Origin: Bacteroidaceae bacterium
GTDB lineage: Bacteria; Bacteroidota; Bacteroidia; Bacteroidales; Bacteroidaceae
Assembly: GCA_017507105.1 (NCBI GenBank)
Contig: JAFWBM010000012.1
Span: forward strand, 1 to 64,000
DNA length: 64,000 nucleotides
Direction: 5' to 3'
Positions 1-64,000 of the stretch are shown here, in pieces. Below the pieces are notes generated by a model. It had not been told where the DNA came from. It made no database searches and saw only the letters and a list, made by a program, of their open reading frames with translations. A program made the position numbers and the translations under genes. The stretch's first letter is position 1. Each line of letters opens with the position of its first letter.

Positions 1-84
1 ATTGAGGGCGATTATGGTATCAAGCAGGCGCAGGACGAGTACGACAAACTGATTAGAAACAAAACACCTAAATCAAGAAGATAA
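1..84 (+). CDS. C-terminal end of an upstream gene, probably phage/element structural gene
   Basis: An open frame enters from the left edge and stops with TAA at 82-84, one base before the next ATG. Only 27 residues are visible; they are charged and end in KSRR, with no recognisable domain. The one-base spacing to the following virion-type gene suggests the same late operon. In related Bacteroidales prophages a tape-measure-type gene often sits here, but that is inference from position only. Confidence 0.5.
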   Translation: MEGDYGIKQAQDEYDKLIRNKTPKSRR

Positions 85-85
85 T

Positions 86-1555
86 ATGCAGATAATTGTT
101 AATGGCAAGCCTGCCTACATAAAGAAAGGCTCTTCGTTTCAATTCGTGGCCGAGAACAGGCACTTCACAGGTTCGGACTCCTATTCACTCTCTATTACCT
201 TTCCGCTGAAAGGGTGCAGTGAGAACATTGCAATATTCGGCAATATTCATCGCACGGATGTTGAAAGGGAGCAGGTGAATTTTGACTGCACCATTATAGA
301 CAGGAAATTCCGTCGTGAGGGTATTATTACCATTACGAGCATATCGGACAGCGAGGTAAAGACGCAGTTCCTTGAAGGGCGTAGCGTACAGAATTATGAT
401 ATAAAGTTTGATGAAATTTATATCAATGAATTGCAGTTTGGCTCATATTCTCCGACTCTTACTTCATCGCCATACGATAGTTGGCGCGGTATTGACCGTA
501 GCCAAAATTATGTCGCACTTCCGTGGGTGAACAACTCCAGCGGTAATGTGCAGAACAAGATTACAAAGCCGTCATCAGGTGCGAATTGGCAATGGGGTAG
601 CGATGTGAAAGGACTGTCGTATCAACCTTACCTTGTATATATAATAAGGCTTATATGTATTAGACTTGAATATGAGGTTGATATTTCCGAGATAGAGAAG
701 TCGCAATACAAGTACCTCATTATATGCAATGCCTTGCCGTATGCTTGGGAAAATTACTATTGGGAGTCTATTCTGCCTCATTGGACTGTTACGGAGTTCT
801 TCGAGCAGTTGGGTTATCTGCTTGGGGGTGATTTCAGTATCGACCATAAAGCACACAGCATAGTGTTCCGCTTTATTCGTAGTGAACAGGAGAAGATACA
901 GCCTTGTCGTATCGATAAGGTAGTAGATAGTTATTCTGCCGATGTTTCACAGGATAATGCCTGCAAGTACATCGAACAGGTAGGTTTAAGGTATGCGGAC
1001 TGCGACCACCAAGCATGGAAGAGTTATGTCTGCGATTGGTTCATCAACGAGAACAGGCGTTCCGTGAAGGAATTTCCCGATATGGGAGAATTTGAGTATT
1101 ATCTTTATCAATATATGGACGACTCGGACGATAGAGGCGGTTATTGGTATGAGAGAAGCGGTTGCGTGCGTGCAATGAACTACATTTTCTATGTAAAGGA
1201 TGTTGATACTTATTTTGTCGCAAGGTGCTTTTATTGTCGGAAGCGTACAGGCGACTTTACTTGGTGGCAACAGGAGTATGTGGTTATGCCTATAAATGTT
1301 TTTAGAGAGAGAAAAAGCAGTAATGAGAATGGCGAAACCATTGAGCTGAAATGCGTACCTGTATGGCTGGATAATGTAGAGGGCTATAATTGGAGTATAT
1401 ATCTCGACCTGCCGGAGTTTGATGCGTCAGCTTCTGAAGAGAACTATGAGCACACGAATGACAATAACGGCTGGAACCCTTCAGGGCAACAGATGCCTGT
1501 CGTAAATAATCTGCTTGCCGGGGAGAGGGGAGAGAAAGACGGAATTCTTCGATAA
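86..1555 (+). CDS. putative prophage virion/tail-associated protein, probably frameshifted at its 3' end
   Basis: A 489-residue soluble protein with no signal peptide or membrane segment, rich in Tyr, Trp and acidic residues. Its start (MQIIVNGKPAYIKKGSSF) and the TGSDSYSLSITFPLKG stretch resemble an uncharacterised structural protein I associate with Bacteroidales prophage tail regions. ATG start one base after the upstream stop. It ends abruptly at 1555 just after a G/A-rich run at about 1517-1537. The +1 frame continues with sequence that reads as the natural C-terminal part (next entry), so the gene is probably broken, or is recoded there. It sits tail-to-tail with the integrase. Family assignment is recognition only; exact function unknown. 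Confidence 0.6.
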   Translation: MQIIVNGKPAYIKKGSSFQFVAENRHFTGSDSYSLSITFPLKGCSENIAIFGNIHRTDVEREQVNFDCTIIDRKFRREGIITITSISDSEVKTQFLEGRSVQNYDIKFDEIYINELQFGSYSPTLTSSPYDSWRGIDRSQNYVALPWVNNSSGNVQNKITKPSSGANWQWGSDVKGLSYQPYLVYIIRLICIRLEYEVDISEIEKSQYKYLIICNALPYAWENYYWESILPHWTVTEFFEQLGYLLGGDFSIDHKAHSIVFRFIRSEQEKIQPCRIDKVVDSYSADVSQDNACKYIEQVGLRYADCDHQAWKSYVCDWFINENRRSVKEFPDMGEFEYYLYQYMDDSDDRGGYWYERSGCVRAMNYIFYVKDVDTYFVARCFYCRKRTGDFTWWQQEYVVMPINVFRERKSSNENGETIELKCVPVWLDNVEGYNWSIYLDLPEFDASASEENYEHTNDNNGWNPSGQQMPVVNNLLAGERGEKDGILR

Positions 1556-1883
1556 GATATATCTTGGTTTTTGGACGGGAAATGCACTTACAACATACCT
1601 TATGCCGTGTCCGATTATTGATTACATTACAGTCGTCGGTGAGCGTACCTATCATATTAAAGATATGTCGCTTCGTCTTACGAATGGTTATAACAAACAG
1701 CAATTCTATACCCTTGAAGAAAATGTCAAATATACTTTCTCCTTCCTTGCAGATGATATACCTAACCCTCGTGCCCTGTTCTATATAAAAGGGCAGAGGT
1801 TTTTGTGTGAAAAAATAACTGCAACATTCACTGAAAATGGAATGTCGCAGTTATTGAAAGGGGTGTTTTATAAGGTCAGATGA
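1515..1883 (+). pseudogene. C-terminal part of the preceding phage protein, in the +1 frame
   Basis: This frame opens only with a TTG inside the end of the upstream gene and has no start context of its own. It encodes EFFDKIYLGFWTG, then a beta-rich segment ending in FLADDIPNPRALFYIKG and GMSQLLKGVFYKVR. It looks like the missing C-terminus of the 86-1555 product: joining the two at the run near 1517-1537 gives one protein of about 600 residues. A one-base indel there (mutation or assembly error) or programmed frameshifting would explain it. An independent gene starting at the internal ATG near 1602 is less likely. It overlaps the 3' end of the convergent integrase by 8 bases. Confidence 0.55.
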
Positions 1884-3021
1884 TTGCTCTTGAAAGGTCG
1901 TTTGCGTGGTTGGCTATGGTAGATTTCAGCACCTTTGCATAGATTTGTGTTGTCTTTACATCTTTATGGCCTAACATACGCGCGACCTTTTCAATAGGTA
2001 TGTCGTGCGATAGGCTTAATGTCGCGAATGAGTGCCGGGCAACGTGGAATGTTACAGGCTTATTCAGCCCCAATCGCACCTCAATCATATGCAGGCTATC
2101 ATTCGCTTTTTGGTTACTTATTTTGGGGAGCCTGAAATTGTACCTTTTCAATACTTCCATTGCAGGTGGTAGTATGGGGGTGAAAAAATTAGTACCTGTT
2201 TTCAGTCGAGAGCCGTCAATATAAAATAGGTCGTCTATTTGCTCCGTCATCGTAAAGAAATCAAAGTCCTGCGTATCACAAAAGGCAAGTCCTGTATATG
2301 ATGCAAAGATGAAGAGGTCGCGTACACGGGCTTCTCTTTGGGGAAGTTCAATTTCTCGCATTTTCTTCAATTCAATTTCCGATAGAGGCCTGCGCTCTTT
2401 GCATTTACCGCGAGGGAACTTTACAATGTCGTAGGGGTCTTTATCTATAAGTCCTCTTTCATAAGCAAGTCTAACGTATAGTTTTACCCTTTTATGATAG
2501 TTGTAAACCGCTACATCTGTCCTTGTTCCGTCTTCTCTCAACCACAAATCAAACTCCTTCAGCTTCTTAACGGTGAGGTCGGCCATAGTAATTATTCCTC
2601 CCCACCTTTTTAGGGCATCTACGGCAACATATTTTTGCCGTTTTGTGCTTTCTCTGCTTTTCTCAACTTCAATGGCCTTTTGCATGAACTCTATAAAATT
2701 GTTGTTAGAGCCATTATTGGATTTTTCTTCCTTGACCTTTTCTGCTGTTCTTGTCTCTACTCCGATATGCTTGTTGAAATTATCAACTGTCATATCTTCG
2801 CCAAGAAGTTCCATAGCACTTACTATCTTCTGATAGTTTGTGATTTCCCTCTTTAAGAATGGGGCATCTTTGTAAACTTCCCATTCTTCGGGAGTCATTG
2901 AGTCCACGATGATTTTCTTTACTGCAAGTCGGGATAGTTGAATTATGATTTCAACATTGCCCTTACCTGTTGCTTCAACTCTCTTTCTTCGGTCAAAGAC
3001 CACTCTTACATTTGTTGCCAT
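1876..3021 (-). CDS. tyrosine-type site-specific recombinase (phage/element integrase)
   Basis: A 381-residue integrase that would catalyse integration and excision of the element on the left. The N-terminal part (about residues 1-90) is an arm-type DNA-binding region, followed by a SAM-like core-binding domain (about 105-205) and a C-terminal catalytic domain. Visible catalytic residues are HVARHSFAT (HxxR), the downstream LGHKDVKTTQIYAKV with its His and the nucleophilic Tyr. The first box reads YTGLAFCDTQDF, so the usual first catalytic Arg is replaced, as is common in Bacteroidetes integrases such as the IntDOT group. The gene lies beside tRNA-Arg, its 5' end toward the tRNA, the standard arrangement for tRNA 3'-end integration. 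ATG start. Confidence 0.9.
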   Translation of the reverse strand: MATNVRVVFDRRKRVEATGKGNVEIIIQLSRLAVKKIIVDSMTPEEWEVYKDAPFLKREITNYQKIVSAMELLGEDMTVDNFNKHIGVETRTAEKVKEEKSNNGSNNNFIEFMQKAIEVEKSRESTKRQKYVAVDALKRWGGIITMADLTVKKLKEFDLWLREDGTRTDVAVYNYHKRVKLYVRLAYERGLIDKDPYDIVKFPRGKCKERRPLSEIELKKMREIELPQREARVRDLFIFASYTGLAFCDTQDFDFFTMTEQIDDLFYIDGSRLKTGTNFFTPILPPAMEVLKRYNFRLPKISNQKANDSLHMIEVRLGLNKPVTFHVARHSFATLSLSHDIPIEKVARMLGHKDVKTTQIYAKVLKSTIANHANDLSRAII

Positions 3022-3126
3022 AGTCGTAATTTTTTTTGCGAGCAGTTGAGAAATAGCAAGGAGACTGTTAATTATTCTTAAAAATGCATTGACTCTACGA
3101 TTATGGCTGAATTTTCGTGAAAGTTG

Positions 3127-3174
3127 GCAAACTTGGTTTGCATTTTAGGCAGGTTGGTTTGCACTTGGTTTGCA
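3127..3174. repeat. direct repeats of TTGGTTTGCA upstream of the integrase (putative recombinase arm sites)
   Basis: TTGGTTTGCA occurs exactly three times, at 3133-3142, 3154-3163 and 3165-3174. The first copy overlaps a short inverted repeat, GCAAAC-TTG-GTTTGC, at 3127-3141. The cluster lies between the integrase start and the tRNA-side junction, where arm-type binding sites of tyrosine integrases usually lie. The function is inference. The rest of 3022-3300 is AT-rich, with T-rich GTCTTT runs at about 3180-3215, and no gene is visible. Confidence 0.5.
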
Positions 3175-3305
3175 TTTTTTGTCTTTTTCAGTCTTTTTTT
3201 GTCTTTCTCTGTCTGCTCAATAGTTAAACAAAAAATAAATTTAAGTTACGACTATCTAACAAATAAACTATTGATATTCCTTTAATTACCTCGTTTTAAG
3301 CATAT

Positions 3306-3340
3306 AAAAAAAGGAAAGTAAGATAAATAACTTACTTTCC
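3306..3340 (-). terminator. rho-independent terminator downstream of tRNA-Arg
   Basis: A perfect 10-bp stem (3313-3322 with 3331-3340) and an 8-base loop, followed on the minus strand by a seven-base T run (A run 3306-3312 on plus). It is positioned to end the tRNA transcript, downstream of the three tRNA-end-like repeats. Confidence 0.75.
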
Positions 3341-3345
3341 CCTTT

Positions 3346-3387
3346 GTGATTCCGCTGCAATCATTCGTGATTCCGAAGCGTTCTTTG

Positions 3388-3400
<13 letters not shown>
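3346..3400. repeat. three tandem degenerate copies of the tRNA-Arg 3' end (probable attachment-site scars)
   Basis: GTGATTCCG followed by a variable pair and GC appears at 3346-3358, 3367-3380 and 3387-3400, spaced 21 and 20 bases. The third copy is the real 3' end of the tRNA-Arg gene (acceptor strand plus discriminator); the other two are imperfect copies on the element side. Direct repeats of a tRNA 3' end next to an integrase are the usual trace of integration at attB. Confidence 0.6.
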
Positions 3401-3461
<61 letters not shown>

Positions 3462-3497
3462 GACCTTATAATAATGCAAGTTTCTCGCTTGCGGCTG

Positions 3498-3528
3498 CAA
3501 AGATAGTATATTTATTGAAAATTGGCAA
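3498..3528 (-). promoter_or_regulatory. predicted promoter of tRNA-Arg
   Basis: Minus-strand TTG (3526-3528), 20 bp, TATCTTTG (3498-3505), matching the Bacteroidetes sigma-ABfr consensus. It lies about 37 bp upstream of the mature tRNA 5' end. No other element is seen in the rest of 3529-3732. Confidence 0.6.
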
Positions 3529-3732
3529 TAAAATTTAAAAGTTTTTTCTTTGTGTGTACCAAGAAACAAAAATTATTATAGTTCGGCGTCATCTTATATC
3601 CACTTTGTAGTTGTGTGAAGAACAAAAAAATCCCATTTGTGTTTTACTATTACCGGATACCTGCTACATTCTTATATTTTTATGCTGTATGGTATCCTGT
3701 TTCTATGGAAATATTTTCAAGTATTATATATT

Positions 3733-5010
3733 ATGATGAGAATTAAGGATGTGAATGGGCGTGAGATTCTCGATTCGCGTGGAGTGCCCACAGTAGAGGT
3801 TGATGTTGTTCTTGAGGATGGTACACGTGGTTGCGCTTCTGTGCCATCGGGTGCCTCCAAGGGAGAGCATGAGGCGGTTGAGCTTCGTGATGGTGAGGCT
3901 ACACGTTATGCCGGTAATGGCGTGTTGCGGGCTGTTATGAATATAAATAAAAGAGTTGCTCCAATGCTGCAAGGGCATTGTGCGCTCGACCAATATGAGA
4001 TTGATTCGGCAATGTTGTCGCTCGATGGAACAGATAACAAGAGCAATTTGGGCGCAAATGCAATTCTTGCAGTGTCGCTGGCTGTTGCCAGAGCCGCAGC
4101 TGCTGCGCTGCGATTGCCGTTGTTTCGCTATATCGGTGGTATAAATTCTCATATTTTGCCGGTACCCATGATGAATATAGTGAATGGTGGGCGTCACTCA
4201 GATGCTCCGATTGCTTTTCAAGAGTTTATGATACGTCCTTTGGGTGCCGAGTCGCTGCACGAGGCTGTGAGGATAGGTTCCGAGATATTCCATACTCTTA
4301 AGCAGGTCATTCGTAAACGTGGTCTCAGCACTGCTGTTGGCGATGAGGGTGGATTTGCTCCATCTTTTCATAGCATTGAAGATCTCTTGGACTCTATTAC
4401 AGAGTCGATAGAGAGTGCCGGATATAGACCTTACGAAGATGTTACTATAGCTTTAGATTGTGCTGCATCGGAGTTTTATCGTAATGGTGTATACGATTAT
4501 ACGGTGTTTGAGAAGGATGGGGTGAAACGTAGTGCTACGGAGCAGGTCGATTTTCTTGAACAACTGGTATCACGCTATCCTATTGACAGCATTGAGGATG
4601 GAATGGCTCAGAATGATTGGGAAGGATGGAGATTGTTGACTGCTACGCTTGGTAGCAGATGTCAGTTGGTGGGTGACGATTTATTTGTGACAAATGTGAA
4701 ATTCCTGCAACAAGGAATAGAAAAACATTGTGCCAATGCTATACTGGTGAAACCCAATCAGATTGGAACGCTTACTGAAACGCTCGCCGTTGTCAGGATG
4801 GCCAAGGCTAATGGCTTTTCCACCATAATCAGCCACCGTTCCGGTGAAACGGAAGATACTACAATTGCCGATATCGCGGTGGGTATAAATGCTGGGCAGA
4901 TAAAAACCGGTTCCATGAGTCGTAGTGAACGTATTGCCAAATATAATAGGCTTATGCGCATAGAAGATCTCTTGGGGCCATTTGGACGATATTCGCAGTT
5001 GAGATATTGA
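3733..5010 (+). CDS. eno: enolase (phosphopyruvate hydratase)
   Basis: Interconverts 2-phosphoglycerate and phosphoenolpyruvate in glycolysis; cytosolic and Mg2+-dependent. Family landmarks are GREILDSRG at the N-terminus, [13 protein letters not shown] and GDDLFVTN (metal and substrate site), [11 protein letters not shown] (catalytic Lys) and [14 protein letters not shown]. About 425 residues from the MMRIKDVNG start, the normal size. An upstream in-frame extension would begin at a TTG and adds a non-homologous hydrophobic tail, so it was not used. Oddity: the mobile active-site loop reads SGASKGEHE, with Lys where almost all enolases have Thr (SGASTG). Monocistronic, closed by a strong hairpin at 5030-5055. 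Confidence 0.95.
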
Positions 5011-5029
5011 ATTCAGAGGCATAATAAAT

Positions 5030-5055
5030 GAGGGCTGTGCTTAAACACAGCCCTC
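5030..5055. terminator. bidirectional terminator between eno and the convergent SGNH hydrolase
   Basis: A perfect 10-bp GC-rich stem (5030-5039 with 5046-5055) and a 6-base loop lie between two convergent genes. No long T run follows on the plus strand. Confidence 0.65.
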
Positions 5056-5077
5056 GCGGTCTAAACAAAACAATCTA

Positions 5078-5794
5078 CTAACAAGCTAGCAGATTTTGTC
5101 GTCGCATATAATCTACAATAGCATTCTCAATTAAAGCATGTCCATCGTCGTTGGGATGTATGCCATCATCGCACAGATAGTCGAAATGATTTTTCTTCTC
5201 CAAAAACACCGATGTTATATCTATTACAGGTACATGTTTTGTTGCGCCCAAACGGAATATCTCCATGTTGTAACGCTCATGCCAACGGTCCAGATTCATT
5301 ATTGAACCATTTAGCCATTGCAAAATGTTCTCTGCATTTAATCCTTTTGATAAGTGCGCAAAGAATTTTTGTGGGTCTAATATTGGCAGTGATAGCAGCA
5401 CCGGACGGGCGCCCCAGCTACGCACTACATCAATAATATTGCTATATTGCTCTACAAATTGCGGTATGGGTACTGCCGGTTGATGCTCTTTCTCGGGTGC
5501 GGATGCTATCTCGTCCCATTTGTAGTTGCAATCGTTGCCACCATATTCAAATATTACGAAATCCGATTCTTTGATGCTCTCGCTGTGACGTTCTATAAAT
5601 TTCATTGCTTGTGAAACGGTGCTGCCGAAACGTGCAAAGTTTTCAATCTTTATTCCCAGATTGCGACAACAACGTGATGCAAATCCCTTATCACTTATTT
5701 TATATTTGGTATTTCCGTCTATTGAATTTTTCTTGTCTACAACAACACCTTTCATCACCGAATCGCCAAATCCACAAATCAATTTTATCTCCAT
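5078..5794 (-). CDS. SGNH/GDSL-type hydrolase (esterase/lipase family)
   Basis: About 238 residues, with the SGNH blocks visible: GFGDSVMKG near the N-terminus (nucleophilic Ser), FEYGGNDCN (block III, GxND) and DDGIHPNDDGHALI near the C-terminus (catalytic Asp-x-x-His). This indicates an acyl-ester or related hydrolase; the substrate cannot be told. No signal peptide, so probably cytosolic. I chose the ATG at 5792-5794. The frame can be extended to a TTG at 5812, but that lies only about 4 bases from the predicted transcription start, whereas 5794 leaves a normal short leader. Confidence 0.85.
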   Translation of the reverse strand: MEIKLICGFGDSVMKGVVVDKKNSIDGNTKYKISDKGFASRCCRNLGIKIENFARFGSTVSQAMKFIERHSESIKESDFVIFEYGGNDCNYKWDEIASAPEKEHQPAVPIPQFVEQYSNIIDVVRSWGARPVLLSLPILDPQKFFAHLSKGLNAENILQWLNGSIMNLDRWHERYNMEIFRLGATKHVPVIDITSVFLEKKNHFDYLCDDGIHPNDDGHALIENAIVDYMRRQNLLAC

Positions 5795-5822
5795 GTTCAA
5801 CTGTTTAATCAAATTTTCATAA

Positions 5823-5853
5823 CAAAATTACGGGTATGCTTTTTGATGCCAAA
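5823..5853 (-). promoter_or_regulatory. predicted promoter of the SGNH hydrolase gene
   Basis: Minus-strand TTTG (5850-5853), exactly 19 bp, TAATTTTG (5823-5830), a full match to the Bacteroidetes -33/-7 consensus. The expected start at about 5816 supports the ATG at 5794. Confidence 0.65.
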
Positions 5854-6004
5854 ATTCAAGGGAATCGACCCCCGGGAAATGGGGCAAAACCCAGAATGTG
5901 TGGCTAAAATCGGTATATAGTGGCGAATTTCGTGTTGCTATTTGCCGAAGCTTGTCCTTTTTTGTAATATTATATCTCTTTATAGAATGGCTTATATGTG
6001 TTGC

Positions 6005-6445
6005 CTAAAGCCTCTTTTTGCTGTTCGTGCGTATGAGTAATGAGTCTATAGAGAAATAACCCGGTCCCCATAAAAACATAATACAGAAAATGCATAGATA
6101 GATTAATGCCGGCTCTTTTGTTGTTATGGGGTCACCCGAGTGTACGCTGAAAAGGGCCACTGCCATTGCTATTATCATAGGTACAAGGCTTAACCTATAG
6201 GCTGCTCCAAGTATGAAGCCTATGGAACATATTATCTCGGCAAACATGCATAGCAGGAGTGAAACGGTGCTGCCTACTCCAAGGGGGTCGGGAAAACTCA
6301 GCGCAAGGCTTTCGAATGCAATCCATTTAGATATTCCATGATTGAGGAACAGGAAACCGAAAATTAGGCGCATAGCCAGCAAAAGCGATGATGTTAGCAT
6401 GGGGCCCGCAGTGTCGGGCAGTAGATATCTTTTGATTCTTTCCAT
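6005..6445 (-). CDS. DoxX family membrane protein
   Basis: A 146-residue integral membrane protein with four hydrophobic segments (about residues 18-35, 60-82, 85-103 and 110-130). The pattern MRLIFGFLFLNHGISKW, then FPDPLGVGS and a C-terminal GPGYFSIDS segment is typical of DoxX/DoxD-like proteins. The family is linked to respiratory-chain or redox functions in some bacteria, but no specific activity can be assigned here. Monocistronic between two minus-strand genes; the 280-base space on its upstream side holds the long hairpin at 6655-6702. Confidence 0.8.
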   Translation of the reverse strand: MERIKRYLLPDTAGPMLTSSLLLAMRLIFGFLFLNHGISKWIAFESLALSFPDPLGVGSTVSLLLCMFAEIICSIGFILGAAYRLSLVPMIIAMAVALFSVHSGDPITTKEPALIYLCIFCIMFLWGPGYFSIDSLLIRTNSKKRL

Positions 6446-6654
6446 AATTATATAATAAGTTATTAATATGTGTTACTGCAGTGGCTTTACTTTATCTTAT
6501 TAACAGCAGACTCTTAGTATCTTATGCTGAGGTGTACTATTCTCCTAGTATATTACTTTGTTATGGGAGATTAGTTTCTATCTGTGGCACTTTTGTAAAT
6601 AGAACACTGTAGCAATCATGTCTGTTCTGTGTTAAATGTAACCGGATGTAGCTA

Positions 6655-6702
6655 TACAGCCATAGAGTCGTGTAGCCAAAGCTACACGACTCTATGGCTG
6701 TA
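6655..6702. terminator. 22-bp perfect hairpin, probable terminator of the upstream SIMPL gene
   Basis: A perfect 22-bp inverted repeat (6655-6676 with 6681-6702) around a CAAA loop, starting 24 bases past the stop of the 6726-7433 gene. Neither side has a strict T run, so it may act as a bidirectional terminator or RNA-stabilising stem. Confidence 0.6.
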
Positions 6703-6725
6703 TTTGAATTTAATTATATATTGTT

Positions 6726-7433
6726 TTATTGCAGCTGAAAACGAACACTTACATTCACTATGTATGTAAGTTTGCTTACCTGTATGGAGGGTGCCTCCTC
6801 GTCTCTACTCTCTTCGGATGCTGCCGAGAGCATTACATTTGCCTTGTACATTCGTGGTTGTGGGCTGCTCTGCGAGTTCCACGAACTGATGCTTATAGCT
6901 TTGCCAATCTCTTGACCCACTGCTGCGGCATAGGCACGTGCCTGTTCCTGAGCTTTTTTAAGAGCTTCGACACCAAGTTCTGTTATAAGTGCATCCTCGT
7001 TGGTGTATTTTGTTCTTGTAAGTGAGATGTTGGTAATCTCCTTCTCTTCCAATTCATATATTACCTTCTGCATAGTTGCTGCATCCTGCAGTTTCAGTAT
7101 ATATGTAGCTTGTGTGCGTGGAACAACTCTCTTTGAGAAAACCTTGTAACTAACGTTGCTTCCCATGTAGCTTAGTGATAAATCCTCGGCTATATCTATG
7201 TTGTTAGCCTTAAGTACATTTATCAATATATCCTGCATCTGCTGCAAACTTTTTTTGCCTTTGTAGTCGCTCTCTTTGATTCCTATTGTAATGTATAGTT
7301 CGTTTGGTGCAACCTCTCTCTCTACTTTTGCCTGCATATCTATGTAGGGTTGAATATTCTCTTGTGCTATTGAAAATGTAGAGATTGATGCAATTATGCA
7401 AACTAACATTGTTGTAAACAGATTCTTTCTCAT
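6726..7433 (-). CDS. SIMPL domain protein (DUF541), exported
   Basis: 235 residues with an N-terminal signal peptide (about 1-23, ending SIAQ). The rest is a SIMPL/DUF541 domain: AKVEREVAPNELYITIGIKE, a central helix-strand region, ALKKAQEQARAYAAAVGQEIGKAISIS, and a C-terminal VSVRFQLQ strand. Members are periplasmic or outer-membrane-associated beta-alpha proteins of unclear function; BP26 of Brucella forms channel-like oligomers. A second, divergent SIMPL protein lies at 56728-57441 with a membrane anchor instead of a cleaved signal. Ends at the long hairpin 6655-6702. Confidence 0.85.
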   Translation of the reverse strand: MRKNLFTTMLVCIIASISTFSIAQENIQPYIDMQAKVEREVAPNELYITIGIKESDYKGKKSLQQMQDILINVLKANNIDIAEDLSLSYMGSNVSYKVFSKRVVPRTQATYILKLQDAATMQKVIYELEEKEITNISLTRTKYTNEDALITELGVEALKKAQEQARAYAAAVGQEIGKAISISSWNSQSSPQPRMYKANVMLSAASEESRDEEAPSIQVSKLTYIVNVSVRFQLQ

Positions 7434-7671
7434 AATCTATATCTTTTTTCGTTTATGTAATTAACGTTTGCAATATAGCCATAGTTTTCCAGCGTACAAT
7501 TTTTAAGCCTGCTCTTTTTTGTTAATTTAACTTATGTGCTTTTCATTTTACTTATTTTATAGGAATGTATTGGCTCTATGGCATTGTATCTTTTCTATAA
7601 ACATGCCCAATATCGTTGAACTTTGTTGTATGTACTCTTGTTTTTTTAAGGTAATCTAAAAATTTCAACGT

Positions 7672-8949
7672 ATGAAAAGATTTGTAAAATTGGCAATTAT
7701 GCTGTTTTTTGTTTCAGCATTTCCATTTATGGCAAATGCCCAGCGATGGGGACGTGTTGAGGGTGCTCCTGTTACGGTGTACAGTTTCACCGAGAATGTG
7801 AATACAGCCCCCGAAGTGGTAAATATCTTCTATACTACACAAGGAGAGTATTTCCGCGACCCCCTTGCACCACGCTTTATTCTTGTTGATCGTGAGGGTA
7901 AATGGGCATTGGGTATTGGTGGATATGTGCAAGCGCGTGCCGAGTTCGATTTCAATAAGATTGTAGACAATATAGACTTCTTGCCTTCAGATATACAGCG
8001 TGGCGATGGTCCCTCTACACAATATCAGATGGATGTTACAACGTCTACGCTCTTCGTTAAGTTGGTGGGGCGCAGTCGGCTGTTGGGTGATTTTAATATC
8101 TTTACATCGGGTGATTGGCGAGGTGACGGCAAGACTTTTCATCTGTTAAATGCCTACCTGAAGAATAAATATATGACATTGGGATACACAACCGGAGGCT
8201 TTATGGATTTGGCGGCCTATCCAGCCACTGTCGATAATGCAGGTCCTTGTGGAATGACTTTCTATCGTGCTACCCAATTTGCTCTTAATTATGGGTTCGA
8301 TTGGGGCCTGTCAATGGGTATAGGTGTTGAATCGCCCGATATCAATGCCACCGAAAATGAGTATGTCAGTGTCGGTGCCCAACGTTTTCCCGATATTCCT
8401 ATATATTTCAAGTATCAATTTTATAAGAACACGCATGTGCGTGTAGGCGCAATAATGCGAGATATTTCATATCGTAATCTGGTCAATGGCGGACAACGTC
8501 AGAAGGTTGCGTGGGGTGCGCAGGCCAGCGCTCTTGTAACCATCGGCGATTTCCACATAAGCGGACAGTATTCATTAGGTGAGGGTATAGGTTCTCTCAT
8601 CAACGATGTTTCCAATGTGGGTGTAGATATTGTTCCTACTCCTGACAAGCCCGGAGATATGATGATGCTCTTTACGGATGCATGGTTTGCAAGTCTGCAA
8701 TATAATATATCGCGTAGTCTGTTTGCTACAGCTACTTATAGTCAAAGCAATCTGCGTTCACGAAACGGGTTTGCAGGTGCTAATCCCGAAATGTATAAAC
8801 GCGGACAATATCTTGTTGTCAATATGTTTGCCAATCTTAGCGAAAATATGCAACTAGGCTTGGAGTATCTGCATGGTTGGAGAATGGACTTTGACGAGCA
8901 TACCTATAATGCCAATCGTATAAACTTCTCGGCTCGATACAATTTCTGA
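7672..8949 (+). CDS. outer-membrane porin (DcaP-like beta-barrel)
   Basis: 425 residues with a cleavable signal peptide (about 1-23, FMANA|Q) and an alternating beta-strand pattern ending in a C-terminal Phe (SARYNF), the usual outer-membrane insertion signal. It resembles the DcaP-like porin family. It directly precedes the PiT phosphate transporter, so it may supply phosphate or other small anions across the outer membrane. The two genes are separated by a terminator and a promoter, so they are not one simple operon. The substrate is inference from the neighbour. Confidence 0.75.
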   Translation: MKRFVKLAIMLFFVSAFPFMANAQRWGRVEGAPVTVYSFTENVNTAPEVVNIFYTTQGEYFRDPLAPRFILVDREGKWALGIGGYVQARAEFDFNKIVDNIDFLPSDIQRGDGPSTQYQMDVTTSTLFVKLVGRSRLLGDFNIFTSGDWRGDGKTFHLLNAYLKNKYMTLGYTTGGFMDLAAYPATVDNAGPCGMTFYRATQFALNYGFDWGLSMGIGVESPDINATENEYVSVGAQRFPDIPIYFKYQFYKNTHVRVGAIMRDISYRNLVNGGQRQKVAWGAQASALVTIGDFHISGQYSLGEGIGSLINDVSNVGVDIVPTPDKPGDMMMLFTDAWFASLQYNISRSLFATATYSQSNLRSRNGFAGANPEMYKRGQYLVVNMFANLSENMQLGLEYLHGWRMDFDEHTYNANRINFSARYNF

Positions 8950-8961
8950 AACTCTATAACA

Positions 8962-8998
8962 GTGGTGCGCTCCATTTAAATAGCGCACCACATTTTTA
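8962..8998 (+). terminator. rho-independent terminator of the porin gene
   Basis: A 10-bp GC-rich stem (8962-8971 with 8982-8991), then ATTTTTA. It starts 13 bases after the porin stop. Confidence 0.8.
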
Positions 8999-9019
8999 TT
9001 AACTTTTTTTACAACCTTA

Positions 9020-9050
9020 TTTGATATTGCGAATAGTTTTTCTATTTTTG
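9020..9050 (+). promoter_or_regulatory. predicted promoter of the PiT transporter gene
   Basis: TTTG (9020-9023), exactly 19 bp, TATTTTTG (9043-9050). This gives a leader of about 110 bases before the ATG at 9171. No Pho-box-like repeat was recognised. Confidence 0.6.
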
Positions 9051-9170
9051 CTCACAATTGAGTACTTTGCACTAGTACGTGCATGCCCTCTTTTTTGACA
9101 AAATTACAGCATAATCTACTGTTTTTTTAAAAAGAATGCAAGTAAACACAAAATATAACTAAAAAAGATT

Positions 9171-11435
9171 ATGGAAATATCTTATCTGTTGATTGTCACC
9201 TTTATGTTTGTATTGGCGATAATAGATCTTACGGTTGGAGTAAGTAACGATGCTGTGAATTTCTTAAGTTCTGCTGTTGGCAGTCGTGCTGCAAAGCTCA
9301 AAACAGTGCTGTTGGTTGCTTCAATCGGTGTTTTTGTCGGTGCTGCATTCAGTAGCGGTATGATGGATATTGCACGACACGGAATATTCCAGCCTCAGTA
9401 CTTCTATTTTAGCGAGGTGATGTGTATCTTCCTGGCAGTGGTAATCAGTGATGTATTCTTGCTCGACCTCTTCAATACTCTCGGTCTGCCTACATCAACC
9501 ACTGTGTCTATGGTGTTCGAGTTGCTCGGAGCGGCGTTTGTAATCTCTATTATAAAGATGGCCTCCGGTGAGATGGATGCCACAATTGTCGATCTGCTCA
9601 ATACCGACAAGGCGCTTACCATGATTATCTCAATATTCCTCTCGGTAGCCATCGCATTCGTTTTCGGTCTTGTTGTTCAATGGATATCACGTCTTATATT
9701 TACATTCCATTTCCGTAAGAATTTGGCAAGCAAGATTGGAATATTTGGTGGTATTGCAGTGACAGCCATTCTCTATTTTATGCTTATAAAGGGTCTTAAG
9801 GGCAGTACTTTGGTTCCGACTGATATAAAGGCCTATATTAATGAGAATACAATGATGCTTCTTGTCGGCTCGTTTGTATTCTTTACACTTCTAATGCAGT
9901 TGTTGCATTTCCTTAAGGTAAATGTTCTTAAGATTGTTGTGCTCATTGGTACATTCTCGCTTGCGCTTGCTTTTGCCGGAAACGACCTTGTGAACTTTAT
10001 TGGTGTTACATTGGCCGGATTGTCATCATTCCAGGATTATACAGCCAACGCTGCCGGTGTTGCTGCCGACCAGTTTGTAATGACTTCATTGCAAGAGTCG
10101 GCCAAGACTCCCGTCTTTTTCCTTATAGGTGCCGGTGCCGTAATGGTCTTTGCGCTTTGTACAAGCAAGAAAGCCAAGAAGGTGTTGCAGACATCTATCA
10201 ATCTGTCAAGCCAGAAGAATGACGAGAACGATATGTTCGGCTCTTCACCTTTGGCACGAAACGTCGTGCGTGTAACAACAAATGTCGTTACAGCAATCTC
10301 CCGCAAGACTCCTCAGAATGTGAAAGATTGGGTTAATGCCCGTTTCCGTCCTCTCGAAGAACGCGAGGATGTTGCATTCGACCTTGTACGTGCATCTGTG
10401 AACCTTGTGCTTGCCGGCTTGCTCATTGCTGTAGGTACATCAATGAAACTTCCTCTCTCTACAACATATGTTACATTCATGGTTGGTATGGGTTCTTCTC
10501 TTGCCGATCGTGCTTGGGGACGTGAGAGTGCCGTTTATCGTGTTACCGGTGTGGTTTCTGTAATTGGTGGATGGTTTATTACAGCCGGTGCGGCATTCAT
10601 TCTTGCAGCGCTCGTTGCAACCATTATGTATTACGGTGGTCTGGTTGCCATGTATGTAATGATTGCAGTGGTAATTTACCTATTGGTACGCAGCCATATC
10701 AACTACAATAAGAAACAGCAGGTGAATGCCGAGGATGATAAAATGCAGATTATTATGAATTCCGAGGATACAGACGAGGTGTGGGGTGTTCTCAAACTGC
10801 ATGCAGCAGAGACTCTTTCTCATACATTGAAGTTCTCGGCAAATACATATAAGATAATGTTCGAGGCATTCTCTAGAGACGACCACCGCCCATTGCGCAG
10901 TTCTCTTATAAAGATAGTCGACGAGAAGGGTACTATGAAGAAGATGCGTCGTTTCGAGACACGAGGTATGCAGCGTATAGAGCAGAGTGTTGCGTTCGAA
11001 CGCAGTACATGGTATCACCTCTGTACAAATAGCTGTCAGCAGATGCTAAATACACTTATACGTATAGGTGAACCAATGAAAGAGCATGCCGAGAATAGTT
11101 TTAGCCCCTTGTCCAAGGAGTATGTTAACGAGTTTAAACCATATTGCGAGCAGGTGTATCAGACACTTATAGACATCAATAATATAATAATAAACAACGA
11201 TTATTCTACAGCAGATGAAGTTTCATCGCGTGCCAAGGACTTAAAACATGCTCTTGCCAATTTGCGTAAAGAGCAGACAATACGCTTACATAAGAGTTCG
11301 GGCAGCCTGCGTATGGACTTCGTATATCTGAACCTGATACAGGAGTCGCATGAGTTCCTCAGCGAGGTACGAAACCTCCTTCGTGGTGGTAACAAGTTCT
11401 TTGCTCCCGATAATAATGCAAAAAATGCAGAATAA
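9171..11435 (+). CDS. inorganic phosphate transporter PiT with fused C-terminal PhoU-like domain
   Basis: A 754-residue inner-membrane protein for cation-coupled phosphate uptake. The PiT family duplication is visible: VGVSNDAVNFLSS near residue 25 and FAGNDLVNFIGVT near 270 are the two copies of the GANDVANA-type signature. About 11-12 membrane segments occupy residues 1-535. Residues about 540-750 are soluble, helical and charged (LHAAETLSHTLKFSANTYK and onward), resembling a PhoU-type domain, which in other species is a separate regulator of PiT. Preceded by the porin; closed by a 34-bp palindromic terminator. Confidence 0.9.
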   Translation: MEISYLLIVTFMFVLAIIDLTVGVSNDAVNFLSSAVGSRAAKLKTVLLVASIGVFVGAAFSSGMMDIARHGIFQPQYFYFSEVMCIFLAVVISDVFLLDLFNTLGLPTSTTVSMVFELLGAAFVISIIKMASGEMDATIVDLLNTDKALTMIISIFLSVAIAFVFGLVVQWISRLIFTFHFRKNLASKIGIFGGIAVTAILYFMLIKGLKGSTLVPTDIKAYINENTMMLLVGSFVFFTLLMQLLHFLKVNVLKIVVLIGTFSLALAFAGNDLVNFIGVTLAGLSSFQDYTANAAGVAADQFVMTSLQESAKTPVFFLIGAGAVMVFALCTSKKAKKVLQTSINLSSQKNDENDMFGSSPLARNVVRVTTNVVTAISRKTPQNVKDWVNARFRPLEEREDVAFDLVRASVNLVLAGLLIAVGTSMKLPLSTTYVTFMVGMGSSLADRAWGRESAVYRVTGVVSVIGGWFITAGAAFILAALVATIMYYGGLVAMYVMIAVVIYLLVRSHINYNKKQQVNAEDDKMQIIMNSEDTDEVWGVLKLHAAETLSHTLKFSANTYKIMFEAFSRDDHRPLRSSLIKIVDEKGTMKKMRRFETRGMQRIEQSVAFERSTWYHLCTNSCQQMLNTLIRIGEPMKEHAENSFSPLSKEYVNEFKPYCEQVYQTLIDINNIIINNDYSTADEVSSRAKDLKHALANLRKEQTIRLHKSSGSLRMDFVYLNLIQESHEFLSEVRNLLRGGNKFFAPDNNAKNAE

Positions 11436-11532
11436 TGTGAATCGACTGTGGCTATAGCGTTTGCAGGGCTAATGTAACAATATAATGTTGCACTCTTTGC
11501 TCCCGTCTACCGCCATAAACAGATTGTAATAT

Positions 11533-11566
11533 AGCAAACGAGACACTGTACAGTGTCTCGTTTGCT
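11533..11566 (+). terminator. 34-bp palindromic terminator after the PiT gene
   Basis: A perfect palindrome, AGCAAACGAGACACTG plus its complement around TA, followed by GTTTGTTA. It lies about 100 bases past the PiT stop. Confidence 0.65.
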
Positions 11567-11747
11567 GTTTGTTATAGTTAGGTTGGTTCACATTCTGCAG
11601 CAATTTTATGCAGTCGATAATTGCAACTAGATTAAGTTGCGAAAATGCAAGGAGATATAGAGTGTGGCTCTTTTGAAAATTAAATCTTCTGCATTGTTTT
11701 TTAACACTATCTTGGTTTATTATGCATGGCTCTAATATATAAAATTG
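11567..11747. other. intergenic stretch between PiT terminator and the nfo promoter
   Basis: AT-rich. The only structure seen is a small GCAACT/AGTTGC hairpin at about 11623-11641. No open frame with coding character was recognised. Confidence 0.5.
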
Positions 11748-11778
11748 TTGTTTAATAGAATTTATATTATTAACTTCG
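11748..11778 (+). promoter_or_regulatory. predicted promoter of nfo
   Basis: TTG (11748-11750), 20 bp, TAACTTCG (11771-11778), a close match to the Bacteroidetes consensus with the TTCG variant. Leader of about 95 bases. Confidence 0.5.
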
Positions 11779-11881
11779 CCGAAACACCCATGCAGCGTTG
11801 TGTAACGTGCTGTATTGTGTATACGAACTTATTATCGATAATGCAGGGTGGTAATTAATATTAATTTGTAACTTAAAACAT

Positions 11882-12712
11882 ATGAAACATATTGGAGCAC
11901 ACGTATCGGCAAGCGGTGGAGTAGAGAATGCCCCGTTGAATGCCGAGGCTATTGGAGCCGATGCATTTGCACTTTTTACCAAGAATCAGCGCCAATGGGT
12001 ATCAGCCCCTCTTAGCGATAAGAATATAACTCTTTTCAAGGAGCGCTGTGCAGGCAAGTTCGAGCCGAAATATATTCTTCCTCACGATAGTTATCTTATC
12101 AATCTGGGTAGCCCCGATGAAGAGGCGCAACAGAAGTCGCGTGCAGCATTTATAGACGAGATGCGTCGTTGTCAGCAACTGGGACTTACGATGTTGAATT
12201 TCCATCCCGGAAGTCATCTTAATAAGATATCGATAGAGGAGTGTCTCGACAAGATAGCTGATAATATAAATCTGGCATTATCTCTTACCTCCGGTGTTAC
12301 AGCTGTAATAGAGAATACTGCGGGGCAAGGCAGTAATGTGGGAAACCGTCTCGAGGAGATAAGATATATAATAGACCGTATAGAGGATAAAAGCAGGGTG
12401 GGGTACTGCATAGATACTTGTCACTTCTATTCGGCAGGATATGATATCGTTGCCGACTATGAAGGCGCATTTTCACAACTCGATAAGGTGTTGGGTTTGG
12501 AATATCTTTGTGCATTTCACCTGAACGACACTAAGAAACCTCTGGGCTCCCGAGTGGACCGTCACGAGAGTATAGGTTTGGGACTATTGGGTATGTCTTT
12601 CTTTGAAAAATTCATGCGTGACACTCGCTTCGATGCTGTTCCTATTATCTTGGAGACTCCTGACGAGAGCCGTTGGGCGTCCGAGATAGAGTTGTTGCGC
12701 AGCTTGGAGTAA
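11882..12712 (+). CDS. nfo: endonuclease IV (AP endonuclease)
   Basis: 276 residues; cleaves DNA 5' to abasic sites in base excision repair and uses a trinuclear zinc centre in a TIM barrel. Diagnostic stretches are HIGAHVSASGGVENAP at the N-terminus, NFHPGSHL, ENTAGQGSNVG, GYCIDTCHFYSAGYD and HLNDTKKPLGSRVDRHE; their His, Glu and Asp residues are the zinc ligands. Full length for the family. Monocistronic, with its own promoter and a hairpin terminator after the stop. Endonuclease III (nth) elsewhere in the window acts in the same pathway. Confidence 0.95.
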   Translation: MKHIGAHVSASGGVENAPLNAEAIGADAFALFTKNQRQWVSAPLSDKNITLFKERCAGKFEPKYILPHDSYLINLGSPDEEAQQKSRAAFIDEMRRCQQLGLTMLNFHPGSHLNKISIEECLDKIADNINLALSLTSGVTAVIENTAGQGSNVGNRLEEIRYIIDRIEDKSRVGYCIDTCHFYSAGYDIVADYEGAFSQLDKVLGLEYLCAFHLNDTKKPLGSRVDRHESIGLGLLGMSFFEKFMRDTRFDAVPIILETPDESRWASEIELLRSLE

Positions 12713-12745
12713 TTTTTGTGCTACATAGTAATAATGGTTGTTTAT

Positions 12746-12800
12746 TCACCCTTGCTCAAATATGAAATAATATATCACAATTAGGCAAGGGTGATTCTTT
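12746..12800. terminator. terminator between nfo and the convergent small gene
   Basis: A 10-bp stem, TCACCCTTGC (12746-12755) with GCAAGGGTGA (12785-12794), a long loop and TTCTTTTCTT after it on the plus strand. It serves nfo and possibly the minus-strand gene ending at 12808. Confidence 0.65.
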
Positions 12801-12807
12801 TCTTATT

Positions 12808-13020
12808 TTATAGCTCATTATCATTCTCAGTGCTATTACTTTCCAATTCTTTAAGTAACTCCTTTTCGTGTCTGTTTATATATATGCAGCAGTATGCAAA
12901 CGATATAAAGGATACAGCAAACAATATGGTTGAATGATAATCCTCCAATAGTTTGCTACCTGTTAGGATAAGCACGATGAGACTTGTCAATTGTGTTGTT
13001 AATAGAGTTTTAGATTTCAT
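12808..13020 (-). CDS. small two-helix membrane protein of unknown function
   Basis: 70 residues with ATG start. Two hydrophobic segments (about 7-23 and 30-47) are followed by a charged tail, RHEKELLKELESNSTENDN. No family recognised. It begins 18 bases after the stop of the 13039-13416 gene, so the two look co-transcribed. No homology supports it, but the transmembrane design and the spacing do. Confidence 0.5.
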   Translation of the reverse strand: MKSKTLLTTQLTSLIVLILTGSKLLEDYHSTILFAVSFISFAYCCIYINRHEKELLKELESNSTENDNEL

Positions 13021-13038
13021 GTCGTTATCTTGTTTTTT

Positions 13039-13416
13039 TTAACTCTTATCGAATGACCAGAAAATTATTCCCTCGTTATCTTTCTCACCTTCGCGCACTT
13101 TCAGTGTCGCCTGATGTACAAATTTCCCTTTTCTGTAAAGTGTGACTTTGCCCACTATGCCCGGTTCTGCCTTCTCTTGCAGAATCCTTATATCCATCTT
13201 GTATCTGTTGTTTTTGAGTATCTTCTCCCTTTCGTCAAGAAAATCTTTGATATACTCTTTGCACATGTAATCTTTGTATATGCAATACTCTTCCGATAAA
13301 TTACTTAACCAGGTATCGCGTTTAACAAAACCATATCGTAAAAAATCGATCCACTCCATGCACTTCTCGAAGAAACATTCGCAGAAGAAACCTCTTTTTC
13401 CTACATCTATTCCCAT
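13039..13416 (-). CDS. small hypothetical protein
   Basis: 125 residues with ATG start and no signal peptide. It is rich in Lys, Glu, Tyr and aromatic residues, with three Cys in the first 20 residues (one in CECF) and a C-terminal half that reads as a small beta domain (AEPGIVGKVTLYRKGKFVHQATLKV). I do not recognise a family. First gene of an apparent two-gene unit with the 70-residue membrane protein. A perfect -7 box, TATATTTG, lies about 130 bases upstream on the minus strand. Confidence 0.5.
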   Translation of the reverse strand: MGIDVGKRGFFCECFFEKCMEWIDFLRYGFVKRDTWLSNLSEEYCIYKDYMCKEYIKDFLDEREKILKNNRYKMDIRILQEKAEPGIVGKVTLYRKGKFVHQATLKVREGEKDNEGIIFWSFDKS

Positions 13417-13547
13417 AACAGTAATCTTTTATTATTAAATATTTTTTAGTTTAATATATTTGTCTTATGTTTGCATTGTAAGTCAAAAATGGCTTATGTA
13501 AATGGCTTTACAATTGCTTTTACGTGGGTGTTAGCCTGCTTTGGCTG

Positions 13548-13555
13548 CAAATATA
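13548..13555 (-). promoter_or_regulatory. -7 box of a predicted promoter for the 13416/13020 gene pair
   Basis: Minus-strand TATATTTG matches the Bacteroidetes -7 consensus. No clear TTG is seen 19-20 bp upstream, so this is a partial match. Confidence 0.35.
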
Positions 13556-13688
13556 ACTTCTAAAAGTAAAAGTATTGTTGTATAATTAGCAAAATTTGGC
13601 TATTTGGAATTATTCTAATTGTCATATGCTGATATGCTGTATTTTACCCTTATTTGTGTTGCCGATTATTAATTTAAAATATATAGTT

Positions 13689-14324
13689 ATGAATAAAGAT
13701 TTGAGTAATCGTATTTTGCAAGTGCTTAAATACAAGAATCTTAGTGTGAATAGTGCAAGTAAAGTATTGGGGATTCCCCAGCGAACACTCAACCGTCAGG
13801 TTAACGAGAACGCTAAAGTGGGAATGGAGTTGTTGTATTCTGTTTTGGATAACTTCCCCGAAGTGTCGGTACCTTGGCTTGTAATGGGTAGGGGAGATAT
13901 GTTGTGCGATGAGAGTAGCTCCTCTTCATCCATTCTCAATTGTGTACCTTACTATAGCGAACTTCCTGTAGCGGCAGGTCTTAAGGATACGTTTGATCCA
14001 TCAAAAGAGATACCTACGGGTTATATCTCTGTTCCTCAGTGTAATGCCCAATTCTATTTTCCTGTTTATGGCACATCTATGGAGCCCGAGATACATTCAG
14101 GTGATATAATTGGTGTGAACAGGGTTGAGTCTATGCGCGATATAGACCCCGATAAGATATATATGATTGTTACCAATGAGTCGAGAATGATAAAACGATG
14201 CTATCATGATAAGGACAATAATGAATTATTGTGGTGTGTCTCGCCCAATTATCCCTCTTTTACCATTAACAAGAACGATGTCTGTGCTATATTCCATGTC
14301 GTAAATCGCATTGAACAACTATAG
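13689..14324 (+). CDS. S24-family (LexA/repressor-type) transcriptional regulator
   Basis: About 211 residues. Residues 1-55 form a helix-turn-helix-like N-terminus (VNSASKVLGIPQRTLNRQV). The C-terminal half is an S24 peptidase/autocleavage domain: PVYGTSMEPEIHSGDIIGVN carries the catalytic Ser, and ESRMIKRC the general-base Lys. Proteins of this build repress genes and lose activity by RecA-stimulated self-cleavage. A clear Ala-Gly cleavage site cannot be placed, although VAAGLKD near residue 98 is a candidate. Start chosen at the ATG 13689; the longer frame opens with a TTG in AT-rich leader. No phage genes adjoin it. Confidence 0.8.
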   Translation: MNKDLSNRILQVLKYKNLSVNSASKVLGIPQRTLNRQVNENAKVGMELLYSVLDNFPEVSVPWLVMGRGDMLCDESSSSSSILNCVPYYSELPVAAGLKDTFDPSKEIPTGYISVPQCNAQFYFPVYGTSMEPEIHSGDIIGVNRVESMRDIDPDKIYMIVTNESRMIKRCYHDKDNNELLWCVSPNYPSFTINKNDVCAIFHVVNRIEQL

Positions 14325-14362
14325 GTTTTCAAAATGTTATAGATATAATATCTTAACATAGT

Positions 14363-14393
14363 TTTGCATTTCTCGGCTTTTTTGTTATCTTCG
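14363..14393 (+). promoter_or_regulatory. predicted promoter of the ATP synthase operon
   Basis: TTTG (14363-14366), exactly 19 bp, TATCTTCG (14386-14393). It is the only good match in the 212 bases before atpD and gives a leader of about 140 bases. Confidence 0.65.
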
Positions 14394-14524
14394 CATGCTC
14401 ATTTGTCAAAATGGTGAATTATGCGAATGAGGTATATGTGTAAAGAGTATTGTTTATGTTTATACAGAACATTTATGCAATTTCCTTGTTCGCATAATGT
14501 ATTTGCATGGTAATTAAAGAATAA

Positions 14525-16060
<1,536 letters not shown>

Positions 16061-16119
16061 GAAGTCGGCTTTAGTTTGTGTCAATAACATTTAATAGTAA
16101 TCAATAGAGTAGTAGTGTG

Positions 16120-16374
16120 ATGTCGTCAAAAAGCTATAAAATGGAGATTGTTTCTCCCGAGAAAGTAATCTTCACCGGTAGTGTCGAGAGTGCCACTTTT
16201 CCGGGTGCAATGGGTAGCTTTACCGTATTATATAATCATGCTCCGCTTATCTCTGTATTGGATAGAGGAATAATGCGTTGGACTCATGATTCGCAAGAGC
16301 AGACATTGTCTGTAAGTGGAGGCTTTGTAGAGGTCGAGAATAATAATGTAACTGTTTGTGTGGAAATTATTTAA
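16120..16374 (+). CDS. atpC: F1Fo ATP synthase subunit epsilon
   Basis: 84 residues, containing only the N-terminal beta-sandwich (MEIVSPEKVIFTGSVESATFPGAMGSFTVL...HAPL). The C-terminal two-helix inhibitory domain of E. coli epsilon is absent, which is usual for Bacteroidales. Start set at ATG 16120; an in-frame GTG sits one codon upstream. Followed five bases later by the small membrane gene. Confidence 0.93.
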   Translation: MSSKSYKMEIVSPEKVIFTGSVESATFPGAMGSFTVLYNHAPLISVLDRGIMRWTHDSQEQTLSVSGGFVEVENNNVTVCVEII

Positions 16375-16379
16375 TTTGT

Positions 16380-16772
16380 ATGGGTTCGGGTAGAAGTTTA
16401 ATAGTAAGTCTGGTCGCTATATCGGCAGTTCTGCTGATCTCTTTGCTGGGTAGTATCATGTTCATATACCTGTTTCCCCAGTATGGCTGTAAGGAACACT
16501 GGATTGTTCCGACTCTCTTTATACTCTTTTATTTCATAACTTTCTACTTTGTTTTACCGCCTGATATCGGTTCAAAGCAAGCCATTAAGAATATGATGCT
16601 TTTCCGATTGATGAAGCTGATGTTATTGCCTCTTTCTATAATTATAGCGGCATTTGTCTTCAGGGAGAGTGCTAAAGAGCTGCTTGTAGCATTTTTGGCC
16701 TACTATTTGCTTATGATTATACCCGAGACGTTGTATATTCTCTATTTGAAAAAATGTTCAGGTAATAAATGA
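16380..16772 (+). CDS. AtpI-position small membrane protein of the ATP synthase operon
   Basis: 130 residues with four hydrophobic segments (about 8-30, 41-60, 72-90 and 95-118). It lies between atpC and atpB, where an AtpI-like or uncharacterised protein is usually found in Bacteroidales. The sequence itself gives no clear AtpI signature, so the role (Fo assembly or Mg2+ handling) is inferred from position only. Start at ATG 16380, five bases after the atpC stop. Confidence 0.7.
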   Translation: MGSGRSLIVSLVAISAVLLISLLGSIMFIYLFPQYGCKEHWIVPTLFILFYFITFYFVLPPDIGSKQAIKNMMLFRLMKLMLLPLSIIIAAFVFRESAKELLVAFLAYYLLMIIPETLYILYLKKCSGNK

Positions 16773-16805
16773 TTGTTGCTTTAACCTTCAGAATGACAAA
16801 TATAT

Positions 16806-17930
16806 ATGCTCGAATGTTTTAATAGATACCTTAGGATGTCGCTGATACGTGTAGTGTTGCTTGGGTTGCTTCTTTCCACTCAGGCTCTCTCTCCTTTATA
16901 TGCCTCAGATAGTGCAGCCTCAGCCGATGTAGATGTCAAGAAGATTATATTCGAGCATGTGAAAGATGCGTATGAATGGCACATTACTACATTGGGAGAC
17001 AAACATATATCCATATATCTCCCGGTGATACTCTATACCGAGCGTACGGGATGGATTCTCTTCTCCTCGAAGGAGTTGCATCATGGAGGCGAGTATAATG
17101 GTTTTTATGTGGCTTCACAAGGTGTAAATGAGGGAAAGGTTGTTGAAAGAGTAGATGGAAAAGAGGTTCGTCCGCTTTTGGATATATCTGTAACCAAGAC
17201 TGTTTTTGCTTTGTTTATCAATGCGTTGCTGCTTCTGGTTATAGTTCTTTCCATAGCCCGTATGTATAAGCACCGCAGGTCGGCAGGCAGGCTGAATGCT
17301 CCGGGTGGATTTGTAGGTGCATTCGAGATGCTTGTCTCTATGGTTGTGGATGATATTGCCAAGCCTAACATAGGTGCAGCCTATGCGCGTTATGTGCCCT
17401 ATCTGCTTACTGCCTTTTTCTTTATTTTCCTCAGTAATATAATGGGTATAATACCGTTCTTCCCCGGAGGCTCCAATGTCACCGGTAATATAGCAGTTAC
17501 GATGGTGCTTGCCGTATGTACCTTTTTAGCTGTAAATCTTTTTGGAAATAAAGAATATTGGAAAGAGATTTTCTGGCCGGATGTTCCGGTGTGGCTTAAG
17601 GTGCCTGTTCCGCTTATGCCCTTCATAGAACTGTTCGGAATCTTTGTAAAGCCTTTTGCATTAATGATTAGGCTCTTCGCGAATATTCTTGCAGGGCACA
17701 CCGTTGTATTGGCATTCGTAAGTATAATTTTTGTGACAATGGCGGTTAACTCTTTGATAGGTACCGCTATGACTTTTGTGTCGGTTGTTTTTACCGTATT
17801 TATAAACTTTTTGGAGCTTTTGGTAGCCTTTATACAAGCATTCGTATTTACAATGCTCTCATCGGTCTTCATAGGCCTTTCATTGCCTCAGCATCATACA
17901 GATAAACATAACGATATTAATGAGATATAA
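16806..17930 (+). CDS. atpB: F1Fo ATP synthase subunit a
   Basis: 374-residue Fo stator subunit forming the proton half-channels. The essential Arg lies in KPFALMIRLFANILAGH, and the last helix carries FIQAFVFTMLSSVFIGLSL. It is about 100 residues longer than E. coli subunit a: the N-terminus has a signal-peptide-like segment (ending LSPLYAS) and an extra region of about 100 residues before the first Fo helix. This is usual in Bacteroidetes. An alternative ATG is at 16836. It precedes atpE by 38 bases. Confidence 0.95.
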   Translation: MLECFNRYLRMSLIRVVLLGLLLSTQALSPLYASDSAASADVDVKKIIFEHVKDAYEWHITTLGDKHISIYLPVILYTERTGWILFSSKELHHGGEYNGFYVASQGVNEGKVVERVDGKEVRPLLDISVTKTVFALFINALLLLVIVLSIARMYKHRRSAGRLNAPGGFVGAFEMLVSMVVDDIAKPNIGAAYARYVPYLLTAFFFIFLSNIMGIIPFFPGGSNVTGNIAVTMVLAVCTFLAVNLFGNKEYWKEIFWPDVPVWLKVPVPLMPFIELFGIFVKPFALMIRLFANILAGHTVVLAFVSIIFVTMAVNSLIGTAMTFVSVVFTVFINFLELLVAFIQAFVFTMLSSVFIGLSLPQHHTDKHNDINEI

Positions 17931-17968
17931 AGTTTGATTATAGTATTAATTTAAAATATTTAGGAATT

Positions 17969-18223
17969 ATGTTTTTAGCAATTCTTTTACAGGCAGCTGT
18001 TGCTGCAAGTTTGGCAAAGGTTGGAGCTGCCTTGGGTGCTGCTATCGCAGTTGTCGGTGCTGCTTCGGGAATAGGTCGTATCGGTTCAACCGCTTTGGAG
18101 TCTATAGCACGTCAGCCCGAGGCTGCCGGTGACATCCGTTCGGGAATGATTCTTTCTGCTGCACTTATCGAGGGCGTCGCCATGTTTGCGGTGGTAGTTT
18201 GTTTCCTTGTTCTTTTTGTGTAA
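17969..18223 (+). CDS. atpE: F1Fo ATP synthase subunit c
   Basis: 84-residue hairpin of two membrane helices that forms the rotor ring. The ion-binding carboxylate is Glu68 in AALIEGVAMFAVVV. The loop carries ARQPEA. The Gln and Ser/Thr partners typical of Na+-binding c subunits are not seen, so proton coupling is most likely. Confidence 0.95.
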   Translation: MFLAILLQAAVAASLAKVGAALGAAIAVVGAASGIGRIGSTALESIARQPEAAGDIRSGMILSAALIEGVAMFAVVVCFLVLFV

Positions 18224-18242
18224 CGCAAATCAGGTTTAGACA

Positions 18243-18740
18243 ATGTCGTTTTTATTACCCGATGCAGGTTTGCTTTTCTGGATGCTTGTTGTGTTCGGAA
18301 TAGTGTTTTTCATACTTGCCCGTTATGGCTTCCCTATAATTGTAGATATGGTCGATGAACGTAAGAGGTTTATAGATCAGTCGCTACAGAATGCTAAAGA
18401 GGCCAATGAAAGACTTGCAGCCATAAATGCCGAGAGCGAATCATTGCTTAAGTCGGCACGTGACGAGCAGGCACGTATCCTGCGCGAGGCGGCGGTAACA
18501 CGCGACGAACTTATAAAGGAGGCTCGCGAACGGGCCGACAAGGAGGGTGAGAAGATGCTGGCCGAGACGCGTCGTCTCATTCAGATGGAGAAAGAGGAGA
18601 TGATGCGCGATATGCGACGTCAGGTAGCCGAGCTCTCTATAGAGATATCTCGCAAGATTTTGCGTCGCGAGCTCTCCGACGATGTCAGACAGGGTTCGCT
18701 CATAGAGGAGTATATAGATGAAACATTAAAGAAACAATGA
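18243..18740 (+). CDS. atpF: F1Fo ATP synthase subunit b
   Basis: 165 residues: one N-terminal membrane helix (about 6-27), then a long charged coiled-coil stalk (KRFIDQSLQNAKEANERLAA onward) that joins Fo to F1 through delta. Its stop codon overlaps the atpH start (ATGA), so translation is probably coupled. Confidence 0.95.
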   Translation: MSFLLPDAGLLFWMLVVFGIVFFILARYGFPIIVDMVDERKRFIDQSLQNAKEANERLAAINAESESLLKSARDEQARILREAAVTRDELIKEARERADKEGEKMLAETRRLIQMEKEEMMRDMRRQVAELSIEISRKILRRELSDDVRQGSLIEEYIDETLKKQ

Positions 18741-19291
18741 GCTTAGGAGTTGTTTCAGTGAGATATGCCCGTGCTTTGCTCGAATACTCTGTTGAGCAGC
18801 ATGTCGAGGACGTGATGTATGAAAATATGCATCATCTGCTCTCTGCCTTTATGCAGAATAGGGAGTTTGTATTGGTTTTGCAAGACCCCTCGTTGTCGGT
18901 AAAGGAGAAAGTTGAGCTGTTGTGCAGCGCTGTTGGTAGTCCCATAGACGAGTACCGTCGTTTCTCCGATATGCTTATAAGGAAAGGCCGCGAGGAGTAC
19001 ATCAGGTTTGTTGCACATGCATATATCATGTTGTACCGTAAAATCAAAAATATCATTCCTGTGAAGTTGACTACCGCATATGAACCCGACAGCCATTTGC
19101 TGCAGAGTATTGTAGAGCTGGTTAAGGGCGACTCTCAGCAAGTGTCGGTTGAGCTCGACAATGTGATTGATAGCTCTATAATAGGTGGTTTTGTAATCGA
19201 TGCCGACTCGTTGCGTCTCGATGCGAGCGTCAAAGGAGAGCTGAACAGGATAGAGAGGAGTTTGGTAGATGACAGCCGTCGTCTTATCTGA
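18737..19291 (+). CDS. atpH: F1Fo ATP synthase subunit delta
   Basis: 184 residues: an N-terminal helical domain beginning VSVRYARALLEYS and a C-terminal IIGGFVIDADSLRLDASVKGEL segment, both typical of delta/OSCP. Starts inside the atpF stop codon; 34 bases precede atpA. Confidence 0.95.
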   Translation: MSLGVVSVRYARALLEYSVEQHVEDVMYENMHHLLSAFMQNREFVLVLQDPSLSVKEKVELLCSAVGSPIDEYRRFSDMLIRKGREEYIRFVAHAYIMLYRKIKNIIPVKLTTAYEPDSHLLQSIVELVKGDSQQVSVELDNVIDSSIIGGFVIDADSLRLDASVKGELNRIERSLVDDSRRLI

Positions 19292-19325
19292 CAAGTGTTT
19301 GTATTAATGTAAAAAGTTTATTTAA

Positions 19326-20909
19326 ATGGATATAAAACCGAGCGAAGTGACCAAAGTGTTGCTCGAGCAGTTGAAAGGTGTAGATAATTCCCATAAATAC
19401 GAAGAGGTGGGAACTGTGTTGCAGGTGAGCGATGGAGTTGTGCGCATCTATGGCCTCTATAATGCTCAGGCCGATGAGCTCCTGGAGTTTGATAATGGAG
19501 TTAAGGCTATTGTCATGAACCTCGAAGAGGATAATGTAGGAGCAATTCTTCTTGGTCCTACAGATAAGATAAAAGAGGGTATGATAATAAAACGTACCGG
19601 ACGTGTTGCATCTATAAATGTCAGTGAGCAGATGTTGGGTCGTGTTATCACTCCGCTTGGCGAGCCTATAGACGGCAAAGGCGAGATTGGTGGCGAATTG
19701 TGCGAGATGCCGCTCGACCGTAAGGCGCCCGGTGTCATATACCGTCAGCCGGTAAATGAGCCGTTGCAGACCGGCTTGAAGTCGGTTGACTCCATGATAC
19801 CTATCGGTCGCGGACAGCGTGAGCTTATTATCGGTGACCGTCAGACAGGAAAGACCGCTATAGCGATAGATGCCATAATAAATCAACGTGCCAACTACGA
19901 GGCAGGCAATCCTGTCTATTGTATCTATGTGGCAATAGGTCAGAAGGGTTCTACTGTCGCCTCTATAGTGAATACTTTGCAGAAACATGGTGCAATGGAT
20001 TATACCATAGTTGTTGCGGCAACTGCAGCCGATACAGCAGCCATGCAGTATTATGCACCTATGGCAGGTGCTGCCATAGGCGAATATTTCCGCGATACGG
20101 GACGTCATGCCCTTGTGGTATACGACGATCTCTCCAAGCAGGCTGTAGCTTATCGCGAGGTGTCGCTCATCTTGCGCCGTCCATCGGGACGCGAGGCCTA
20201 TCCCGGCGATGTCTTCTATCTGCACTCACGCCTGCTCGAGCGTGCAGCCAAGATAATTAATCAGCAAGAGGTGGCACAGCAGATGAACGACCTTCCGGCA
20301 AGTCTTGTTGGCAAGGTAAAGGGTGGAGGTTCGCTCACAGCTCTTCCCATTATCGAGACTCAGGCTGGCGACGTGTCGGCATATATACCTACCAATGTTA
20401 TCTCCATTACTGATGGGCAGATATATCTGGAGACCGATCTCTTCAACCAAGGATTCCGTCCTGCCATTAATGTGGGTATCTCGGTCTCCCGTGTCGGTGG
20501 TAATGCGCAGATAAAATCAATGAAGAAGGTTGCAGGAACCTTGAAGATTGACCAGGCTCAGTTCCGCGAGCTCGAGGCTTTTGCAAAGTTTGGCAGTGAT
20601 ATGGATAGTGTTACGCAGATGGTAATAGACCGAGGACGCAAGAATAATGTATTGCTTGTGCAGCCTCAGTATCAACCAATGCCTGTTGCCGAGCAGATTG
20701 CCGTTCTCTATTGCGGAACGCATAACCTGTTGCGTGCGCTTAAAACCGATGAGGTTGCACTCTTCGAGGAGCAATTTCTTGATATTATGCGCATGCGTCA
20801 TAAGGAGAATGTGTTGGATGTGCTTGCAAGTGGGCAGCTTACCGATGAGGTATCGCAGATTATAGAGAGTGTAGCTGCCGATGTGGTGGCCGGTATTGCT
20901 GGTAAATAA
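19326..20909 (+). CDS. atpA: F1Fo ATP synthase subunit alpha
   Basis: 527-residue non-catalytic nucleotide-binding subunit. Walker A GDRQTGKT near residue 170, the [15 protein letters not shown] segment and the signature [13 protein letters not shown] are intact. Full length. The large antisense frames on the other strand are shadows of its codon pattern. Confidence 0.97.
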
Positions 20910-20918
20910 TATTACGAT

Positions 20919-21785
20919 ATGAGTCTTAAAGAGGTTAAACAACGCATACTCTCGGTTAAGAATACGCAGAAAATAACTTCGGCGATGAAGCTGGTTTCTG
21001 CCGCTAAGTTGCGACGTGCCCAAAGTGCTATAGAGGGCGTGCGTCCCTATAAGGGTAAACTCGACGATATGTTGCTTTCATTCCTATCGGGTAACGACAA
21101 AGTCGCAGCGCCATATACGCGAATGAGCGAACCGCGTCGTGTAGCTGTTGTGGCTGTCTCTTCCAATTCAAGCTTGTGCGGAAGTTTTAACGCATCCGTG
21201 ATACGTCTGGCCAAGGAGTGTATTGAACGGTATGCTGCCATGCAGGGTGTTGGTATAGAGATATACCCGATAGGTAAAAAGATGTACGATGCGTTGCATA
21301 AGGCCGGCTATGCAGTCGACGACTCATTGATGCAACACTCGGTGTCGCCACAGTATGCTTTGGTTGCTACTGCAGCCTATGGATTCATGAACCGTTTTTT
21401 GGCTGCTGAGATAGATAGAGTAGAGATTGTATATTCGCAGTTCTGCTCGGCCTCTAAACAGATGCCCGTATGTAAGACATTTCTTCCTTTCGATATTTCA
21501 TCATCCCTCAAAGGCAATGATAAAGGTGCATTTGTGGATTTTATTGTAGAGCCCGGTAAAGAGGAACTTATAAACGCACTTTTGCCCAAGGCTGTTGCGT
21601 TACGTCTTTATACAGCTTTGCTCGATTCTGTGGCAGCAGAGCATGCAGCTCGTATGTTGGCTATGCAGATTGCAACCGATAATGCCGATGAACTTATCAC
21701 CGAATTGGTGCGTGAGTATAACAAGAGTCGTCAGCAGGCTATTACCAATGAGCTTCTCGATATAATGTCGGGCAGTGTCAGGTAG
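20919..21785 (+). CDS. atpG: F1Fo ATP synthase subunit gamma
   Basis: 288-residue central shaft. N-terminus SLKEVKQRILSVKNTQKITSAM and C-terminus NKSRQQAITNELLDIMSG are the two antiparallel helices inside the hexamer. Nine bases after atpA; last gene of the operon, followed by a hairpin with a T run. Confidence 0.96.
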   Translation: MSLKEVKQRILSVKNTQKITSAMKLVSAAKLRRAQSAIEGVRPYKGKLDDMLLSFLSGNDKVAAPYTRMSEPRRVAVVAVSSNSSLCGSFNASVIRLAKECIERYAAMQGVGIEIYPIGKKMYDALHKAGYAVDDSLMQHSVSPQYALVATAAYGFMNRFLAAEIDRVEIVYSQFCSASKQMPVCKTFLPFDISSSLKGNDKGAFVDFIVEPGKEELINALLPKAVALRLYTALLDSVAAEHAARMLAMQIATDNADELITELVREYNKSRQQAITNELLDIMSGSVR

Positions 21786-21819
21786 CCTCTGTCGGGTTTT
21801 TATAGAATATAGATTATGG

Positions 21820-21850
21820 CAGCGAACAAATTTGTTCGCTGTTTTTATTC
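21820..21850 (+). terminator. terminator of the ATP synthase operon
   Basis: A perfect 22-base palindrome, CAGCGAACAAA with its complement (21820-21841), followed directly by TTTTTATTCT, 35 bases after the atpG stop. Confidence 0.85.
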
Positions 21851-22332
21851 TATTGTAACTATTCTACACGCAAGCTCCTACCGATTCATTTGCACTCCTA
21901 TGGTGAGAATATGCAGTTCTTAAATTTAATTTTTTGTTTTGGTCTGCTTGGCCTTATTATCACTTGCCGAATCCCGGTTTTGCTATCTCTCTTTTTCTCT
22001 TTTTACGGGTCTTGAAAAGGTGAAAAAATCTTAAAATTGACTATTTGTAATTAAAAAGAGTATTGCTATTGCATAAAATTGTTGTATACATTCATATATG
22101 GGCGATTTGAAATTCTGAAATGACAAAATGAAAGTAGAATAGTCTGTATCGGTGTTATTATGGTAAAATAAATTCGTTTGTGTTTTTACCTTAATTTAAT
22201 AAAATTACGGTTCTATTATTGTGATAATCAAAATGTTAACTGTGTTAAAATAGTTTAAATGTTAAATCTATGCTGTTTAGACAAACTTTGTGTGAAAAAG
22301 TAATGTAAATGCAATTTTTTTATTAACGTTTG
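21851..22332. other. long AT-rich gap upstream of the SusC gene
   Basis: About 480 bases with no credible open frame or clear hairpin. It is rich in A/T, and an isolated TAAATTCG at about 22169 lacks an upstream TTG. It may hold regulatory sites for the SusC/SusD locus; nothing specific was recognised. Confidence 0.4.
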
Positions 22333-22363
22333 TTTGAACTTATATATTTTTGTTGTATATTTG
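22333..22363 (+). promoter_or_regulatory. predicted promoter of the SusC/SusD/lipoprotein operon
   Basis: TTTG (22333-22336), exactly 19 bp, TATATTTG (22356-22363), a perfect match to the Bacteroidetes consensus. Leader of about 78 bases. No ECF-sigma, anti-sigma or hybrid two-component gene lies nearby, and the match is to the housekeeping consensus. Confidence 0.75.
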
Positions 22364-22447
22364 CCGCCTTAAATGTCGCATTATACGATATTGTTAAAGA
22401 AAACATAGCTTAACAACTTAATTATTATTAACTTAAATTCATTTCAC

Positions 22448-25400
22448 ATGAAAAGAGTGCTATTTTTGTTGACCTATATCTTTATAGGTATAGGTATGGC
22501 AACAGCGCAAACCTCTGACGTTTCGGGTGTTGTTTACTCCGAGGCAGATGGTTCGCCTGTAATTGGAGCCTCTGTTTGGGTGATGGGCACTGAAGGCACA
22601 GGCTACGGTGTTTCAACCGACATAGAGGGTAAATTTACAATTAAGAATGTTCCTGCCAATGCTACTCATCTACGTGTATCTTATGTAGGTATGGCTACAC
22701 AGGAGGTAAAAGTTCAGCGTGGTAAGGCAATGAAGATTCTTCTTGTCGAGGATGGCGTATCACTCGACGAGGTGATGGTCGTTGCTTTCGGTACTGCTAA
22801 GAGATCTGCTTTTACCGGTTCTGCTAAGGTGGTGGATGCCGAGTTGCTTGAGAATACTCAGGTAACCAGCGTAACAAACGCACTTAGCGGTAAGGTTGCC
22901 GGTGTACAGATGACATCTACTAACGGTGCCCCCGGTTCTGAGTCTTCAATTGTTATTCGTGGTATCACCTCTATTAATGCTCAGGCTGATCCTCTTATCA
23001 TTGTTGACGGTGCTCCTTACAGCGGTGACCTCGACAACTTGAACCCCAACGACGTTGAGTCAATGACAGTCCTTAAGGATGCTGCTTCTACAGCTCTTTA
23101 TGGTGCACGTGCTGCAAACGGTGTAATCATGATTACAACAAAGCAGGCTAAGAGAAAAGGTGATGCAGTTGTTACATTCGATGCAAAGTGGGGTGTTAAC
23201 ACCAAGGCTTTGCAGCAGTATGACATTGTTAAGAGCCCTGCTCAGTACTATGAGATGCATCACGCAGCCCTCAAGAACTACTATATAGATGGTGGTTTGA
23301 GTGCTGATGCTGCATGGATTAAGGCTAACGAGAACCTTTGCGGTAGTTCAGGTAACGGTGGTCTCGGTTATAACGTTTATACTGTACCCGATGGTCAGTA
23401 TCTTATCGGTGCCGATGGCAAGCTCAACCCCAACGCAACACTTGGTCGCGTAGTTAACTATAAGGGTGTTGACTATCTTCTTACACCCGATAAGTGGGAG
23501 GATGTAGGTATGCGCGATGGTACACGTCAGGAGTACAATGCTTCTGTAAGCGCAGCTAACGAGAAGTCATCTTTCTATGCATCAATCGGTTACTTGCTGA
23601 ACGAGGGTATCACATATGGCTCAGATATGGAGCGTATCACTGCTCGTTTGAAGGGTGACTATCAGGCTAAGAAGTGGCTCAAGGTTGGTGGTAACCTCTC
23701 TTACACCAAATTCGAGTTCAACTCGCTTTCTAACAACGGTTCAAGCACATCAACAGGTAACGTATGGGCTTTCACTTCTCAGATGGCTCCTATTTATCCT
23801 GCATACTTGCGCAACCCCGATGGTTCTGTAATGGTTGACAACAATGGTTTCGGTATGATGGACTACGGTAACGGTATGAATGCCGGTATGATTCGTCCTT
23901 TCATCTCTGATGCTAACCCCATCATGGACAACAAGCTCAATACACGCCAGGCCGAGGGTAATGCTCTTACTGCACACGGATTTGCCGAGTTCAAGTTCTT
24001 CAAGGGTCTTACATTCACAGTTAATGCTACAACCAACCTTGACGAGACACGCTCTACAACAGTATTGAACCCCTACTATGGTCAGTTCGACACAACCGGT
24101 GGTACTGTTTCAAAGCAGCATGACCGTGCTTGGAACTACAACACTCAGCAGATTCTTAACTACTCACACACATTCGGTAAGAAGAATCACTTTGATATCA
24201 TGCTCGGTCACGAGTATTATAAGGTAGAGAATACTGCTCTTTACGCTTCAAAGAGCAAGATGTTCTCTCAGGACAACCAGGAGCTTAACGGTGCCGTTCT
24301 CGATGGCCAGTCTTCAGGTTCTTATAAGACATTCTACAACAACGAGGGTTACATCGCTCGTTTGCAGTACGACTACGACGACCGTATCTATGCTAACGCA
24401 TCAATCCGTCGCGATGCCTCTTCACGTTTCCACCCCGATAACCGTTGGGGCGAGTTCTGGTCATTCGGTGCAGGTTGGCTCATCAACAAAGAGAGCTGGT
24501 TCGACGTTGACTGGGTTGACGAGTTGAAGATAAAGGCTTCTATCGGTCAGGTAGGTAATGACCAAATCGGTAGCTACCGTTACACCGACCTCTACAACAT
24601 TGTAACAGCAGGTGGTAACGTAGGTTCATACTTCGCAGCAAAGGGTGCCAAGGATATCACTTGGGAGACAAATACCAGCTTCAACGCAGGTTTTGAGTTC
24701 GGTCTCTTCAAGAGAGTGACCGGTAGCGTCGAGTACTATCGTCGTAAGACAACCGATATGCTCTTCAGCTTCTCAGTTGCTCCTTCACTTGGTTATGCAG
24801 GTTTCTACGACAACGTGGGTGACATGACAAACCAGGGTGTTGAGCTCGAAATGAACGTTAACATCTTCAACAAGAAGAACTTAAACTGGGATGTTTACTT
24901 CAACATTGCTACAGTTGACAACAATATCGACATGATTCACGCCGACAAGAAGACAGCAAGTCTTTATACATTCGGTGGCAAAGAGTTCAAGGGTTACAAT
25001 CAAGGTAACTTCTTTATCTCAGAGGACCTCTCTATGTTCACATGGCGTTTGAAGAAGTATGCAGGTGTTGATCCCACTACCGGTGAGTCACTATGGTATG
25101 AAAGAATCGAACATGTTGATCCTATTCTTGATGAGAACGATCAGCAGGTATACGATGAGAATGGCGAACCCATGAACCATGTATGGTATAGCAACGAAAC
25201 CACAAATGATTGGTCTAAGGCTACATACTATGTTCACGAGGGTCAGTCTACTATCGCCGACTTTACCGGTGGTTTCGGTACATCATTCGGTGCTTATGGT
25301 TTCGATGTAAGTGTTAACTGCTCATTCCAGGTAGGTGGCAAGCAGTACGACAGTACTTATGCTTCATTCATGGGTTCACCCACTACATCTTCTGTAGGTG

Positions 25401-25747
25401 GCAACTTCCACAGCGACTTGCTCAACTCTTGGTCAGAAAACAATGCTAACAGCAATATCCCCCGTATGCAGTTTGGCGATCTTTATTCAAAAGCTTCATC
25501 TACACGTTTCTTGACAGATGCAAGCTACTTGAATATCGACAACATCAACGTTGGTTATACTCTTCCTGCTAAGTTTACAAAGAAACTTGCAGTTAACTCG
25601 TTCCGCGTATATGTAGCAGCAGACAATGTATTCTACTGGTCTAAGCGTCAGGGATTCGATCCTCGTCAGTCTTTGACCGAAACTTCAGATGCATCTAACT
25701 ACTCTCCTATGCGCACAATCTCGGGTGGTGTTACAATTAAGTTCTAA
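22448..25747 (+). CDS. SusC/RagA-family TonB-linked outer-membrane transporter
   Basis: 1099 residues: signal peptide (about 1-20), carboxypeptidase-regulatory-like domain (about 24-105, VSGVVYSEADGSPVIGASVWV), TonB-dependent plug (about 115-230, GKVAGVQMTSTNGAPGSESS, RGITSINAQADPLIIVDGAP, YGARAANGVIMITTK) and a large barrel ending in Phe. With the SusD-like lipoprotein 19 bases downstream it forms the lidded transporter used for glycans or, in RagAB, oligopeptides. The locus contains no glycosidase, but an M6 protease follows, so peptide import is the favoured reading. Codon use is strongly biased to AAC, TTC and GGT, implying high expression. Confidence 0.93.
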   Translation: MKRVLFLLTYIFIGIGMATAQTSDVSGVVYSEADGSPVIGASVWVMGTEGTGYGVSTDIEGKFTIKNVPANATHLRVSYVGMATQEVKVQRGKAMKILLVEDGVSLDEVMVVAFGTAKRSAFTGSAKVVDAELLENTQVTSVTNALSGKVAGVQMTSTNGAPGSESSIVIRGITSINAQADPLIIVDGAPYSGDLDNLNPNDVESMTVLKDAASTALYGARAANGVIMITTKQAKRKGDAVVTFDAKWGVNTKALQQYDIVKSPAQYYEMHHAALKNYYIDGGLSADAAWIKANENLCGSSGNGGLGYNVYTVPDGQYLIGADGKLNPNATLGRVVNYKGVDYLLTPDKWEDVGMRDGTRQEYNASVSAANEKSSFYASIGYLLNEGITYGSDMERITARLKGDYQAKKWLKVGGNLSYTKFEFNSLSNNGSSTSTGNVWAFTSQMAPIYPAYLRNPDGSVMVDNNGFGMMDYGNGMNAGMIRPFISDANPIMDNKLNTRQAEGNALTAHGFAEFKFFKGLTFTVNATTNLDETRSTTVLNPYYGQFDTTGGTVSKQHDRAWNYNTQQILNYSHTFGKKNHFDIMLGHEYYKVENTALYASKSKMFSQDNQELNGAVLDGQSSGSYKTFYNNEGYIARLQYDYDDRIYANASIRRDASSRFHPDNRWGEFWSFGAGWLINKESWFDVDWVDELKIKASIGQVGNDQIGSYRYTDLYNIVTAGGNVGSYFAAKGAKDITWETNTSFNAGFEFGLFKRVTGSVEYYRRKTTDMLFSFSVAPSLGYAGFYDNVGDMTNQGVELEMNVNIFNKKNLNWDVYFNIATVDNNIDMIHADKKTASLYTFGGKEFKGYNQGNFFISEDLSMFTWRLKKYAGVDPTTGESLWYERIEHVDPILDENDQQVYDENGEPMNHVWYSNETTNDWSKATYYVHEGQSTIADFTGGFGTSFGAYGFDVSVNCSFQVGGKQYDSTYASFMGSPTTSSVGGNFHSDLLNSWSENNANSNIPRMQFGDLYSKASSTRFLTDASYLNIDNINVGYTLPAKFTKKLAVNSFRVYVAADNVFYWSKRQGFDPRQSLTETSDASNYSPMRTISGGVTIKF

Positions 25748-25766
25748 CTCCAAAAGAAATAAGAAT

Positions 25767-27434
25767 ATGAGAAATTCAATTAAAATATTTTCCTTGATAG
25801 CTTTGTCGGCATTTTCGTTGACAAGCTGTATTGAAGAGACCTTCCCCGAGGATAATGTAGCAACCGCAGGTCAGGTTGCAGCATCATCTACTGCACTCGA
25901 GGCTGCATTGCGCGGTATCCCCTCACAGATGGCACAGGGTTACTTGGTGTATGGTGATCAGGTGCATGAGACCGATATGGGCTTCCCCGCATATATGATT
26001 GCCCAGACTCAGATGCTCGGTGATATGTATCCCGGTGATGCTGATAATACAGGTTACGACTGGTACCAATCATACAATGTAACTAATAGAGGTACAGGTG
26101 AAACTACATATTTTGCTTATCTTCCCTGGTTTACATTCTATAAGTTTGTAAAGACTGCCAATGACGTTATCTCAATTGTAGGTCCTGTTGATAACCCCAA
26201 CCTTACAGATTATGCTAAGGGTGCATCGGGTGTTGCACACGCATGTCGTGCATTCAACTACTATATGCTTACAGTGCTTTTCGAGCCTAAAGAGAATATC
26301 TACACCGATTGCTCTGATGTTCTTGGCCTTACAGTACCCTTGGTAACTGATTCAACAACCAACGAGACTGCAAAGAACAATCCTCGTCTTACTCGTGACG
26401 AGATGAAGGCTTTTATCCTCAACGACCTTACAATTGCCGAGGAGTGTTTGAAGAACTACACACCCGAGAACAAGACTCTTCCCAACCTTGCTGTAGCATA
26501 CGGTATCCGTGCTAAGGTTCACTTGTGGTTCGAGGAGTATGCCGAGGCTGCACAATATGCACGTCTTGCTATTGAGGCATCGGGTGCAACTCCTGTAACA
26601 GATGCTCAGTGGAACGATGTTCAGGCTGGTTTCAACACTGCTAACCAGGCTTGGATGTGGTACATCACATACGATGTAGAGAACATGAGTAACCTTTGTA
26701 ACTTCACAGGTTGGATGTCAGCTGAGGCTGACTGGGGATATTCTTCACTCTATATGCCCGTTATCGACAAGTCTTTGTATGACAAGATGGGTAAGAAGGA
26801 CTTCCGCAGAAAGAGCTACGTTGACCCCGATAGAGAGAATAACGCTCGTCAGACAGTACGTTCGGCAGAGTGGCTTGCCGAGAGACCCGACTATCTTGCA
26901 CTCAAGTTCCGTTGCAAGGGCGGCGACTATAACGCTTACAATGTAGGTGGTGTTGTTGATGTACCCGTTATGCGTGTCGAGGAGATGTATCTTATTGAGG
27001 CCGAGGCTGTAGCAGTTTCACAGGGTCTTGAGGCCGGTGTTGCTTTGCTCAACAACTTCATGAAGTCTTATCGTGATGCAGATTATAACTATTTGGCTAC
27101 AGATCTTCGCAACTTCCAGCTCGAGGTTCTTACTCAGATGCGTCTTGAGTTCTGGGGCGAGGGTAACGCTTTCCCCTCTGCTAAGCGTCTTGCTCCCGAT
27201 GTAGTTCAGAACTACGAGGGTACAAATGCTCCTGCCGATCCTTATAAGATTAACTGCAAGGGTATTAAGCCCAACTGGAACCTTGTAATTCCTATCAACG
27301 AGGTACAGGCTAACGTTGCTCTTGATAAGAAAAACAATCCCAATCCCACTAACACAGTTAAGGGTCCCACTCCCATAGGTGAGTTTGCTCCCGGTAATGT
27401 GGGTACAGATGAGGGTACAGAGGATGCTGAATAA
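25767..27434 (+). CDS. SusD/RagB-family surface nutrient-binding lipoprotein
   Basis: About 555 residues with a lipoprotein signal peptide (SLTSC, Cys21). SusD landmarks are the TPR-like helices around VAHACRAFNYYMLTVLF, LAVAYGIRAKVHLWFEEYAEAA, and the C-terminal VPVMRVEEMYLIEAEA and EFWGEGNAFPSAKR. It caps the SusC barrel and captures ligand. Start at ATG 25767, 19 bases after the susC-like stop; an upstream extension in this frame overlaps susC and is not a signal peptide. Shares the AAC/TTC-rich codon bias of its partner. Confidence 0.92.
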   Translation: MRNSIKIFSLIALSAFSLTSCIEETFPEDNVATAGQVAASSTALEAALRGIPSQMAQGYLVYGDQVHETDMGFPAYMIAQTQMLGDMYPGDADNTGYDWYQSYNVTNRGTGETTYFAYLPWFTFYKFVKTANDVISIVGPVDNPNLTDYAKGASGVAHACRAFNYYMLTVLFEPKENIYTDCSDVLGLTVPLVTDSTTNETAKNNPRLTRDEMKAFILNDLTIAEECLKNYTPENKTLPNLAVAYGIRAKVHLWFEEYAEAAQYARLAIEASGATPVTDAQWNDVQAGFNTANQAWMWYITYDVENMSNLCNFTGWMSAEADWGYSSLYMPVIDKSLYDKMGKKDFRRKSYVDPDRENNARQTVRSAEWLAERPDYLALKFRCKGGDYNAYNVGGVVDVPVMRVEEMYLIEAEAVAVSQGLEAGVALLNNFMKSYRDADYNYLATDLRNFQLEVLTQMRLEFWGEGNAFPSAKRLAPDVVQNYEGTNAPADPYKINCKGIKPNWNLVIPINEVQANVALDKKNNPNPTNTVKGPTPIGEFAPGNVGTDEGTEDAE

Positions 27435-27469
27435 GGGCAACAAAAAATAACTAAAAAAAGAGATTAATT

Positions 27470-29269
27470 ATGAAGACTTTAAAATATTTATTCGCTTTTA
27501 TGTTGCCTCTTTTTGCAATGGCAACAATAAGCTCGTGTAGCGAAGACGAGGCAAGCTACTCGCCTGCATCAGTACCTGCAGGTGCTCAGGTTTACTTCCA
27601 CTCTTCAAATGCTGCCGTTGTAGATCTCGAGGCTGCAGAGGGTACTTTTGAGTTGCTCGTTGCACGTATAGATACTACAAATTCTGTCTCAGTTCCAGTA
27701 ACATTGAAGTGCGACAGTCTTGATGGCTATTTTACACTTGTAAATGAAAATGTCGAGTTTGCAGCAGGTGAGGCTCAGGCTACTGTTACTGTCTCTTATG
27801 ATGGTGCAGCTGTTCTTGATACTCTTGGTTATGCAAATTATGTAGATGTTGTTGTTGCCGTAGTTGATGAGGCTAACTCTACAGCTTACGGTATCACAGA
27901 GATGACTATTTCTGTTAATATTCCCGAGCCTTGGAGCGACTGGGCTCCTGTAAACAAAGAGGGAACAGGTACATATACCTATACTAACTTCTTTAGCGGT
28001 GTAGACCCTGAGCGTCCTGTTTACTATCGTGAGTTCTTGTTGAATGACGTTGATGCACAATTCAGGGTTGAGGGTGTTTATTATGGTGTAGATTTGATAA
28101 TTGACTATGACCGTAAGACCGGTAACTGTCAGGTTAAACCTCAGTATGTAGGTTATGACAACTCGTCTGGTTCTATCTATGTAACAGATATGCCTCACTT
28201 TATGGATGGTCTTACATATGATAAGTATCCTTGTACTTATGATAAAGAGACAGGTACATTCAGCCTTACAACAATCTATTCTACTATGGAGAATATCGAG
28301 GGGAACACCGGTAGCTACTGGGGATCGTATGGTCCTGAGATTATCCAGCTTGATGGATTCTATGTTCCTGATACAAGCGTAGGTCTTGAGTATCTTGGTG
28401 TATTTACAAATGCAGCCGGTGAGTCTTCTGCAGTAGTTTCTGTAGACCTTGGTGTTGATGCTGACTCTTGCCGCGTAGCAATGTTCGACTCATACAGCGA
28501 AGAGAATCTTGCTGCTCTCTTGGCAGGTGAGGTAGAGTATACTGTTCTTAAGGCGAGCAACTATGTTTCTTTCCCTGTAGAGGCTTCGGGTAGCAAGACT
28601 GCAATTGCAATTACTTATGTAGGTGAGGAGCCCACTGAGGCAAACAAACTTACATTCAAGGTAGTTCTTGGTGAGATTACAGCAGATGAGATTACAGGTG
28701 CTCCCATCGAGAATTATGAGGGTGAGTGGAGTGTTACGGCAACATGGAAGGGAGAAGTTTCATCCTATGTAGGTAATATTCAGCAAGTTGAAATAGATGG
28801 AGATGTTTACCTTCTTGGAACAGGATTCTCCGGTCCTGTCGGAGCCGGTATAGGGTATGATGACTCATTCCTTATGTTGTACGATGCAGAGACCGGTCTC
28901 ATCACTATGCCTGCACAGAATTGTGCCGATCTCGAATATGATGGCAATACATATAATACTATTTTGGCCCTATGTGACTCTGAATCAGGTCAGATTTATG
29001 GATCAGGTGCTTTAGTAGGTGGTTTTAATAAAGACGGTAAGATTGTATTTACAAACCATCCTGATAATTCGGTACAATATGATTCTTGGATGTTCTATGC
29101 AATAGATTTCTCTGTAATCTCCGATTTTATCGGACTTGAGCTTGCTCCGGCAACAGAGGCAAGCGAGGCGCCAGCCAAGGCACTTAAGCTACGTGGTTTC
29201 AATGGTGGCTTGACATTTGTTAAGAAACCAATTGTAGTTGAAGCAGATGAGAATGCAAAATCTTTCTAA
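27470..29269 (+). CDS. surface lipoprotein in the SusE/F position, with a module shared with the downstream protease
   Basis: 599 residues; lipoprotein signal (TISSC, Cys23). Residues about 35-150 read as a Calx-beta-like sandwich (PVTLKCDSLDGYFTLVNENV, AAGEAQATVTV), 150-300 as a beta-rich domain, and 410-555 as a module that aligns with residues 580-735 of the M6 protease: GAPI, Y-x-G-x-W, YLL-x-x-GF, YDDSF-x-L-x-YD-x-x-TGL, then a GG-rich strand and G-x-IVF. It starts 36 bases after the SusD gene and is followed by a terminator, so it closes that operon. Probable surface-exposed ligand-binding protein; ligand unknown. Confidence 0.75.
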   Translation: MKTLKYLFAFMLPLFAMATISSCSEDEASYSPASVPAGAQVYFHSSNAAVVDLEAAEGTFELLVARIDTTNSVSVPVTLKCDSLDGYFTLVNENVEFAAGEAQATVTVSYDGAAVLDTLGYANYVDVVVAVVDEANSTAYGITEMTISVNIPEPWSDWAPVNKEGTGTYTYTNFFSGVDPERPVYYREFLLNDVDAQFRVEGVYYGVDLIIDYDRKTGNCQVKPQYVGYDNSSGSIYVTDMPHFMDGLTYDKYPCTYDKETGTFSLTTIYSTMENIEGNTGSYWGSYGPEIIQLDGFYVPDTSVGLEYLGVFTNAAGESSAVVSVDLGVDADSCRVAMFDSYSEENLAALLAGEVEYTVLKASNYVSFPVEASGSKTAIAITYVGEEPTEANKLTFKVVLGEITADEITGAPIENYEGEWSVTATWKGEVSSYVGNIQQVEIDGDVYLLGTGFSGPVGAGIGYDDSFLMLYDAETGLITMPAQNCADLEYDGNTYNTILALCDSESGQIYGSGALVGGFNKDGKIVFTNHPDNSVQYDSWMFYAIDFSVISDFIGLELAPATEASEAPAKALKLRGFNGGLTFVKKPIVVEADENAKSF

Positions 29270-29298
29270 TAATTATCTTTAATTGATAATATTATTTC

Positions 29299-29331
29299 AG
29301 CAGCACTTCCATAGGGAAGTGCTGCTTTTTT
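29299..29331 (+). terminator. terminator of the SusC/SusD/lipoprotein operon
   Basis: A perfect 12-bp stem (29299-29310 with 29315-29326), ATAG loop and a T run. Confidence 0.88.
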
Positions 29332-29581
29332 GTATTACGGGTATATAGGTTAAAGCAAAATAAAAATCTCTCTGTCGAAAATCATTCGGCTGTACCAGAT
29401 TCAAAAGCGGATACTAAAATAAATTCAGATTATGGGAAATCATTGGCTCATCCAGTAAAAGAACTCTTTGGTAATTTGTTTCCACATGATGTTCGTTCTT
29501 TGATTTTTGTAAGTTTATTGGTTGTATTTTCTGTATTTTTGTAGTTTGTTGCTCTGTTTTTGTAAATTATTGTATAAATTG
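29332..29581. other. intergenic region before the protease gene, with a start-less open frame
   Basis: AT-rich, with repeated TTTTTGTA words. On the plus strand a frame is open to the TAG at 29542-29544 and ends in PVKELFGNLFPHDVRS followed by a hydrophobic tail (LIFVSLLVVFSVFL). It has no ATG or GTG start, so it is at most a remnant. Confidence 0.3.
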
Positions 29582-29612
29582 TTGTATTATTGTTTTCTTT
29601 GTGTTAGTTTTG
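29582..29612 (+). promoter_or_regulatory. predicted promoter of the M6 protease gene
   Basis: TTG (29582-29584), 20 bp, TAGTTTTG (29605-29612). It lies about 47 bases before the ATG and downstream of the preceding terminator, so the protease is transcribed separately from the SusC/D operon. Confidence 0.5.
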
Positions 29613-29658
29613 TAAACTGAACTAATATGTATATTTAAAAAACATAACTATAACGCTT

Positions 29659-32600
29659 ATGAAGAAATTTACACTAACATTATTATCACTGTGCATTGCG
29701 ATTTTGGCTTTTGCCGTTCCTGCACAGCGTGTGGCTAAAGTATTCAAACAGGCCGATGGAACAGAAATAACTGTCTTCCTTGTCGGTGACGAGGCTTTCC
29801 ACTTCTACCAGACAGACGACAATGTACCCCTTGTTCGAGAGGCTGATGGCAGTTTCTATTATGCGACAGTGTCGGCAAATGGTGCTTTTGTATCTACGAA
29901 GATGCTTGCTCACAATGTTGCCGAGAGAAGCGAGAGCGAGCTGAACTTTATTAAGTTGAATAAAGAGGCCGGTATCGATTTCAGTGTTTCGCAAATTCAC
30001 AAGGCGCGTGCGCAGCAATTTACACAGATGCGCAAGGTCGGTAGTACCAATATCTTACCCGAGGGTGTAGTTAACGTACCTGTATTGCTTGTCGAGTATA
30101 GCGATGTGAAGTTCTCTTTTACAAAGGAGGAGATGTCCGATATGTTCAATAAGGAGGGATATAGTGCCGATACGTACTATCCCAACTTGAAGTGCATCGG
30201 TAGTGCCAAGGATTATTTTATTGCACAGTCGGGCGGTAAATTTATTCCTAACTTCGTTGTTTCGGATATCATAACACTCAGCAATAGTATGGCATACTAC
30301 GGTATGAACGATTCAAACGGTAGTGATACAAGACCTACAGAGATGGTTAGGGATGCATGTAAGAAGATTGATGCAGATTATGATTTCTCGCAGTTCGATA
30401 ACAATGGCGATGGCGAGGTTGAGTTCATATATGTTGTATATGCAGGATGGGGCGAGGCTATAGCAGGTGCCGATCCCAATACTATATGGCCCCATCAATG
30501 GTATATGTCGGCAAGAGGTAATAATCTTACACTCGATGGTGTTAAGCTCGATGCCTATGCTTGTAGCAATGAGTGCTATGCACTTCCATCTATAGGTACA
30601 TATATGAATGGTATAGGCCATGTGTGTCACGAGTTCTCGCACTGCTTGGGACTTCCCGATTTCTATGATGTTAATTATAACAATATGGGTATGAGCTCAT
30701 GGTCTATAATGGCATCGGGTAACTATAATGGCGAGGGTTTTGTTCCTCTGGGATATAGTGCTTACGAGAAATCGTTTGTGGGATGGATGGAGCTTGAAGA
30801 GCTTACCGAGGCAGGTTCTTATGAACTTGAGCCGCTCATAGAGAGCAATAAGGCATATAAGATTGTCAACGATGCCAATCCCGATGAGTTCTATGTGTTG
30901 GAGAATCGTGTGTGCGAGGCATGGGACAAGTATATGCCTGCCGAGGGTCTTATGATTACACACGTTGATTATGACCAGAATATATGGTGGTCGAACAGTG
31001 TAAATACAACTGCAAGCCGACAGCGTGTTACTCTTATACCTGCCGATGCTAAATTTGACAATTCAAGCCTTGCCGGTGACCTTTGGCCCTATAAAGGAAA
31101 CAATGAACTTACTGATGAGTCGAAACCTGCAGCTAAGGTCTATACAGGCGGTTATATGGGTAAGCCTGTCACAAAGATAACAAAGGAGGCGGGTTATATT
31201 TCGTTCGACTATCTAGGTGGTGTATTTGTTGAGGTGCCTGCTACTGCCGAGGCAACAGATATAACCGAGACCGGATTTACTGCAAATTGGGGCAAGGTTG
31301 ATGCTGCCGCAAAGTATAATGTTGAACTATACAAGGTTGCTCCTGTAGATACAACTTCCAATAATAACGGAGGTGACGATGAGGATGCTGTAAAGGGTGC
31401 ACCCATCGGTGACTATGTAGGTAAATGGGAGTTCGATAACTGGAGACAGAATGAGTATTACACATCGGAGGCCGAAATATCTCTTTCTGAGGATGCAGGT
31501 ACACAGTACTTGTTGTGTAAAGGATTTGCCGATATTGCCGAGGAGTATAACTATGACGATACATTTGCTCTGTCATATGACGAGGCTACAGGTCTTGTAA
31601 ATCTGCAAGCACAGTATGTAGACAGCATTATGATTGATAGTGTAAAGTACGAGGTTATATTGTATTTGGGCAATTCTCAGACTATGCAGGTTGTAGGCGG
31701 TACAGTTGCAGGTGGAATGAAGAATGGCAATATTGTATTCGATACTACTACCACATCGGGTTATGAAATAGACTGTTTTGTATATGTATTCAATAAAGAG
31801 GGTACTTTGTATCTGTTGTCATACTTTAACAGTCTGGAGTGGGTGCCCTCAACTGCTGCATCTGTTGCTAAGGTTGCAAAGATGCCTGTTATGGAGAAGC
31901 TAATTCCTTTGAGAAAGGCTGAGGCCGAGGAAAATGTATTGCTGAAAGAGGACTTTATGGGCTTTACTGCTACAAACAAGTCGATAGGTAAGAATTACGA
32001 TGATTACTTCTCTGTTCCGGGATGGAGCGGAAGCAATATCTTCAGCGAGGGTGGTGCAATGCGTATCGGAACATCGAAGTATGCGGGTTCGGCTACAACA
32101 CCTACTTTGTCGTCTAACAAGATGGTAGAGGCTAGGTTTGATGTGGATTTGTTCAATAGCTCGGATAATGGTGTGATGCTGACAGTTTCATATGATGTCA
32201 ATGGAGAGACTACAGTATTGGCTACCGAGAGTGTTAAGGGGGCACAATCGCTTGTATATGAGTTTATACCCGGTGGTGACTTTAACATGACTATATCTAC
32301 TGCCGATGGTAACAATAAGAGAATTCTTGTAAATGGTATCGAGATTGTAGAGAAGATGGGTAAGGTTGCTACTCTTGTCGAGAGTGCAGAGACCGAGGAG
32401 ACAAGTTATACATTTACCGACCTTGAACCCGACACAGAGTATAAGTATCGTGTACGTGCTATAGATGCAGATGGTAACGACTCGGAGTATTCGGAGTTTG
32501 TATTTGTTGTTCTCGGAACACCTACAGAGATTGAAGATGTTACCGTTGATGAGAATGAGCCCGCTACAATTTATGATGTTATGGGTCGCAAGGTTGATTC

Positions 32601-32667
32601 AATAACTTCAAAGGGATTGTACATTATTCGTCAGGGTTCTAAAGTAACGAAGATTCTTGTAAAGTAA
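29659..32667 (+). CDS. secreted M6-family (immune inhibitor A-like) metalloprotease with T9SS-like C-terminal tail
   Basis: 1002 residues: signal peptide (about 1-19), propeptide, and an M6 zinc protease domain (about 125-520) with zinc motif HEFSH (324-328), the downstream SIMASGN turn and a calcium-type DNNGDGEVEF loop (247-256). A fibronectin-III domain starts at about 525-560 but its second half (SYTFTDLEPDTEYKYRVRA) comes only at about 903-952. Between the halves lie the module shared with the upstream lipoprotein (580-735) and a jelly-roll domain (760-898). Residues 968-1002 (IYDVMGRKV...KILVK) resemble a type IX secretion sorting tail. Probably digests extracellular protein and feeds the adjacent SusC/D pair. 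Confidence 0.88.
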   Translation: MKKFTLTLLSLCIAILAFAVPAQRVAKVFKQADGTEITVFLVGDEAFHFYQTDDNVPLVREADGSFYYATVSANGAFVSTKMLAHNVAERSESELNFIKLNKEAGIDFSVSQIHKARAQQFTQMRKVGSTNILPEGVVNVPVLLVEYSDVKFSFTKEEMSDMFNKEGYSADTYYPNLKCIGSAKDYFIAQSGGKFIPNFVVSDIITLSNSMAYYGMNDSNGSDTRPTEMVRDACKKIDADYDFSQFDNNGDGEVEFIYVVYAGWGEAIAGADPNTIWPHQWYMSARGNNLTLDGVKLDAYACSNECYALPSIGTYMNGIGHVCHEFSHCLGLPDFYDVNYNNMGMSSWSIMASGNYNGEGFVPLGYSAYEKSFVGWMELEELTEAGSYELEPLIESNKAYKIVNDANPDEFYVLENRVCEAWDKYMPAEGLMITHVDYDQNIWWSNSVNTTASRQRVTLIPADAKFDNSSLAGDLWPYKGNNELTDESKPAAKVYTGGYMGKPVTKITKEAGYISFDYLGGVFVEVPATAEATDITETGFTANWGKVDAAAKYNVELYKVAPVDTTSNNNGGDDEDAVKGAPIGDYVGKWEFDNWRQNEYYTSEAEISLSEDAGTQYLLCKGFADIAEEYNYDDTFALSYDEATGLVNLQAQYVDSIMIDSVKYEVILYLGNSQTMQVVGGTVAGGMKNGNIVFDTTTTSGYEIDCFVYVFNKEGTLYLLSYFNSLEWVPSTAASVAKVAKMPVMEKLIPLRKAEAEENVLLKEDFMGFTATNKSIGKNYDDYFSVPGWSGSNIFSEGGAMRIGTSKYAGSATTPTLSSNKMVEARFDVDLFNSSDNGVMLTVSYDVNGETTVLATESVKGAQSLVYEFIPGGDFNMTISTADGNNKRILVNGIEIVEKMGKVATLVESAETEETSYTFTDLEPDTEYKYRVRAIDADGNDSEYSEFVFVVLGTPTEIEDVTVDENEPATIYDVMGRKVDSITSKGLYIIRQGSKVTKILVK

Positions 32668-32686
32668 TCTTTAAGTAGTATACAAT

Positions 32687-32728
32687 AAAAATAGTCATTG
32701 GCACTTTCTTGTGCCAATGACTATTTTT
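32687..32728. terminator. bidirectional terminator between the protease and MBL hydrolase genes
   Basis: A perfect 18-bp stem (32687-32704 with 32711-32728) carrying an A run on one arm and a T run on the other, so it works in both directions between convergent genes. Confidence 0.88.
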
Positions 32729-32785
32729 ATATTGCTTGTTATATCATATCCGCGCTCTATTGAAGGCGGCTGTCAATTTTACTTA

Positions 32786-33427
32786 CTAATATATAAACAT
32801 ATTATATTCAGTCTCGAAACCGATTGTGCTTTCGGGGCCGTGCCCGGGATATACAATGGTCTCTTCGGGCAGAGTAAATAACTTATTCTTGATATTTGAA
32901 ATAAGCTCTTTGTGATTTGAGTCGGGGAAATCGGTTCGCCCTATGCTGCCCCTGAAAAGGGCGTCTCCTGTAAATAGCCACCCTTGGGATGGGACATAAT
33001 AGGCAAGGCTGCCGGGTGAATGGCCGCCTGATGCAATAGCTACAATCCTCTGCCCGTTGCCGAATAGTATCTCGTCGCCATCGTGTAAAACGCGTTGAAG
33101 CGGTGGTATCTCCTTGTCGTATCTTATGCCGAAACGAGCTACGCGCTCGGATATATTTTGCGCCCAATGCCAATCTCCATCATTGGCCTGTGCATGCAGT
33201 CCATACTCTTCGGCTATGAATGGGCTACCGAAAATGTGGTCAAAGTGCAGATGGGTGTTCAGATAATGTTTGAGCTGTAACTCTTCACTGGCTATAAACT
33301 GTTTCAAATTCTCCTCTTCGCTTTTGGAGAAACAGCCGCAGTCTATAAGCACCGCTTCACGACTTTCGTCCCAAAATAGGTAGCTGTTTACTTCTATGGG
33401 GTTGAATACAAATATCTTCAGTTCCAT
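32786..33427 (-). CDS. metallo-beta-lactamase-fold hydrolase (glyoxalase II-like)
   Basis: 213 residues. The dinuclear zinc site is visible: THLHFDH (HxHxDH), GGHSPGS, TGDALFRGSIGRTD and VYPGHG. This matches the YcbL/glyoxalase II-like group, which hydrolyses thioesters such as acylglutathione, but the physiological substrate is unknown. Starts 10 bases after the rsmG stop, so it is the last gene of a three-gene minus-strand operon. Confidence 0.88.
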   Translation of the reverse strand: MELKIFVFNPIEVNSYLFWDESREAVLIDCGCFSKSEEENLKQFIASEELQLKHYLNTHLHFDHIFGSPFIAEEYGLHAQANDGDWHWAQNISERVARFGIRYDKEIPPLQRVLHDGDEILFGNGQRIVAIASGGHSPGSLAYYVPSQGWLFTGDALFRGSIGRTDFPDSNHKELISNIKNKLFTLPEETIVYPGHGPESTIGFETEYNMFIY

Positions 33428-33437
33428 TTATCGCTTC

Positions 33438-34058
33438 TTAAATAGGTACATAAACTACTTTCTTGTCGGCAAAGAACTCTTCTTCAAAGATGTTCTCGAG
33501 TGGGGTTATCTCTACAACCTTGCTGAATGGCTGTGTCTCGGCCTGCATATCCCCACCTTTAAGGCATATTACACCGTTGGGGAGTGCGTTCAACTGCTCT
33601 TTTGATATGTTTTTGCGACAAATCTTTATAAGCTCGGGAAGCTGCATTACTGCACGGCTTACTACAAAATTGTATTTATCTTTTATATCTTGTGCGCGAG
33701 AGTGTGTTGCACGTACATTATCGAGCCCAATCTCTTTGGCTATCTCTGTTGCAACCTTTATCTTTTTGCCTATGCTGTCGACAAGGTGAAACTGTGTCTC
33801 GGGAAACATTATTGCAAGTGGAATACCGGGAAAACCTCCGCCACATCCAAAGTCCATTATGGTGGTTCCGGGACGGAATGTGATTACCTTTGCTATTGCC
33901 AGCGAGTGAAGCACATGATGCAGATAGAGGTTTTCGATATCTTTACGTGATATTACATTTATCTTATTGTTCCAATCGTAATAGAGATCGTATAGCGCTG
34001 CAAATTGCTCTTTCTGTTTAGGGGTAATATCGGGAAAATATTTCAATATTATATCCAT
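33438..34058 (-). CDS. rsmG: 16S rRNA (guanine527-N7)-methyltransferase
   Basis: 206 residues. Class I SAM-dependent methyltransferase with the RsmG/GidB signature IMDFGCGGGFPGIPLA for SAM binding, an N-terminal NNKINVISRKD segment and LHHVLHSLAI. It modifies G527 of 16S rRNA; loss gives low-level streptomycin resistance in other bacteria. Middle gene of the operon. Confidence 0.95.
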   Translation of the reverse strand: MDIILKYFPDITPKQKEQFAALYDLYYDWNNKINVISRKDIENLYLHHVLHSLAIAKVITFRPGTTIMDFGCGGGFPGIPLAIMFPETQFHLVDSIGKKIKVATEIAKEIGLDNVRATHSRAQDIKDKYNFVVSRAVMQLPELIKICRKNISKEQLNALPNGVICLKGGDMQAETQPFSKVVEITPLENIFEEEFFADKKVVYVPI

Positions 34059-34086
34059 CGTATTTTTGTTTTAATGCGTTGTTACG

Positions 34087-34938
34087 TTAGTTGTTCTTTT
34101 CTGTCGGCAACATTATGTCTTTCACTTGGTCGTAACCCAAGGCTATGGTGGTGCTACCCAATGCGTATGGGGCTATCTCGTAACTGCAGTAGTGGAAATA
34201 TATGCTGTCGTCGGTAAGGTGGATGTTTGTTGTGGGCCACAGATCTATGTCGGTAAGGTAACCTTTAGAGTGTATCTCTTCGAGTGTGCCTACCCCTAAC
34301 TGTCGGGCAAGGGATGTGGTGAGGCGTTCGACAAGTGTATGTGTTGTCTCTTCGGCAAAAATATCGTCGAGCCCGAATGTATATCCGCTGGCACTGTCTA
34401 ATGTTATATATACCTTGTCTTCGGTGCCATGTGCCCCTCCCTGATATGTTATGATATCTACCTCGCAACAGATGGTACCTTTGCGGCTCTCTATTATTTT
34501 ACCATTAATGCGGTAGCTGTAGTTGAGCCATGCTGCGGAGTGGTTTATACCTTTCTCGTTTAGATAGTGTGAGTGATTGCTGTAGTAGTCGGCTTTGCAT
34601 TGCTCGATATAACTGTTTATATTATCCTCTATGGTATTGTCGGGTTCGCATCCTAACGAGGCGCAACAGATGTAGTGGTTTATTCTCTTTGCCCTTTCGT
34701 CGTCGGAATCGAGTATTGGCAGTGAGATCTCTATTGTCATTGCAGGTGATTCCCTGTTGAAGGTATCCATAGGGAATGTGTCGCAATACTCCATAATGCG
34801 GAATTTGTCGTATTGCTGCCGAGACTCACTCTTTGGTTTCTCTTTGCCTCTCTTATCCGGTGTGGCATTGCCGCTGCATGCTGCAATGAGAATAAGGGCT
34901 GATATAAAAAATATTATCCTATGTATGCACCTTTTCAT
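34087..34938 (-). CDS. DUF3298-domain lipoprotein
   Basis: 283 residues with a lipoprotein signal (ILIAACSGN). The second half carries the DUF3298 hallmark (ITYQGGAHG) followed by YTFGLDDIFAEE, as in RsiV-like and PdaC-type domains; an N-terminal DUF4163-like part precedes it. RsiV binds lysozyme, but function here is unknown. First gene of an operon with rsmG (28-base gap) and the MBL hydrolase. Driven from a promoter that exactly overlaps a divergent one. Confidence 0.82.
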   Translation of the reverse strand: MKRCIHRIIFFISALILIAACSGNATPDKRGKEKPKSESRQQYDKFRIMEYCDTFPMDTFNRESPAMTIEISLPILDSDDERAKRINHYICCASLGCEPDNTIEDNINSYIEQCKADYYSNHSHYLNEKGINHSAAWLNYSYRINGKIIESRKGTICCEVDIITYQGGAHGTEDKVYITLDSASGYTFGLDDIFAEETTHTLVERLTTSLARQLGVGTLEEIHSKGYLTDIDLWPTTNIHLTDDSIYFHYCSYEIAPYALGSTTIALGYDQVKDIMLPTEKNN

Positions 34939-34976
34939 ATCTATATTTGTTTATGTTCTGTCGGATGCGATATTCT

Positions 34977-35008
34977 TTTGCGAAGATAATTATTTTGTCT
35001 TATATTCG
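34977..35008 (+). promoter_or_regulatory. predicted rightward promoter of the holin-like gene pair
   Basis: TTTG (34977-34980), 20 bp, TATATTCG (35001-35008), about 73 bases before the ATG at 35081. It occupies the same DNA as the leftward promoter 34981-35011. Confidence 0.6.
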
Positions 35009-35011
35009 CAA
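34981..35011 (-). promoter_or_regulatory. predicted leftward promoter of the DUF3298/rsmG/MBL operon
   Basis: Minus-strand TTG (35009-35011), 20 bp, TATCTTCG (34981-34988). The -33 of each promoter abuts the -7 of the opposite one, so both cannot be occupied at once. Confidence 0.6.
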
Positions 35012-35080
35012 GTAGATGGTATGGCCTTGCTCTTTGGAACGTTGCACCGATATATTGTAAACAATTTAAATGGTTTATTT

Positions 35081-35437
35081 ATGGAGGTGAAAGGAAATTT
35101 TGAGAGTATACCTGATGACACACTTGTATATATTACCCTTAAATACAATGATATAAGATTACAACTTGTGGAGATTCTCTCTCTCTTATGCGGACGGTTG
35201 CTCTTATATTTTGCGGTGTCGTTTCTTGCTGCTCTCGCTTTTCTATTTCTGATGGTTGCCGTTGCACTTTTTCTATCTACATATATAGGCATGCCTGCAG
35301 CTGTTATTGTGGTTGCTCTGATGTTGGTGGTGATGGCTATTGTGATATATAGCAGCTGTCGGAAACTATGTATAGACAAGATGGTGAAATTCTTTTGCGG
35401 CATAATGTTTGCACAGGAGGGCAAGAGCAATGGATAA
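35081..35437 (+). CDS. small membrane protein, phage-holin-family-like
   Basis: About 118 residues from the ATG at 35081: an N-terminal amphipathic segment (LKYNDIRLQLVEILSLLCG) and two long hydrophobic helices (about 42-67 and 73-92). This layout is that of the Bacteroidetes proteins annotated as phage holin superfamily III or DUF1469-like, which are chromosomal and not lytic in practice. The frame continues upstream to a TTG at 34757 through the promoter region, so that start was rejected. Overlaps the next gene by 8 bases. Confidence 0.6.
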   Translation: MEVKGNFESIPDDTLVYITLKYNDIRLQLVEILSLLCGRLLLYFAVSFLAALAFLFLMVAVALFLSTYIGMPAAVIVVALMLVVMAIVIYSSCRKLCIDKMVKFFCGIMFAQEGKSNG

Positions 35438-35705
35438 GAGGTATAGTTGTATAGATTCTTTAGAGGCTTTGCGAAGTGCAAGGCTGGAGAATGAACGCGA
35501 GATGAGGGTAGTGGAGAAACGGCTTAAGAGGAGTGTGAAGTATACTGTTGATGATGTGGCCTCGCTGTATGGAGTGGCATCGATTATTGGTGGTGTATCC
35601 TCTGTCTTTTCGGAATTGTCGCTGCTTAAAGGAGTATATAATTTTATTATGAATATTCTGAAGGATATATTCTCGGATAATGAGAAGAAGGAACAAGGGG
35701 GATAA
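35430..35705 (+). CDS. small hypothetical protein coupled to the holin-like gene
   Basis: 91 residues from ATG 35430, which overlaps the end of the preceding gene. A charged N-terminal helix (SLEALRSARLENEREMRVVEKRLKRS as two short turns) precedes a Gly/Ser-rich segment with moderate hydrophobicity (YGVASIIGGVSSVFSELS). No family recognised. The overlap implies a two-gene unit, with both products probably at the membrane. Confidence 0.6.
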   Translation: MDKRYSCIDSLEALRSARLENEREMRVVEKRLKRSVKYTVDDVASLYGVASIIGGVSSVFSELSLLKGVYNFIMNILKDIFSDNEKKEQGG

Positions 35706-35816
35706 AGTATTTTTGTAGTTGTATGATTGTTCTGTTTGAAAAGAGTCAATCCTCTCCTTTAAAACAGACTTAAACAGCTTTTTGGGAAGTAGACAAACAT
35801 TTATATACACGATATT

Positions 35817-37154
35817 ATGAAAACAGAGTATATTGCGGCTATTATTATTCTTTTGTTTATTGTTGCATTATTATTTATTGTGCTATATATCAGAGAGATA
35901 TTGAGACACAATGCTGCAAAAACCGAGTGTGCAGTAATAAAAACCGAGCAGGCGGCTGCACTGCAACGGGCTGCACGTGCCGAGGAGGAGTGTAAGAATC
36001 TGAAGAAAGAGTGTGAAGAGCAGGCCGGGCTTGTTGTACGTCTCGAGAGTGAGAATAGTGCAACGCAAGCGAGGTTGCTTGCCCAGAAGGAGCAGTTCGA
36101 GAACTCTATGCAACAGATGCGAAATGAGTTTAAGGCTTTGGCAAGCGAGGCGCTTGAGAACAATAGTCGTATATTCAACAGGCAGAGTGAAGAGCGTCTC
36201 TCGGCAATGCTTAAACCGTTCGGCCTCGATCTTCAATCGTTTCGTCAAAAAGTGGAGACGCTGTATGGAGAGGAGAACAGACAGCGTTACTCTTTGCAAG
36301 AGAGTATAAAGAGCCTGGTTGAAGCCAACAGACGTATCAGTGCAGATGCCGTCAACCTGACAAATGCACTTGTGGGTACACGTAACAATAAATTTCAGGG
36401 CGATTGGGGCGAGACAATCCTAGAACAGATACTCGAGAATTCGGGACTTGTCGAGGGAGAGCAGTGGGAACGTCAGGCTACATTGCGTACCGATGAGGGA
36501 CATACAGCCCTAAACAGTGAGACGAATCGTGCAATGAAACCCGATATAATAGTACATTTCCCGGGTAAGCGCGATATAATAATAGATTCAAAAGTGTCGT
36601 TGAATGCTTACATGGCATATCTCTCTGCCGAGGATGATGTTGCACGAAACCTTGCCCTTAAAGAACATCTGTTGAGTATAAGACGCCATATAGATGGACT
36701 CTCGTCCAAATCGTACGACAAATATAATATACACTCTCTCGATTATGTGATGCTCTTTATACCGAACGAGCCTTCATATTTCATGGCTATGGAGGCCGAC
36801 AATTCTTTGTGGAATTATGCCTATAAGAAAGGAGTTGTGCTTATCTCTCCCTCTAACCTTATATCTACACTCTTTGTGATAAATTCGTTATGGACGCGAG
36901 AACGCCAACAGAGAAATGTGCAGAAGATTGTAGATACAGCAAATGCTATATACGATAAATTTGTGAGCTTTACCGAAAACTTTACAAAGATTGAGAGTGC
37001 ATTGGAAAAGGCTCAGGATGCCTACAGAGAGGCTCACAGACAACTCTCTACAGGTAAAGGCAATATTACCAAACGTCTGCATGATATCAAGAAGCAGGGC
37101 TTGTTGACAACCGGAAAGAGTATATCCTCGTCGTTGGTCGAGGATGATGAATAG
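35817..37154 (+). CDS. rmuC: DNA recombination protein RmuC
   Basis: 445 residues: one N-terminal membrane helix (about 6-27), a coiled coil (about 35-110), and the RmuC nuclease-like core with GDWGETILEQILENSG, MKPDIIVHFPGKRDIIIDSKVSLNAY and DYVMLFIPNEPSYF. The core belongs to the PD-(D/E)xK superfamily; RmuC limits DNA inversion at short inverted repeats in E. coli. Single gene, ATG start. Full length. Confidence 0.93.
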   Translation: MKTEYIAAIIILLFIVALLFIVLYIREILRHNAAKTECAVIKTEQAAALQRAARAEEECKNLKKECEEQAGLVVRLESENSATQARLLAQKEQFENSMQQMRNEFKALASEALENNSRIFNRQSEERLSAMLKPFGLDLQSFRQKVETLYGEENRQRYSLQESIKSLVEANRRISADAVNLTNALVGTRNNKFQGDWGETILEQILENSGLVEGEQWERQATLRTDEGHTALNSETNRAMKPDIIVHFPGKRDIIIDSKVSLNAYMAYLSAEDDVARNLALKEHLLSIRRHIDGLSSKSYDKYNIHSLDYVMLFIPNEPSYFMAMEADNSLWNYAYKKGVVLISPSNLISTLFVINSLWTRERQQRNVQKIVDTANAIYDKFVSFTENFTKIESALEKAQDAYREAHRQLSTGKGNITKRLHDIKKQGLLTTGKSISSSLVEDDE

Positions 37155-37312
37155 AGGTCCGACATGGCTATATCTCTTTACCGATAGAGTGAAGTGTCTC
37201 GGAATAGAGTGGCTTTTCTCAATTTTATCCATCTTTTTATCTCTATTTGGATGAATTGATATATATTTACAAAACTGAAATAAAAACTTCTAATAACTAA
37301 TAACTATTACAT

Positions 37313-39514
37313 ATGGATTACAATGTTCTATTTTGGTTTGTGCCTGCTGCGTCTGTGCTGGCCCTTACCTTTGCCTGGTATTTCTATAGGCAAATGAAAA
37401 AAGAGAGTGAAGGTACCGAACGTATGGCATATATAGCAGAAGCTGTGCGTAAAGGTGCAATGGCTTATCTTAAACAGCAGTATAAGGTAGTGACTATTGT
37501 CTTTGTCTCTTTGGCTATTATATTTGCTATAATGGCCTACGTGTTTAAAATCCAGAACGAGTGGGTGCCTTTTGCTTTCCTTACAGGTGGTCTGTTCAGC
37601 GGTTTGTCGGGTTTCCTGGGAATGAAAACTGCAACATATGCATCGGCACGTACGGCTAATGCAGCACGTGTTTCAATGAACAGTGGCTTGCGCATGGCCT
37701 TCCGTAGCGGTGCTGTGATGGGACTAATAGTGGTGGGTCTTGGTCTGCTCGATATCTCGGTGTGGTATCTTATCCTTGACAGTTGTATCCCTGCCGACCT
37801 TAACGATACAGGTATGAAACTTTGTATAATAACAACGACTATGCTTACATTCGGAATGGGTGCATCTACACAAGCACTCTTTGCACGTGTAGGTGGCGGT
37901 ATATATACCAAGGCTGCGGACGTTGGTGCCGACCTTGTAGGAAAAACCGAGTATAATATTCCCGAGGATGACCCACGTAACCCGGCTACTATTGCCGACA
38001 ATGTGGGAGACAATGTGGGCGACGTAGCAGGTATGGGTGCCGACCTATACGAGAGCTATTGCGGCTCTATTCTATCGTCGGCTGCGCTTGGCGCTGCTGC
38101 ATTTGCTGCAGACGGATCTGCTATGCAGACAAAGGCTGTGTTCGCTCCAATGCTCATTGCTGCAGTGGGAATTGTATTGTCTATAATTGGTATTTTCGCT
38201 GTGCGTACTAAGGAGAATGCCGATATAAAGAGCCTTATAGGTGCATTGTCGCGCGGTACCAACCTGTCGTCGCTGTTGATTGTTGGTGCTACATTTGCAA
38301 TCTTATATATGTTGGGCATAGAGAATTGGATTGGATTGTCTTTGGCTGTGGTAGTTGGTCTTATAGTAGGTATTGTGATAGGACGTTCTACCGAGTATTA
38401 TACATCGCAGTCTTATGCTCCCACACGCAAAGTGTCTGAGGCAGGAAAGACCGGTCCTGCTACTGTCATTATATCGGGAATGGGATTGGGTATGTTGTCT
38501 ACAGCTATTCCTGTGCTTGCTGTGGTAGTGGGAATAATCCTCTCTTATCTGCTTGCTACAGGCTTCCAAATGGGAAGCGAGAGTGTTTCTCTTGGATTGT
38601 ATGGTATCGCTATTGCCTCAGTGGGTATGCTCTCTACTTTGGGTATAACATTGGCAACAGATGCTTATGGACCTATTGCCGACAATGCCGGAGGTAACGC
38701 CGAAATGAGCGGTTTGGAGCCCGAGGTACGTCGTCGCACCGATGCGCTGGATTCACTCGGAAACACCACAGCTGCAACAGGTAAGGGATTTGCAATCGGT
38801 TCGGCAGCACTTACAGCGCTGGCTCTTCTTGCATCTTATATAGAGGAGATAAGAATTGCTCTTGAACGCTCTAATCCCGAGGTACTTATCAATGGAAAGC
38901 CTCTTATGAGTGCCAATATTGTCGATTTTATGCATTACTTTGATGTTACATTGATGAATCCTATGGTGCTGTGTGGTATTTTCATTGGTGCAATGATGGC
39001 ATTCCTGTTCTGCGGTCTCACAATGAATGCTGTGGGTCGAGCTGCGCAGAAGATGGTATCTGAGGTGCGTCGTCAGTTCAGTGAGATAAAGGGTATACTT
39101 GAAGGAAAGACCGAACCCGATTATTCACGTTGCGTAGAGATCTCTACACGTGGTGCACAACAAGAGATGATACTTCCATCGTTGCTTGCAATAGCTGCTC
39201 CGATATTGACTGGTGTTGTTCTCGGAGTTCCGGGTGTAATTGGTCTTCTTATCGGAAGTCTATCATCGGGATTCCTATTGGCTGTATTCCTTGCCAATGC
39301 AGGAGGTGCTTGGGATAATGCCAAGAAATATGTAGAGGAGGGTAACTATGGCGGTAAGGGTAGTGATACACACAAAGCTACCGTTGTAGGTGATACTGTA
39401 GGTGACCCCTGTAAAGATACATCGGGCCCGAGCCTTAATATTCTTATAAAACTTATGAGCATGGTTGCCATAGTAATGGCCGGTTTGACTCTTGCATTCA
39501 ACCTTATAGGATAA
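37313..39514 (+). CDS. hppA: membrane-bound cation-translocating pyrophosphatase, K+-dependent type
   Basis: 733 residues, about 16 membrane helices. It hydrolyses PPi and pumps H+ and/or Na+. Active-site motifs are [43 protein letters not shown] and the C-terminal [19 protein letters not shown]. The K+ determinant is Ala in [10 protein letters not shown] (K+-independent enzymes have Lys), so K+ dependence is predicted. Na+ or dual Na+/H+ pumping is known in Bacteroides relatives and cannot be settled by eye. Confidence 0.94.
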
Positions 39515-39545
39515 GGATTTCCATTAAGGGTATATAAACATATAA

Positions 39546-39578
39546 ATGGTGTGCCAAAAAAATATTTTGGCACACCAT
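39546..39578 (+). terminator. terminator of the pyrophosphatase gene
   Basis: A 14-bp perfect stem (39546-39559 with 39565-39578) and an AAATA loop, then ATTATTTAC. Confidence 0.75.
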
Positions 39579-39631
39579 ATTATTTACTAAAAAAAGAGTA
39601 ACTTTGATGCCAAACGTTAATTAGAAGAGTT

Positions 39632-40918
39632 ATGCTTCCGATAGAAACACGAAACGAGATTATAAAACTACTTAAAAGAGAGGTGGTGCCTGCAATGGGA
39701 TGTACAGAGCCTGTTGCTGTGTCGTTATGTACGGCTAAGGCTGTTGAACTTTTGGGCTCTGTTCCACAACATATAGATGTAAAACTGAGTCCTAATGTGT
39801 TGAAAAATGCAATGGGAGTGGGAATACCGGGTACAGGAATGATTGGATTGCCTATTGCTGTTGCTCTGGGCGCAATTGTAGGACGTAGCGAGTATAGCCT
39901 CGAGGTACTGAAGGATACTACACCGCAATCGGTGGAGCAGGGTAAACGTATGATTGAGGAGAACCGTATAAACGTTGCTCTTAAAGAGGGTGCATGTGAT
40001 ATATTGTATATTGAGGTTGAGGCTATAGCTGAAACCGATAGGGCTGTTGCTGTGATATCGGGCAGTCATACGAACTTTGTCTTTTTGCAGCGTAACGGCG
40101 AGGTGCTTCTCGATAATAGCAAGGTCAGTAATTCGGTAAAAGAGGCGGCTGCCGACGTAGAATTGACGATGTCCAAGGTTTGGGAATTTGCAACAGAAAC
40201 CCCTATTGAGGAACTTGATTTTATCCTTGAGGCTCGTAAACTTAACAAAAATGCGGCAGAAGAGTCACTTAAAGGTGAATGGGGACATTGTCTAGGACGT
40301 ATAATAAGTGGTGATGCACGTAATAAAGTGTTTGGAGATACAGTCTTTACAAGGATGGTTTCCTACACATCGGCAGCATGCGATGCACGTATGGGAGGTG
40401 CGCAGATTCCTGTCATGAGTAACTCGGGTAGTGGTAATCAGGGTATAGCCTCTACACTTCCGGTTGTGGTATATGCCGAGGAGACCAATGCCGATGAGGA
40501 ACATCTGATTCGTGCTTTGGTGTTGAGCCACCTTACTGTAATATATATTAAACAGAGTCTGGGTCGTTTGTCGGCACTATGTGGATGCGTGGTTGCATCT
40601 ACCGGCTCAAGTTGCGGAGTGACATATCTTATGGGTGGTGGATATAACGAGGTTGCTATGGCTGTAAAGAATATGGTGGCTAACCTTACAGGTGTAATAT
40701 GCGATGGAGCAAAACCAAGTTGCGCTCTTAAACTTGCAAGTGCCGTATCTACTGCACTATTTTCTTCTGTGATGGCAATGGAACATCATTGTGTAACTTC
40801 GCTCGAGGGTATTGTTGATGATGATGTCGATAAGTCGATATGTAATCTTACTTCGATAGGTGCGCGGGGTATGCAGCAGACCGATAAGATGATTCTGGAT
40901 ATTATGACAAACAAGTAA
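39632..40918 (+). CDS. L-cysteine desulfidase / UPF0597 (serine dehydratase alpha-like) family protein
   Basis: 428 residues. It starts with PAMGCTEPVAVSLCTAKA, the family's conserved Cys motif, and continues with NAMGVGIPGTGMIGLPIA, SGSHTNFV, MSNSGSGNQGI, CGCVVASTGSSCGVTYLMGG and ICDGAKPSCALKLA; these Cys residues hold an oxygen-labile 4Fe-4S cluster in the archaeal and E. coli (CyuA/YhaM) members. Those enzymes convert cysteine to pyruvate, ammonia and sulfide. Desulfidase activity is inferred from family. No linked CyuP/CyuR gene. Ends at an exceptionally long palindrome. Confidence 0.88.
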   Translation: MLPIETRNEIIKLLKREVVPAMGCTEPVAVSLCTAKAVELLGSVPQHIDVKLSPNVLKNAMGVGIPGTGMIGLPIAVALGAIVGRSEYSLEVLKDTTPQSVEQGKRMIEENRINVALKEGACDILYIEVEAIAETDRAVAVISGSHTNFVFLQRNGEVLLDNSKVSNSVKEAAADVELTMSKVWEFATETPIEELDFILEARKLNKNAAEESLKGEWGHCLGRIISGDARNKVFGDTVFTRMVSYTSAACDARMGGAQIPVMSNSGSGNQGIASTLPVVVYAEETNADEEHLIRALVLSHLTVIYIKQSLGRLSALCGCVVASTGSSCGVTYLMGGGYNEVAMAVKNMVANLTGVICDGAKPSCALKLASAVSTALFSSVMAMEHHCVTSLEGIVDDDVDKSICNLTSIGARGMQQTDKMILDIMTNK

Positions 40919-40936
40919 ATATCCTTAAGATGTATA

Positions 40937-40984
40937 ATATACTGACAGCACTTCATTCAATTGAATGAAGTGCTGTCAGTATAT
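40937..40984. terminator. 48-bp perfect palindrome, bidirectional terminator
   Basis: A 24-bp inverted repeat with no spacer (40937-40960 with 40961-40984), followed by AGTTTTTTAT on the plus strand. It lies between the convergent desulfidase and TPR genes. Confidence 0.82.
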
Positions 40985-41125
40985 AGTTTTTTATAGAATT
41001 TCATCTTCTGAAAGAGATTCTTCTGATAGTGTGTTAAAAGCCTACTTGTGTTCCCAAATTCTATCCGGGCTTAACTTTGACCGGGTAGTTCTCTTTTTAT
41101 CGGACTTAAGTAGAATCCCAGCCTG

Positions 41126-43306
41126 TTATTCCAATATGATATCGTGCAAAAGTGTAAGTTCAAAGTCTGTTGCTCCACGATTCAGGAGTATATCTTTGTC
41201 CTCTTTCAATGAGGTAAGCACTTGTGCTGTATCATTTAGTGTGGCTGCCTTTTTATATAGATTTACGGCATCCTCTTTTTTGCCACTTATCCACTCTACA
41301 TGGGCAGCATTAATATAATCCTCGTATTTAGCTTTTTTCTCTTCTATAAGCTTTGAATAGTAATGTCTGGCCTGTTTGTCATTACCGTTGAGAAACGAAC
41401 ACCATGCAATGGCACGCCATGCCTGTAACGATTGGGGTGATAGATATTCCACTTTGAAGAAGTATTCGAAAGCCTCGTCGTATTGCTTTAGTATAGCATG
41501 ACACTCACCGGCTTGTAACAGCAGGGACATATTTTCGGGAGCTATATCATGTGCAGCTTTGTAGTATTGCAGTGCCTTTTCGTATTCGCCCATTGTGCGG
41601 TAGCACTGCGCAATGTGGCGCATTGTCCATAGGCTGTCGGGATTGACAATATCGGATTTTGTGTAATAGTCTAAGGCATCTTTATGTCTATTGCATTTCT
41701 GTAGCGCATAGCCCATCTTTTGGTAGAATTGGGCGCTTTTACTATTCTCATTCTCCAAGATGGTTCCTATTTTATAAGCCTCTTCATAGTACTCCTTATC
41801 AATAAGGTAGTTGAAGGTATACATGACGGAAGCTGTATCGTTTATCAAGAAAGAGAGATACTTGTTGTCGAGTAAAATGAGTGATAGGGTAAACGGGTCG
41901 GTATATTTGTTCCTGAATAACGAGAGCTTGAAGAAACGGTAAAGGTCGTGTATATAACTGTTACCAATATTCTCGGCCTCCTTCTCTTTGCTTTCCAAGG
42001 ATATTGTATCGGGACCCTCATTTGCTAAATCTTTCTCATCTATAGCTCGTTGTATCATCATCTGGCGCTGCTCCTTTTGTAGTTGTTGGAGTGTGAAACA
42101 GAATGAATACTTGTCGCTGTTGCAAAAGAAGTGCGATGAACACATTGCCTCTAGCAGGCTTTTGTTGCTGTCGGCAGGTAATATTTCTGCTATTTCCGGC
42201 ACTTTGCTGTCGAATGGACGCATCCAGTTGTGTAACTCATCGAAAAATGAAAAATGTTTCAGTTGCGAGAATGTACTCATATATACGTCGGCACCTTCCA
42301 TCTGCCATTTTATCATCTCATCAAGTTTGTCTATTATCTTGTCATTCTCTACCCACTCTTGCCACTCGGGATTCTTACCATCTTCATCAGTATCCATAAT
42401 AATTCCCTTACTCAATTTACTATCGTCTAAAGAGGGATTCTTGAGCATTGCAGGTATAATCTCGTCGCGCATCTTGCGGTCGATTTCCTGTGTCTCGCGG
42501 CAACGCAGTAACTGTATCTGTGTGTTATGTATACGCTGTCTGATTGTTTTGCTGTCTCCTAGAGATTGTATGGCATATATAAGCTCGGGGAAATTTTCAA
42601 GGCGTTTCTCATAGATGAAGACAACAAGCATGAGTCCTATAAGTGCTCTTACCGATATCTCGAGTTCGTTATTGTCTGCAAGGCGGCAGATAAGTGTTAT
42701 CTTTTGTGGTTCGAAACAGTTGAATACTCCTAGGGTTATTGCACTTACTAAGGTGGCACGATCCTTGAGATCAACCTCCTGGTCGGTTAAAAGAGCATAT
42801 ATCTCGTCGCATGTAGGTGTGTTCCAGTCGTCACTGCTCCATATGCTATAGAATAAATCCTTTAGTAGCTCCTCGTGATTTGCAGCAAGTTTTTTTTCTA
42901 CCTTCTTGCGTTCTGCTTCCGGCATCATGTGTACAACAGCTAGGTTGGCTCTGTTTTCGGCAAGTTTCTTGTGCATTGGGAAGATATCTTCACTATTGCC
43001 ATATTGTCTGCGGTATAGCAGGTAGACAATGTTCCTTTTTTCCTCGCAATCTTGTGTCCACTTGTCATTCATTATATAGCATTTGCCAAGAAGCTCTTTA
43101 TATAGCTTTTCACGATCGGGGTCGGGCATGCCCTTGCGCATATATTCTAGCATGTATCCATAGGCGTTGCGTACTTCCGAGAACTTGGTATAGAGATTCC
43201 AATCACCATCTTCGGTGATAACCTCTGCCAACTTATCAATGGCCTGTTTCAGTTGGTGTTTGTCAAGCAGACTCTCTATGTGTGAATGTATATCGTTTTT
43301 TTTCAT
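41126..43306 (-). CDS. large tetratricopeptide-repeat protein of unknown function
   Basis: 726 residues, with no signal peptide or membrane segment, and acidic. The N-terminal 500 residues are helical and non-repetitive; about 530-720 contain TPR motifs, for example AQFYQKMGYALQKCNRHKDA, WTMRHIAQCYRTMGEYEKAL and MSLLLQAGECHAILKQYDEA. Such proteins act as scaffolds; no partner can be named. A -7-like TAAATTTG is at 43406-43413 on the minus strand without a clear -33. I do not recognise the N-terminal region. Confidence 0.8.
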   Translation of the reverse strand: MKKNDIHSHIESLLDKHQLKQAIDKLAEVITEDGDWNLYTKFSEVRNAYGYMLEYMRKGMPDPDREKLYKELLGKCYIMNDKWTQDCEEKRNIVYLLYRRQYGNSEDIFPMHKKLAENRANLAVVHMMPEAERKKVEKKLAANHEELLKDLFYSIWSSDDWNTPTCDEIYALLTDQEVDLKDRATLVSAITLGVFNCFEPQKITLICRLADNNELEISVRALIGLMLVVFIYEKRLENFPELIYAIQSLGDSKTIRQRIHNTQIQLLRCRETQEIDRKMRDEIIPAMLKNPSLDDSKLSKGIIMDTDEDGKNPEWQEWVENDKIIDKLDEMIKWQMEGADVYMSTFSQLKHFSFFDELHNWMRPFDSKVPEIAEILPADSNKSLLEAMCSSHFFCNSDKYSFCFTLQQLQKEQRQMMIQRAIDEKDLANEGPDTISLESKEKEAENIGNSYIHDLYRFFKLSLFRNKYTDPFTLSLILLDNKYLSFLINDTASVMYTFNYLIDKEYYEEAYKIGTILENENSKSAQFYQKMGYALQKCNRHKDALDYYTKSDIVNPDSLWTMRHIAQCYRTMGEYEKALQYYKAAHDIAPENMSLLLQAGECHAILKQYDEAFEYFFKVEYLSPQSLQAWRAIAWCSFLNGNDKQARHYYSKLIEEKKAKYEDYINAAHVEWISGKKEDAVNLYKKAATLNDTAQVLTSLKEDKDILLNRGATDFELTLLHDIILE

Positions 43307-43440
43307 ATGAAATCCCTATACTGTTTTTATTAAACCGGAAAATCTTTTAAAATGCTTTTTATATATTACTCAGTCTCTTTTTTATCATCTTATCTGAGTT
43401 CTATACAAATTTAAGAAGAAAAATGATAATATTGTATTCT

Positions 43441-43489
43441 TTTTTAAAGAAACGAACAAGAGGGCAACCTTAATGTGGTCACCCTCTTG
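43441..43489 (-). terminator. terminator of pgk
   Basis: An 8-bp CAAGAGGG stem extended after two mismatches (43457-43469 with 43477-43489). On the minus strand it is followed by a T-rich run (43441-43450). Confidence 0.72.
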
Positions 43490-43512
43490 TGAATTATTTG
43501 GTAAATGGTAGA

Positions 43513-44763
43513 TTATTCACCTTTTACTGCTGCTACACCGGGAAGTACCTTACCCTCGATTGCCTCGAGAAGAGCACCACCACCGGTAGAGATGTAAGAA
43601 ACCTGCTCGGCCATACCGAACTTGTTGATACATGCTACAGAGTCGCCACCACCGATGAGTGAGAATGCACCGTTAGCTGTTGCCTTACCGATAGCCTCGG
43701 CAATAGCGCGTGAACCTGCGGTAAAGTTATCGAACTCGAATACGCCAGCGGGACCATTCCAAAGGATTGTCTTTGCACTCTCGATAGCTGCTGCAAATGC
43801 CTTGCGAGCCTCGGGACCAGCATCCAAACCTTCCCAACCCTCGGGGATATCCTTAACTGAAACAACCTGTGTGTTAGCGGTGTTAGAGAAATCGTCGGCT
43901 GCAACACAGTCTGTAGCCAATACGAGGTTTACACCCTTAGCCTTAGCCTGCTCGATGATGTCGAGTGCCAACTGCAATTTGTCGTCCTCAACAATTGAGT
44001 TACCAACTTTACCACCCTGTGCCTTTGCAAATGTGTATGTCATACCACCGCAGAGGATAAGATTGTCAACCTTGTCCATTAGGTTCTCGATGATACCAAT
44101 CTTGGTTGATACCTTAGAACCACCCATGATTGCGGTGAAGGGACGCTTGATGTCCTTAAGGATGTTGTCAACTGCCTGTACCTCCTTCTCCATCAGATAA
44201 CCAAGCATCTTGTGGTCGTCATCGAAATAGTCGGCGATGACAGCTGTAGATGCGTGACGACGGTGAGCTGTACCGAATGCGTCGTTTATATAGCAGTCTG
44301 CATATGATGCTAGAGTCTTGGCAAACTCTTTCTGTGACTCTTTCATTGCCTTCTTTGCATCTGCGTATGCGGGATCCTCTTTATCGATACCAACGGGTTT
44401 GCCCTCCTCCTCGGGATAGTAACGAAGGTTCTCGAGCATAAGAACTTCACCTGCCTTCAAAGCAGCTGCAGCCTCGGCTGCCTTTGCGCAGTCGGGAGCA
44501 AACTGAACTGCAACACCCAACTTCTCTGATACAGCATCAACAATCTGGCTCAAAGAGAACTTTGCGTTTACTTTGCCCTTGGGTTTACCCATGTGTGACA
44601 TGATGATTAGAGCGCCACCCTCGGCCAATACCTTCTTTAATGTAGGAAGTGCACCGCGAATACGTGTGTCGTCAGTAATTTTACCCTCTTCGTTCAAAGG
44701 CACGTTGAAATCTACACGAACGATAGCCTTTTTACCTGCAAACTGAAAATTGTCAATTGTCAT
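43513..44763 (-). CDS. pgk: phosphoglycerate kinase
   Basis: 416 residues; makes ATP and 3-phosphoglycerate from 1,3-bisphosphoglycerate. Signature [20 protein letters not shown] at the N-terminus, [40 protein letters not shown] and [13 protein letters not shown]. Full length. The codons are strongly biased, as expected for a highly expressed glycolytic gene. It is monocistronic; the leader contains an 8-bp hairpin at about 44821-44842. Enolase lies 39 kb away in this window. Confidence 0.97.
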
Positions 44764-44876
44764 GGTTATAAGTTTATTGAGTTAATAATGAATTTATCTC
44801 TTGTGGCGCATATAACTATGGGTTGCCGGTGTGTCGGTAACCTTCATTTAAATGCTCTTCAATATGCAAAAATAGT

Positions 44877-44884
44877 ATTTTTAA
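44877..44884 (-). promoter_or_regulatory. -7 box of the predicted pgk promoter
   Basis: Minus-strand TATTTTTG; the nearest upstream TTG is 22 bp away, slightly long. Leader of about 105 bases. Confidence 0.42.
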
Positions 44885-45029
44885 ATAAATAAAACTCAAT
44901 TACACAATTAATTTTTATATGAAGTTGTCTAATTTTATCTCGTTTGATTTCTAATGGAGTAAAAACATGTTTGTTCCCTTTATTCCAATGAACTACTGAA
45001 GGATATTTTCATTATAAGAAACTACTTTC

Positions 45030-45680
45030 TTACATTTTCTTCTGTTTGCCAATATAGTGCTTGCACACTTCTGTAAGTCCACAATTGTTACATTCGGGTT
45101 GTCGGGCTTTGCATACATATCTGCCATGCAATATGAGCCAGTGGTGTGCCTTGGGTACAATCTCTGTCGGGATATGTTTCATCAGTTCCATCTCTACGCT
45201 GTATGGGGTGGTACAGCGTTTAGGTACAAGACCTATGCGGTGGCTTACACGGAATACGTGTGTGTCGACTGCCATAGCGCTTTTCCCCCATACAACCGAC
45301 TGGATGACATTTGCAGTCTTGCGTCCTACACCGGGTAGTGTAACAAGCTCTTCGAGGGTGTCTGGCACTTCGCCTCCAAAGTTCTCGCACAATTTTTGTG
45401 CCATTCCTACCAGGTGTTTTGCCTTGTTATTAGGGTACGATACGCTTTTTATGTAGTTATATACTTCATCGGGATGTGCCTGAGACATCTCCCATGCGTC
45501 GGGGTATCGGCACAGGAGGTCGGGGGTTACCATGTTTACGCGTTTGTCGGTACACTGTGCCGATAGTATTACTGCTACCAATAGCTCAAATGGTGTGTTG
45601 AAGTTTAGTTCTGTCTCTGCAACAGGCATTGCCTGTTCGAAATATTCTATTGCGTATTTATATAGTTCACTCTTTTTCAT
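45030..45680 (-). CDS. nth: endonuclease III
   Basis: 216 residues; DNA glycosylase/AP lyase for oxidised pyrimidines. Helix-hairpin-helix LPGVGRKTANVI with the catalytic Lys in the preceding region and Asp in AVDTHVFRVSHRIG. The 4Fe-4S cluster loop has the exact C-x6-C-x2-C-x5-C spacing (CKARQPECNNCGLTEVC). ATG start only about 14 bases from the predicted transcription start. Works with nfo. Confidence 0.95.
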   Translation of the reverse strand: MKKSELYKYAIEYFEQAMPVAETELNFNTPFELLVAVILSAQCTDKRVNMVTPDLLCRYPDAWEMSQAHPDEVYNYIKSVSYPNNKAKHLVGMAQKLCENFGGEVPDTLEELVTLPGVGRKTANVIQSVVWGKSAMAVDTHVFRVSHRIGLVPKRCTTPYSVEMELMKHIPTEIVPKAHHWLILHGRYVCKARQPECNNCGLTEVCKHYIGKQKKM

Positions 45681-45700
45681 TTCAATAGTCTCTTATCATG

Positions 45701-45731
45701 CGAAGATAATTCATTGCTTTTTCTAATCAAA
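45701..45731 (-). promoter_or_regulatory. predicted nth promoter
   Basis: Minus-strand TTTG (45728-45731), 19 bp, TATCTTCG (45701-45708). Very short leader. Confidence 0.62.
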
Positions 45732-45776
45732 ATAAACCTTTATCTTATTAAAGCATCGTTATTGGGGAATATTAGG

Positions 45777-45814
45777 ATATAGTTATAGCCGCCAGTCAGC
45801 GGCTATAACTATAT
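45777..45814. terminator. 16-bp perfect hairpin downstream of the CBM9-like gene
   Basis: Stem 45777-45792 with 45799-45814, CAGTCA loop, 20 bases past the stop of the 45835-46482 gene. Confidence 0.65.
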
Positions 45815-45834
45815 CTATATTGTGGTATTTGTTA

Positions 45835-46482
45835 TTATTCGAATACTATCTCACCAAAAAACTCGGGACGATGGAAACTTGGCTCGGGCCAGTCGATGGG
45901 ATTCCATGATACAAAGTGGGGAGTGGGGAGGTTGTCGCCGCACTTGTAAAAATTGGCACGCATGGTTTTGCCACTCCACGATTCTATGTTGCTACGGAAT
46001 AGTGCAGCAGCAGGTATTATTTCAATTATGCTCCATCTATTCTCTCCTTTACGTAAAGGGAAATTCTCTTTTCCCAATGAGGGAATACGCTCTATCGTGC
46101 CAAGCAGGTCGAGTGAAGCGTCTTCCTTGGCTGCTCCTTCGGGATGCCATGCCATCAACATCTTACCTATACATGTACATTCGAAATTGTAATAGTCCAT
46201 GTTGCCTTGAGGTGATACGAAAAATTCCACACATGGGTCGGTCCATATTTTGCCGAAGTCTTCGGTAACAAGAGTGTGTATGTCATTCTCTGTTACATCG
46301 AATCTTATATATAGGTTCTTGCCATCATGAAATAGTTTGAAACTTGTCTTGGGAGTATAGGGAAACTCTTTTTCCCAGTTGCAACAATCAATGGCATTTG
46401 ATTCTATCCCAGAGAAAATTTTTTCTAACTCGTCGGCACAATGGCAGGCCGGTGTTATCTTAGGAACAATTATCTTTTTCAT
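45835..46482 (-). CDS. CBM9-like carbohydrate-binding-fold protein
   Basis: 215 residues. The pattern SFKLFHDGKNLYIRFDVTEND...WTDPCVEFFVSP...YYNFECTCIGKML and the closing FHRPEFFGEIVF is that of family 9-like carbohydrate-binding modules standing alone. No signal peptide is visible, so the protein appears cytosolic, which is odd for a glycan-binding module. Ligand unknown. A palindromic TATCTTTGCGAAGATA lies at about 46513-46528 upstream and offers a -7 box on either strand, without a good -33. Confidence 0.78.
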   Translation of the reverse strand: MKKIIVPKITPACHCADELEKIFSGIESNAIDCCNWEKEFPYTPKTSFKLFHDGKNLYIRFDVTENDIHTLVTEDFGKIWTDPCVEFFVSPQGNMDYYNFECTCIGKMLMAWHPEGAAKEDASLDLLGTIERIPSLGKENFPLRKGENRWSIIEIIPAAALFRSNIESWSGKTMRANFYKCGDNLPTPHFVSWNPIDWPEPSFHRPEFFGEIVFE

Positions 46483-46609
46483 ATCTTAGATGTTTAGTTT
46501 ATGCTTGTGCTATCTTTGCGAAGATAATGCTATTTTATTAAACCTCCTATTTTTAATTATATTTTTATAATTATTGTATAACTGCTACCAAGTAAGGTCG
46601 TCTCATTGG

Positions 46610-47599
46610 TTACTGATGTATATATTCACTTGTTTTCTCTTTAATGGTTATCCTGTGGCTGTTATATACACCGCAACCCAATCTTTCCATTATATAATGT
46701 AAAGCCTTTTGTGCTTTTACCGAGTTACCGGCGCTATCGAGCGGAGGGGCAAATGCTGCAATTCCGAATGTACCGGGCAACACCCCCATTATACCCCCGC
46801 CTACACCGCTTTTTGCGGGCAGTCCTGTGCGGAACATCCAGTCGCCTGTATTCTCATAGAATCCTACAGCAGCCATCATGGATACTATTCTTGGCGAGAG
46901 TGATGCGTTGAATATTCGTTTCCCTGTTATAGGGTTTACACCTCCGTTGGCAATTGTTGCTGCACATATTGCAAGCTGTTTGGTGGTAATACCAAGTGAA
47001 CATTGACGTGTGTAGAGGTCCAATGCAAGGTCGGGATCGTCATATATGCGGTTATAGCTTTTCAGTAGCCATGCTATTGCTTTGTTGTTGTGATTGCTGA
47101 CACTCTCGGAGCGGTATAGCTCCTCTATGAGATTTGCTTCGCTGCCACATAGTTCTTTAATGTTATCTGTTATTGCTTGCCATTTCTGCAGGCTGTTTCC
47201 TATTGGTTGCACCATGCTTACTGCAGATATGGCACCGGCATTGACAAGTGGTGTGCTCGGATGATTTTTCTCCAGCAATATGGCCATAATTGAGTTAAAT
47301 GGCATGCCTGTTGCATCGGCTCCAATCATGTGAATAATAGTTTCTGCTCCATATTGTTTGAGTATCAATATTGCTGTCAACACTTTGGATACGGACTCAA
47401 TACCGAAAGGATAGTTGCAGTCACCTACAGATAGAATCTCGCCGTCGGGTAGACATGCTGATATACCAAACAGCTTACTATCTATACGTGACAGGTATGG
47501 AATGTAATTTGCATTCTTGCCACCCTTTTCGTCTTTATATTTATTATAGCTCTCTTGCAGTAGCGATAGCAACTCTTGTTTTGTTATTTCGGTTTTCAT
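46610..47599 (-). CDS. glsA: glutaminase A
   Basis: 329 residues of the serine-dependent beta-lactamase-like glutaminase family. ESVSKVLTAILIL carries the S-x-x-K catalytic pair, PLVNAGAISAVSMV and KSGVGGGIMGVLPG are conserved active-site segments. It deaminates glutamine to glutamate, releasing ammonia. It lies 72 bases downstream of gadB, so glutamine to glutamate to GABA plus ammonia forms one acid-consuming module. A hairpin between the genes may reduce its expression. Confidence 0.93.
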   Translation of the reverse strand: MKTEITKQELLSLLQESYNKYKDEKGGKNANYIPYLSRIDSKLFGISACLPDGEILSVGDCNYPFGIESVSKVLTAILILKQYGAETIIHMIGADATGMPFNSIMAILLEKNHPSTPLVNAGAISAVSMVQPIGNSLQKWQAITDNIKELCGSEANLIEELYRSESVSNHNNKAIAWLLKSYNRIYDDPDLALDLYTRQCSLGITTKQLAICAATIANGGVNPITGKRIFNASLSPRIVSMMAAVGFYENTGDWMFRTGLPAKSGVGGGIMGVLPGTFGIAAFAPPLDSAGNSVKAQKALHYIMERLGCGVYNSHRITIKEKTSEYIHQ

Positions 47600-47634
47600 C
47601 TACTTCTATAATCTATCTTAGACAAAATTTATTA

Positions 47635-47662
47635 CAATCGGAAGAGATATCCCTTCCGATTG
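47635..47662 (-). terminator. hairpin between gadB and glsA
   Basis: A 10-bp stem (47635-47644 with 47653-47662) starting 9 bases past the gadB stop, followed on the minus strand by TAATAAATTTTG. Probably a partial terminator inside the operon. Confidence 0.6.
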
Positions 47663-47671
47663 TTGTTTTTC

Positions 47672-49108
47672 TTATTTACCTTTACCGGTGTGTGTGAAGA
47701 TTGTTGTTTTTATCTTCATCTTGTTCTCCATTGCTATTCGTGTAGGAGTGGGGTATTGCAGTTGCTCGAGTTCGGAAACCGCTGCTGCTATATCGGTTAG
47801 TAACTGATCGGCCATGTCACGGCTGAATCCTTGACGTACAACTATTCTCATGACTACTGTGCTCTCTATGTTAGCCGGCATGGTGTATGCCGGTACCATC
47901 CATCCGCTCTGTTTCAGTTTGTCCTGCAGGTCGTAAAGAGTCCATTTGCACTTCTTGTCATATTCGGGATTCATCTCCCAAATGAACAAGGGGTTGCTAA
48001 CCTCATTGCTATAGTTGCGGAACGGATGCATCTTTCCTATCTGCGCATGCATATATTTTGCAATCTCCATCGAATTTTCGTGTACGGCTTTGTAGCCCTC
48101 GAATCCTAAGCGTATGAACTGATAATACTGTCCCAATATTTGTGCTGCGGGACGTGAAAAATTTAATCCCACCTGAGATATCTCGGCACCAAGGTAGTTT
48201 ACGCTGAACGACATTGTATCGGGCAGGTACTTCTTATCTTTCCATACAACCCATCCAAGTCCGGGATATACCAAACCATATTTATGGCCGCTGGTGCTTA
48301 TGGAGAGTACCCATTTTAATCTGAAATCCCACTTTCTTTTGGGTTCTAGGAATGGTAGGATAAAACCGCCCGAAGCTGCATCTACGTGTATTGGGATGTC
48401 ATAACCGGTTTTGCTGTTGAACTTGTCGAGTGCGGCATCAAGTGCCTCTACATCATCGTTCAACCCGGTCCATGTAACTCCTTCTATGGGTACAATGCAT
48501 ATGGTGTTCTCGTCACACATGGCAATTGCATCATCGGGACACAACGATAGTTTATCTTTGGTCAAAGGGACGGTACGCATCTCTATTTGCCATAGTTGTG
48601 CAAATTTCTCCCATACAACCTGATATCCAGAGGATATTACAAAATTAGGCTTGTCATGAGGTTTACCCTCTTTTATACGGCGTGCCTTCCAACGTTGCCA
48701 TGCAGCTACACCACCAAGCATACATGCCTCACTCGAACCTATACCTAGTGCTCCGGTCTTCCATTTCGACTTTTCGGGACTGTTCCATAGGTTCGCAATG
48801 ATGTTTATACACTTAGCGCACATCACTGCAACTCGCGGGTATTCGGTTTCGTCTATATAATTGATAGCTATAGCATCGTTCATGAGTTTTGTTGCATATT
48901 CGTCCATGTACGTAGTGACGAATGTTGCAAGGTTAAGACGTGGCTGTGTCTGCGCATAGGTCTCGTCTTTAACCATACGATAGGCTATTTCGGGTGTTGT
49001 TGACTTTTCGGGAATCTTATCGGCTGGAGCCGACTGCAACATCTCTTTTGAACCGAATACGGCTGTTGTTACGGTTGCCGATTCATTCTCTCCTTTTCTT
49101 TTTTCCAT
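47672..49108 (-). CDS. gadB: glutamate decarboxylase
   Basis: 478 residues; PLP-dependent conversion of glutamate to GABA and CO2, consuming a proton. HVDAASGGFILPF and the PLP-lysine motif SISTSGHKYGLVYPGLGWV are intact, as is the acid-resistance-type N-terminus (KEMLQSAPADKIPE). It heads a gadB-glsA unit. No GadC-type glutamate/GABA antiporter is adjacent, though a divergent MFS transporter lies 168 bases away. Confidence 0.95.
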   Translation of the reverse strand: MEKRKGENESATVTTAVFGSKEMLQSAPADKIPEKSTTPEIAYRMVKDETYAQTQPRLNLATFVTTYMDEYATKLMNDAIAINYIDETEYPRVAVMCAKCINIIANLWNSPEKSKWKTGALGIGSSEACMLGGVAAWQRWKARRIKEGKPHDKPNFVISSGYQVVWEKFAQLWQIEMRTVPLTKDKLSLCPDDAIAMCDENTICIVPIEGVTWTGLNDDVEALDAALDKFNSKTGYDIPIHVDAASGGFILPFLEPKRKWDFRLKWVLSISTSGHKYGLVYPGLGWVVWKDKKYLPDTMSFSVNYLGAEISQVGLNFSRPAAQILGQYYQFIRLGFEGYKAVHENSMEIAKYMHAQIGKMHPFRNYSNEVSNPLFIWEMNPEYDKKCKWTLYDLQDKLKQSGWMVPAYTMPANIESTVVMRIVVRQGFSRDMADQLLTDIAAAVSELEQLQYPTPTRIAMENKMKIKTTIFTHTGKGK

Positions 49109-49276
49109 ACTTTGATTCTGTTTTAAAGGTTATAAATTATAGATAAAACATGTACAGATGAAACACGCTTTATAAACACTGGGTTCAAGAAATGGTGTTA
49201 AAAGATTATTAAATATATCTCTCTTGTATGCTGAACAATAACAGATGTTGCTTTGTTGTGACGATAAATTGTTGTT

Positions 49277-50473
49277 ATGAAAGTAGAAACAGGAAAAGGT
49301 GAAATATCACTTGCCGCTCTTTGGGGAATATGGTCGGTGTCGGCCCTTACCTCTCTTCCGGGGCTAGCTGTATCGCCCATATTGGATAAGATATCGCATA
49401 TTTTCCCAAGCTCATCGCAGATAGATGTTCAGTTACTGACCTCGTTGCCGTCGTTAATGATTATACCATTCGTTCTCATTACAGGACACATAACCGAAAA
49501 AGTAGGTTATTTTAAAACTCTGGCATGCGGTTTATGGGTATTTATGATTAGTGGGGTACTGTATCTATTGTGTACCGATATGTGGCAGCTTATAGTGGTG
49601 AGCGCACTGCTTGGAGTTGGTGCAGGTATCATAATTCCATTGTCAACATCACTTATCTCTCGTTTTTTTATTGGGGATTACCGTACACAGCAGTTCGGGT
49701 ACAGTTCGGCAATAACTAATATTACGCTTGTGCTTGCTACTGCGCTTACAGGATATCTGGCCGAGGTGGAGTGGAAATTACCTTTTGTTGTTTATCTGTT
49801 TCCCATCTTCTCGATAGTGCTTCTTCCCTTTATCAGAAGGGCCGACAGTGGGAGAGTAATTGAAGAACATAATAGAGTTTCTGTTTCAAAGGGTATTGAT
49901 TATGGCAAGTTGATTCAATATATGCTCTATTATTTCATTGTCACCTATTTGACGGTTATCGTAAGTTTTAACTTGCCCTATCTTATGGGTGAATATGGAT
50001 TCGATAGCGGAACATCGGGGCTTATGATATCGTTATTCTTCCTTGCAATAATGTTGCCGGGTTTCTTCCTGCCCTCTATACTTCGTTTTATGAGTGGTAA
50101 GGTGGAGCGTAGCTCTCTGTTGATGATAATGGTAGGACTGCTGGTTATTTATCTTTTTAAATCTCTACTGTCTATAGCATTAGGATGCGTGGTAATGGGA
50201 GTCGGATATGGTATTGTGCAGCCTTATCTTTATGATAGAGTCTCTTCAGTTGCATCATCACAAAGAGTAACATTTGCACTTGCGCTTCTTATGTCTGTAA
50301 ATTATGTTGCAATACTTGTGTCTCCTTTTGTAATAGACAATGTTCAAGAGTTTATGCATGTAAGTTCGCAACGCTTTGCTTTCGGATTTAATGTAGTGAT
50401 ATCTATTCTATCGCTTATTGCAATGCTCATACGTAGAGTTATTATATATAAAAATCACAAAGAATATTCTTAG
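49277..50473 (+). CDS. MFS transporter, substrate unknown
   Basis: 398 residues with 12 predicted helices. The N-terminal half has the MFS loop motif in TGHITEKVGYFKTLACG and the second-half ILRFMSGKVERSS loop. It resembles drug/metabolite:proton antiporters of the YdhP/CynX-like groups, but no substrate can be read. Divergent from gadB, so a role in the GABA/glutamate context is possible but unproven. Its 3' end carries one arm of a terminator hairpin. Confidence 0.82.
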   Translation: MKVETGKGEISLAALWGIWSVSALTSLPGLAVSPILDKISHIFPSSSQIDVQLLTSLPSLMIIPFVLITGHITEKVGYFKTLACGLWVFMISGVLYLLCTDMWQLIVVSALLGVGAGIIIPLSTSLISRFFIGDYRTQQFGYSSAITNITLVLATALTGYLAEVEWKLPFVVYLFPIFSIVLLPFIRRADSGRVIEEHNRVSVSKGIDYGKLIQYMLYYFIVTYLTVIVSFNLPYLMGEYGFDSGTSGLMISLFFLAIMLPGFFLPSILRFMSGKVERSSLLMIMVGLLVIYLFKSLLSIALGCVVMGVGYGIVQPYLYDRVSSVASSQRVTFALALLMSVNYVAILVSPFVIDNVQEFMHVSSQRFAFGFNVVISILSLIAMLIRRVIIYKNHKEYS

Positions 50474-50485
50474 TGATTTTTATAT
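50446..50485. terminator. bidirectional terminator overlapping the end of the MFS gene
   Basis: A perfect 13-bp stem (50446-50458 with 50473-50485) with A and T runs built into the arms. It spans the MFS stop codon and ends four bases before the convergent HAD gene. Confidence 0.75.
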
Positions 50486-50488
50486 ATT

Positions 50489-50896
50489 TTACCAAAACCA
50501 GCCCTTCTTTTTCTTCTTCTCATCGTTGTTCTCTGCGAGGGCCTCTCTCCATGTCTTGTTGTTCTTTACCATGTCGTATATCATTCCCCAATCGGGTATT
50601 CCGCCAATATTGCGGTCATCAATGAATAGTTCGGCATCCAGCTTGCAGTAACCTTTACCATCGGCTACATTCTCCTCGGGGAAATTCTTGTTAACAGCAT
50701 AAAACTCTACACCTCTTTCGCGGCACCATTTTACAGCCTCTTCAAGTAAGGGACCTCTTCTCACAGTCCATAATATAAGTTGATGTCTCTCCTTTATGAG
50801 CATCTTGAGTGTTGCTGTAGCAAACGGAATCTCTTTTCCAATCTCGGGATACTTGTGTTCTACGATAGTACCGTCAAAGTCAACTGCAATAATCAT
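50489..50896 (-). CDS. small HAD-like phosphatase
   Basis: 135 residues. MIIAVDFDGTIVEH carries the nucleophile and acid Asp (DxDGT), LWTVRRG the second box and ELFIDDRNIGG the Mg2+-binding acidic pair. It has no cap domain and a Lys-rich C-terminal tail, like the small BT0820-type HAD proteins of Bacteroides. Substrate unknown. It has its own -7-like box just upstream, separating it from the ncRNA candidate at 51083-51294. Confidence 0.85.
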   Translation of the reverse strand: MIIAVDFDGTIVEHKYPEIGKEIPFATATLKMLIKERHQLILWTVRRGPLLEEAVKWCRERGVEFYAVNKNFPEENVADGKGYCKLDAELFIDDRNIGGIPDWGMIYDMVKNNKTWREALAENNDEKKKKKGWFW

Positions 50897-50924
50897 AATT
50901 ATTCTCCTTTTACATTATTCAATA

Positions 50925-50932
50925 CAAAAGTA
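50925..50932 (-). promoter_or_regulatory. -7 box for the HAD phosphatase gene
   Basis: Minus-strand TACTTTTG about 29 bases before the ATG; no TTG at 19-20 bp, so only half a match. Confidence 0.35.
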
Positions 50933-51082
50933 TAAATATTTTCTATTATTTAGCTGCGATGAGGTTATTTTTATTCTAATATTTCTATAAATACATTATT
51001 TATGAAATGTAAACAGTACCATTTAGGATATTATTATAGCTATTCTCTTTTACTCTGCACACATACTATCGTTAATATGCAT

Positions 51083-51294
51083 AAAAGCGGGAAGCCTTAT
51101 ATTTGCTCCCCGCCTTTTACAATTAGGCTTAAGATAACATTTTTTCTGCGATTGTCTTTGGCGGTGTCTCGCGACAACTGTGTGGTGATAATACAAATTG
51201 ACAATCGGCTTAGATAAGTTTCAATTATTATATGGTTTATTCTTCTGTGGATATCTCTATTGCAAAAATATCAACTCATAAAATCTGATATCCA
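51083..51294 (-). ncRNA. candidate structured small RNA with own promoter and terminator
   Basis: About 212 bases on the minus strand with no frame longer than about 10 codons. Three stem-loops follow in transcript order. P1 is a 10-bp stem (51287-51296 with 51246-51255) at the 5' end. P2 is an 8-bp stem (51200-51207 with 51149-51156), extended by four pairs after a two-base bulge, enclosing a TGTC-GCGA-GACA mini-hairpin with a GNRA-type loop (51165-51176). P3 is a 9-bp terminator stem (51105-51113 with 51087-51095) followed by TTTT. The promoter at 51300-51330 puts the start at the base of P1. Class unknown; 6S-like or a trans-acting sRNA are possibilities. Confidence 0.55.
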
Positions 51295-51299
51295 CATTG

Positions 51300-51330
51300 C
51301 AAAGATATAGATGCTTCTCTACTCCTGCAA
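51300..51330 (-). promoter_or_regulatory. predicted promoter of the small RNA
   Basis: Minus-strand TTG (51328-51330), 20 bp, TATCTTTG (51300-51307). The nearest gene it could otherwise serve begins 400 bases away behind a terminator. Confidence 0.6.
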
Positions 51331-51397
51331 TCATACTTTTTGTGATTTTGGTAGCTTTGGTATAGCAATATATTGCTATTTTTACATGCTATCTGTA

Positions 51398-51434
51398 AAT
51401 TTCGGGCACCCTATATTGAAGGGTGCCCGAAATT
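51398..51434. terminator. terminator downstream of the His-rich gene
   Basis: A perfect 15-bp stem (51398-51412 with 51420-51434) and a 7-base loop, 38 bases past the stop of the 51472-51870 gene. Confidence 0.75.
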
Positions 51435-51471
51435 ATAACCTAAAAATTTATAACTCTCTTGCATACTACAT

Positions 51472-51870
51472 TTAGTCAGATAGAATGGCTGCCAATGCTG
51501 CTATACCTACAACTATTGTTGCTGCTTCGACTGCACCATTGCAATGGTTATGGTGAACTACTACAGGACGATGGCATGATGCGTGATGTTTTTTATGTTT
51601 TACAATGTGATGATGGTGCATGTGTGCATGTTTGTGTGCATTATTATGTGCTGCTCCATTGAACCTCTTGCCATCTTTGTTCTTATTTCCTTTTTTGCCT
51701 CCTTTTCTTTCTTTATAGACATCACCTTTCTTCTCTTTTCCTTTTCTCTCCTTTCTGTCGATTTTTTCAGTACGTTCCTTGTTATCTCCACGTTTAAAAT
51801 CTTGTGCCGAAACTTGTGCAGACATGAACATTGCGCTCATAATGACTGCGATAATCATCATCTTTTTCAT
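51472..51870 (-). CDS. small exported His- and Lys-rich protein, putative metal binder
   Basis: 132 residues in four parts: signal peptide (about 1-22, VSAQ), a highly charged Lys/Arg/Glu/Asp segment (23-70), a His cluster (75-109) with 15 His in 35 residues plus Cys99 and Cys110, and a hydrophobic Ala/Val/Ile tail (113-131). The His cluster suggests Ni, Zn, Cu or Co binding in the periplasm; the tail could insert into a membrane. No family recognised. It has its own predicted promoter and terminator. Confidence 0.7.
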   Translation of the reverse strand: MKKMMIIAVIMSAMFMSAQVSAQDFKRGDNKERTEKIDRKERKGKEKKGDVYKERKGGKKGNKNKDGKRFNGAAHNNAHKHAHMHHHHIVKHKKHHASCHRPVVVHHNHCNGAVEAATIVVGIAALAAILSD

Positions 51871-51921
51871 AACTTAGAGTTTTTGTTGGTTTTTAATATA
51901 GTAACTCTCTCTTGTCTGATG

Positions 51922-51952
51922 CAAAGATATTGACACAATAATCCCCCTGCAA
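51922..51952 (-). promoter_or_regulatory. predicted promoter of the His-rich gene
   Basis: Minus-strand TTG (51950-51952), 20 bp, TATCTTTG (51922-51929). Its -33 end lies inside the terminator stem of the upstream nan operon. Confidence 0.6.
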
Positions 51953-51982
51953 CTGATATCTCCTACTTGTTGCAGGGGGATT
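51940..51982 (-). terminator. terminator of the sialic acid operon
   Basis: A perfect 14-bp stem (51940-51953 with 51969-51982) with a 15-base loop, 26 bases past the NanM-like stop. Confidence 0.72.
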
Positions 51983-52007
51983 CCCTATTGTTGATAGGAT
52001 TTTCCTC

Positions 52008-53117
52008 CTATGGCCTGTACATGTTTATCTGTGGAGTTCTGATGCCGGGCTTGAGTTCTCCTCCTATATATATAATATTGTTCTTGTATGCAATCATAAT
52101 TGCTCCGGCACGCGCAAAGGTGCGGTCGCTCTTCAGGAGTTTCCAGCTATTCTCATCAATGTTATACTCTATAAGATGGGGATTGAAACGGTACCATTCT
52201 GCAGGGTGATGCATGTACTCCTCTTTGCTTGTAAGAGAATATGTACCTGATATTGCATCTGTAAAGATCTCTTTGTCTACACCGCCTGCAGCTATTATAG
52301 TGTTTTTATCAAACAATAGAGCCGTACCACCCGATAGCGAGATGGCTCTATCACTATCCTCCTTGAGAGTGACATCTGTCAGTTGTTCCCATCTGTTTTC
52401 GGCAAAGAGATAGCGTATACCATCGCTATGTGTTATTGCCCTGCCAATGCTATCGGCAGGGGAGAAACCTCCCCATATGTATAGAGCCTTTTCGTTTGCA
52501 GCGCATACTGGCTGTACACGTGCACGTGACGGGGGTGTTGGCAATTGAGCCCATTCATTTGTTCCATCAGAGAGGTTAAGAGCGAATACTATGTTTGATG
52601 GTTCCCCGTTAATGTTTCCACCTATAATATATATAAAATTGTTAGCAATGGTTGCAGTTGCATTGTCAACAGTGTAGGGTAGTGAGGGTAGGGTATCTAC
52701 TTTGCAATCATCGGACAAATCTATGCTGTATACGGCAGATGACGCTCCTTTACTGTTTGTACCTCCTGCAATAATCAGTTTCTCTCCAACTATAAGTGAT
52801 GCACCGTAGGCCGATGGTTCAGGAAGGACTCCTGCTTTATGCCATATAAGTGTGTCTCCTATGGCTGCTTTGTAAATTCCTTGATAGAAACGTTTGCTGC
52901 CACCTTGCGAGGCCGGTGTGTCGGGGAAATTACAACCACCTGCAATATATAATGTGTCTCGGTATACTGCGGCATAACAGGCCGAGACACCCATTTCGAA
53001 TCCCTGCTCGAATGGTGGCATTGTGCCAAGCTCCTTGATATAATTGCTCGCGCTCTTGTAATTGTTGGTGCAACCCAAGAGCGCAATAGCAAGAATTATA
53101 GGATATAACCTTTTCAT
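52008..53117 (-). CDS. cyclically permuted mutarotase (NanM-like, Kelch propeller), lipoprotein
   Basis: 369 residues with a lipoprotein signal (ALLGC, Cys16). Kelch-type repeats are visible as LYIAGGCNF, LIIAGGTNS, IYIIGGNIN, LYIWGGFSP and TIIAAGGVD, forming a six-bladed propeller. The family includes NanM, which interconverts anomers of N-acetylneuraminate. It is the last gene of the sialic acid operon, and its ATG overlaps the final base of the transporter stop, giving translational coupling. A periplasmic role before import is likely. Confidence 0.85.
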   Translation of the reverse strand: MKRLYPIILAIALLGCTNNYKSASNYIKELGTMPPFEQGFEMGVSACYAAVYRDTLYIAGGCNFPDTPASQGGSKRFYQGIYKAAIGDTLIWHKAGVLPEPSAYGASLIVGEKLIIAGGTNSKGASSAVYSIDLSDDCKVDTLPSLPYTVDNATATIANNFIYIIGGNINGEPSNIVFALNLSDGTNEWAQLPTPPSRARVQPVCAANEKALYIWGGFSPADSIGRAITHSDGIRYLFAENRWEQLTDVTLKEDSDRAISLSGGTALLFDKNTIIAAGGVDKEIFTDAISGTYSLTSKEEYMHHPAEWYRFNPHLIEYNIDENSWKLLKSDRTFARAGAIMIAYKNNIIYIGGELKPGIRTPQINMYRP

Positions 53118-54382
53118 TATTCCATGTTTATGGTTTTAGGACGAAGCATTGTAATCTGTATTACTAGTGACAATACAGTTACTCCACCAAGCAAAGCGAA
53201 ACCTACACCCAATGAGAGGCTCCCGAGCACTGTTGTGATGGCTGCACCTCCAAGGACACCTGCCATATTGATGAAACCATATGCAGTGGCACGTTGGCGC
53301 GAAGGAATGAACTGACATAGTATAGGCATGTTGTTGGTGTCGAAGAAACCATATCCGATACCGAAGCAAAGTATGGCAAGAACCACTGCAAAAAGGCTGT
53401 TGCCAAGTCCCATGAATACGAGTGACGGTACAATGAGTGCAAGACCTATACAACTTGTATATACACGTCCGCGTACATTGCTCTGTACCCATTTGTCCGA
53501 GAGCTTACCACCAATCATGGCGCCAATGAATGATGCTCCTGCAAGGCTTATCACTGCAACAGGACCTGCATAATTCATTGCAATGCTAATATCCATTCCC
53601 CAATTATTGCTTATGACATTTGCCAGCAACTCGGGCAACCAGTTCTTTGTAGCCCATCCCGGCATACTTAATGTGGTAAAGACAAAAAGAACAGCCCAAA
53701 AAGCCATATTGCTGAGGATAAGCATAATGCTTTTTACTACGCTTGGTTGATTGGGATCAACAACAACATTTTCTGCACTCTTTTTCTCGCGTCCCGGGTC
53801 GCTTATGAAGAGTATGAGTACTACGGAATATATCATTCCCACAAGTCCGCAAATGAGGAATACACTGTGCCAGTTGAGCAACCCCGAGAAAATAGAGCCG
53901 AAACCTCCGGCAATCTGTCCCAGATATAATCCTGTCATGTGAATACCTATAGCCATTGAACGTGTCTTACCACTATGTATATCGGCAATGAGTGAAAGCG
54001 CTGCAGGAATATATAACGCCTCGCTGAATCCCATGATGGCACGTAGCACGTATAACTCTTTGTATGTATCTACATATCCCATAAGGAATGTTACTGCCGA
54101 CCATACAAAAAGGCTGCCGACAATTAGTTTCTTACGGTTCAGACGGTCGGCTATAGCTCCCGATATGGGACTCATCAGGCCATATATCCACATGAATGCA
54201 GCCATAAGAGCACCCCATCCCCAGGGGCCTGTATAGCTTGTTGCTACCTCTACAATGTCTTCTGACATTGCAAATCGCATGGTACTCAACATCTGACGGT
54301 CCATGTAGTTGAGGAAAGCTACACCCGATAGCAATATAACTACCAACCAAGGGTACCATTTCTTTTCTGTAATCTTACTCAT
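53117..54382 (-). CDS. nanT: MFS sialic acid transporter (NanT type)
   Basis: 421 residues, 12 membrane helices, MFS signature in GAIADRLNRKKLIVGS and a second loop GGKLSDKWVQSNVRGR. The N-terminus (WLVVILLSGVAFLNYMDRQ) is typical of the ACS/ExuT-like branch, to which the Bacteroides and Tannerella NanT belong. Inferred to import N-acetylneuraminate across the inner membrane because of its place between the epimerase (15-base gap) and NanM. Confidence 0.85.
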   Translation of the reverse strand: MSKITEKKWYPWLVVILLSGVAFLNYMDRQMLSTMRFAMSEDIVEVATSYTGPWGWGALMAAFMWIYGLMSPISGAIADRLNRKKLIVGSLFVWSAVTFLMGYVDTYKELYVLRAIMGFSEALYIPAALSLIADIHSGKTRSMAIGIHMTGLYLGQIAGGFGSIFSGLLNWHSVFLICGLVGMIYSVVLILFISDPGREKKSAENVVVDPNQPSVVKSIMLILSNMAFWAVLFVFTTLSMPGWATKNWLPELLANVISNNWGMDISIAMNYAGPVAVISLAGASFIGAMIGGKLSDKWVQSNVRGRVYTSCIGLALIVPSLVFMGLGNSLFAVVLAILCFGIGYGFFDTNNMPILCQFIPSRQRATAYGFINMAGVLGGAAITTVLGSLSLGVGFALLGGVTVLSLVIQITMLRPKTINME

Positions 54383-54397
54383 CTCTTTTTATTGTTC

Positions 54398-55579
54398 TTA
54401 TAGTTTGTTTGTCAATATGTTGCACAAATCGTAGCTCTTTATGAGCATACGTGGTATGTGGAACGGTCCTTTGAATATATTACCTTTTGCGGGCTGTGCA
54501 ACAGTACCGTCACGATGCAGATATCCGTACCACTCACCCATCTCCTCATCGGGGAAGTGTGCATAGGTCCATTCGCTTATCTGTTTGTGCCATATAAGGT
54601 ATTTATCGTCACCGGTAGCTTCATAGGCATATAGTGTTGCTATGATAGCCTCTGTCTGTGGCCACCAAAACTTCATATCTTGTGAGTAATCTTGTGGAGG
54701 CAGATTGCGGCAGTCGCGGAAGTTTATTATGCCGCCGTATTGTTTGTCCCAGCCCCATTCCCACGACCAGTCTAGAATCTGAAGTGCTTGTGCTGTAATC
54801 TCTTTATCCCATCCTCGGTTCTTAGCCTCTTCGAGCAGGAACCATGCAGTCTCAATACAATGACCGGGATTTATAACTCTACCGTTTATGGTGTCGATAA
54901 ATTCGCCATTGGGACCAACCATCTCAAGCAGTGCTTTGAATTCGGGTTTCATGAAATCCTTAAGTGACGATATAGATTCTTCTATTTGCAAATTTAGTTC
55001 CGGATCTTGAATAACCTCGCGTATACGTGATGCTGTATTTATCAGAATCATTACCAATGAATGTCCCTTGGCTTGCAAGGCTTCCAGGTATTTAGGTTCC
55101 ATATATCCGGGTGTGGCTACAAAGCGACGTATATCCATAAAGAGTTTAAGCGCCTTCTCTGCATAATTGTAGTCTCCCGATGCCTTTGCATACTCGGCCA
55201 TAGCAATTGCTGCAAAACTCTCCGAAAATACGTAGCGACGTTTGCGCAGTGGTGTTCCATCAGCCATTACTTCAAAATACATCCTACCGTCGCTGTCGAA
55301 ACAGTGTGCCTCAATGAAATCGATGGTACTTTTTGCTGCTTCCAGCCACAATGGATTCTTCTCTACTGTATTATATGCAAAACTGCATACAAAAGCGAAA
55401 CGTCCCTGAAACCACACCGATTTTGTACTGTCCATTAACGAGCCGTCGCGGTCGAGGCATGTATATACACCACCGTTTACGCGGTCCAATCCGTTCTTGA
55501 GCCAGAAAGGCATAATGTTCTCGGTAAGGTCCTTGCGGTATTTGTCACTCCAGTCGGTAAGATATTCTTTCCAATTCAT
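54398..55579 (-). CDS. nanE: N-acylglucosamine 2-epimerase (AGE family)
   Basis: 393 residues with an (alpha/alpha)6-barrel. RYVFSESFAAIAMAEYAKAS, NPGHCIETAWFLLEEAK, WGWDKQYGGI and KFWWPQTEAIIATL carry the AGE active-site His and Arg residues. It converts N-acetylmannosamine released by the lyase to N-acetylglucosamine; in Bacteroides this AGE-type enzyme replaces the usual NanE kinase route. Second gene of the operon, 64 bases after nanL/nanA. Confidence 0.9.
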   Translation of the reverse strand: MNWKEYLTDWSDKYRKDLTENIMPFWLKNGLDRVNGGVYTCLDRDGSLMDSTKSVWFQGRFAFVCSFAYNTVEKNPLWLEAAKSTIDFIEAHCFDSDGRMYFEVMADGTPLRKRRYVFSESFAAIAMAEYAKASGDYNYAEKALKLFMDIRRFVATPGYMEPKYLEALQAKGHSLVMILINTASRIREVIQDPELNLQIEESISSLKDFMKPEFKALLEMVGPNGEFIDTINGRVINPGHCIETAWFLLEEAKNRGWDKEITAQALQILDWSWEWGWDKQYGGIINFRDCRNLPPQDYSQDMKFWWPQTEAIIATLYAYEATGDDKYLIWHKQISEWTYAHFPDEEMGEWYGYLHRDGTVAQPAKGNIFKGPFHIPRMLIKSYDLCNILTNKL

Positions 55580-55643
55580 GGTAGTCTTTTTTTCTTATTG
55601 TTTATAAAATGTTTAAGGGAGCAGTTATCTGCTCCCTGTATTT

Positions 55644-56561
55644 TTAGAATTTGTTGCAACGCTCGAAGAAGTTGATTGCCTCAAGCTCCTTACGCATTGC
55701 AGCCTCCTCCTCGTCTGTCATGTTCTGGAAAGGAGTACGGTTCTTTCCAAGGTCAAGGCCAATGAGCTTCATTATTCTCTTACCACCCACGATGTTGCCG
55801 CGATAGTGGCAAATAACGTTGATAACCTCCTGTGAGAAGTTCTGCAATTCGCGTGCCTTCTCAAGGTCGCCTGCGTTCCATGCATCGATGATACCGGCAA
55901 GGTTGCATCCGTTGTAGTTTGTTGTTCCACCGATGCCGCCCTGAGCGCCGCCCATTGCGAGGCAGGGGAGGATAGTCTCGTCCTGTCCGTGCAACATGTC
56001 ATATTTGCCATTCTTGTATAGGCGACATTGGTTATACTCGTACAAACTCTCGAATGTATATTTTATACCGGCAAAGTTTGGTATGCGTCCGTCTACTGCC
56101 TGCAGGAAACTTACCATTGAGAGGAAAGCTCCGTTGAATGCAGGAATATGGTAGAAATAGAATGGTAGCTTTGGTGCTGCCGATGCAATCTCTTCGCAAT
56201 ATTTTACAAGTTCTTCAACGCGCCCCACCTTGGGGAATGGAGGTGCCATCGCTCCAATACCGAAAACACCAAGTTTCTGTGCGTGCTCGGCCATACGACG
56301 GCTTGACTTTACGCATGTACTTCCTACATGAACTATGATTTTAAATCCTTCTGGAGCTGCAGCCACCCATGCCTCGGTAAGTTTCATACGCTCTTCCTCT
56401 GTAAGCATATATCCTTCTCCCGAAGAACCGTTTATGAACACTCCTTTAAGACCATTCTTGGCCAACATCTGTGCATAGGCAGGAATGGGCTCGTAGTTAA
56501 CTTCTCCGTTCTCGTAGAAAGGTGTGAACGGTGCATTGATAAGACCGATAATCTTCTCCAT
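55644..56561 (-). CDS. nanA: N-acetylneuraminate lyase
   Basis: 305 residues of the DapA/NAL aldolase superfamily (nanL of the B. fragilis nanLET operon). GSSGEGYMLT near residue 46 binds the pyruvate carboxylate, FYFYHIPAFNG holds the catalytic Tyr and FAGIKYTFES the Schiff-base Lys. It cleaves sialic acid to pyruvate and N-acetylmannosamine. Start at ATG 56561; the frame extends upstream to a GTG but only through the promoter and terminator region. Confidence 0.93.
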   Translation of the reverse strand: MEKIIGLINAPFTPFYENGEVNYEPIPAYAQMLAKNGLKGVFINGSSGEGYMLTEEERMKLTEAWVAAAPEGFKIIVHVGSTCVKSSRRMAEHAQKLGVFGIGAMAPPFPKVGRVEELVKYCEEIASAAPKLPFYFYHIPAFNGAFLSMVSFLQAVDGRIPNFAGIKYTFESLYEYNQCRLYKNGKYDMLHGQDETILPCLAMGGAQGGIGGTTNYNGCNLAGIIDAWNAGDLEKARELQNFSQEVINVICHYRGNIVGGKRIMKLIGLDLGKNRTPFQNMTDEEEAAMRKELEAINFFERCNKF

Positions 56562-56604
56562 TATATTACTTGTTTTTGTTAGATGTCTGTTATATATTAT
56601 CTTG

Positions 56605-56635
56605 CAAAAGAAAGTAAAAAAAATCAAAAGAACAA
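56605..56635 (-). promoter_or_regulatory. predicted promoter of the sialic acid operon
   Basis: Minus-strand TTG (56633-56635), 20 bp, TTCTTTTG (56605-56612), one mismatch in the -7 box. Leader of about 37 bases. Confidence 0.45.
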
Positions 56636-56676
56636 GAAGAGTCACGAAAATAAATTTTCCATGAACATATGTGTAT

Positions 56677-56713
56677 AAAAATGCCGTCCATGTCACACAT
56701 GGACGGCATTTTT
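56677..56713. terminator. bidirectional-looking terminator of the second SIMPL gene
   Basis: A perfect 17-bp stem (56677-56693 with 56697-56713) with A and T runs in its arms, 14 bases past the stop at 56728. Confidence 0.85.
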
Positions 56714-56727
56714 ATTATCTTCTATTC

Positions 56728-57441
56728 TTATTTAAGGAAATAATCGACAGTTGTTACCACACGTATCTTTTTCAGTTGTGGTGTGTTGGGGTCGCTGCTT
56801 ATACTGAACTGCCCTTGACGTGCCTGTCTTATTCCGCCGAGCTTGCTCTTGGAGTCATCGGCGAATTTCTGTGCTACGGCACGTGCATTACCTGTTGCCT
56901 CTTCCACCATAAGAGGCTTTAAATCGTTTAGCAGTGTAAACTCGTATTGTGTTTGGTAACGGTAATCTTGTTCTATTGCAATACCCTGTTTCATTAGTTC
57001 GGCTTGACTATTCATGAGCTGCATTACTTTTTCTACTTGTGATGATACAACTGTTATTGCCGATTCTACTCTATATCGGTATTTGATATTTTCAGGAGTG
57101 TAGGATTGTGCTTCACGGTCGGTTACTATGGGTGCAGATAGTATGATTTCATCATCTGTTATGCCATTATTCTGCAGAAATCCAATGATAGTCATTTTGT
57201 TCCTTTCCACTGTATTATAAAGTTCATCGAGGTTGTTGCCTACACTGTTGTAGGGTAGGGGCCATATAATCTTGTTTGCCATCACTTCGCGCTCGGCAAG
57301 TCCTTTTACTGTTACGTATCTATCTTTGTCTGCAATTTTTTTTATACCGTTACCAATGCAGTTACCAAGTACCATAAGACCTATCATTATACAGAAACCT
57401 ATACCGGTTGTTCCTGATAATTTGAACTCTATATTTTTCAT
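56728..57441 (-). CDS. SIMPL domain (DUF541) protein with N-terminal membrane anchor
   Basis: 237 residues. A hydrophobic segment (about 12-31) lacks a cleavage site, so it is probably an anchor. The rest follows the SIMPL pattern: VTVKGLAEREVMANKIIWPL, NGITDDEI, YRVESAITVVSSQVEKV, and a C-terminal RVVTTVDYFL strand. It is a distant paralogue of the 6726-7433 gene. Function unknown. Transcribed alone, ending at the hairpin 56677-56713. Confidence 0.83.
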   Translation of the reverse strand: MKNIEFKLSGTTGIGFCIMIGLMVLGNCIGNGIKKIADKDRYVTVKGLAEREVMANKIIWPLPYNSVGNNLDELYNTVERNKMTIIGFLQNNGITDDEIILSAPIVTDREAQSYTPENIKYRYRVESAITVVSSQVEKVMQLMNSQAELMKQGIAIEQDYRYQTQYEFTLLNDLKPLMVEEATGNARAVAQKFADDSKSKLGGIRQARQGQFSISSDPNTPQLKKIRVVTTVDYFLK

Positions 57442-57535
57442 ATTATATTTACTTTAGGTCGCTAATATAACGAAAAAACAAATACTCTTTCACTAATTTG
57501 GAAATAGCTGTGTTAATTATATAAAAAACGTGGTT

Positions 57536-57569
57536 GCCGCAATCTCGGCAACCACGTTTAAGATTCTTT
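57536..57569 (-). terminator. terminator of the TonB-receptor operon
   Basis: A perfect 14-bp stem (57536-57549 with 57556-57569) with a TTTTTTAT run beyond it on the minus strand. Confidence 0.82.
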
Positions 57570-57578
57570 TTCTAACAA

Positions 57579-60131
57579 TTACTTTACTGTTATTGTTGTC
57601 ATGTTCAATGTTCCTGTTACATTAAATGTAACACTACTTGCGCTGCCGCTCCATACACCTGAACTGAAGTTGCCGCTGTCGGGTGACAAAGTGGTTATTT
57701 TCTTGCCTTCCAACGCAATGCTCGAGATATCGCTACCATCAGCAGCCGATATAACTATTGTTGAACCGTTATATGCACGAAGTTCGTATGTGCCATCAGT
57801 CTTTGTCCATATTCTTGCACCGTATGATGCAGAACCCTTATCCAACTTGATGCTTATGTTGCCGTTTGTAAAGGTTACACTTTCAAATTCTACGCCTGTA
57901 GAGGCATCAGTACTAGGAGTTATCGAAGGGTCAAGTGCCTCGGGATTTGTAAAGTCGAATACTACAGCTTCGCCGGTTGGTGTGTCTGGGGTGTTAGGCT
58001 CCTCTGGTTCTTCAGGGTTTGTGGTGCCACCGTCTACAACTTCTACTTTCACGGCCATTGTGCTTACATATTTAGTACCGCTTACACCTATTGTATATCC
58101 GGTTACCTTTATGACATCGTTGTTGGCTGCGTTTACAATTCCACTCTTGGGATACTGTATGCTACCTACAGCTGTTGAGGCTCCATCTACATTAACGTTG
58201 TAGTAGTTACCGTTGATGGTAAGTTTTCCAGTATATTCAACGTATTTAATGACGGGTGCATTGAGGTATGCGTCAAGGTCGGCACCATTCATAACTGTTG
58301 CTGATGGATGGTTTACTGTGGCAGTACCCACTTTCTCTACTGTTGATGTGTTGGGGAATTGTAACAGACCACCATACATCGATAGTGTGCCACTTATTTT
58401 TACAACATCGCCTTCGCTGTATCCTTTGTCCTCACCAAGAAATGCAAGTACTGATGCAGTTCCATCGTTGATTAGGAATCCGCGTGCGTATGTTGCGATA
58501 ATTGTTCCTTGCACAGCTACGGCAGAGCCTTCACCTGCTTCAAGGGCATCAGCAATAGTGCTGACTCCTTCAGGTGTATCGGGAACCTCGGGTTCTGTTG
58601 TGCCTCCTGTTGTCTCACCACTACCATGTGCAACAACTACGTTCTTTACTTCCCATGTACCTGCTTTAGTCTCAGTAGATGTGTACTTGAAAGCTATTCT
58701 AACGTTAGCCTTACCCATAAATTCGGCAGGTAGTGCAATCTTGCCACTATTGCCGAATGTCCAGTCGTTGGCGTTCTCTTTCGCGTTGAAGCTTATTGCT
58801 GTCCAATTTGCTGTCGCTGCATCACCTGCATAATCGGTAGATATCATCAACTGGTTGTGTTCTGCAACCTTTCCTTCCTGGGTATAACGTATTACGTAAT
58901 CGAATGTTATGTATGCCTCGGTCTCGTTGCTCAAGTCTATTGCTGATGAAATCAACCAACTCTGTGCTGCACCGTTTGCATCGCCCTTTCCGTCACCGTC
59001 CGAGTCGTAGTATCCTGTAGCTTTTGCACAGCTATAATCAATTACCCAAGGATAGTTGCCCACTGTCTCTTGTGTGCTGAATGTTCCGAAACTTGTTGCA
59101 AATGTTTCGCTGATATATGCGTCAGCAGGTATTTCGGGCTCGTCGGGTGTAACGCCGTCTATCTCATATTTTGTAACCGATTTAAGTCCGGGTACGCCGA
59201 AGTATTTTTCCAAGCTACCTGTGAGTTTTACCTGTTTCTTGTAGTTTCCGGGGTTGTCTACAAGGTTCAATGCACTGCGCACTGCTCCGGTAGGCAACTG
59301 TACAGGCATACACTTGTTATAATCTTTTTCGTCGGCATTGTCGGCAATAAGAAGGTTGGTAAGTGTGGTTGCAGCACCGCTGAACTTGCATCCATCGATA
59401 TAAACCTGTCCGTCAACAGTTCCAACAATGTAACCGGTGACTACTGCTGGAGTAGCTTTGCCATTGAATGCGGCCAAAGCTTCGCTTACTGTGTATGTAC
59501 CGGCCTCTTCTGGCTCTTGGGGTGTTTCAGGTGTACTGTGTGCTACTATGAAGTTCTTTACCTCCCATGTTCCGGCTTTTGATTTGGCTGTGTACTTGAG
59601 TGCAAATACAACAGTTGATTTGCCCATGAATTCGGCAGGAATTGCAACACTTGCATTATAAAAAGTATTCCAATCGCTACCCTCAACAGCGTTGTAGGGA
59701 ACGTTTGTCCATGTTGCAGTAGCCGGGTCTCCTGAATAGTTGTCGCTTATGAGCAATTGATGGTTTGCAGCAACCTTACCACTTTCGGAATAACGTATGA
59801 TGTACTCAAATGCAACATATGCCTCAGTCTCGTTTGTAAAGTCTACTGGGTCTGATACAAGCCAGCTTTGGGCTGCATTGTCCTTTGAGCCATCGTAAGA
59901 TGTTGCTTTTGCTGTACTGTAATCTATAATCCAGGGGAACTCTCCTTCTGTCTCAATGGGTGTGAATACACCAAAGTCTGTCGAGAACTTTTCGTTGATG
60001 TAAATACCCTCGGGGAGTGTACTGCCGCCTGTACCCTCACCGGGGAGAGTGTAAGGAGCTGGGACATCTTCGCATGCACTGAATGTGAGTGCTGCCAATG
60101 CGAATAATGCAATTTTTTTCATTAGTTTCAT
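57579..60131 (-). CDS. multidomain surface lipoprotein with duplicated jelly-roll and OB-like domains
   Basis: 850 residues; lipoprotein signal (FSAC, Cys20). Two homologous jelly-roll (choice-of-anchor/DUF5017-like) domains at about 40-200 and 339-503 share PW-x-IDYS-x-AKAT, AAQSWL, NETEAY, QL-x-IS-x-x-Y and KAGTWEVKN. A DUF6359-like OB domain (212-327, SEALAAFNG...VTGYIVGTVDG) lies between them; two more OB-like segments (522-603 and 610-700) and a C-terminal beta domain (720-850) follow. Linkers are Pro/Glu/Thr-rich. Last gene of the receptor operon. OB-like domains hint at nucleic acid or oligomer binding, but the ligand is unknown. Confidence 0.75.
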   Translation of the reverse strand: MKLMKKIALFALAALTFSACEDVPAPYTLPGEGTGGSTLPEGIYINEKFSTDFGVFTPIETEGEFPWIIDYSTAKATSYDGSKDNAAQSWLVSDPVDFTNETEAYVAFEYIIRYSESGKVAANHQLLISDNYSGDPATATWTNVPYNAVEGSDWNTFYNASVAIPAEFMGKSTVVFALKYTAKSKAGTWEVKNFIVAHSTPETPQEPEEAGTYTVSEALAAFNGKATPAVVTGYIVGTVDGQVYIDGCKFSGAATTLTNLLIADNADEKDYNKCMPVQLPTGAVRSALNLVDNPGNYKKQVKLTGSLEKYFGVPGLKSVTKYEIDGVTPDEPEIPADAYISETFATSFGTFSTQETVGNYPWVIDYSCAKATGYYDSDGDGKGDANGAAQSWLISSAIDLSNETEAYITFDYVIRYTQEGKVAEHNQLMISTDYAGDAATANWTAISFNAKENANDWTFGNSGKIALPAEFMGKANVRIAFKYTSTETKAGTWEVKNVVVAHGSGETTGGTTEPEVPDTPEGVSTIADALEAGEGSAVAVQGTIIATYARGFLINDGTASVLAFLGEDKGYSEGDVVKISGTLSMYGGLLQFPNTSTVEKVGTATVNHPSATVMNGADLDAYLNAPVIKYVEYTGKLTINGNYYNVNVDGASTAVGSIQYPKSGIVNAANNDVIKVTGYTIGVSGTKYVSTMAVKVEVVDGGTTNPEEPEEPNTPDTPTGEAVVFDFTNPEALDPSITPSTDASTGVEFESVTFTNGNISIKLDKGSASYGARIWTKTDGTYELRAYNGSTIVISAADGSDISSIALEGKKITTLSPDSGNFSSGVWSGSASSVTFNVTGTLNMTTITVK

Positions 60132-60180
60132 AGTTCTATTTTATTTTTCAGTTTTATCTATTTTTCTTTTTGTAATAAAC

Positions 60181-61020
60181 TTAACGGTTTACAGGCTCAA
60201 TAGGATAAATGTCACTTGTGGCACTTAGCATGAATTGCCAATAGTCGTTGTAGCGTGTAAGTATGCCCACAATGTCGAAATTACCTTGGGGTAATACCTC
60301 ATTGGCAAAGTCGGCATATGTGCTGAAACGGAATATTACATTTGTGTTACCCATCTTTATTCTGCGTTCAACAACATTACTGCTGTTTGCTTCGTCCTCT
60401 GGAGCATAAAGGTTTGTACCGTTGGCCTCTACAAAACTTACGTTGTTCATTCTTACGTATAGTGGTAACTTCTCTTTATTACCATTGGTAAAGAAATTCT
60501 CGTCAATCAGTTGTGGTTCTATTCCATAATAATCCTCGGCAGGAGTACCCAATAATTTTACATGCTTGGGATAGATTACTTTCTGCATGCGACCAATCTT
60601 CCCGTTGTATAGTCCACCAATCTGTGCCATCTTTCCATAACCTCCAACATGTAGTCCCTTGCAGTCGATGATAACTTTTTGGCCGCGTACCATTACTGCA
60701 TATAGGCCTACGTCGTTTACACCTACTATTATAGAACCGGTACCATCGTCTATTACGAATTGCTTGTATATGTTGCCGCTTTCGTCATTTGCAACGACTA
60801 CACCTTCAATTATAATATCTTCTGTTATCTCTTTTACACCGCTTGCCGATATTACAGAGGCGTATTTCTCTTTCAACTCTTCAATAGTGGTATTTGCTTC
60901 GCCTATGGAGTTGTTACCGAACGGAGGAGTGGTGAAGACCGGCTCGTCATGTTCATTCATGCAGGATGTTGCTGCAAATAGCAATAATCCTAATGTAAAT
61001 AGATATTTTATAGCTTTCAT
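60181..61020 (-). CDS. DUF5689-domain surface lipoprotein
   Basis: 279 residues; lipoprotein signal (AATSC, Cys20). The DUF5689 domain, an OB-fold-like module, is seen in TIEELKEKYA...IIIEGVVVANDESGNIYKQFVIDDGTGSI and the closing DIVGILTRYNDYWQFMLSATSDIYP. Lies 21 bases after the receptor stop and 49 bases before the next lipoprotein, so all three are one operon. Probably a surface partner of the receptor, analogous to SusD in role but not in fold. Confidence 0.82.
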   Translation of the reverse strand: MKAIKYLFTLGLLLFAATSCMNEHDEPVFTTPPFGNNSIGEANTTIEELKEKYASVISASGVKEITEDIIIEGVVVANDESGNIYKQFVIDDGTGSIIVGVNDVGLYAVMVRGQKVIIDCKGLHVGGYGKMAQIGGLYNGKIGRMQKVIYPKHVKLLGTPAEDYYGIEPQLIDENFFTNGNKEKLPLYVRMNNVSFVEANGTNLYAPEDEANSSNVVERRIKMGNTNVIFRFSTYADFANEVLPQGNFDIVGILTRYNDYWQFMLSATSDIYPIEPVNR

Positions 61021-61041
61021 ATGATCCTTTTTTCAAATTGT

Positions 61042-63717
61042 TTAGAAACGTAGTCCTATGTTCAGATAGAAGTTGAATGCATTGGCATAGTATAGAAATG
61101 GATTCTTAGAGAATTTGTATGTACGTGCTTCACCATCTGAATAGTTGTCGTCACGATTCTGCTCATATCCACCTGTAACCATATCCTCATTGTTGAGAAT
61201 ATTCTGCAACTGAAGATTTAAATTTAGTTGCTTACCTCCACGAAGTCTTATACTTTTACCTATTGATGCATCTACAAGCCATCCTCCCTTACCCTTATAC
61301 TGTGTGGGTATATCTAAAATGGTGTTTCCTTGTTCATCAACCTCGGGAGCTCCAACAACACTGGAGAGACGGCGGTATGATGATGCACCAATATATACTC
61401 TGTCGTAATAGTTGGCATTTGCACTCAGATACCAACCGTTGGTGTTGTAGTCAACTCCAAAACTCAGTGCTGTGAGCGGGCTTCCATCAACATGTGCACC
61501 ATCCATGTATACCATGTCGTTCTGTACAACTTTCTCATTCTCGCTTATGAGGAATCCGTTGCCATTCTTTGTGTACTCGGCTTCGTTCCATGTACCTACT
61601 ATGTTGAATGAGAGTGCCGATGTTACATTATATACGATAGCAGCCTCTACACCGTAGTGTTTCTTTTGAAGACCGGTCATCGAGAGATATGTGAAGTTAG
61701 ATAGCATATCGTTGTAGAAGGCACTCTGTTCTACTACATCGTCAAATTGTGTGTAGTAACCGGTGAACTTTGCTGTTACTGGACCATAGTTCAACTTGTA
61801 CGAAATCTCTTGACTCCATATTTCCTCATTTTCTAGTCCGTAAACAAAGTCGTTACGCATACGGGGTGCAATGAATGAGTTATAGGCTAGTGGAGCTCTA
61901 TTCTCTAATCCCCATCCGAATGATATGGTGTTGTTACCGTTGATATTCCACACAACTCCTAACTTTGCACCGCCACTAAAGAATTTTGCTGTGCCGCTGC
62001 TACCTTTTGAGTTGTTGATGGCACGTCCGTTACGCATGTTACCGTAGCGCTCCATTGTTGTTCCGTCAATGTGCGCACCAAGTGTGATGTTTGCTATGCT
62101 GTTGTTGAAGGTATATTGTGTGAAGAGTCGGGCATTGTTTACATATATATCGTAGTCGTATCCGAATACATCGCCCTCCTTTATTATGCGGTTGGGGTTG
62201 TCTACATCGTTCTGTACATAGTCGCTGCCAGGTGCAAAGTCGCCTACCGAGAACTTGTCGATGTCGGTACCGTAGCTGTTAGATCCGAGCAGGTCGTCGA
62301 GTGTCTTGTAGTGCATACCCTTTGTTGTTCCCACGTTGAGACCTAATGTGATTTTTTCATTATTGTTAATCTCGTGGTTTAATATAGAGCTCAGGTTCAG
62401 CATCATCTGGTCGTTGTTGCGCTTCTCTACATAGTACAGTGCATTGCCACCGGCTGCATTGGCCTGTTTGTTGGCAAAGTACATGTAGTCCCAGTCGATC
62501 TGACGGTTGGCTTTGCTACTTTTCCAATAGCTATAGCGCTGTTGCCAGTCGGCAATCTCATCTTCTGTAGGAGTGTAGCTTGGGTCCCATACATCGTAGG
62601 CTGCACTTGGCAGGTTCTGATAATAGTTGGGACGTGGGTCGGCTGCGTTGCCGTTCCATCCTAATGCGGTGGTTCCATATTTTCCGTATTTACCGGCAAC
62701 AGATGTTGTAAGTCTTGTCTCTTTGTTAATCTGCCAGTCCCAAGTGAATAGTACTGTAGGCTCGAAAGATGTTACGACACGTGCATTACGTTTCTCTCCA
62801 TTTTGGTATCCCCAGTTGGGATTATAGTAATGGCTGTTTGCAAGCCAATAGGCCTCCTCTGTGGCTGCACCTTGCTGTGCACGCTCTGTAGGTGAACCCC
62901 AAGTGGCAATAGAAATCGAGTGCTTGTCGTTTATTCTCTTCTCGGCAGCAAAGAAATAGCCGAATGAATTATAGAATGTTCCTTCTATTACTCCTTCATT
63001 GGCCCAACGGTAAGATGCCGAGCCGGTGAATGCCCATCCATTGTCCATAAGACCTGTAGAGTAGGTGTACATTGCACGTGCAAGATAGTTGCGGTTACAT
63101 CCTACCAATGAGGCTTTGTGTCCGGCTGCATATTGGCTGGCACGCATATTTATATTACTTGCGCCTCCTACCGAACTGTATCCGTATGATGTGTTCTCAA
63201 GGAATGTAGAACCTTCACGATTACGTGTTGCATCGTTAAGACCTCCAATCATTCCATAGCTGAAATTACCGCGCTCAGCGTCATTCAAAAGTACACCGTT
63301 TGCATATACATTATTATACATATTTTCGTATGCACGTATTCTGAATCGCATAGGACTGAATAGATATCCTACCTCAGAGAGGAAATAGTCATCGTTTGAA
63401 CCAGTCATTGTTGAAGAGCCCTGGATTACATCCTCATCCTCGTCGAGCTGTCCTTCGGAGAAGGTGAAAGCATCGTATTCGTTTGCTGTTACAGATGGCT
63501 GATTGAGAAGGGTCGTGTCGGGAGTGTGAATGGGATCCCTCTTAATCTCTTTGTTTAATAAATCTTTGCCTCTGTCAATGTAGATTGTTCTTTGCGTACT
63601 GTCACTTACACTCCTTATATTGGACTGTAAAACAGCACTGTTTGTTGCAACGGCTCCTGTAGTGCAACAGAATATTGCCAGTAGCAACATGGATGCAAAT
63701 TTTAGAATTTTGTTCAT
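61042..63717 (-). CDS. TonB-dependent receptor-like outer-membrane protein, atypical N-terminus
   Basis: 891 residues; signal peptide (about 1-25, GAVAT). It lacks the carboxypeptidase-like N-terminal domain and a clear TonB box. Residues about 95-170 (RFRIRAYENMYNNVYANGVLLNDAERG, SVGGASNINMRA) look like the C-terminal part of a plug, and the rest is a large barrel with many aromatic strands ending FYLNIGLRF. First gene of the operon with two OB-like lipoproteins; no SusD homologue. Substrate unknown. Known Bacteroidetes genomes have similar DUF5689-linked receptors. Confidence 0.82.
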   Translation of the reverse strand: MNKILKFASMLLLAIFCCTTGAVATNSAVLQSNIRSVSDSTQRTIYIDRGKDLLNKEIKRDPIHTPDTTLLNQPSVTANEYDAFTFSEGQLDEDEDVIQGSSTMTGSNDDYFLSEVGYLFSPMRFRIRAYENMYNNVYANGVLLNDAERGNFSYGMIGGLNDATRNREGSTFLENTSYGYSSVGGASNINMRASQYAAGHKASLVGCNRNYLARAMYTYSTGLMDNGWAFTGSASYRWANEGVIEGTFYNSFGYFFAAEKRINDKHSISIATWGSPTERAQQGAATEEAYWLANSHYYNPNWGYQNGEKRNARVVTSFEPTVLFTWDWQINKETRLTTSVAGKYGKYGTTALGWNGNAADPRPNYYQNLPSAAYDVWDPSYTPTEDEIADWQQRYSYWKSSKANRQIDWDYMYFANKQANAAGGNALYYVEKRNNDQMMLNLSSILNHEINNNEKITLGLNVGTTKGMHYKTLDDLLGSNSYGTDIDKFSVGDFAPGSDYVQNDVDNPNRIIKEGDVFGYDYDIYVNNARLFTQYTFNNSIANITLGAHIDGTTMERYGNMRNGRAINNSKGSSGTAKFFSGGAKLGVVWNINGNNTISFGWGLENRAPLAYNSFIAPRMRNDFVYGLENEEIWSQEISYKLNYGPVTAKFTGYYTQFDDVVEQSAFYNDMLSNFTYLSMTGLQKKHYGVEAAIVYNVTSALSFNIVGTWNEAEYTKNGNGFLISENEKVVQNDMVYMDGAHVDGSPLTALSFGVDYNTNGWYLSANANYYDRVYIGASSYRRLSSVVGAPEVDEQGNTILDIPTQYKGKGGWLVDASIGKSIRLRGGKQLNLNLQLQNILNNEDMVTGGYEQNRDDNYSDGEARTYKFSKNPFLYYANAFNFYLNIGLRF

Positions 63718-63793
63718 GATATTTAAGTGTTTAATCTAATAATTTCCTTTTCTATGATATAATAAAATGCTTTAATCAGTGTATAGAATCTTG

Positions 63794-63824
63794 CAAAGAT
63801 GTTAAAATAAAAGTTATGCACAAA
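63794..63824 (-). promoter_or_regulatory. predicted promoter of the receptor/lipoprotein operon
   Basis: Minus-strand TTTG (63821-63824), 19 bp, CATCTTTG (63794-63801), one mismatch in the -7 box. Leader of about 70 bases. Confidence 0.5.
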
Positions 63825-63957
63825 GGGTTTGGAACGTTTTTTGATGTTAAAATGTAAAAATCCCGAAGGTGTCGAAAATATTTTTTTTATTGTTGTTGCA
63901 AAGAAGTATAATATTCGTACCTTAGCGCCTTATAAACAACGCTATATTAATTAATAT

Positions 63958-64000
63958 ATGAAAGAGAGAAGTAATTTTACTTTGTTTGTGCTTGCATTAT
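63958..64000 (+). CDS. N-terminus of a divergent gene, cut by the window edge
   Basis: ATG at 63958 followed by 14 codons (MKERSNFTLFVLAL), a basic start and then a hydrophobic run as at the beginning of a signal peptide or membrane helix. An imperfect promoter (TTG repeats at 63890-63898, AATATTCG at 63910-63917) lies upstream. Nothing more can be said. Confidence 0.5.
   Translation, partial: MKERSNFTLFVLAL

Follow-up and report, generated by a model that had tools for sequence, protein, structure and literature searches.

Between a gene for a small, secreted-looking His-rich protein and a gene for a BT0820-family HAD phosphatase, the window (the whole 64,000-nucleotide stretch of a Bacteroidaceae genome analyzed here) contains a gap at positions 51083 to 51330. 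Does this gap hold a gene of its own, and if so, what might that gene do? An earlier note, made from the letters of the DNA, had proposed an unannotated structured small RNA on the minus strand. Our analysis indicates that the gap is very probably the gene for a structured small regulatory RNA (sRNA), whose transcription we infer. As we read it, the sRNA is a stand-alone gene of ~215 nt that is co-regulated with ferrous-iron uptake, and we consider this reading, taken whole with its regulator, its signal and its action by base pairing, to be reasonably probable.

Anatomy of the RNA unit

The source assembly comprises 2.1 Mb in 52 contigs. The minus-strand unit spans ~51295 to 51083 and is preceded by the promoter that the earlier note had described, a TTG element separated by 20 bases from a -7 box (Table 1). 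The promoter pattern of the RNA family matched the window exactly once, at the RNA unit; when up to two mismatches were allowed, there were two matches against 1.4 expected. A sigma-70 scan, which does not cover Bacteroidetes promoters, returned 13 sites in the window against 12.1 in shuffled sequence.

The 220-nt minus strand folded at -49.6 kcal/mol, compared with -38.5 ± 3.8 kcal/mol for shuffled sequences (0 of 200 as low; z = -2.95), while the plus strand of the same unit gave z = -2.0. Three hairpins had been claimed. P1 indeed starts at or beside the predicted first base but is larger than first described, with an outer stem of 10 pairs (TGTGGATATC/GATATCCACA). P2 forms as proposed, CGATTGTC pairing with GACAATCG around the TGTC-GCGA-GACA mini-hairpin. 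P3 had been called a canonical terminator; the hairpin is strong, but its T run is merely TTTT before ATGCAT, and P3 is absent from the list of our terminator scan, which demands 5 T in 8. Both neighboring genes are separated from the unit, as the earlier note had stated, by a terminator-like hairpin behind the His-rich gene and by a -7 box of the HAD gene's own.

Table 1. Coordinates of features at the RNA locus (positions in the window)
Feature	Position	Strand	Basis or remark
Gene for small, secreted-looking His-rich protein	51472..51870	minus	4 of the 10 carrier genomes have a relative close to the RNA gene
Terminator-like hairpin behind the upstream His-rich gene	51402..51437	minus	read directly
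palA, perfect inverted repeat TAGCAATATATTGCTA, 75 bases before TTTG of the -7 box	51363..51378	minus	proposed activator site common to feoAB
palB, AATCAC-N7-ATGATT, overlapping the -33 TTG	51329..51347	minus	clear in 4 of 10 members
-33 element TTG	51328..51330	minus	read in sequence
-7 box TATCTTTG	51300..51307	minus	RNA start predicted at ~51295
P1, 5' hairpin of the RNA	51246..51296	minus	fold, strand-pairing test
Unpaired A+U-rich linker with AACCA	51210..51245	minus	fold; ACCA or GCCA in most members, by eye
P2, arms 51207-51200 and 51156-51149, conserved core inside	51149..51207	minus	strand-pairing test
UAUUAUC, conserved and unpaired	51187..51193	minus	comparison of members
UGUC-GCGA-GACA mini-hairpin, GNRA loop	51165..51176	minus	conservation and covariation
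AAUGUUAUCUUAAGCC, conserved and unpaired	51126..51141	minus	comparison of members
P3, terminator-like hairpin with TTTT	51083..51115	minus	fold, sequence
-7 box of the HAD gene, TACTTTTG	50932-50925	minus	read directly
BT0820-family HAD phosphatase gene	50489..50896	minus	adjoins the RNA gene in this genome only, of those seen

At the Rfam gathering threshold, the whole window yielded one tRNA elsewhere and nothing in the gap, where every match had an E value of at least 0.58. Judged from its sequence, the predicted RNA is a new family of a known kind, without a match in Rfam.

Two observations concern the surrounding genes. The His-rich protein, which matched no Pfam family, belongs to a fast-evolving protein family whose copies stand in close groups of two or more in five genomes (G003, G011, G022, G032, and G033). 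Farther along the window, at 52008-55579, lie genes for an N-acetylneuraminate epimerase-like Kelch protein and an MFS transporter, adjoined by a 393-aa protein that by eye resembles N-acylglucosamine 2-epimerase; these genes likely serve sialic-acid use, and the Kelch-MFS pair stands beside the His-rich gene in nine other loci.

Relatives of the RNA and conservation of its pairing

A nucleotide search with the RNA unit against 61 genomes, including its own, found no convincing relative, only two weak order-level matches (E ~9e-4). The HAD gene, by which the nearest named relatives are Bacteroidaceae assemblies, largely of ruminant and deer hindgut origin, failed as an anchor for relatives because its neighborhood is not conserved. 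The His-rich gene served instead: nhmmer on 30 surrounding loci returned three diverged copies of the RNA (E = 2e-6, 6e-5, and 0.003), and a covariance model, R1, was built from these copies and the window's core. With R1, the RNA anatomy was found in 10 of 44 genomes of the genus, 4 of these matches being the model's own training set. Four further members had E values of 6e-5 to 0.005, and two weak matches (0.19 and 0.87) were kept because promoter, core, and terminator-like hairpin were all present on inspection; a second model, which includes all ten members, scores these two at 1e-5 and 6e-5 by construction. Among the other 34 genus genomes, whose assemblies are partly incomplete and in which 150 candidates were scored per genome, the best E value was 2.7, and six weak matches had neither hairpin nor promoter.

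A family-wide model search with 12 candidates scored per genome found the RNA in 7 of 399 genomes, and an exact pattern found it in 4 of 399, all of them in this genus. Since few candidates were scored per genome and the pattern recovers only 4 of the 7 carriers drawn, missing the window's own member, absence outside the genus is not firmly shown. In a single-protein tree, built on HAD from 30 of the 44 genus genomes, one side of a branch (93/92) consists of the ten carriers.

All ten members have the promoter TAnnTTTG followed by YANNGTG, 93 to 124 bases before the core, and a strong terminator-like hairpin behind it. MAFFT misaligned the helices on the longer members, and the helices were therefore tested by strand swapping, using fixed stretches on either side with no selection of helices, among genomes that are related to each other. 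The strands of P1 paired at a mean of -15.2 kcal/mol within the same genome, compared with -10.7 kcal/mol when swapped (permutation P = 2e-4), and those of P2 at -12.2 compared with -8.8 kcal/mol (P = 4e-4). The effect is an average: out of ten partners, a genome's own strand came first in only 5 of 10 rows with P1 and in only 4 of 10 with P2, which is weakest in L146. The mini-hairpin was paired in 95% of 60 cells, with both-side changes at two pairs (reached by 60 of 500 shuffles) and a covariation score reached by 7 of 500. Lack of stem conservation in relatives had been named beforehand as evidence against an RNA; by the permutation tests on P1 and P2, the stems are kept with changed letters. 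In addition, three stretches appear both conserved and unpaired, namely ACCA in the linker, UAUUAUC, and GUUAUC..AAGCC.

A site common to the RNA gene and the feoAB operon

In 8 of the 10 carrier genomes, the RNA gene adjoins a gene for a FeoA-FeoB fusion (feoAB, ferrous-iron transport). The two genes are divergent in six (L146, L147, L149, L151, L152, and L153), with 240 to 298 bases from the feoAB start codon to the TTTG of the RNA promoter, and feoAB lies downstream on the same strand in the other two (L145 and L148). In the two remaining members, those of this genome and of G006, the 3-kb locus contains no feoAB. In this genome, feoAB is found on another contig (G000:C47:16859-19252, the copy on which the domains were checked), and because the two genes lie on different contigs here, the link was out of reach of the earlier note. 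Behind feoAB, the operon of this genome encodes a hemerythrin protein and then a 199-aa regulator with a GerE domain, and the same order was found in 6 of 7 relatives' stretches, the seventh ending inside feoAB. The hemerythrin protein is related to the Fe-S repair family RIC at a score below the cutoff (48.7 of 204.7 bits), and the GerE domain of the regulator resembles those of NarL and VraR.

All ten members have an inverted repeat, palA (consensus TAGCAACATGTTGCTA), upstream of the RNA promoter, 74 to 76 bases ahead of the TTTG in the -7 box. At least 10 of its 12 letters are present in eight members, and the site is weak in L153 (9 letters) and L148 (8 letters); among random 150-nt stretches from other loci, 0.5% attain 10 of 12. 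We then scored the feoAB promoters with a weight matrix trained on the ten RNA sites alone. Eight of nine feoAB loci contained a site scoring 12.0 to 15.7, placed 73 to 75 bases upstream of TTTG in the predicted feoAB -7 box, and a score of 12 was reached by 0.4% of 1,500 random 215-nt stretches of the window's own genome. The feoAB promoter of L152 (G001) was without palA (best score, 7.3). Those of L149 and L151 have an additional site at -43, which in L151 outscores the site at 73 to 75 bases (15.7 compared with 12.1).

By itself palA is not specific: 91 sites scored above 9 in 0.895 Mb (43% of the assembly), among which the feoAB site ranked about ninth. Scanning the same 0.895 Mb for palA sites that scored at least 8 and stood 72 to 77 bases before TAnnTTTG, with a matrix that included the feoAB sites, returned three: this RNA (22.4), feoAB (15.5), and one without a listed gene start (11.9). 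Other spacings between palA and TAnnTTTG gave a mean of 1.5 pairs per 6-nt bin, compared with 3 at 72 to 77. The common site and its spacing make it likely that the RNA and feoAB are under shared control.

A second repeat at the RNA promoter, palB (also given as AATCAC-N7-GTGATT), lies 44 bases before TTTG; it is clear (11 to 12 of 12 letters) in four of the ten members and altered or absent in the others. Separately, the predicted feoAB -7 box sits within an inverted repeat of its own, approximately ATTTTGC-NNN-GCAAAAT, in L254 (G000:C47), L145 to L149, and L151 to L153, with a longer gap in L152; it looks like a putative operator of a promoter-blocking repressor.

The sRNA could be real and its iron link no more than an ancestral neighborhood, palA being common by descent from one divergent regulatory region and the task of the RNA being unrelated to iron. 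The two genes are divergent in six of the eight feoAB-linked genomes, and over the 240 to 298 bases from the feoAB start codon to the TTTG of the RNA promoter, copies of palA could serve one gene only. Nor are the feo start regions predicted targets of the RNA: its pairing with the feoAB start region was no better than with 634 other gene starts (fractions, 0.17 to 0.59 in 9 genomes), and its pairing with the hemerythrin or GerE starts was generally no better than background (0.06 to 0.98; 7 genomes, 220 starts), six of the seven hemerythrin starts being approximate. Against this explanation, the two genes of the window's own genome lie on different contigs and have both kept palA, at -75 (RNA) and -73 (feoAB), and in L145 and L148, where feoAB lies downstream of the RNA gene, feoAB has a palA copy of its own. 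We regard it as unlikely that the iron link is only an inherited neighborhood. MntR was considered as the palA binder and set aside; in the part of PMC4805248 available, Porphyromonas gingivalis MntR did not bind a feoB1 promoter.

Other identities considered and the proposed role of the RNA

Among known sRNAs of the order, BTnc231 (RF04180) is similar to the window RNA in being a stand-alone gene with a TAnnTTTGCA promoter and a GG-NN-GUC-GNGA-GAC-NN-CC hairpin, which the Rfam structure likewise encloses in further pairs, with a terminator at the end. Under RF04180, the L153 member reaches 33 bits, with an E value of 3.6e-5 when 361 bases were searched and of 0.0028 when 27.6 kb were. This is, however, far under the cutoff of 80.4, which none of the 44 genus genomes exceeded, and only 1 of the 10 members was matched. 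Moreover, other genomes contain sub-cutoff matches of up to 36 bits, and the hairpin was missing from the ones fetched at places other than true copies. The Rfam structure has no 5' hairpin, the BTnc231 hairpin runs directly into the T run in eight copies, and model R2 finds nothing in eight true BTnc231 loci. Distant kinship of the two RNAs is conceivable; that the window RNA is a distant relative performing the same task is very improbable in our view. In the BTnc231 loci themselves (L174 to L181), the first ~70 bases are nearly unchanged across eight Bacteroides genomes and the remainder varies, a sign of strong constraint on the 5' part. BTnc231 has been validated by Northern blotting in Bacteroides thetaiotaomicron, according to the available portion of PMC7366714.

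The unit could also be a small mRNA or a dual-function RNA with a short peptide. The earlier note was wrong that no reading frame exceeds about 10 codons on the transcribed strand, since TTG-started frames of 48 and 35 aa are present there, the longest ATG frame having 3 codons; ATG frames of 41 and 88 aa occur in L145 and L146, and in L144 to L147 a frame reads ARH or RHP across the mini-hairpin. The common letters are, however, those of the conserved hairpin, the start, length, and end of the frame differ among the ten members (two longest frames per member, compared by eye), and pairing is kept. A coding role is thus highly unlikely. A conserved frame had likewise been named as evidence against an RNA, and no whole frame is kept among the ten members. 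With stems kept despite changed letters, and with promoter and terminator-like hairpin in every member, the proposal of an unannotated structured small RNA is supported.

We also considered the 6S RNA of this genus, which would bind RNA polymerase. A 6S RNA has its ends joined by a long closing helix and contains a central bubble; the ends of the window RNA instead form separate hairpins, three in all, and there is no long closing helix. Its presence in 10 of 44 genus genomes would likewise be odd for 6S. The models RF00013 and RF01685, a check suggested by the earlier note, found no 6S RNA in the 44 genus genomes, and the role is to that extent vacant. Among 14 controls, however, RF01685 matched none and RF00013 matched five, with no Bacteroides among them, and as the models also fail in the Bacteroides control, their silence says little. 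We consider this identity more improbable still. Although a 6S RNA of Bacteroides is reported in the accessible part of PMC7366714, both models were silent in Bacteroides ihuae, and 6S RNA in Bacteroidales seems poorly covered by them. Least probable of all is a cis-acting leader or attenuator of the HAD gene: the unit is on the same strand and has a terminator-like hairpin upstream of HAD, but ~190 bases and a separate -7 box intervene, none of the other nine members has HAD next to the RNA gene, and fetched HAD loci elsewhere were without a copy of the RNA.

We return to a separate sRNA gene controlled together with feoAB. Because the feoAB operon encodes a NarL-type regulator and palA has the 7-2-7 form of NarL-type operators (TAGCAAC-AT-GTTGCTA, at a fixed distance), which makes it a candidate site for such a protein, the simplest reading would be that this regulator activates feoAB and the RNA together. 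Site shape, geometry, and neighborhood put the chance that the GerE protein is the regulator slightly above even. The receiver-like N terminus of the regulator (L240:15546-16145) seems, by eye and by motif, to be without the usual acidic pair and phosphorylated aspartate, and its signal need therefore not be phosphorylation. The NarL half-site is TACYYMT; the half-site of palA is unlike it, and palB, at the RNA promoter, departs from the 7-2-7 form. The available excerpt of PMC7419079 describes activation of Escherichia coli ogt by NarL from 7-2-7 sites at -44.5 and -77.5, and palA and palB are centered close to these positions, at ~-76 and ~-43 from the RNA start, itself an estimate.

In the mechanism that we propose, a Bacteroidales -33/-7 promoter would be regulated through palA, with a NarL/LuxR-type protein from the feoAB operon as its likely regulator, activating from ~-76. 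Iron shortage or nitrosative/redox stress would then be the condition in which the RNA is made, along with the proteins for ferrous-iron uptake and hemerythrin-type repair; it is the pairing of ferrous-iron uptake with an Fe-S-repair-like protein that suggests iron shortage or nitrosative stress as the signal. P1 would protect the 5' end, P3 would end the RNA, and the RNA may act in trans, with its conserved unpaired stretches (the ACCA linker, UAUUAUC, and GUUAUCUUAAGCC) as the segments that base-pair. For base pairing, which we take from the usual way of such RNAs, we put the chances at even.

RyhB and PrrF are iron-regulated sRNAs of Proteobacteria. They are sRNA genes tied to the control of iron uptake, and the window RNA would similarly be expected to retune iron use. 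The comparison is one of role, not of sequence or structure, and control of the window RNA resembles a NarL-type activator at ~-76 rather than a Fur box. Hemin-responsive sRNAs, a known neighbor of this idea, have reportedly been found in P. gingivalis. Among the matches listed in the open literature on iron- or feo-linked sRNAs, none was a feo-linked sRNA of Bacteroides, and the main text of a study of Bacteroidetes under iron deficiency gives no motif and does not mention feoAB (PMC10434189). The nearest idea is SnoA (BTnc284) of B. thetaiotaomicron, a stress-induced regulatory RNA beside a stress gene: in the part of PMC13370916 available, it is nitrite induced, lies beside a stress gene and the regulator HcpR, and has effects when iron is also short. 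By that description SnoA runs antisense to the hcp promoter, and its action is interpreted as being on the promoter DNA, whereas the window RNA has a gene of its own next to feoAB. GibS and other intergenic sRNAs of B. thetaiotaomicron resemble the window RNA, as far as the accessible part of PMC7366714 describes them, in having their own -7/-33 promoter, a terminator, and a conserved unpaired stretch; GibS is tied to N-acetylglucosamine and the window RNA to feoAB, and the window RNA is without an Rfam match.

Tentatively, and with rather less than even confidence, we suggest that the RNA may play a RyhB-like role in Bacteroidales for ferrous iron or nitrosative stress, switched on by a feoAB-encoded NarL-type regulator and not by release of Fur. 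Uptake, cluster repair, regulator, and sRNA would then form one circuit that arose a single time, within a clade of this hindgut genus. The RNA would also be young, its members having been seen in a single clade of a single genus. The signal is known for few sRNAs of Bacteroidales. Here the predicted promoter is joined by a predicted operator whose spacing is fixed, by a candidate regulator, and by a putatively co-regulated operon, so that the signal would be directly testable.
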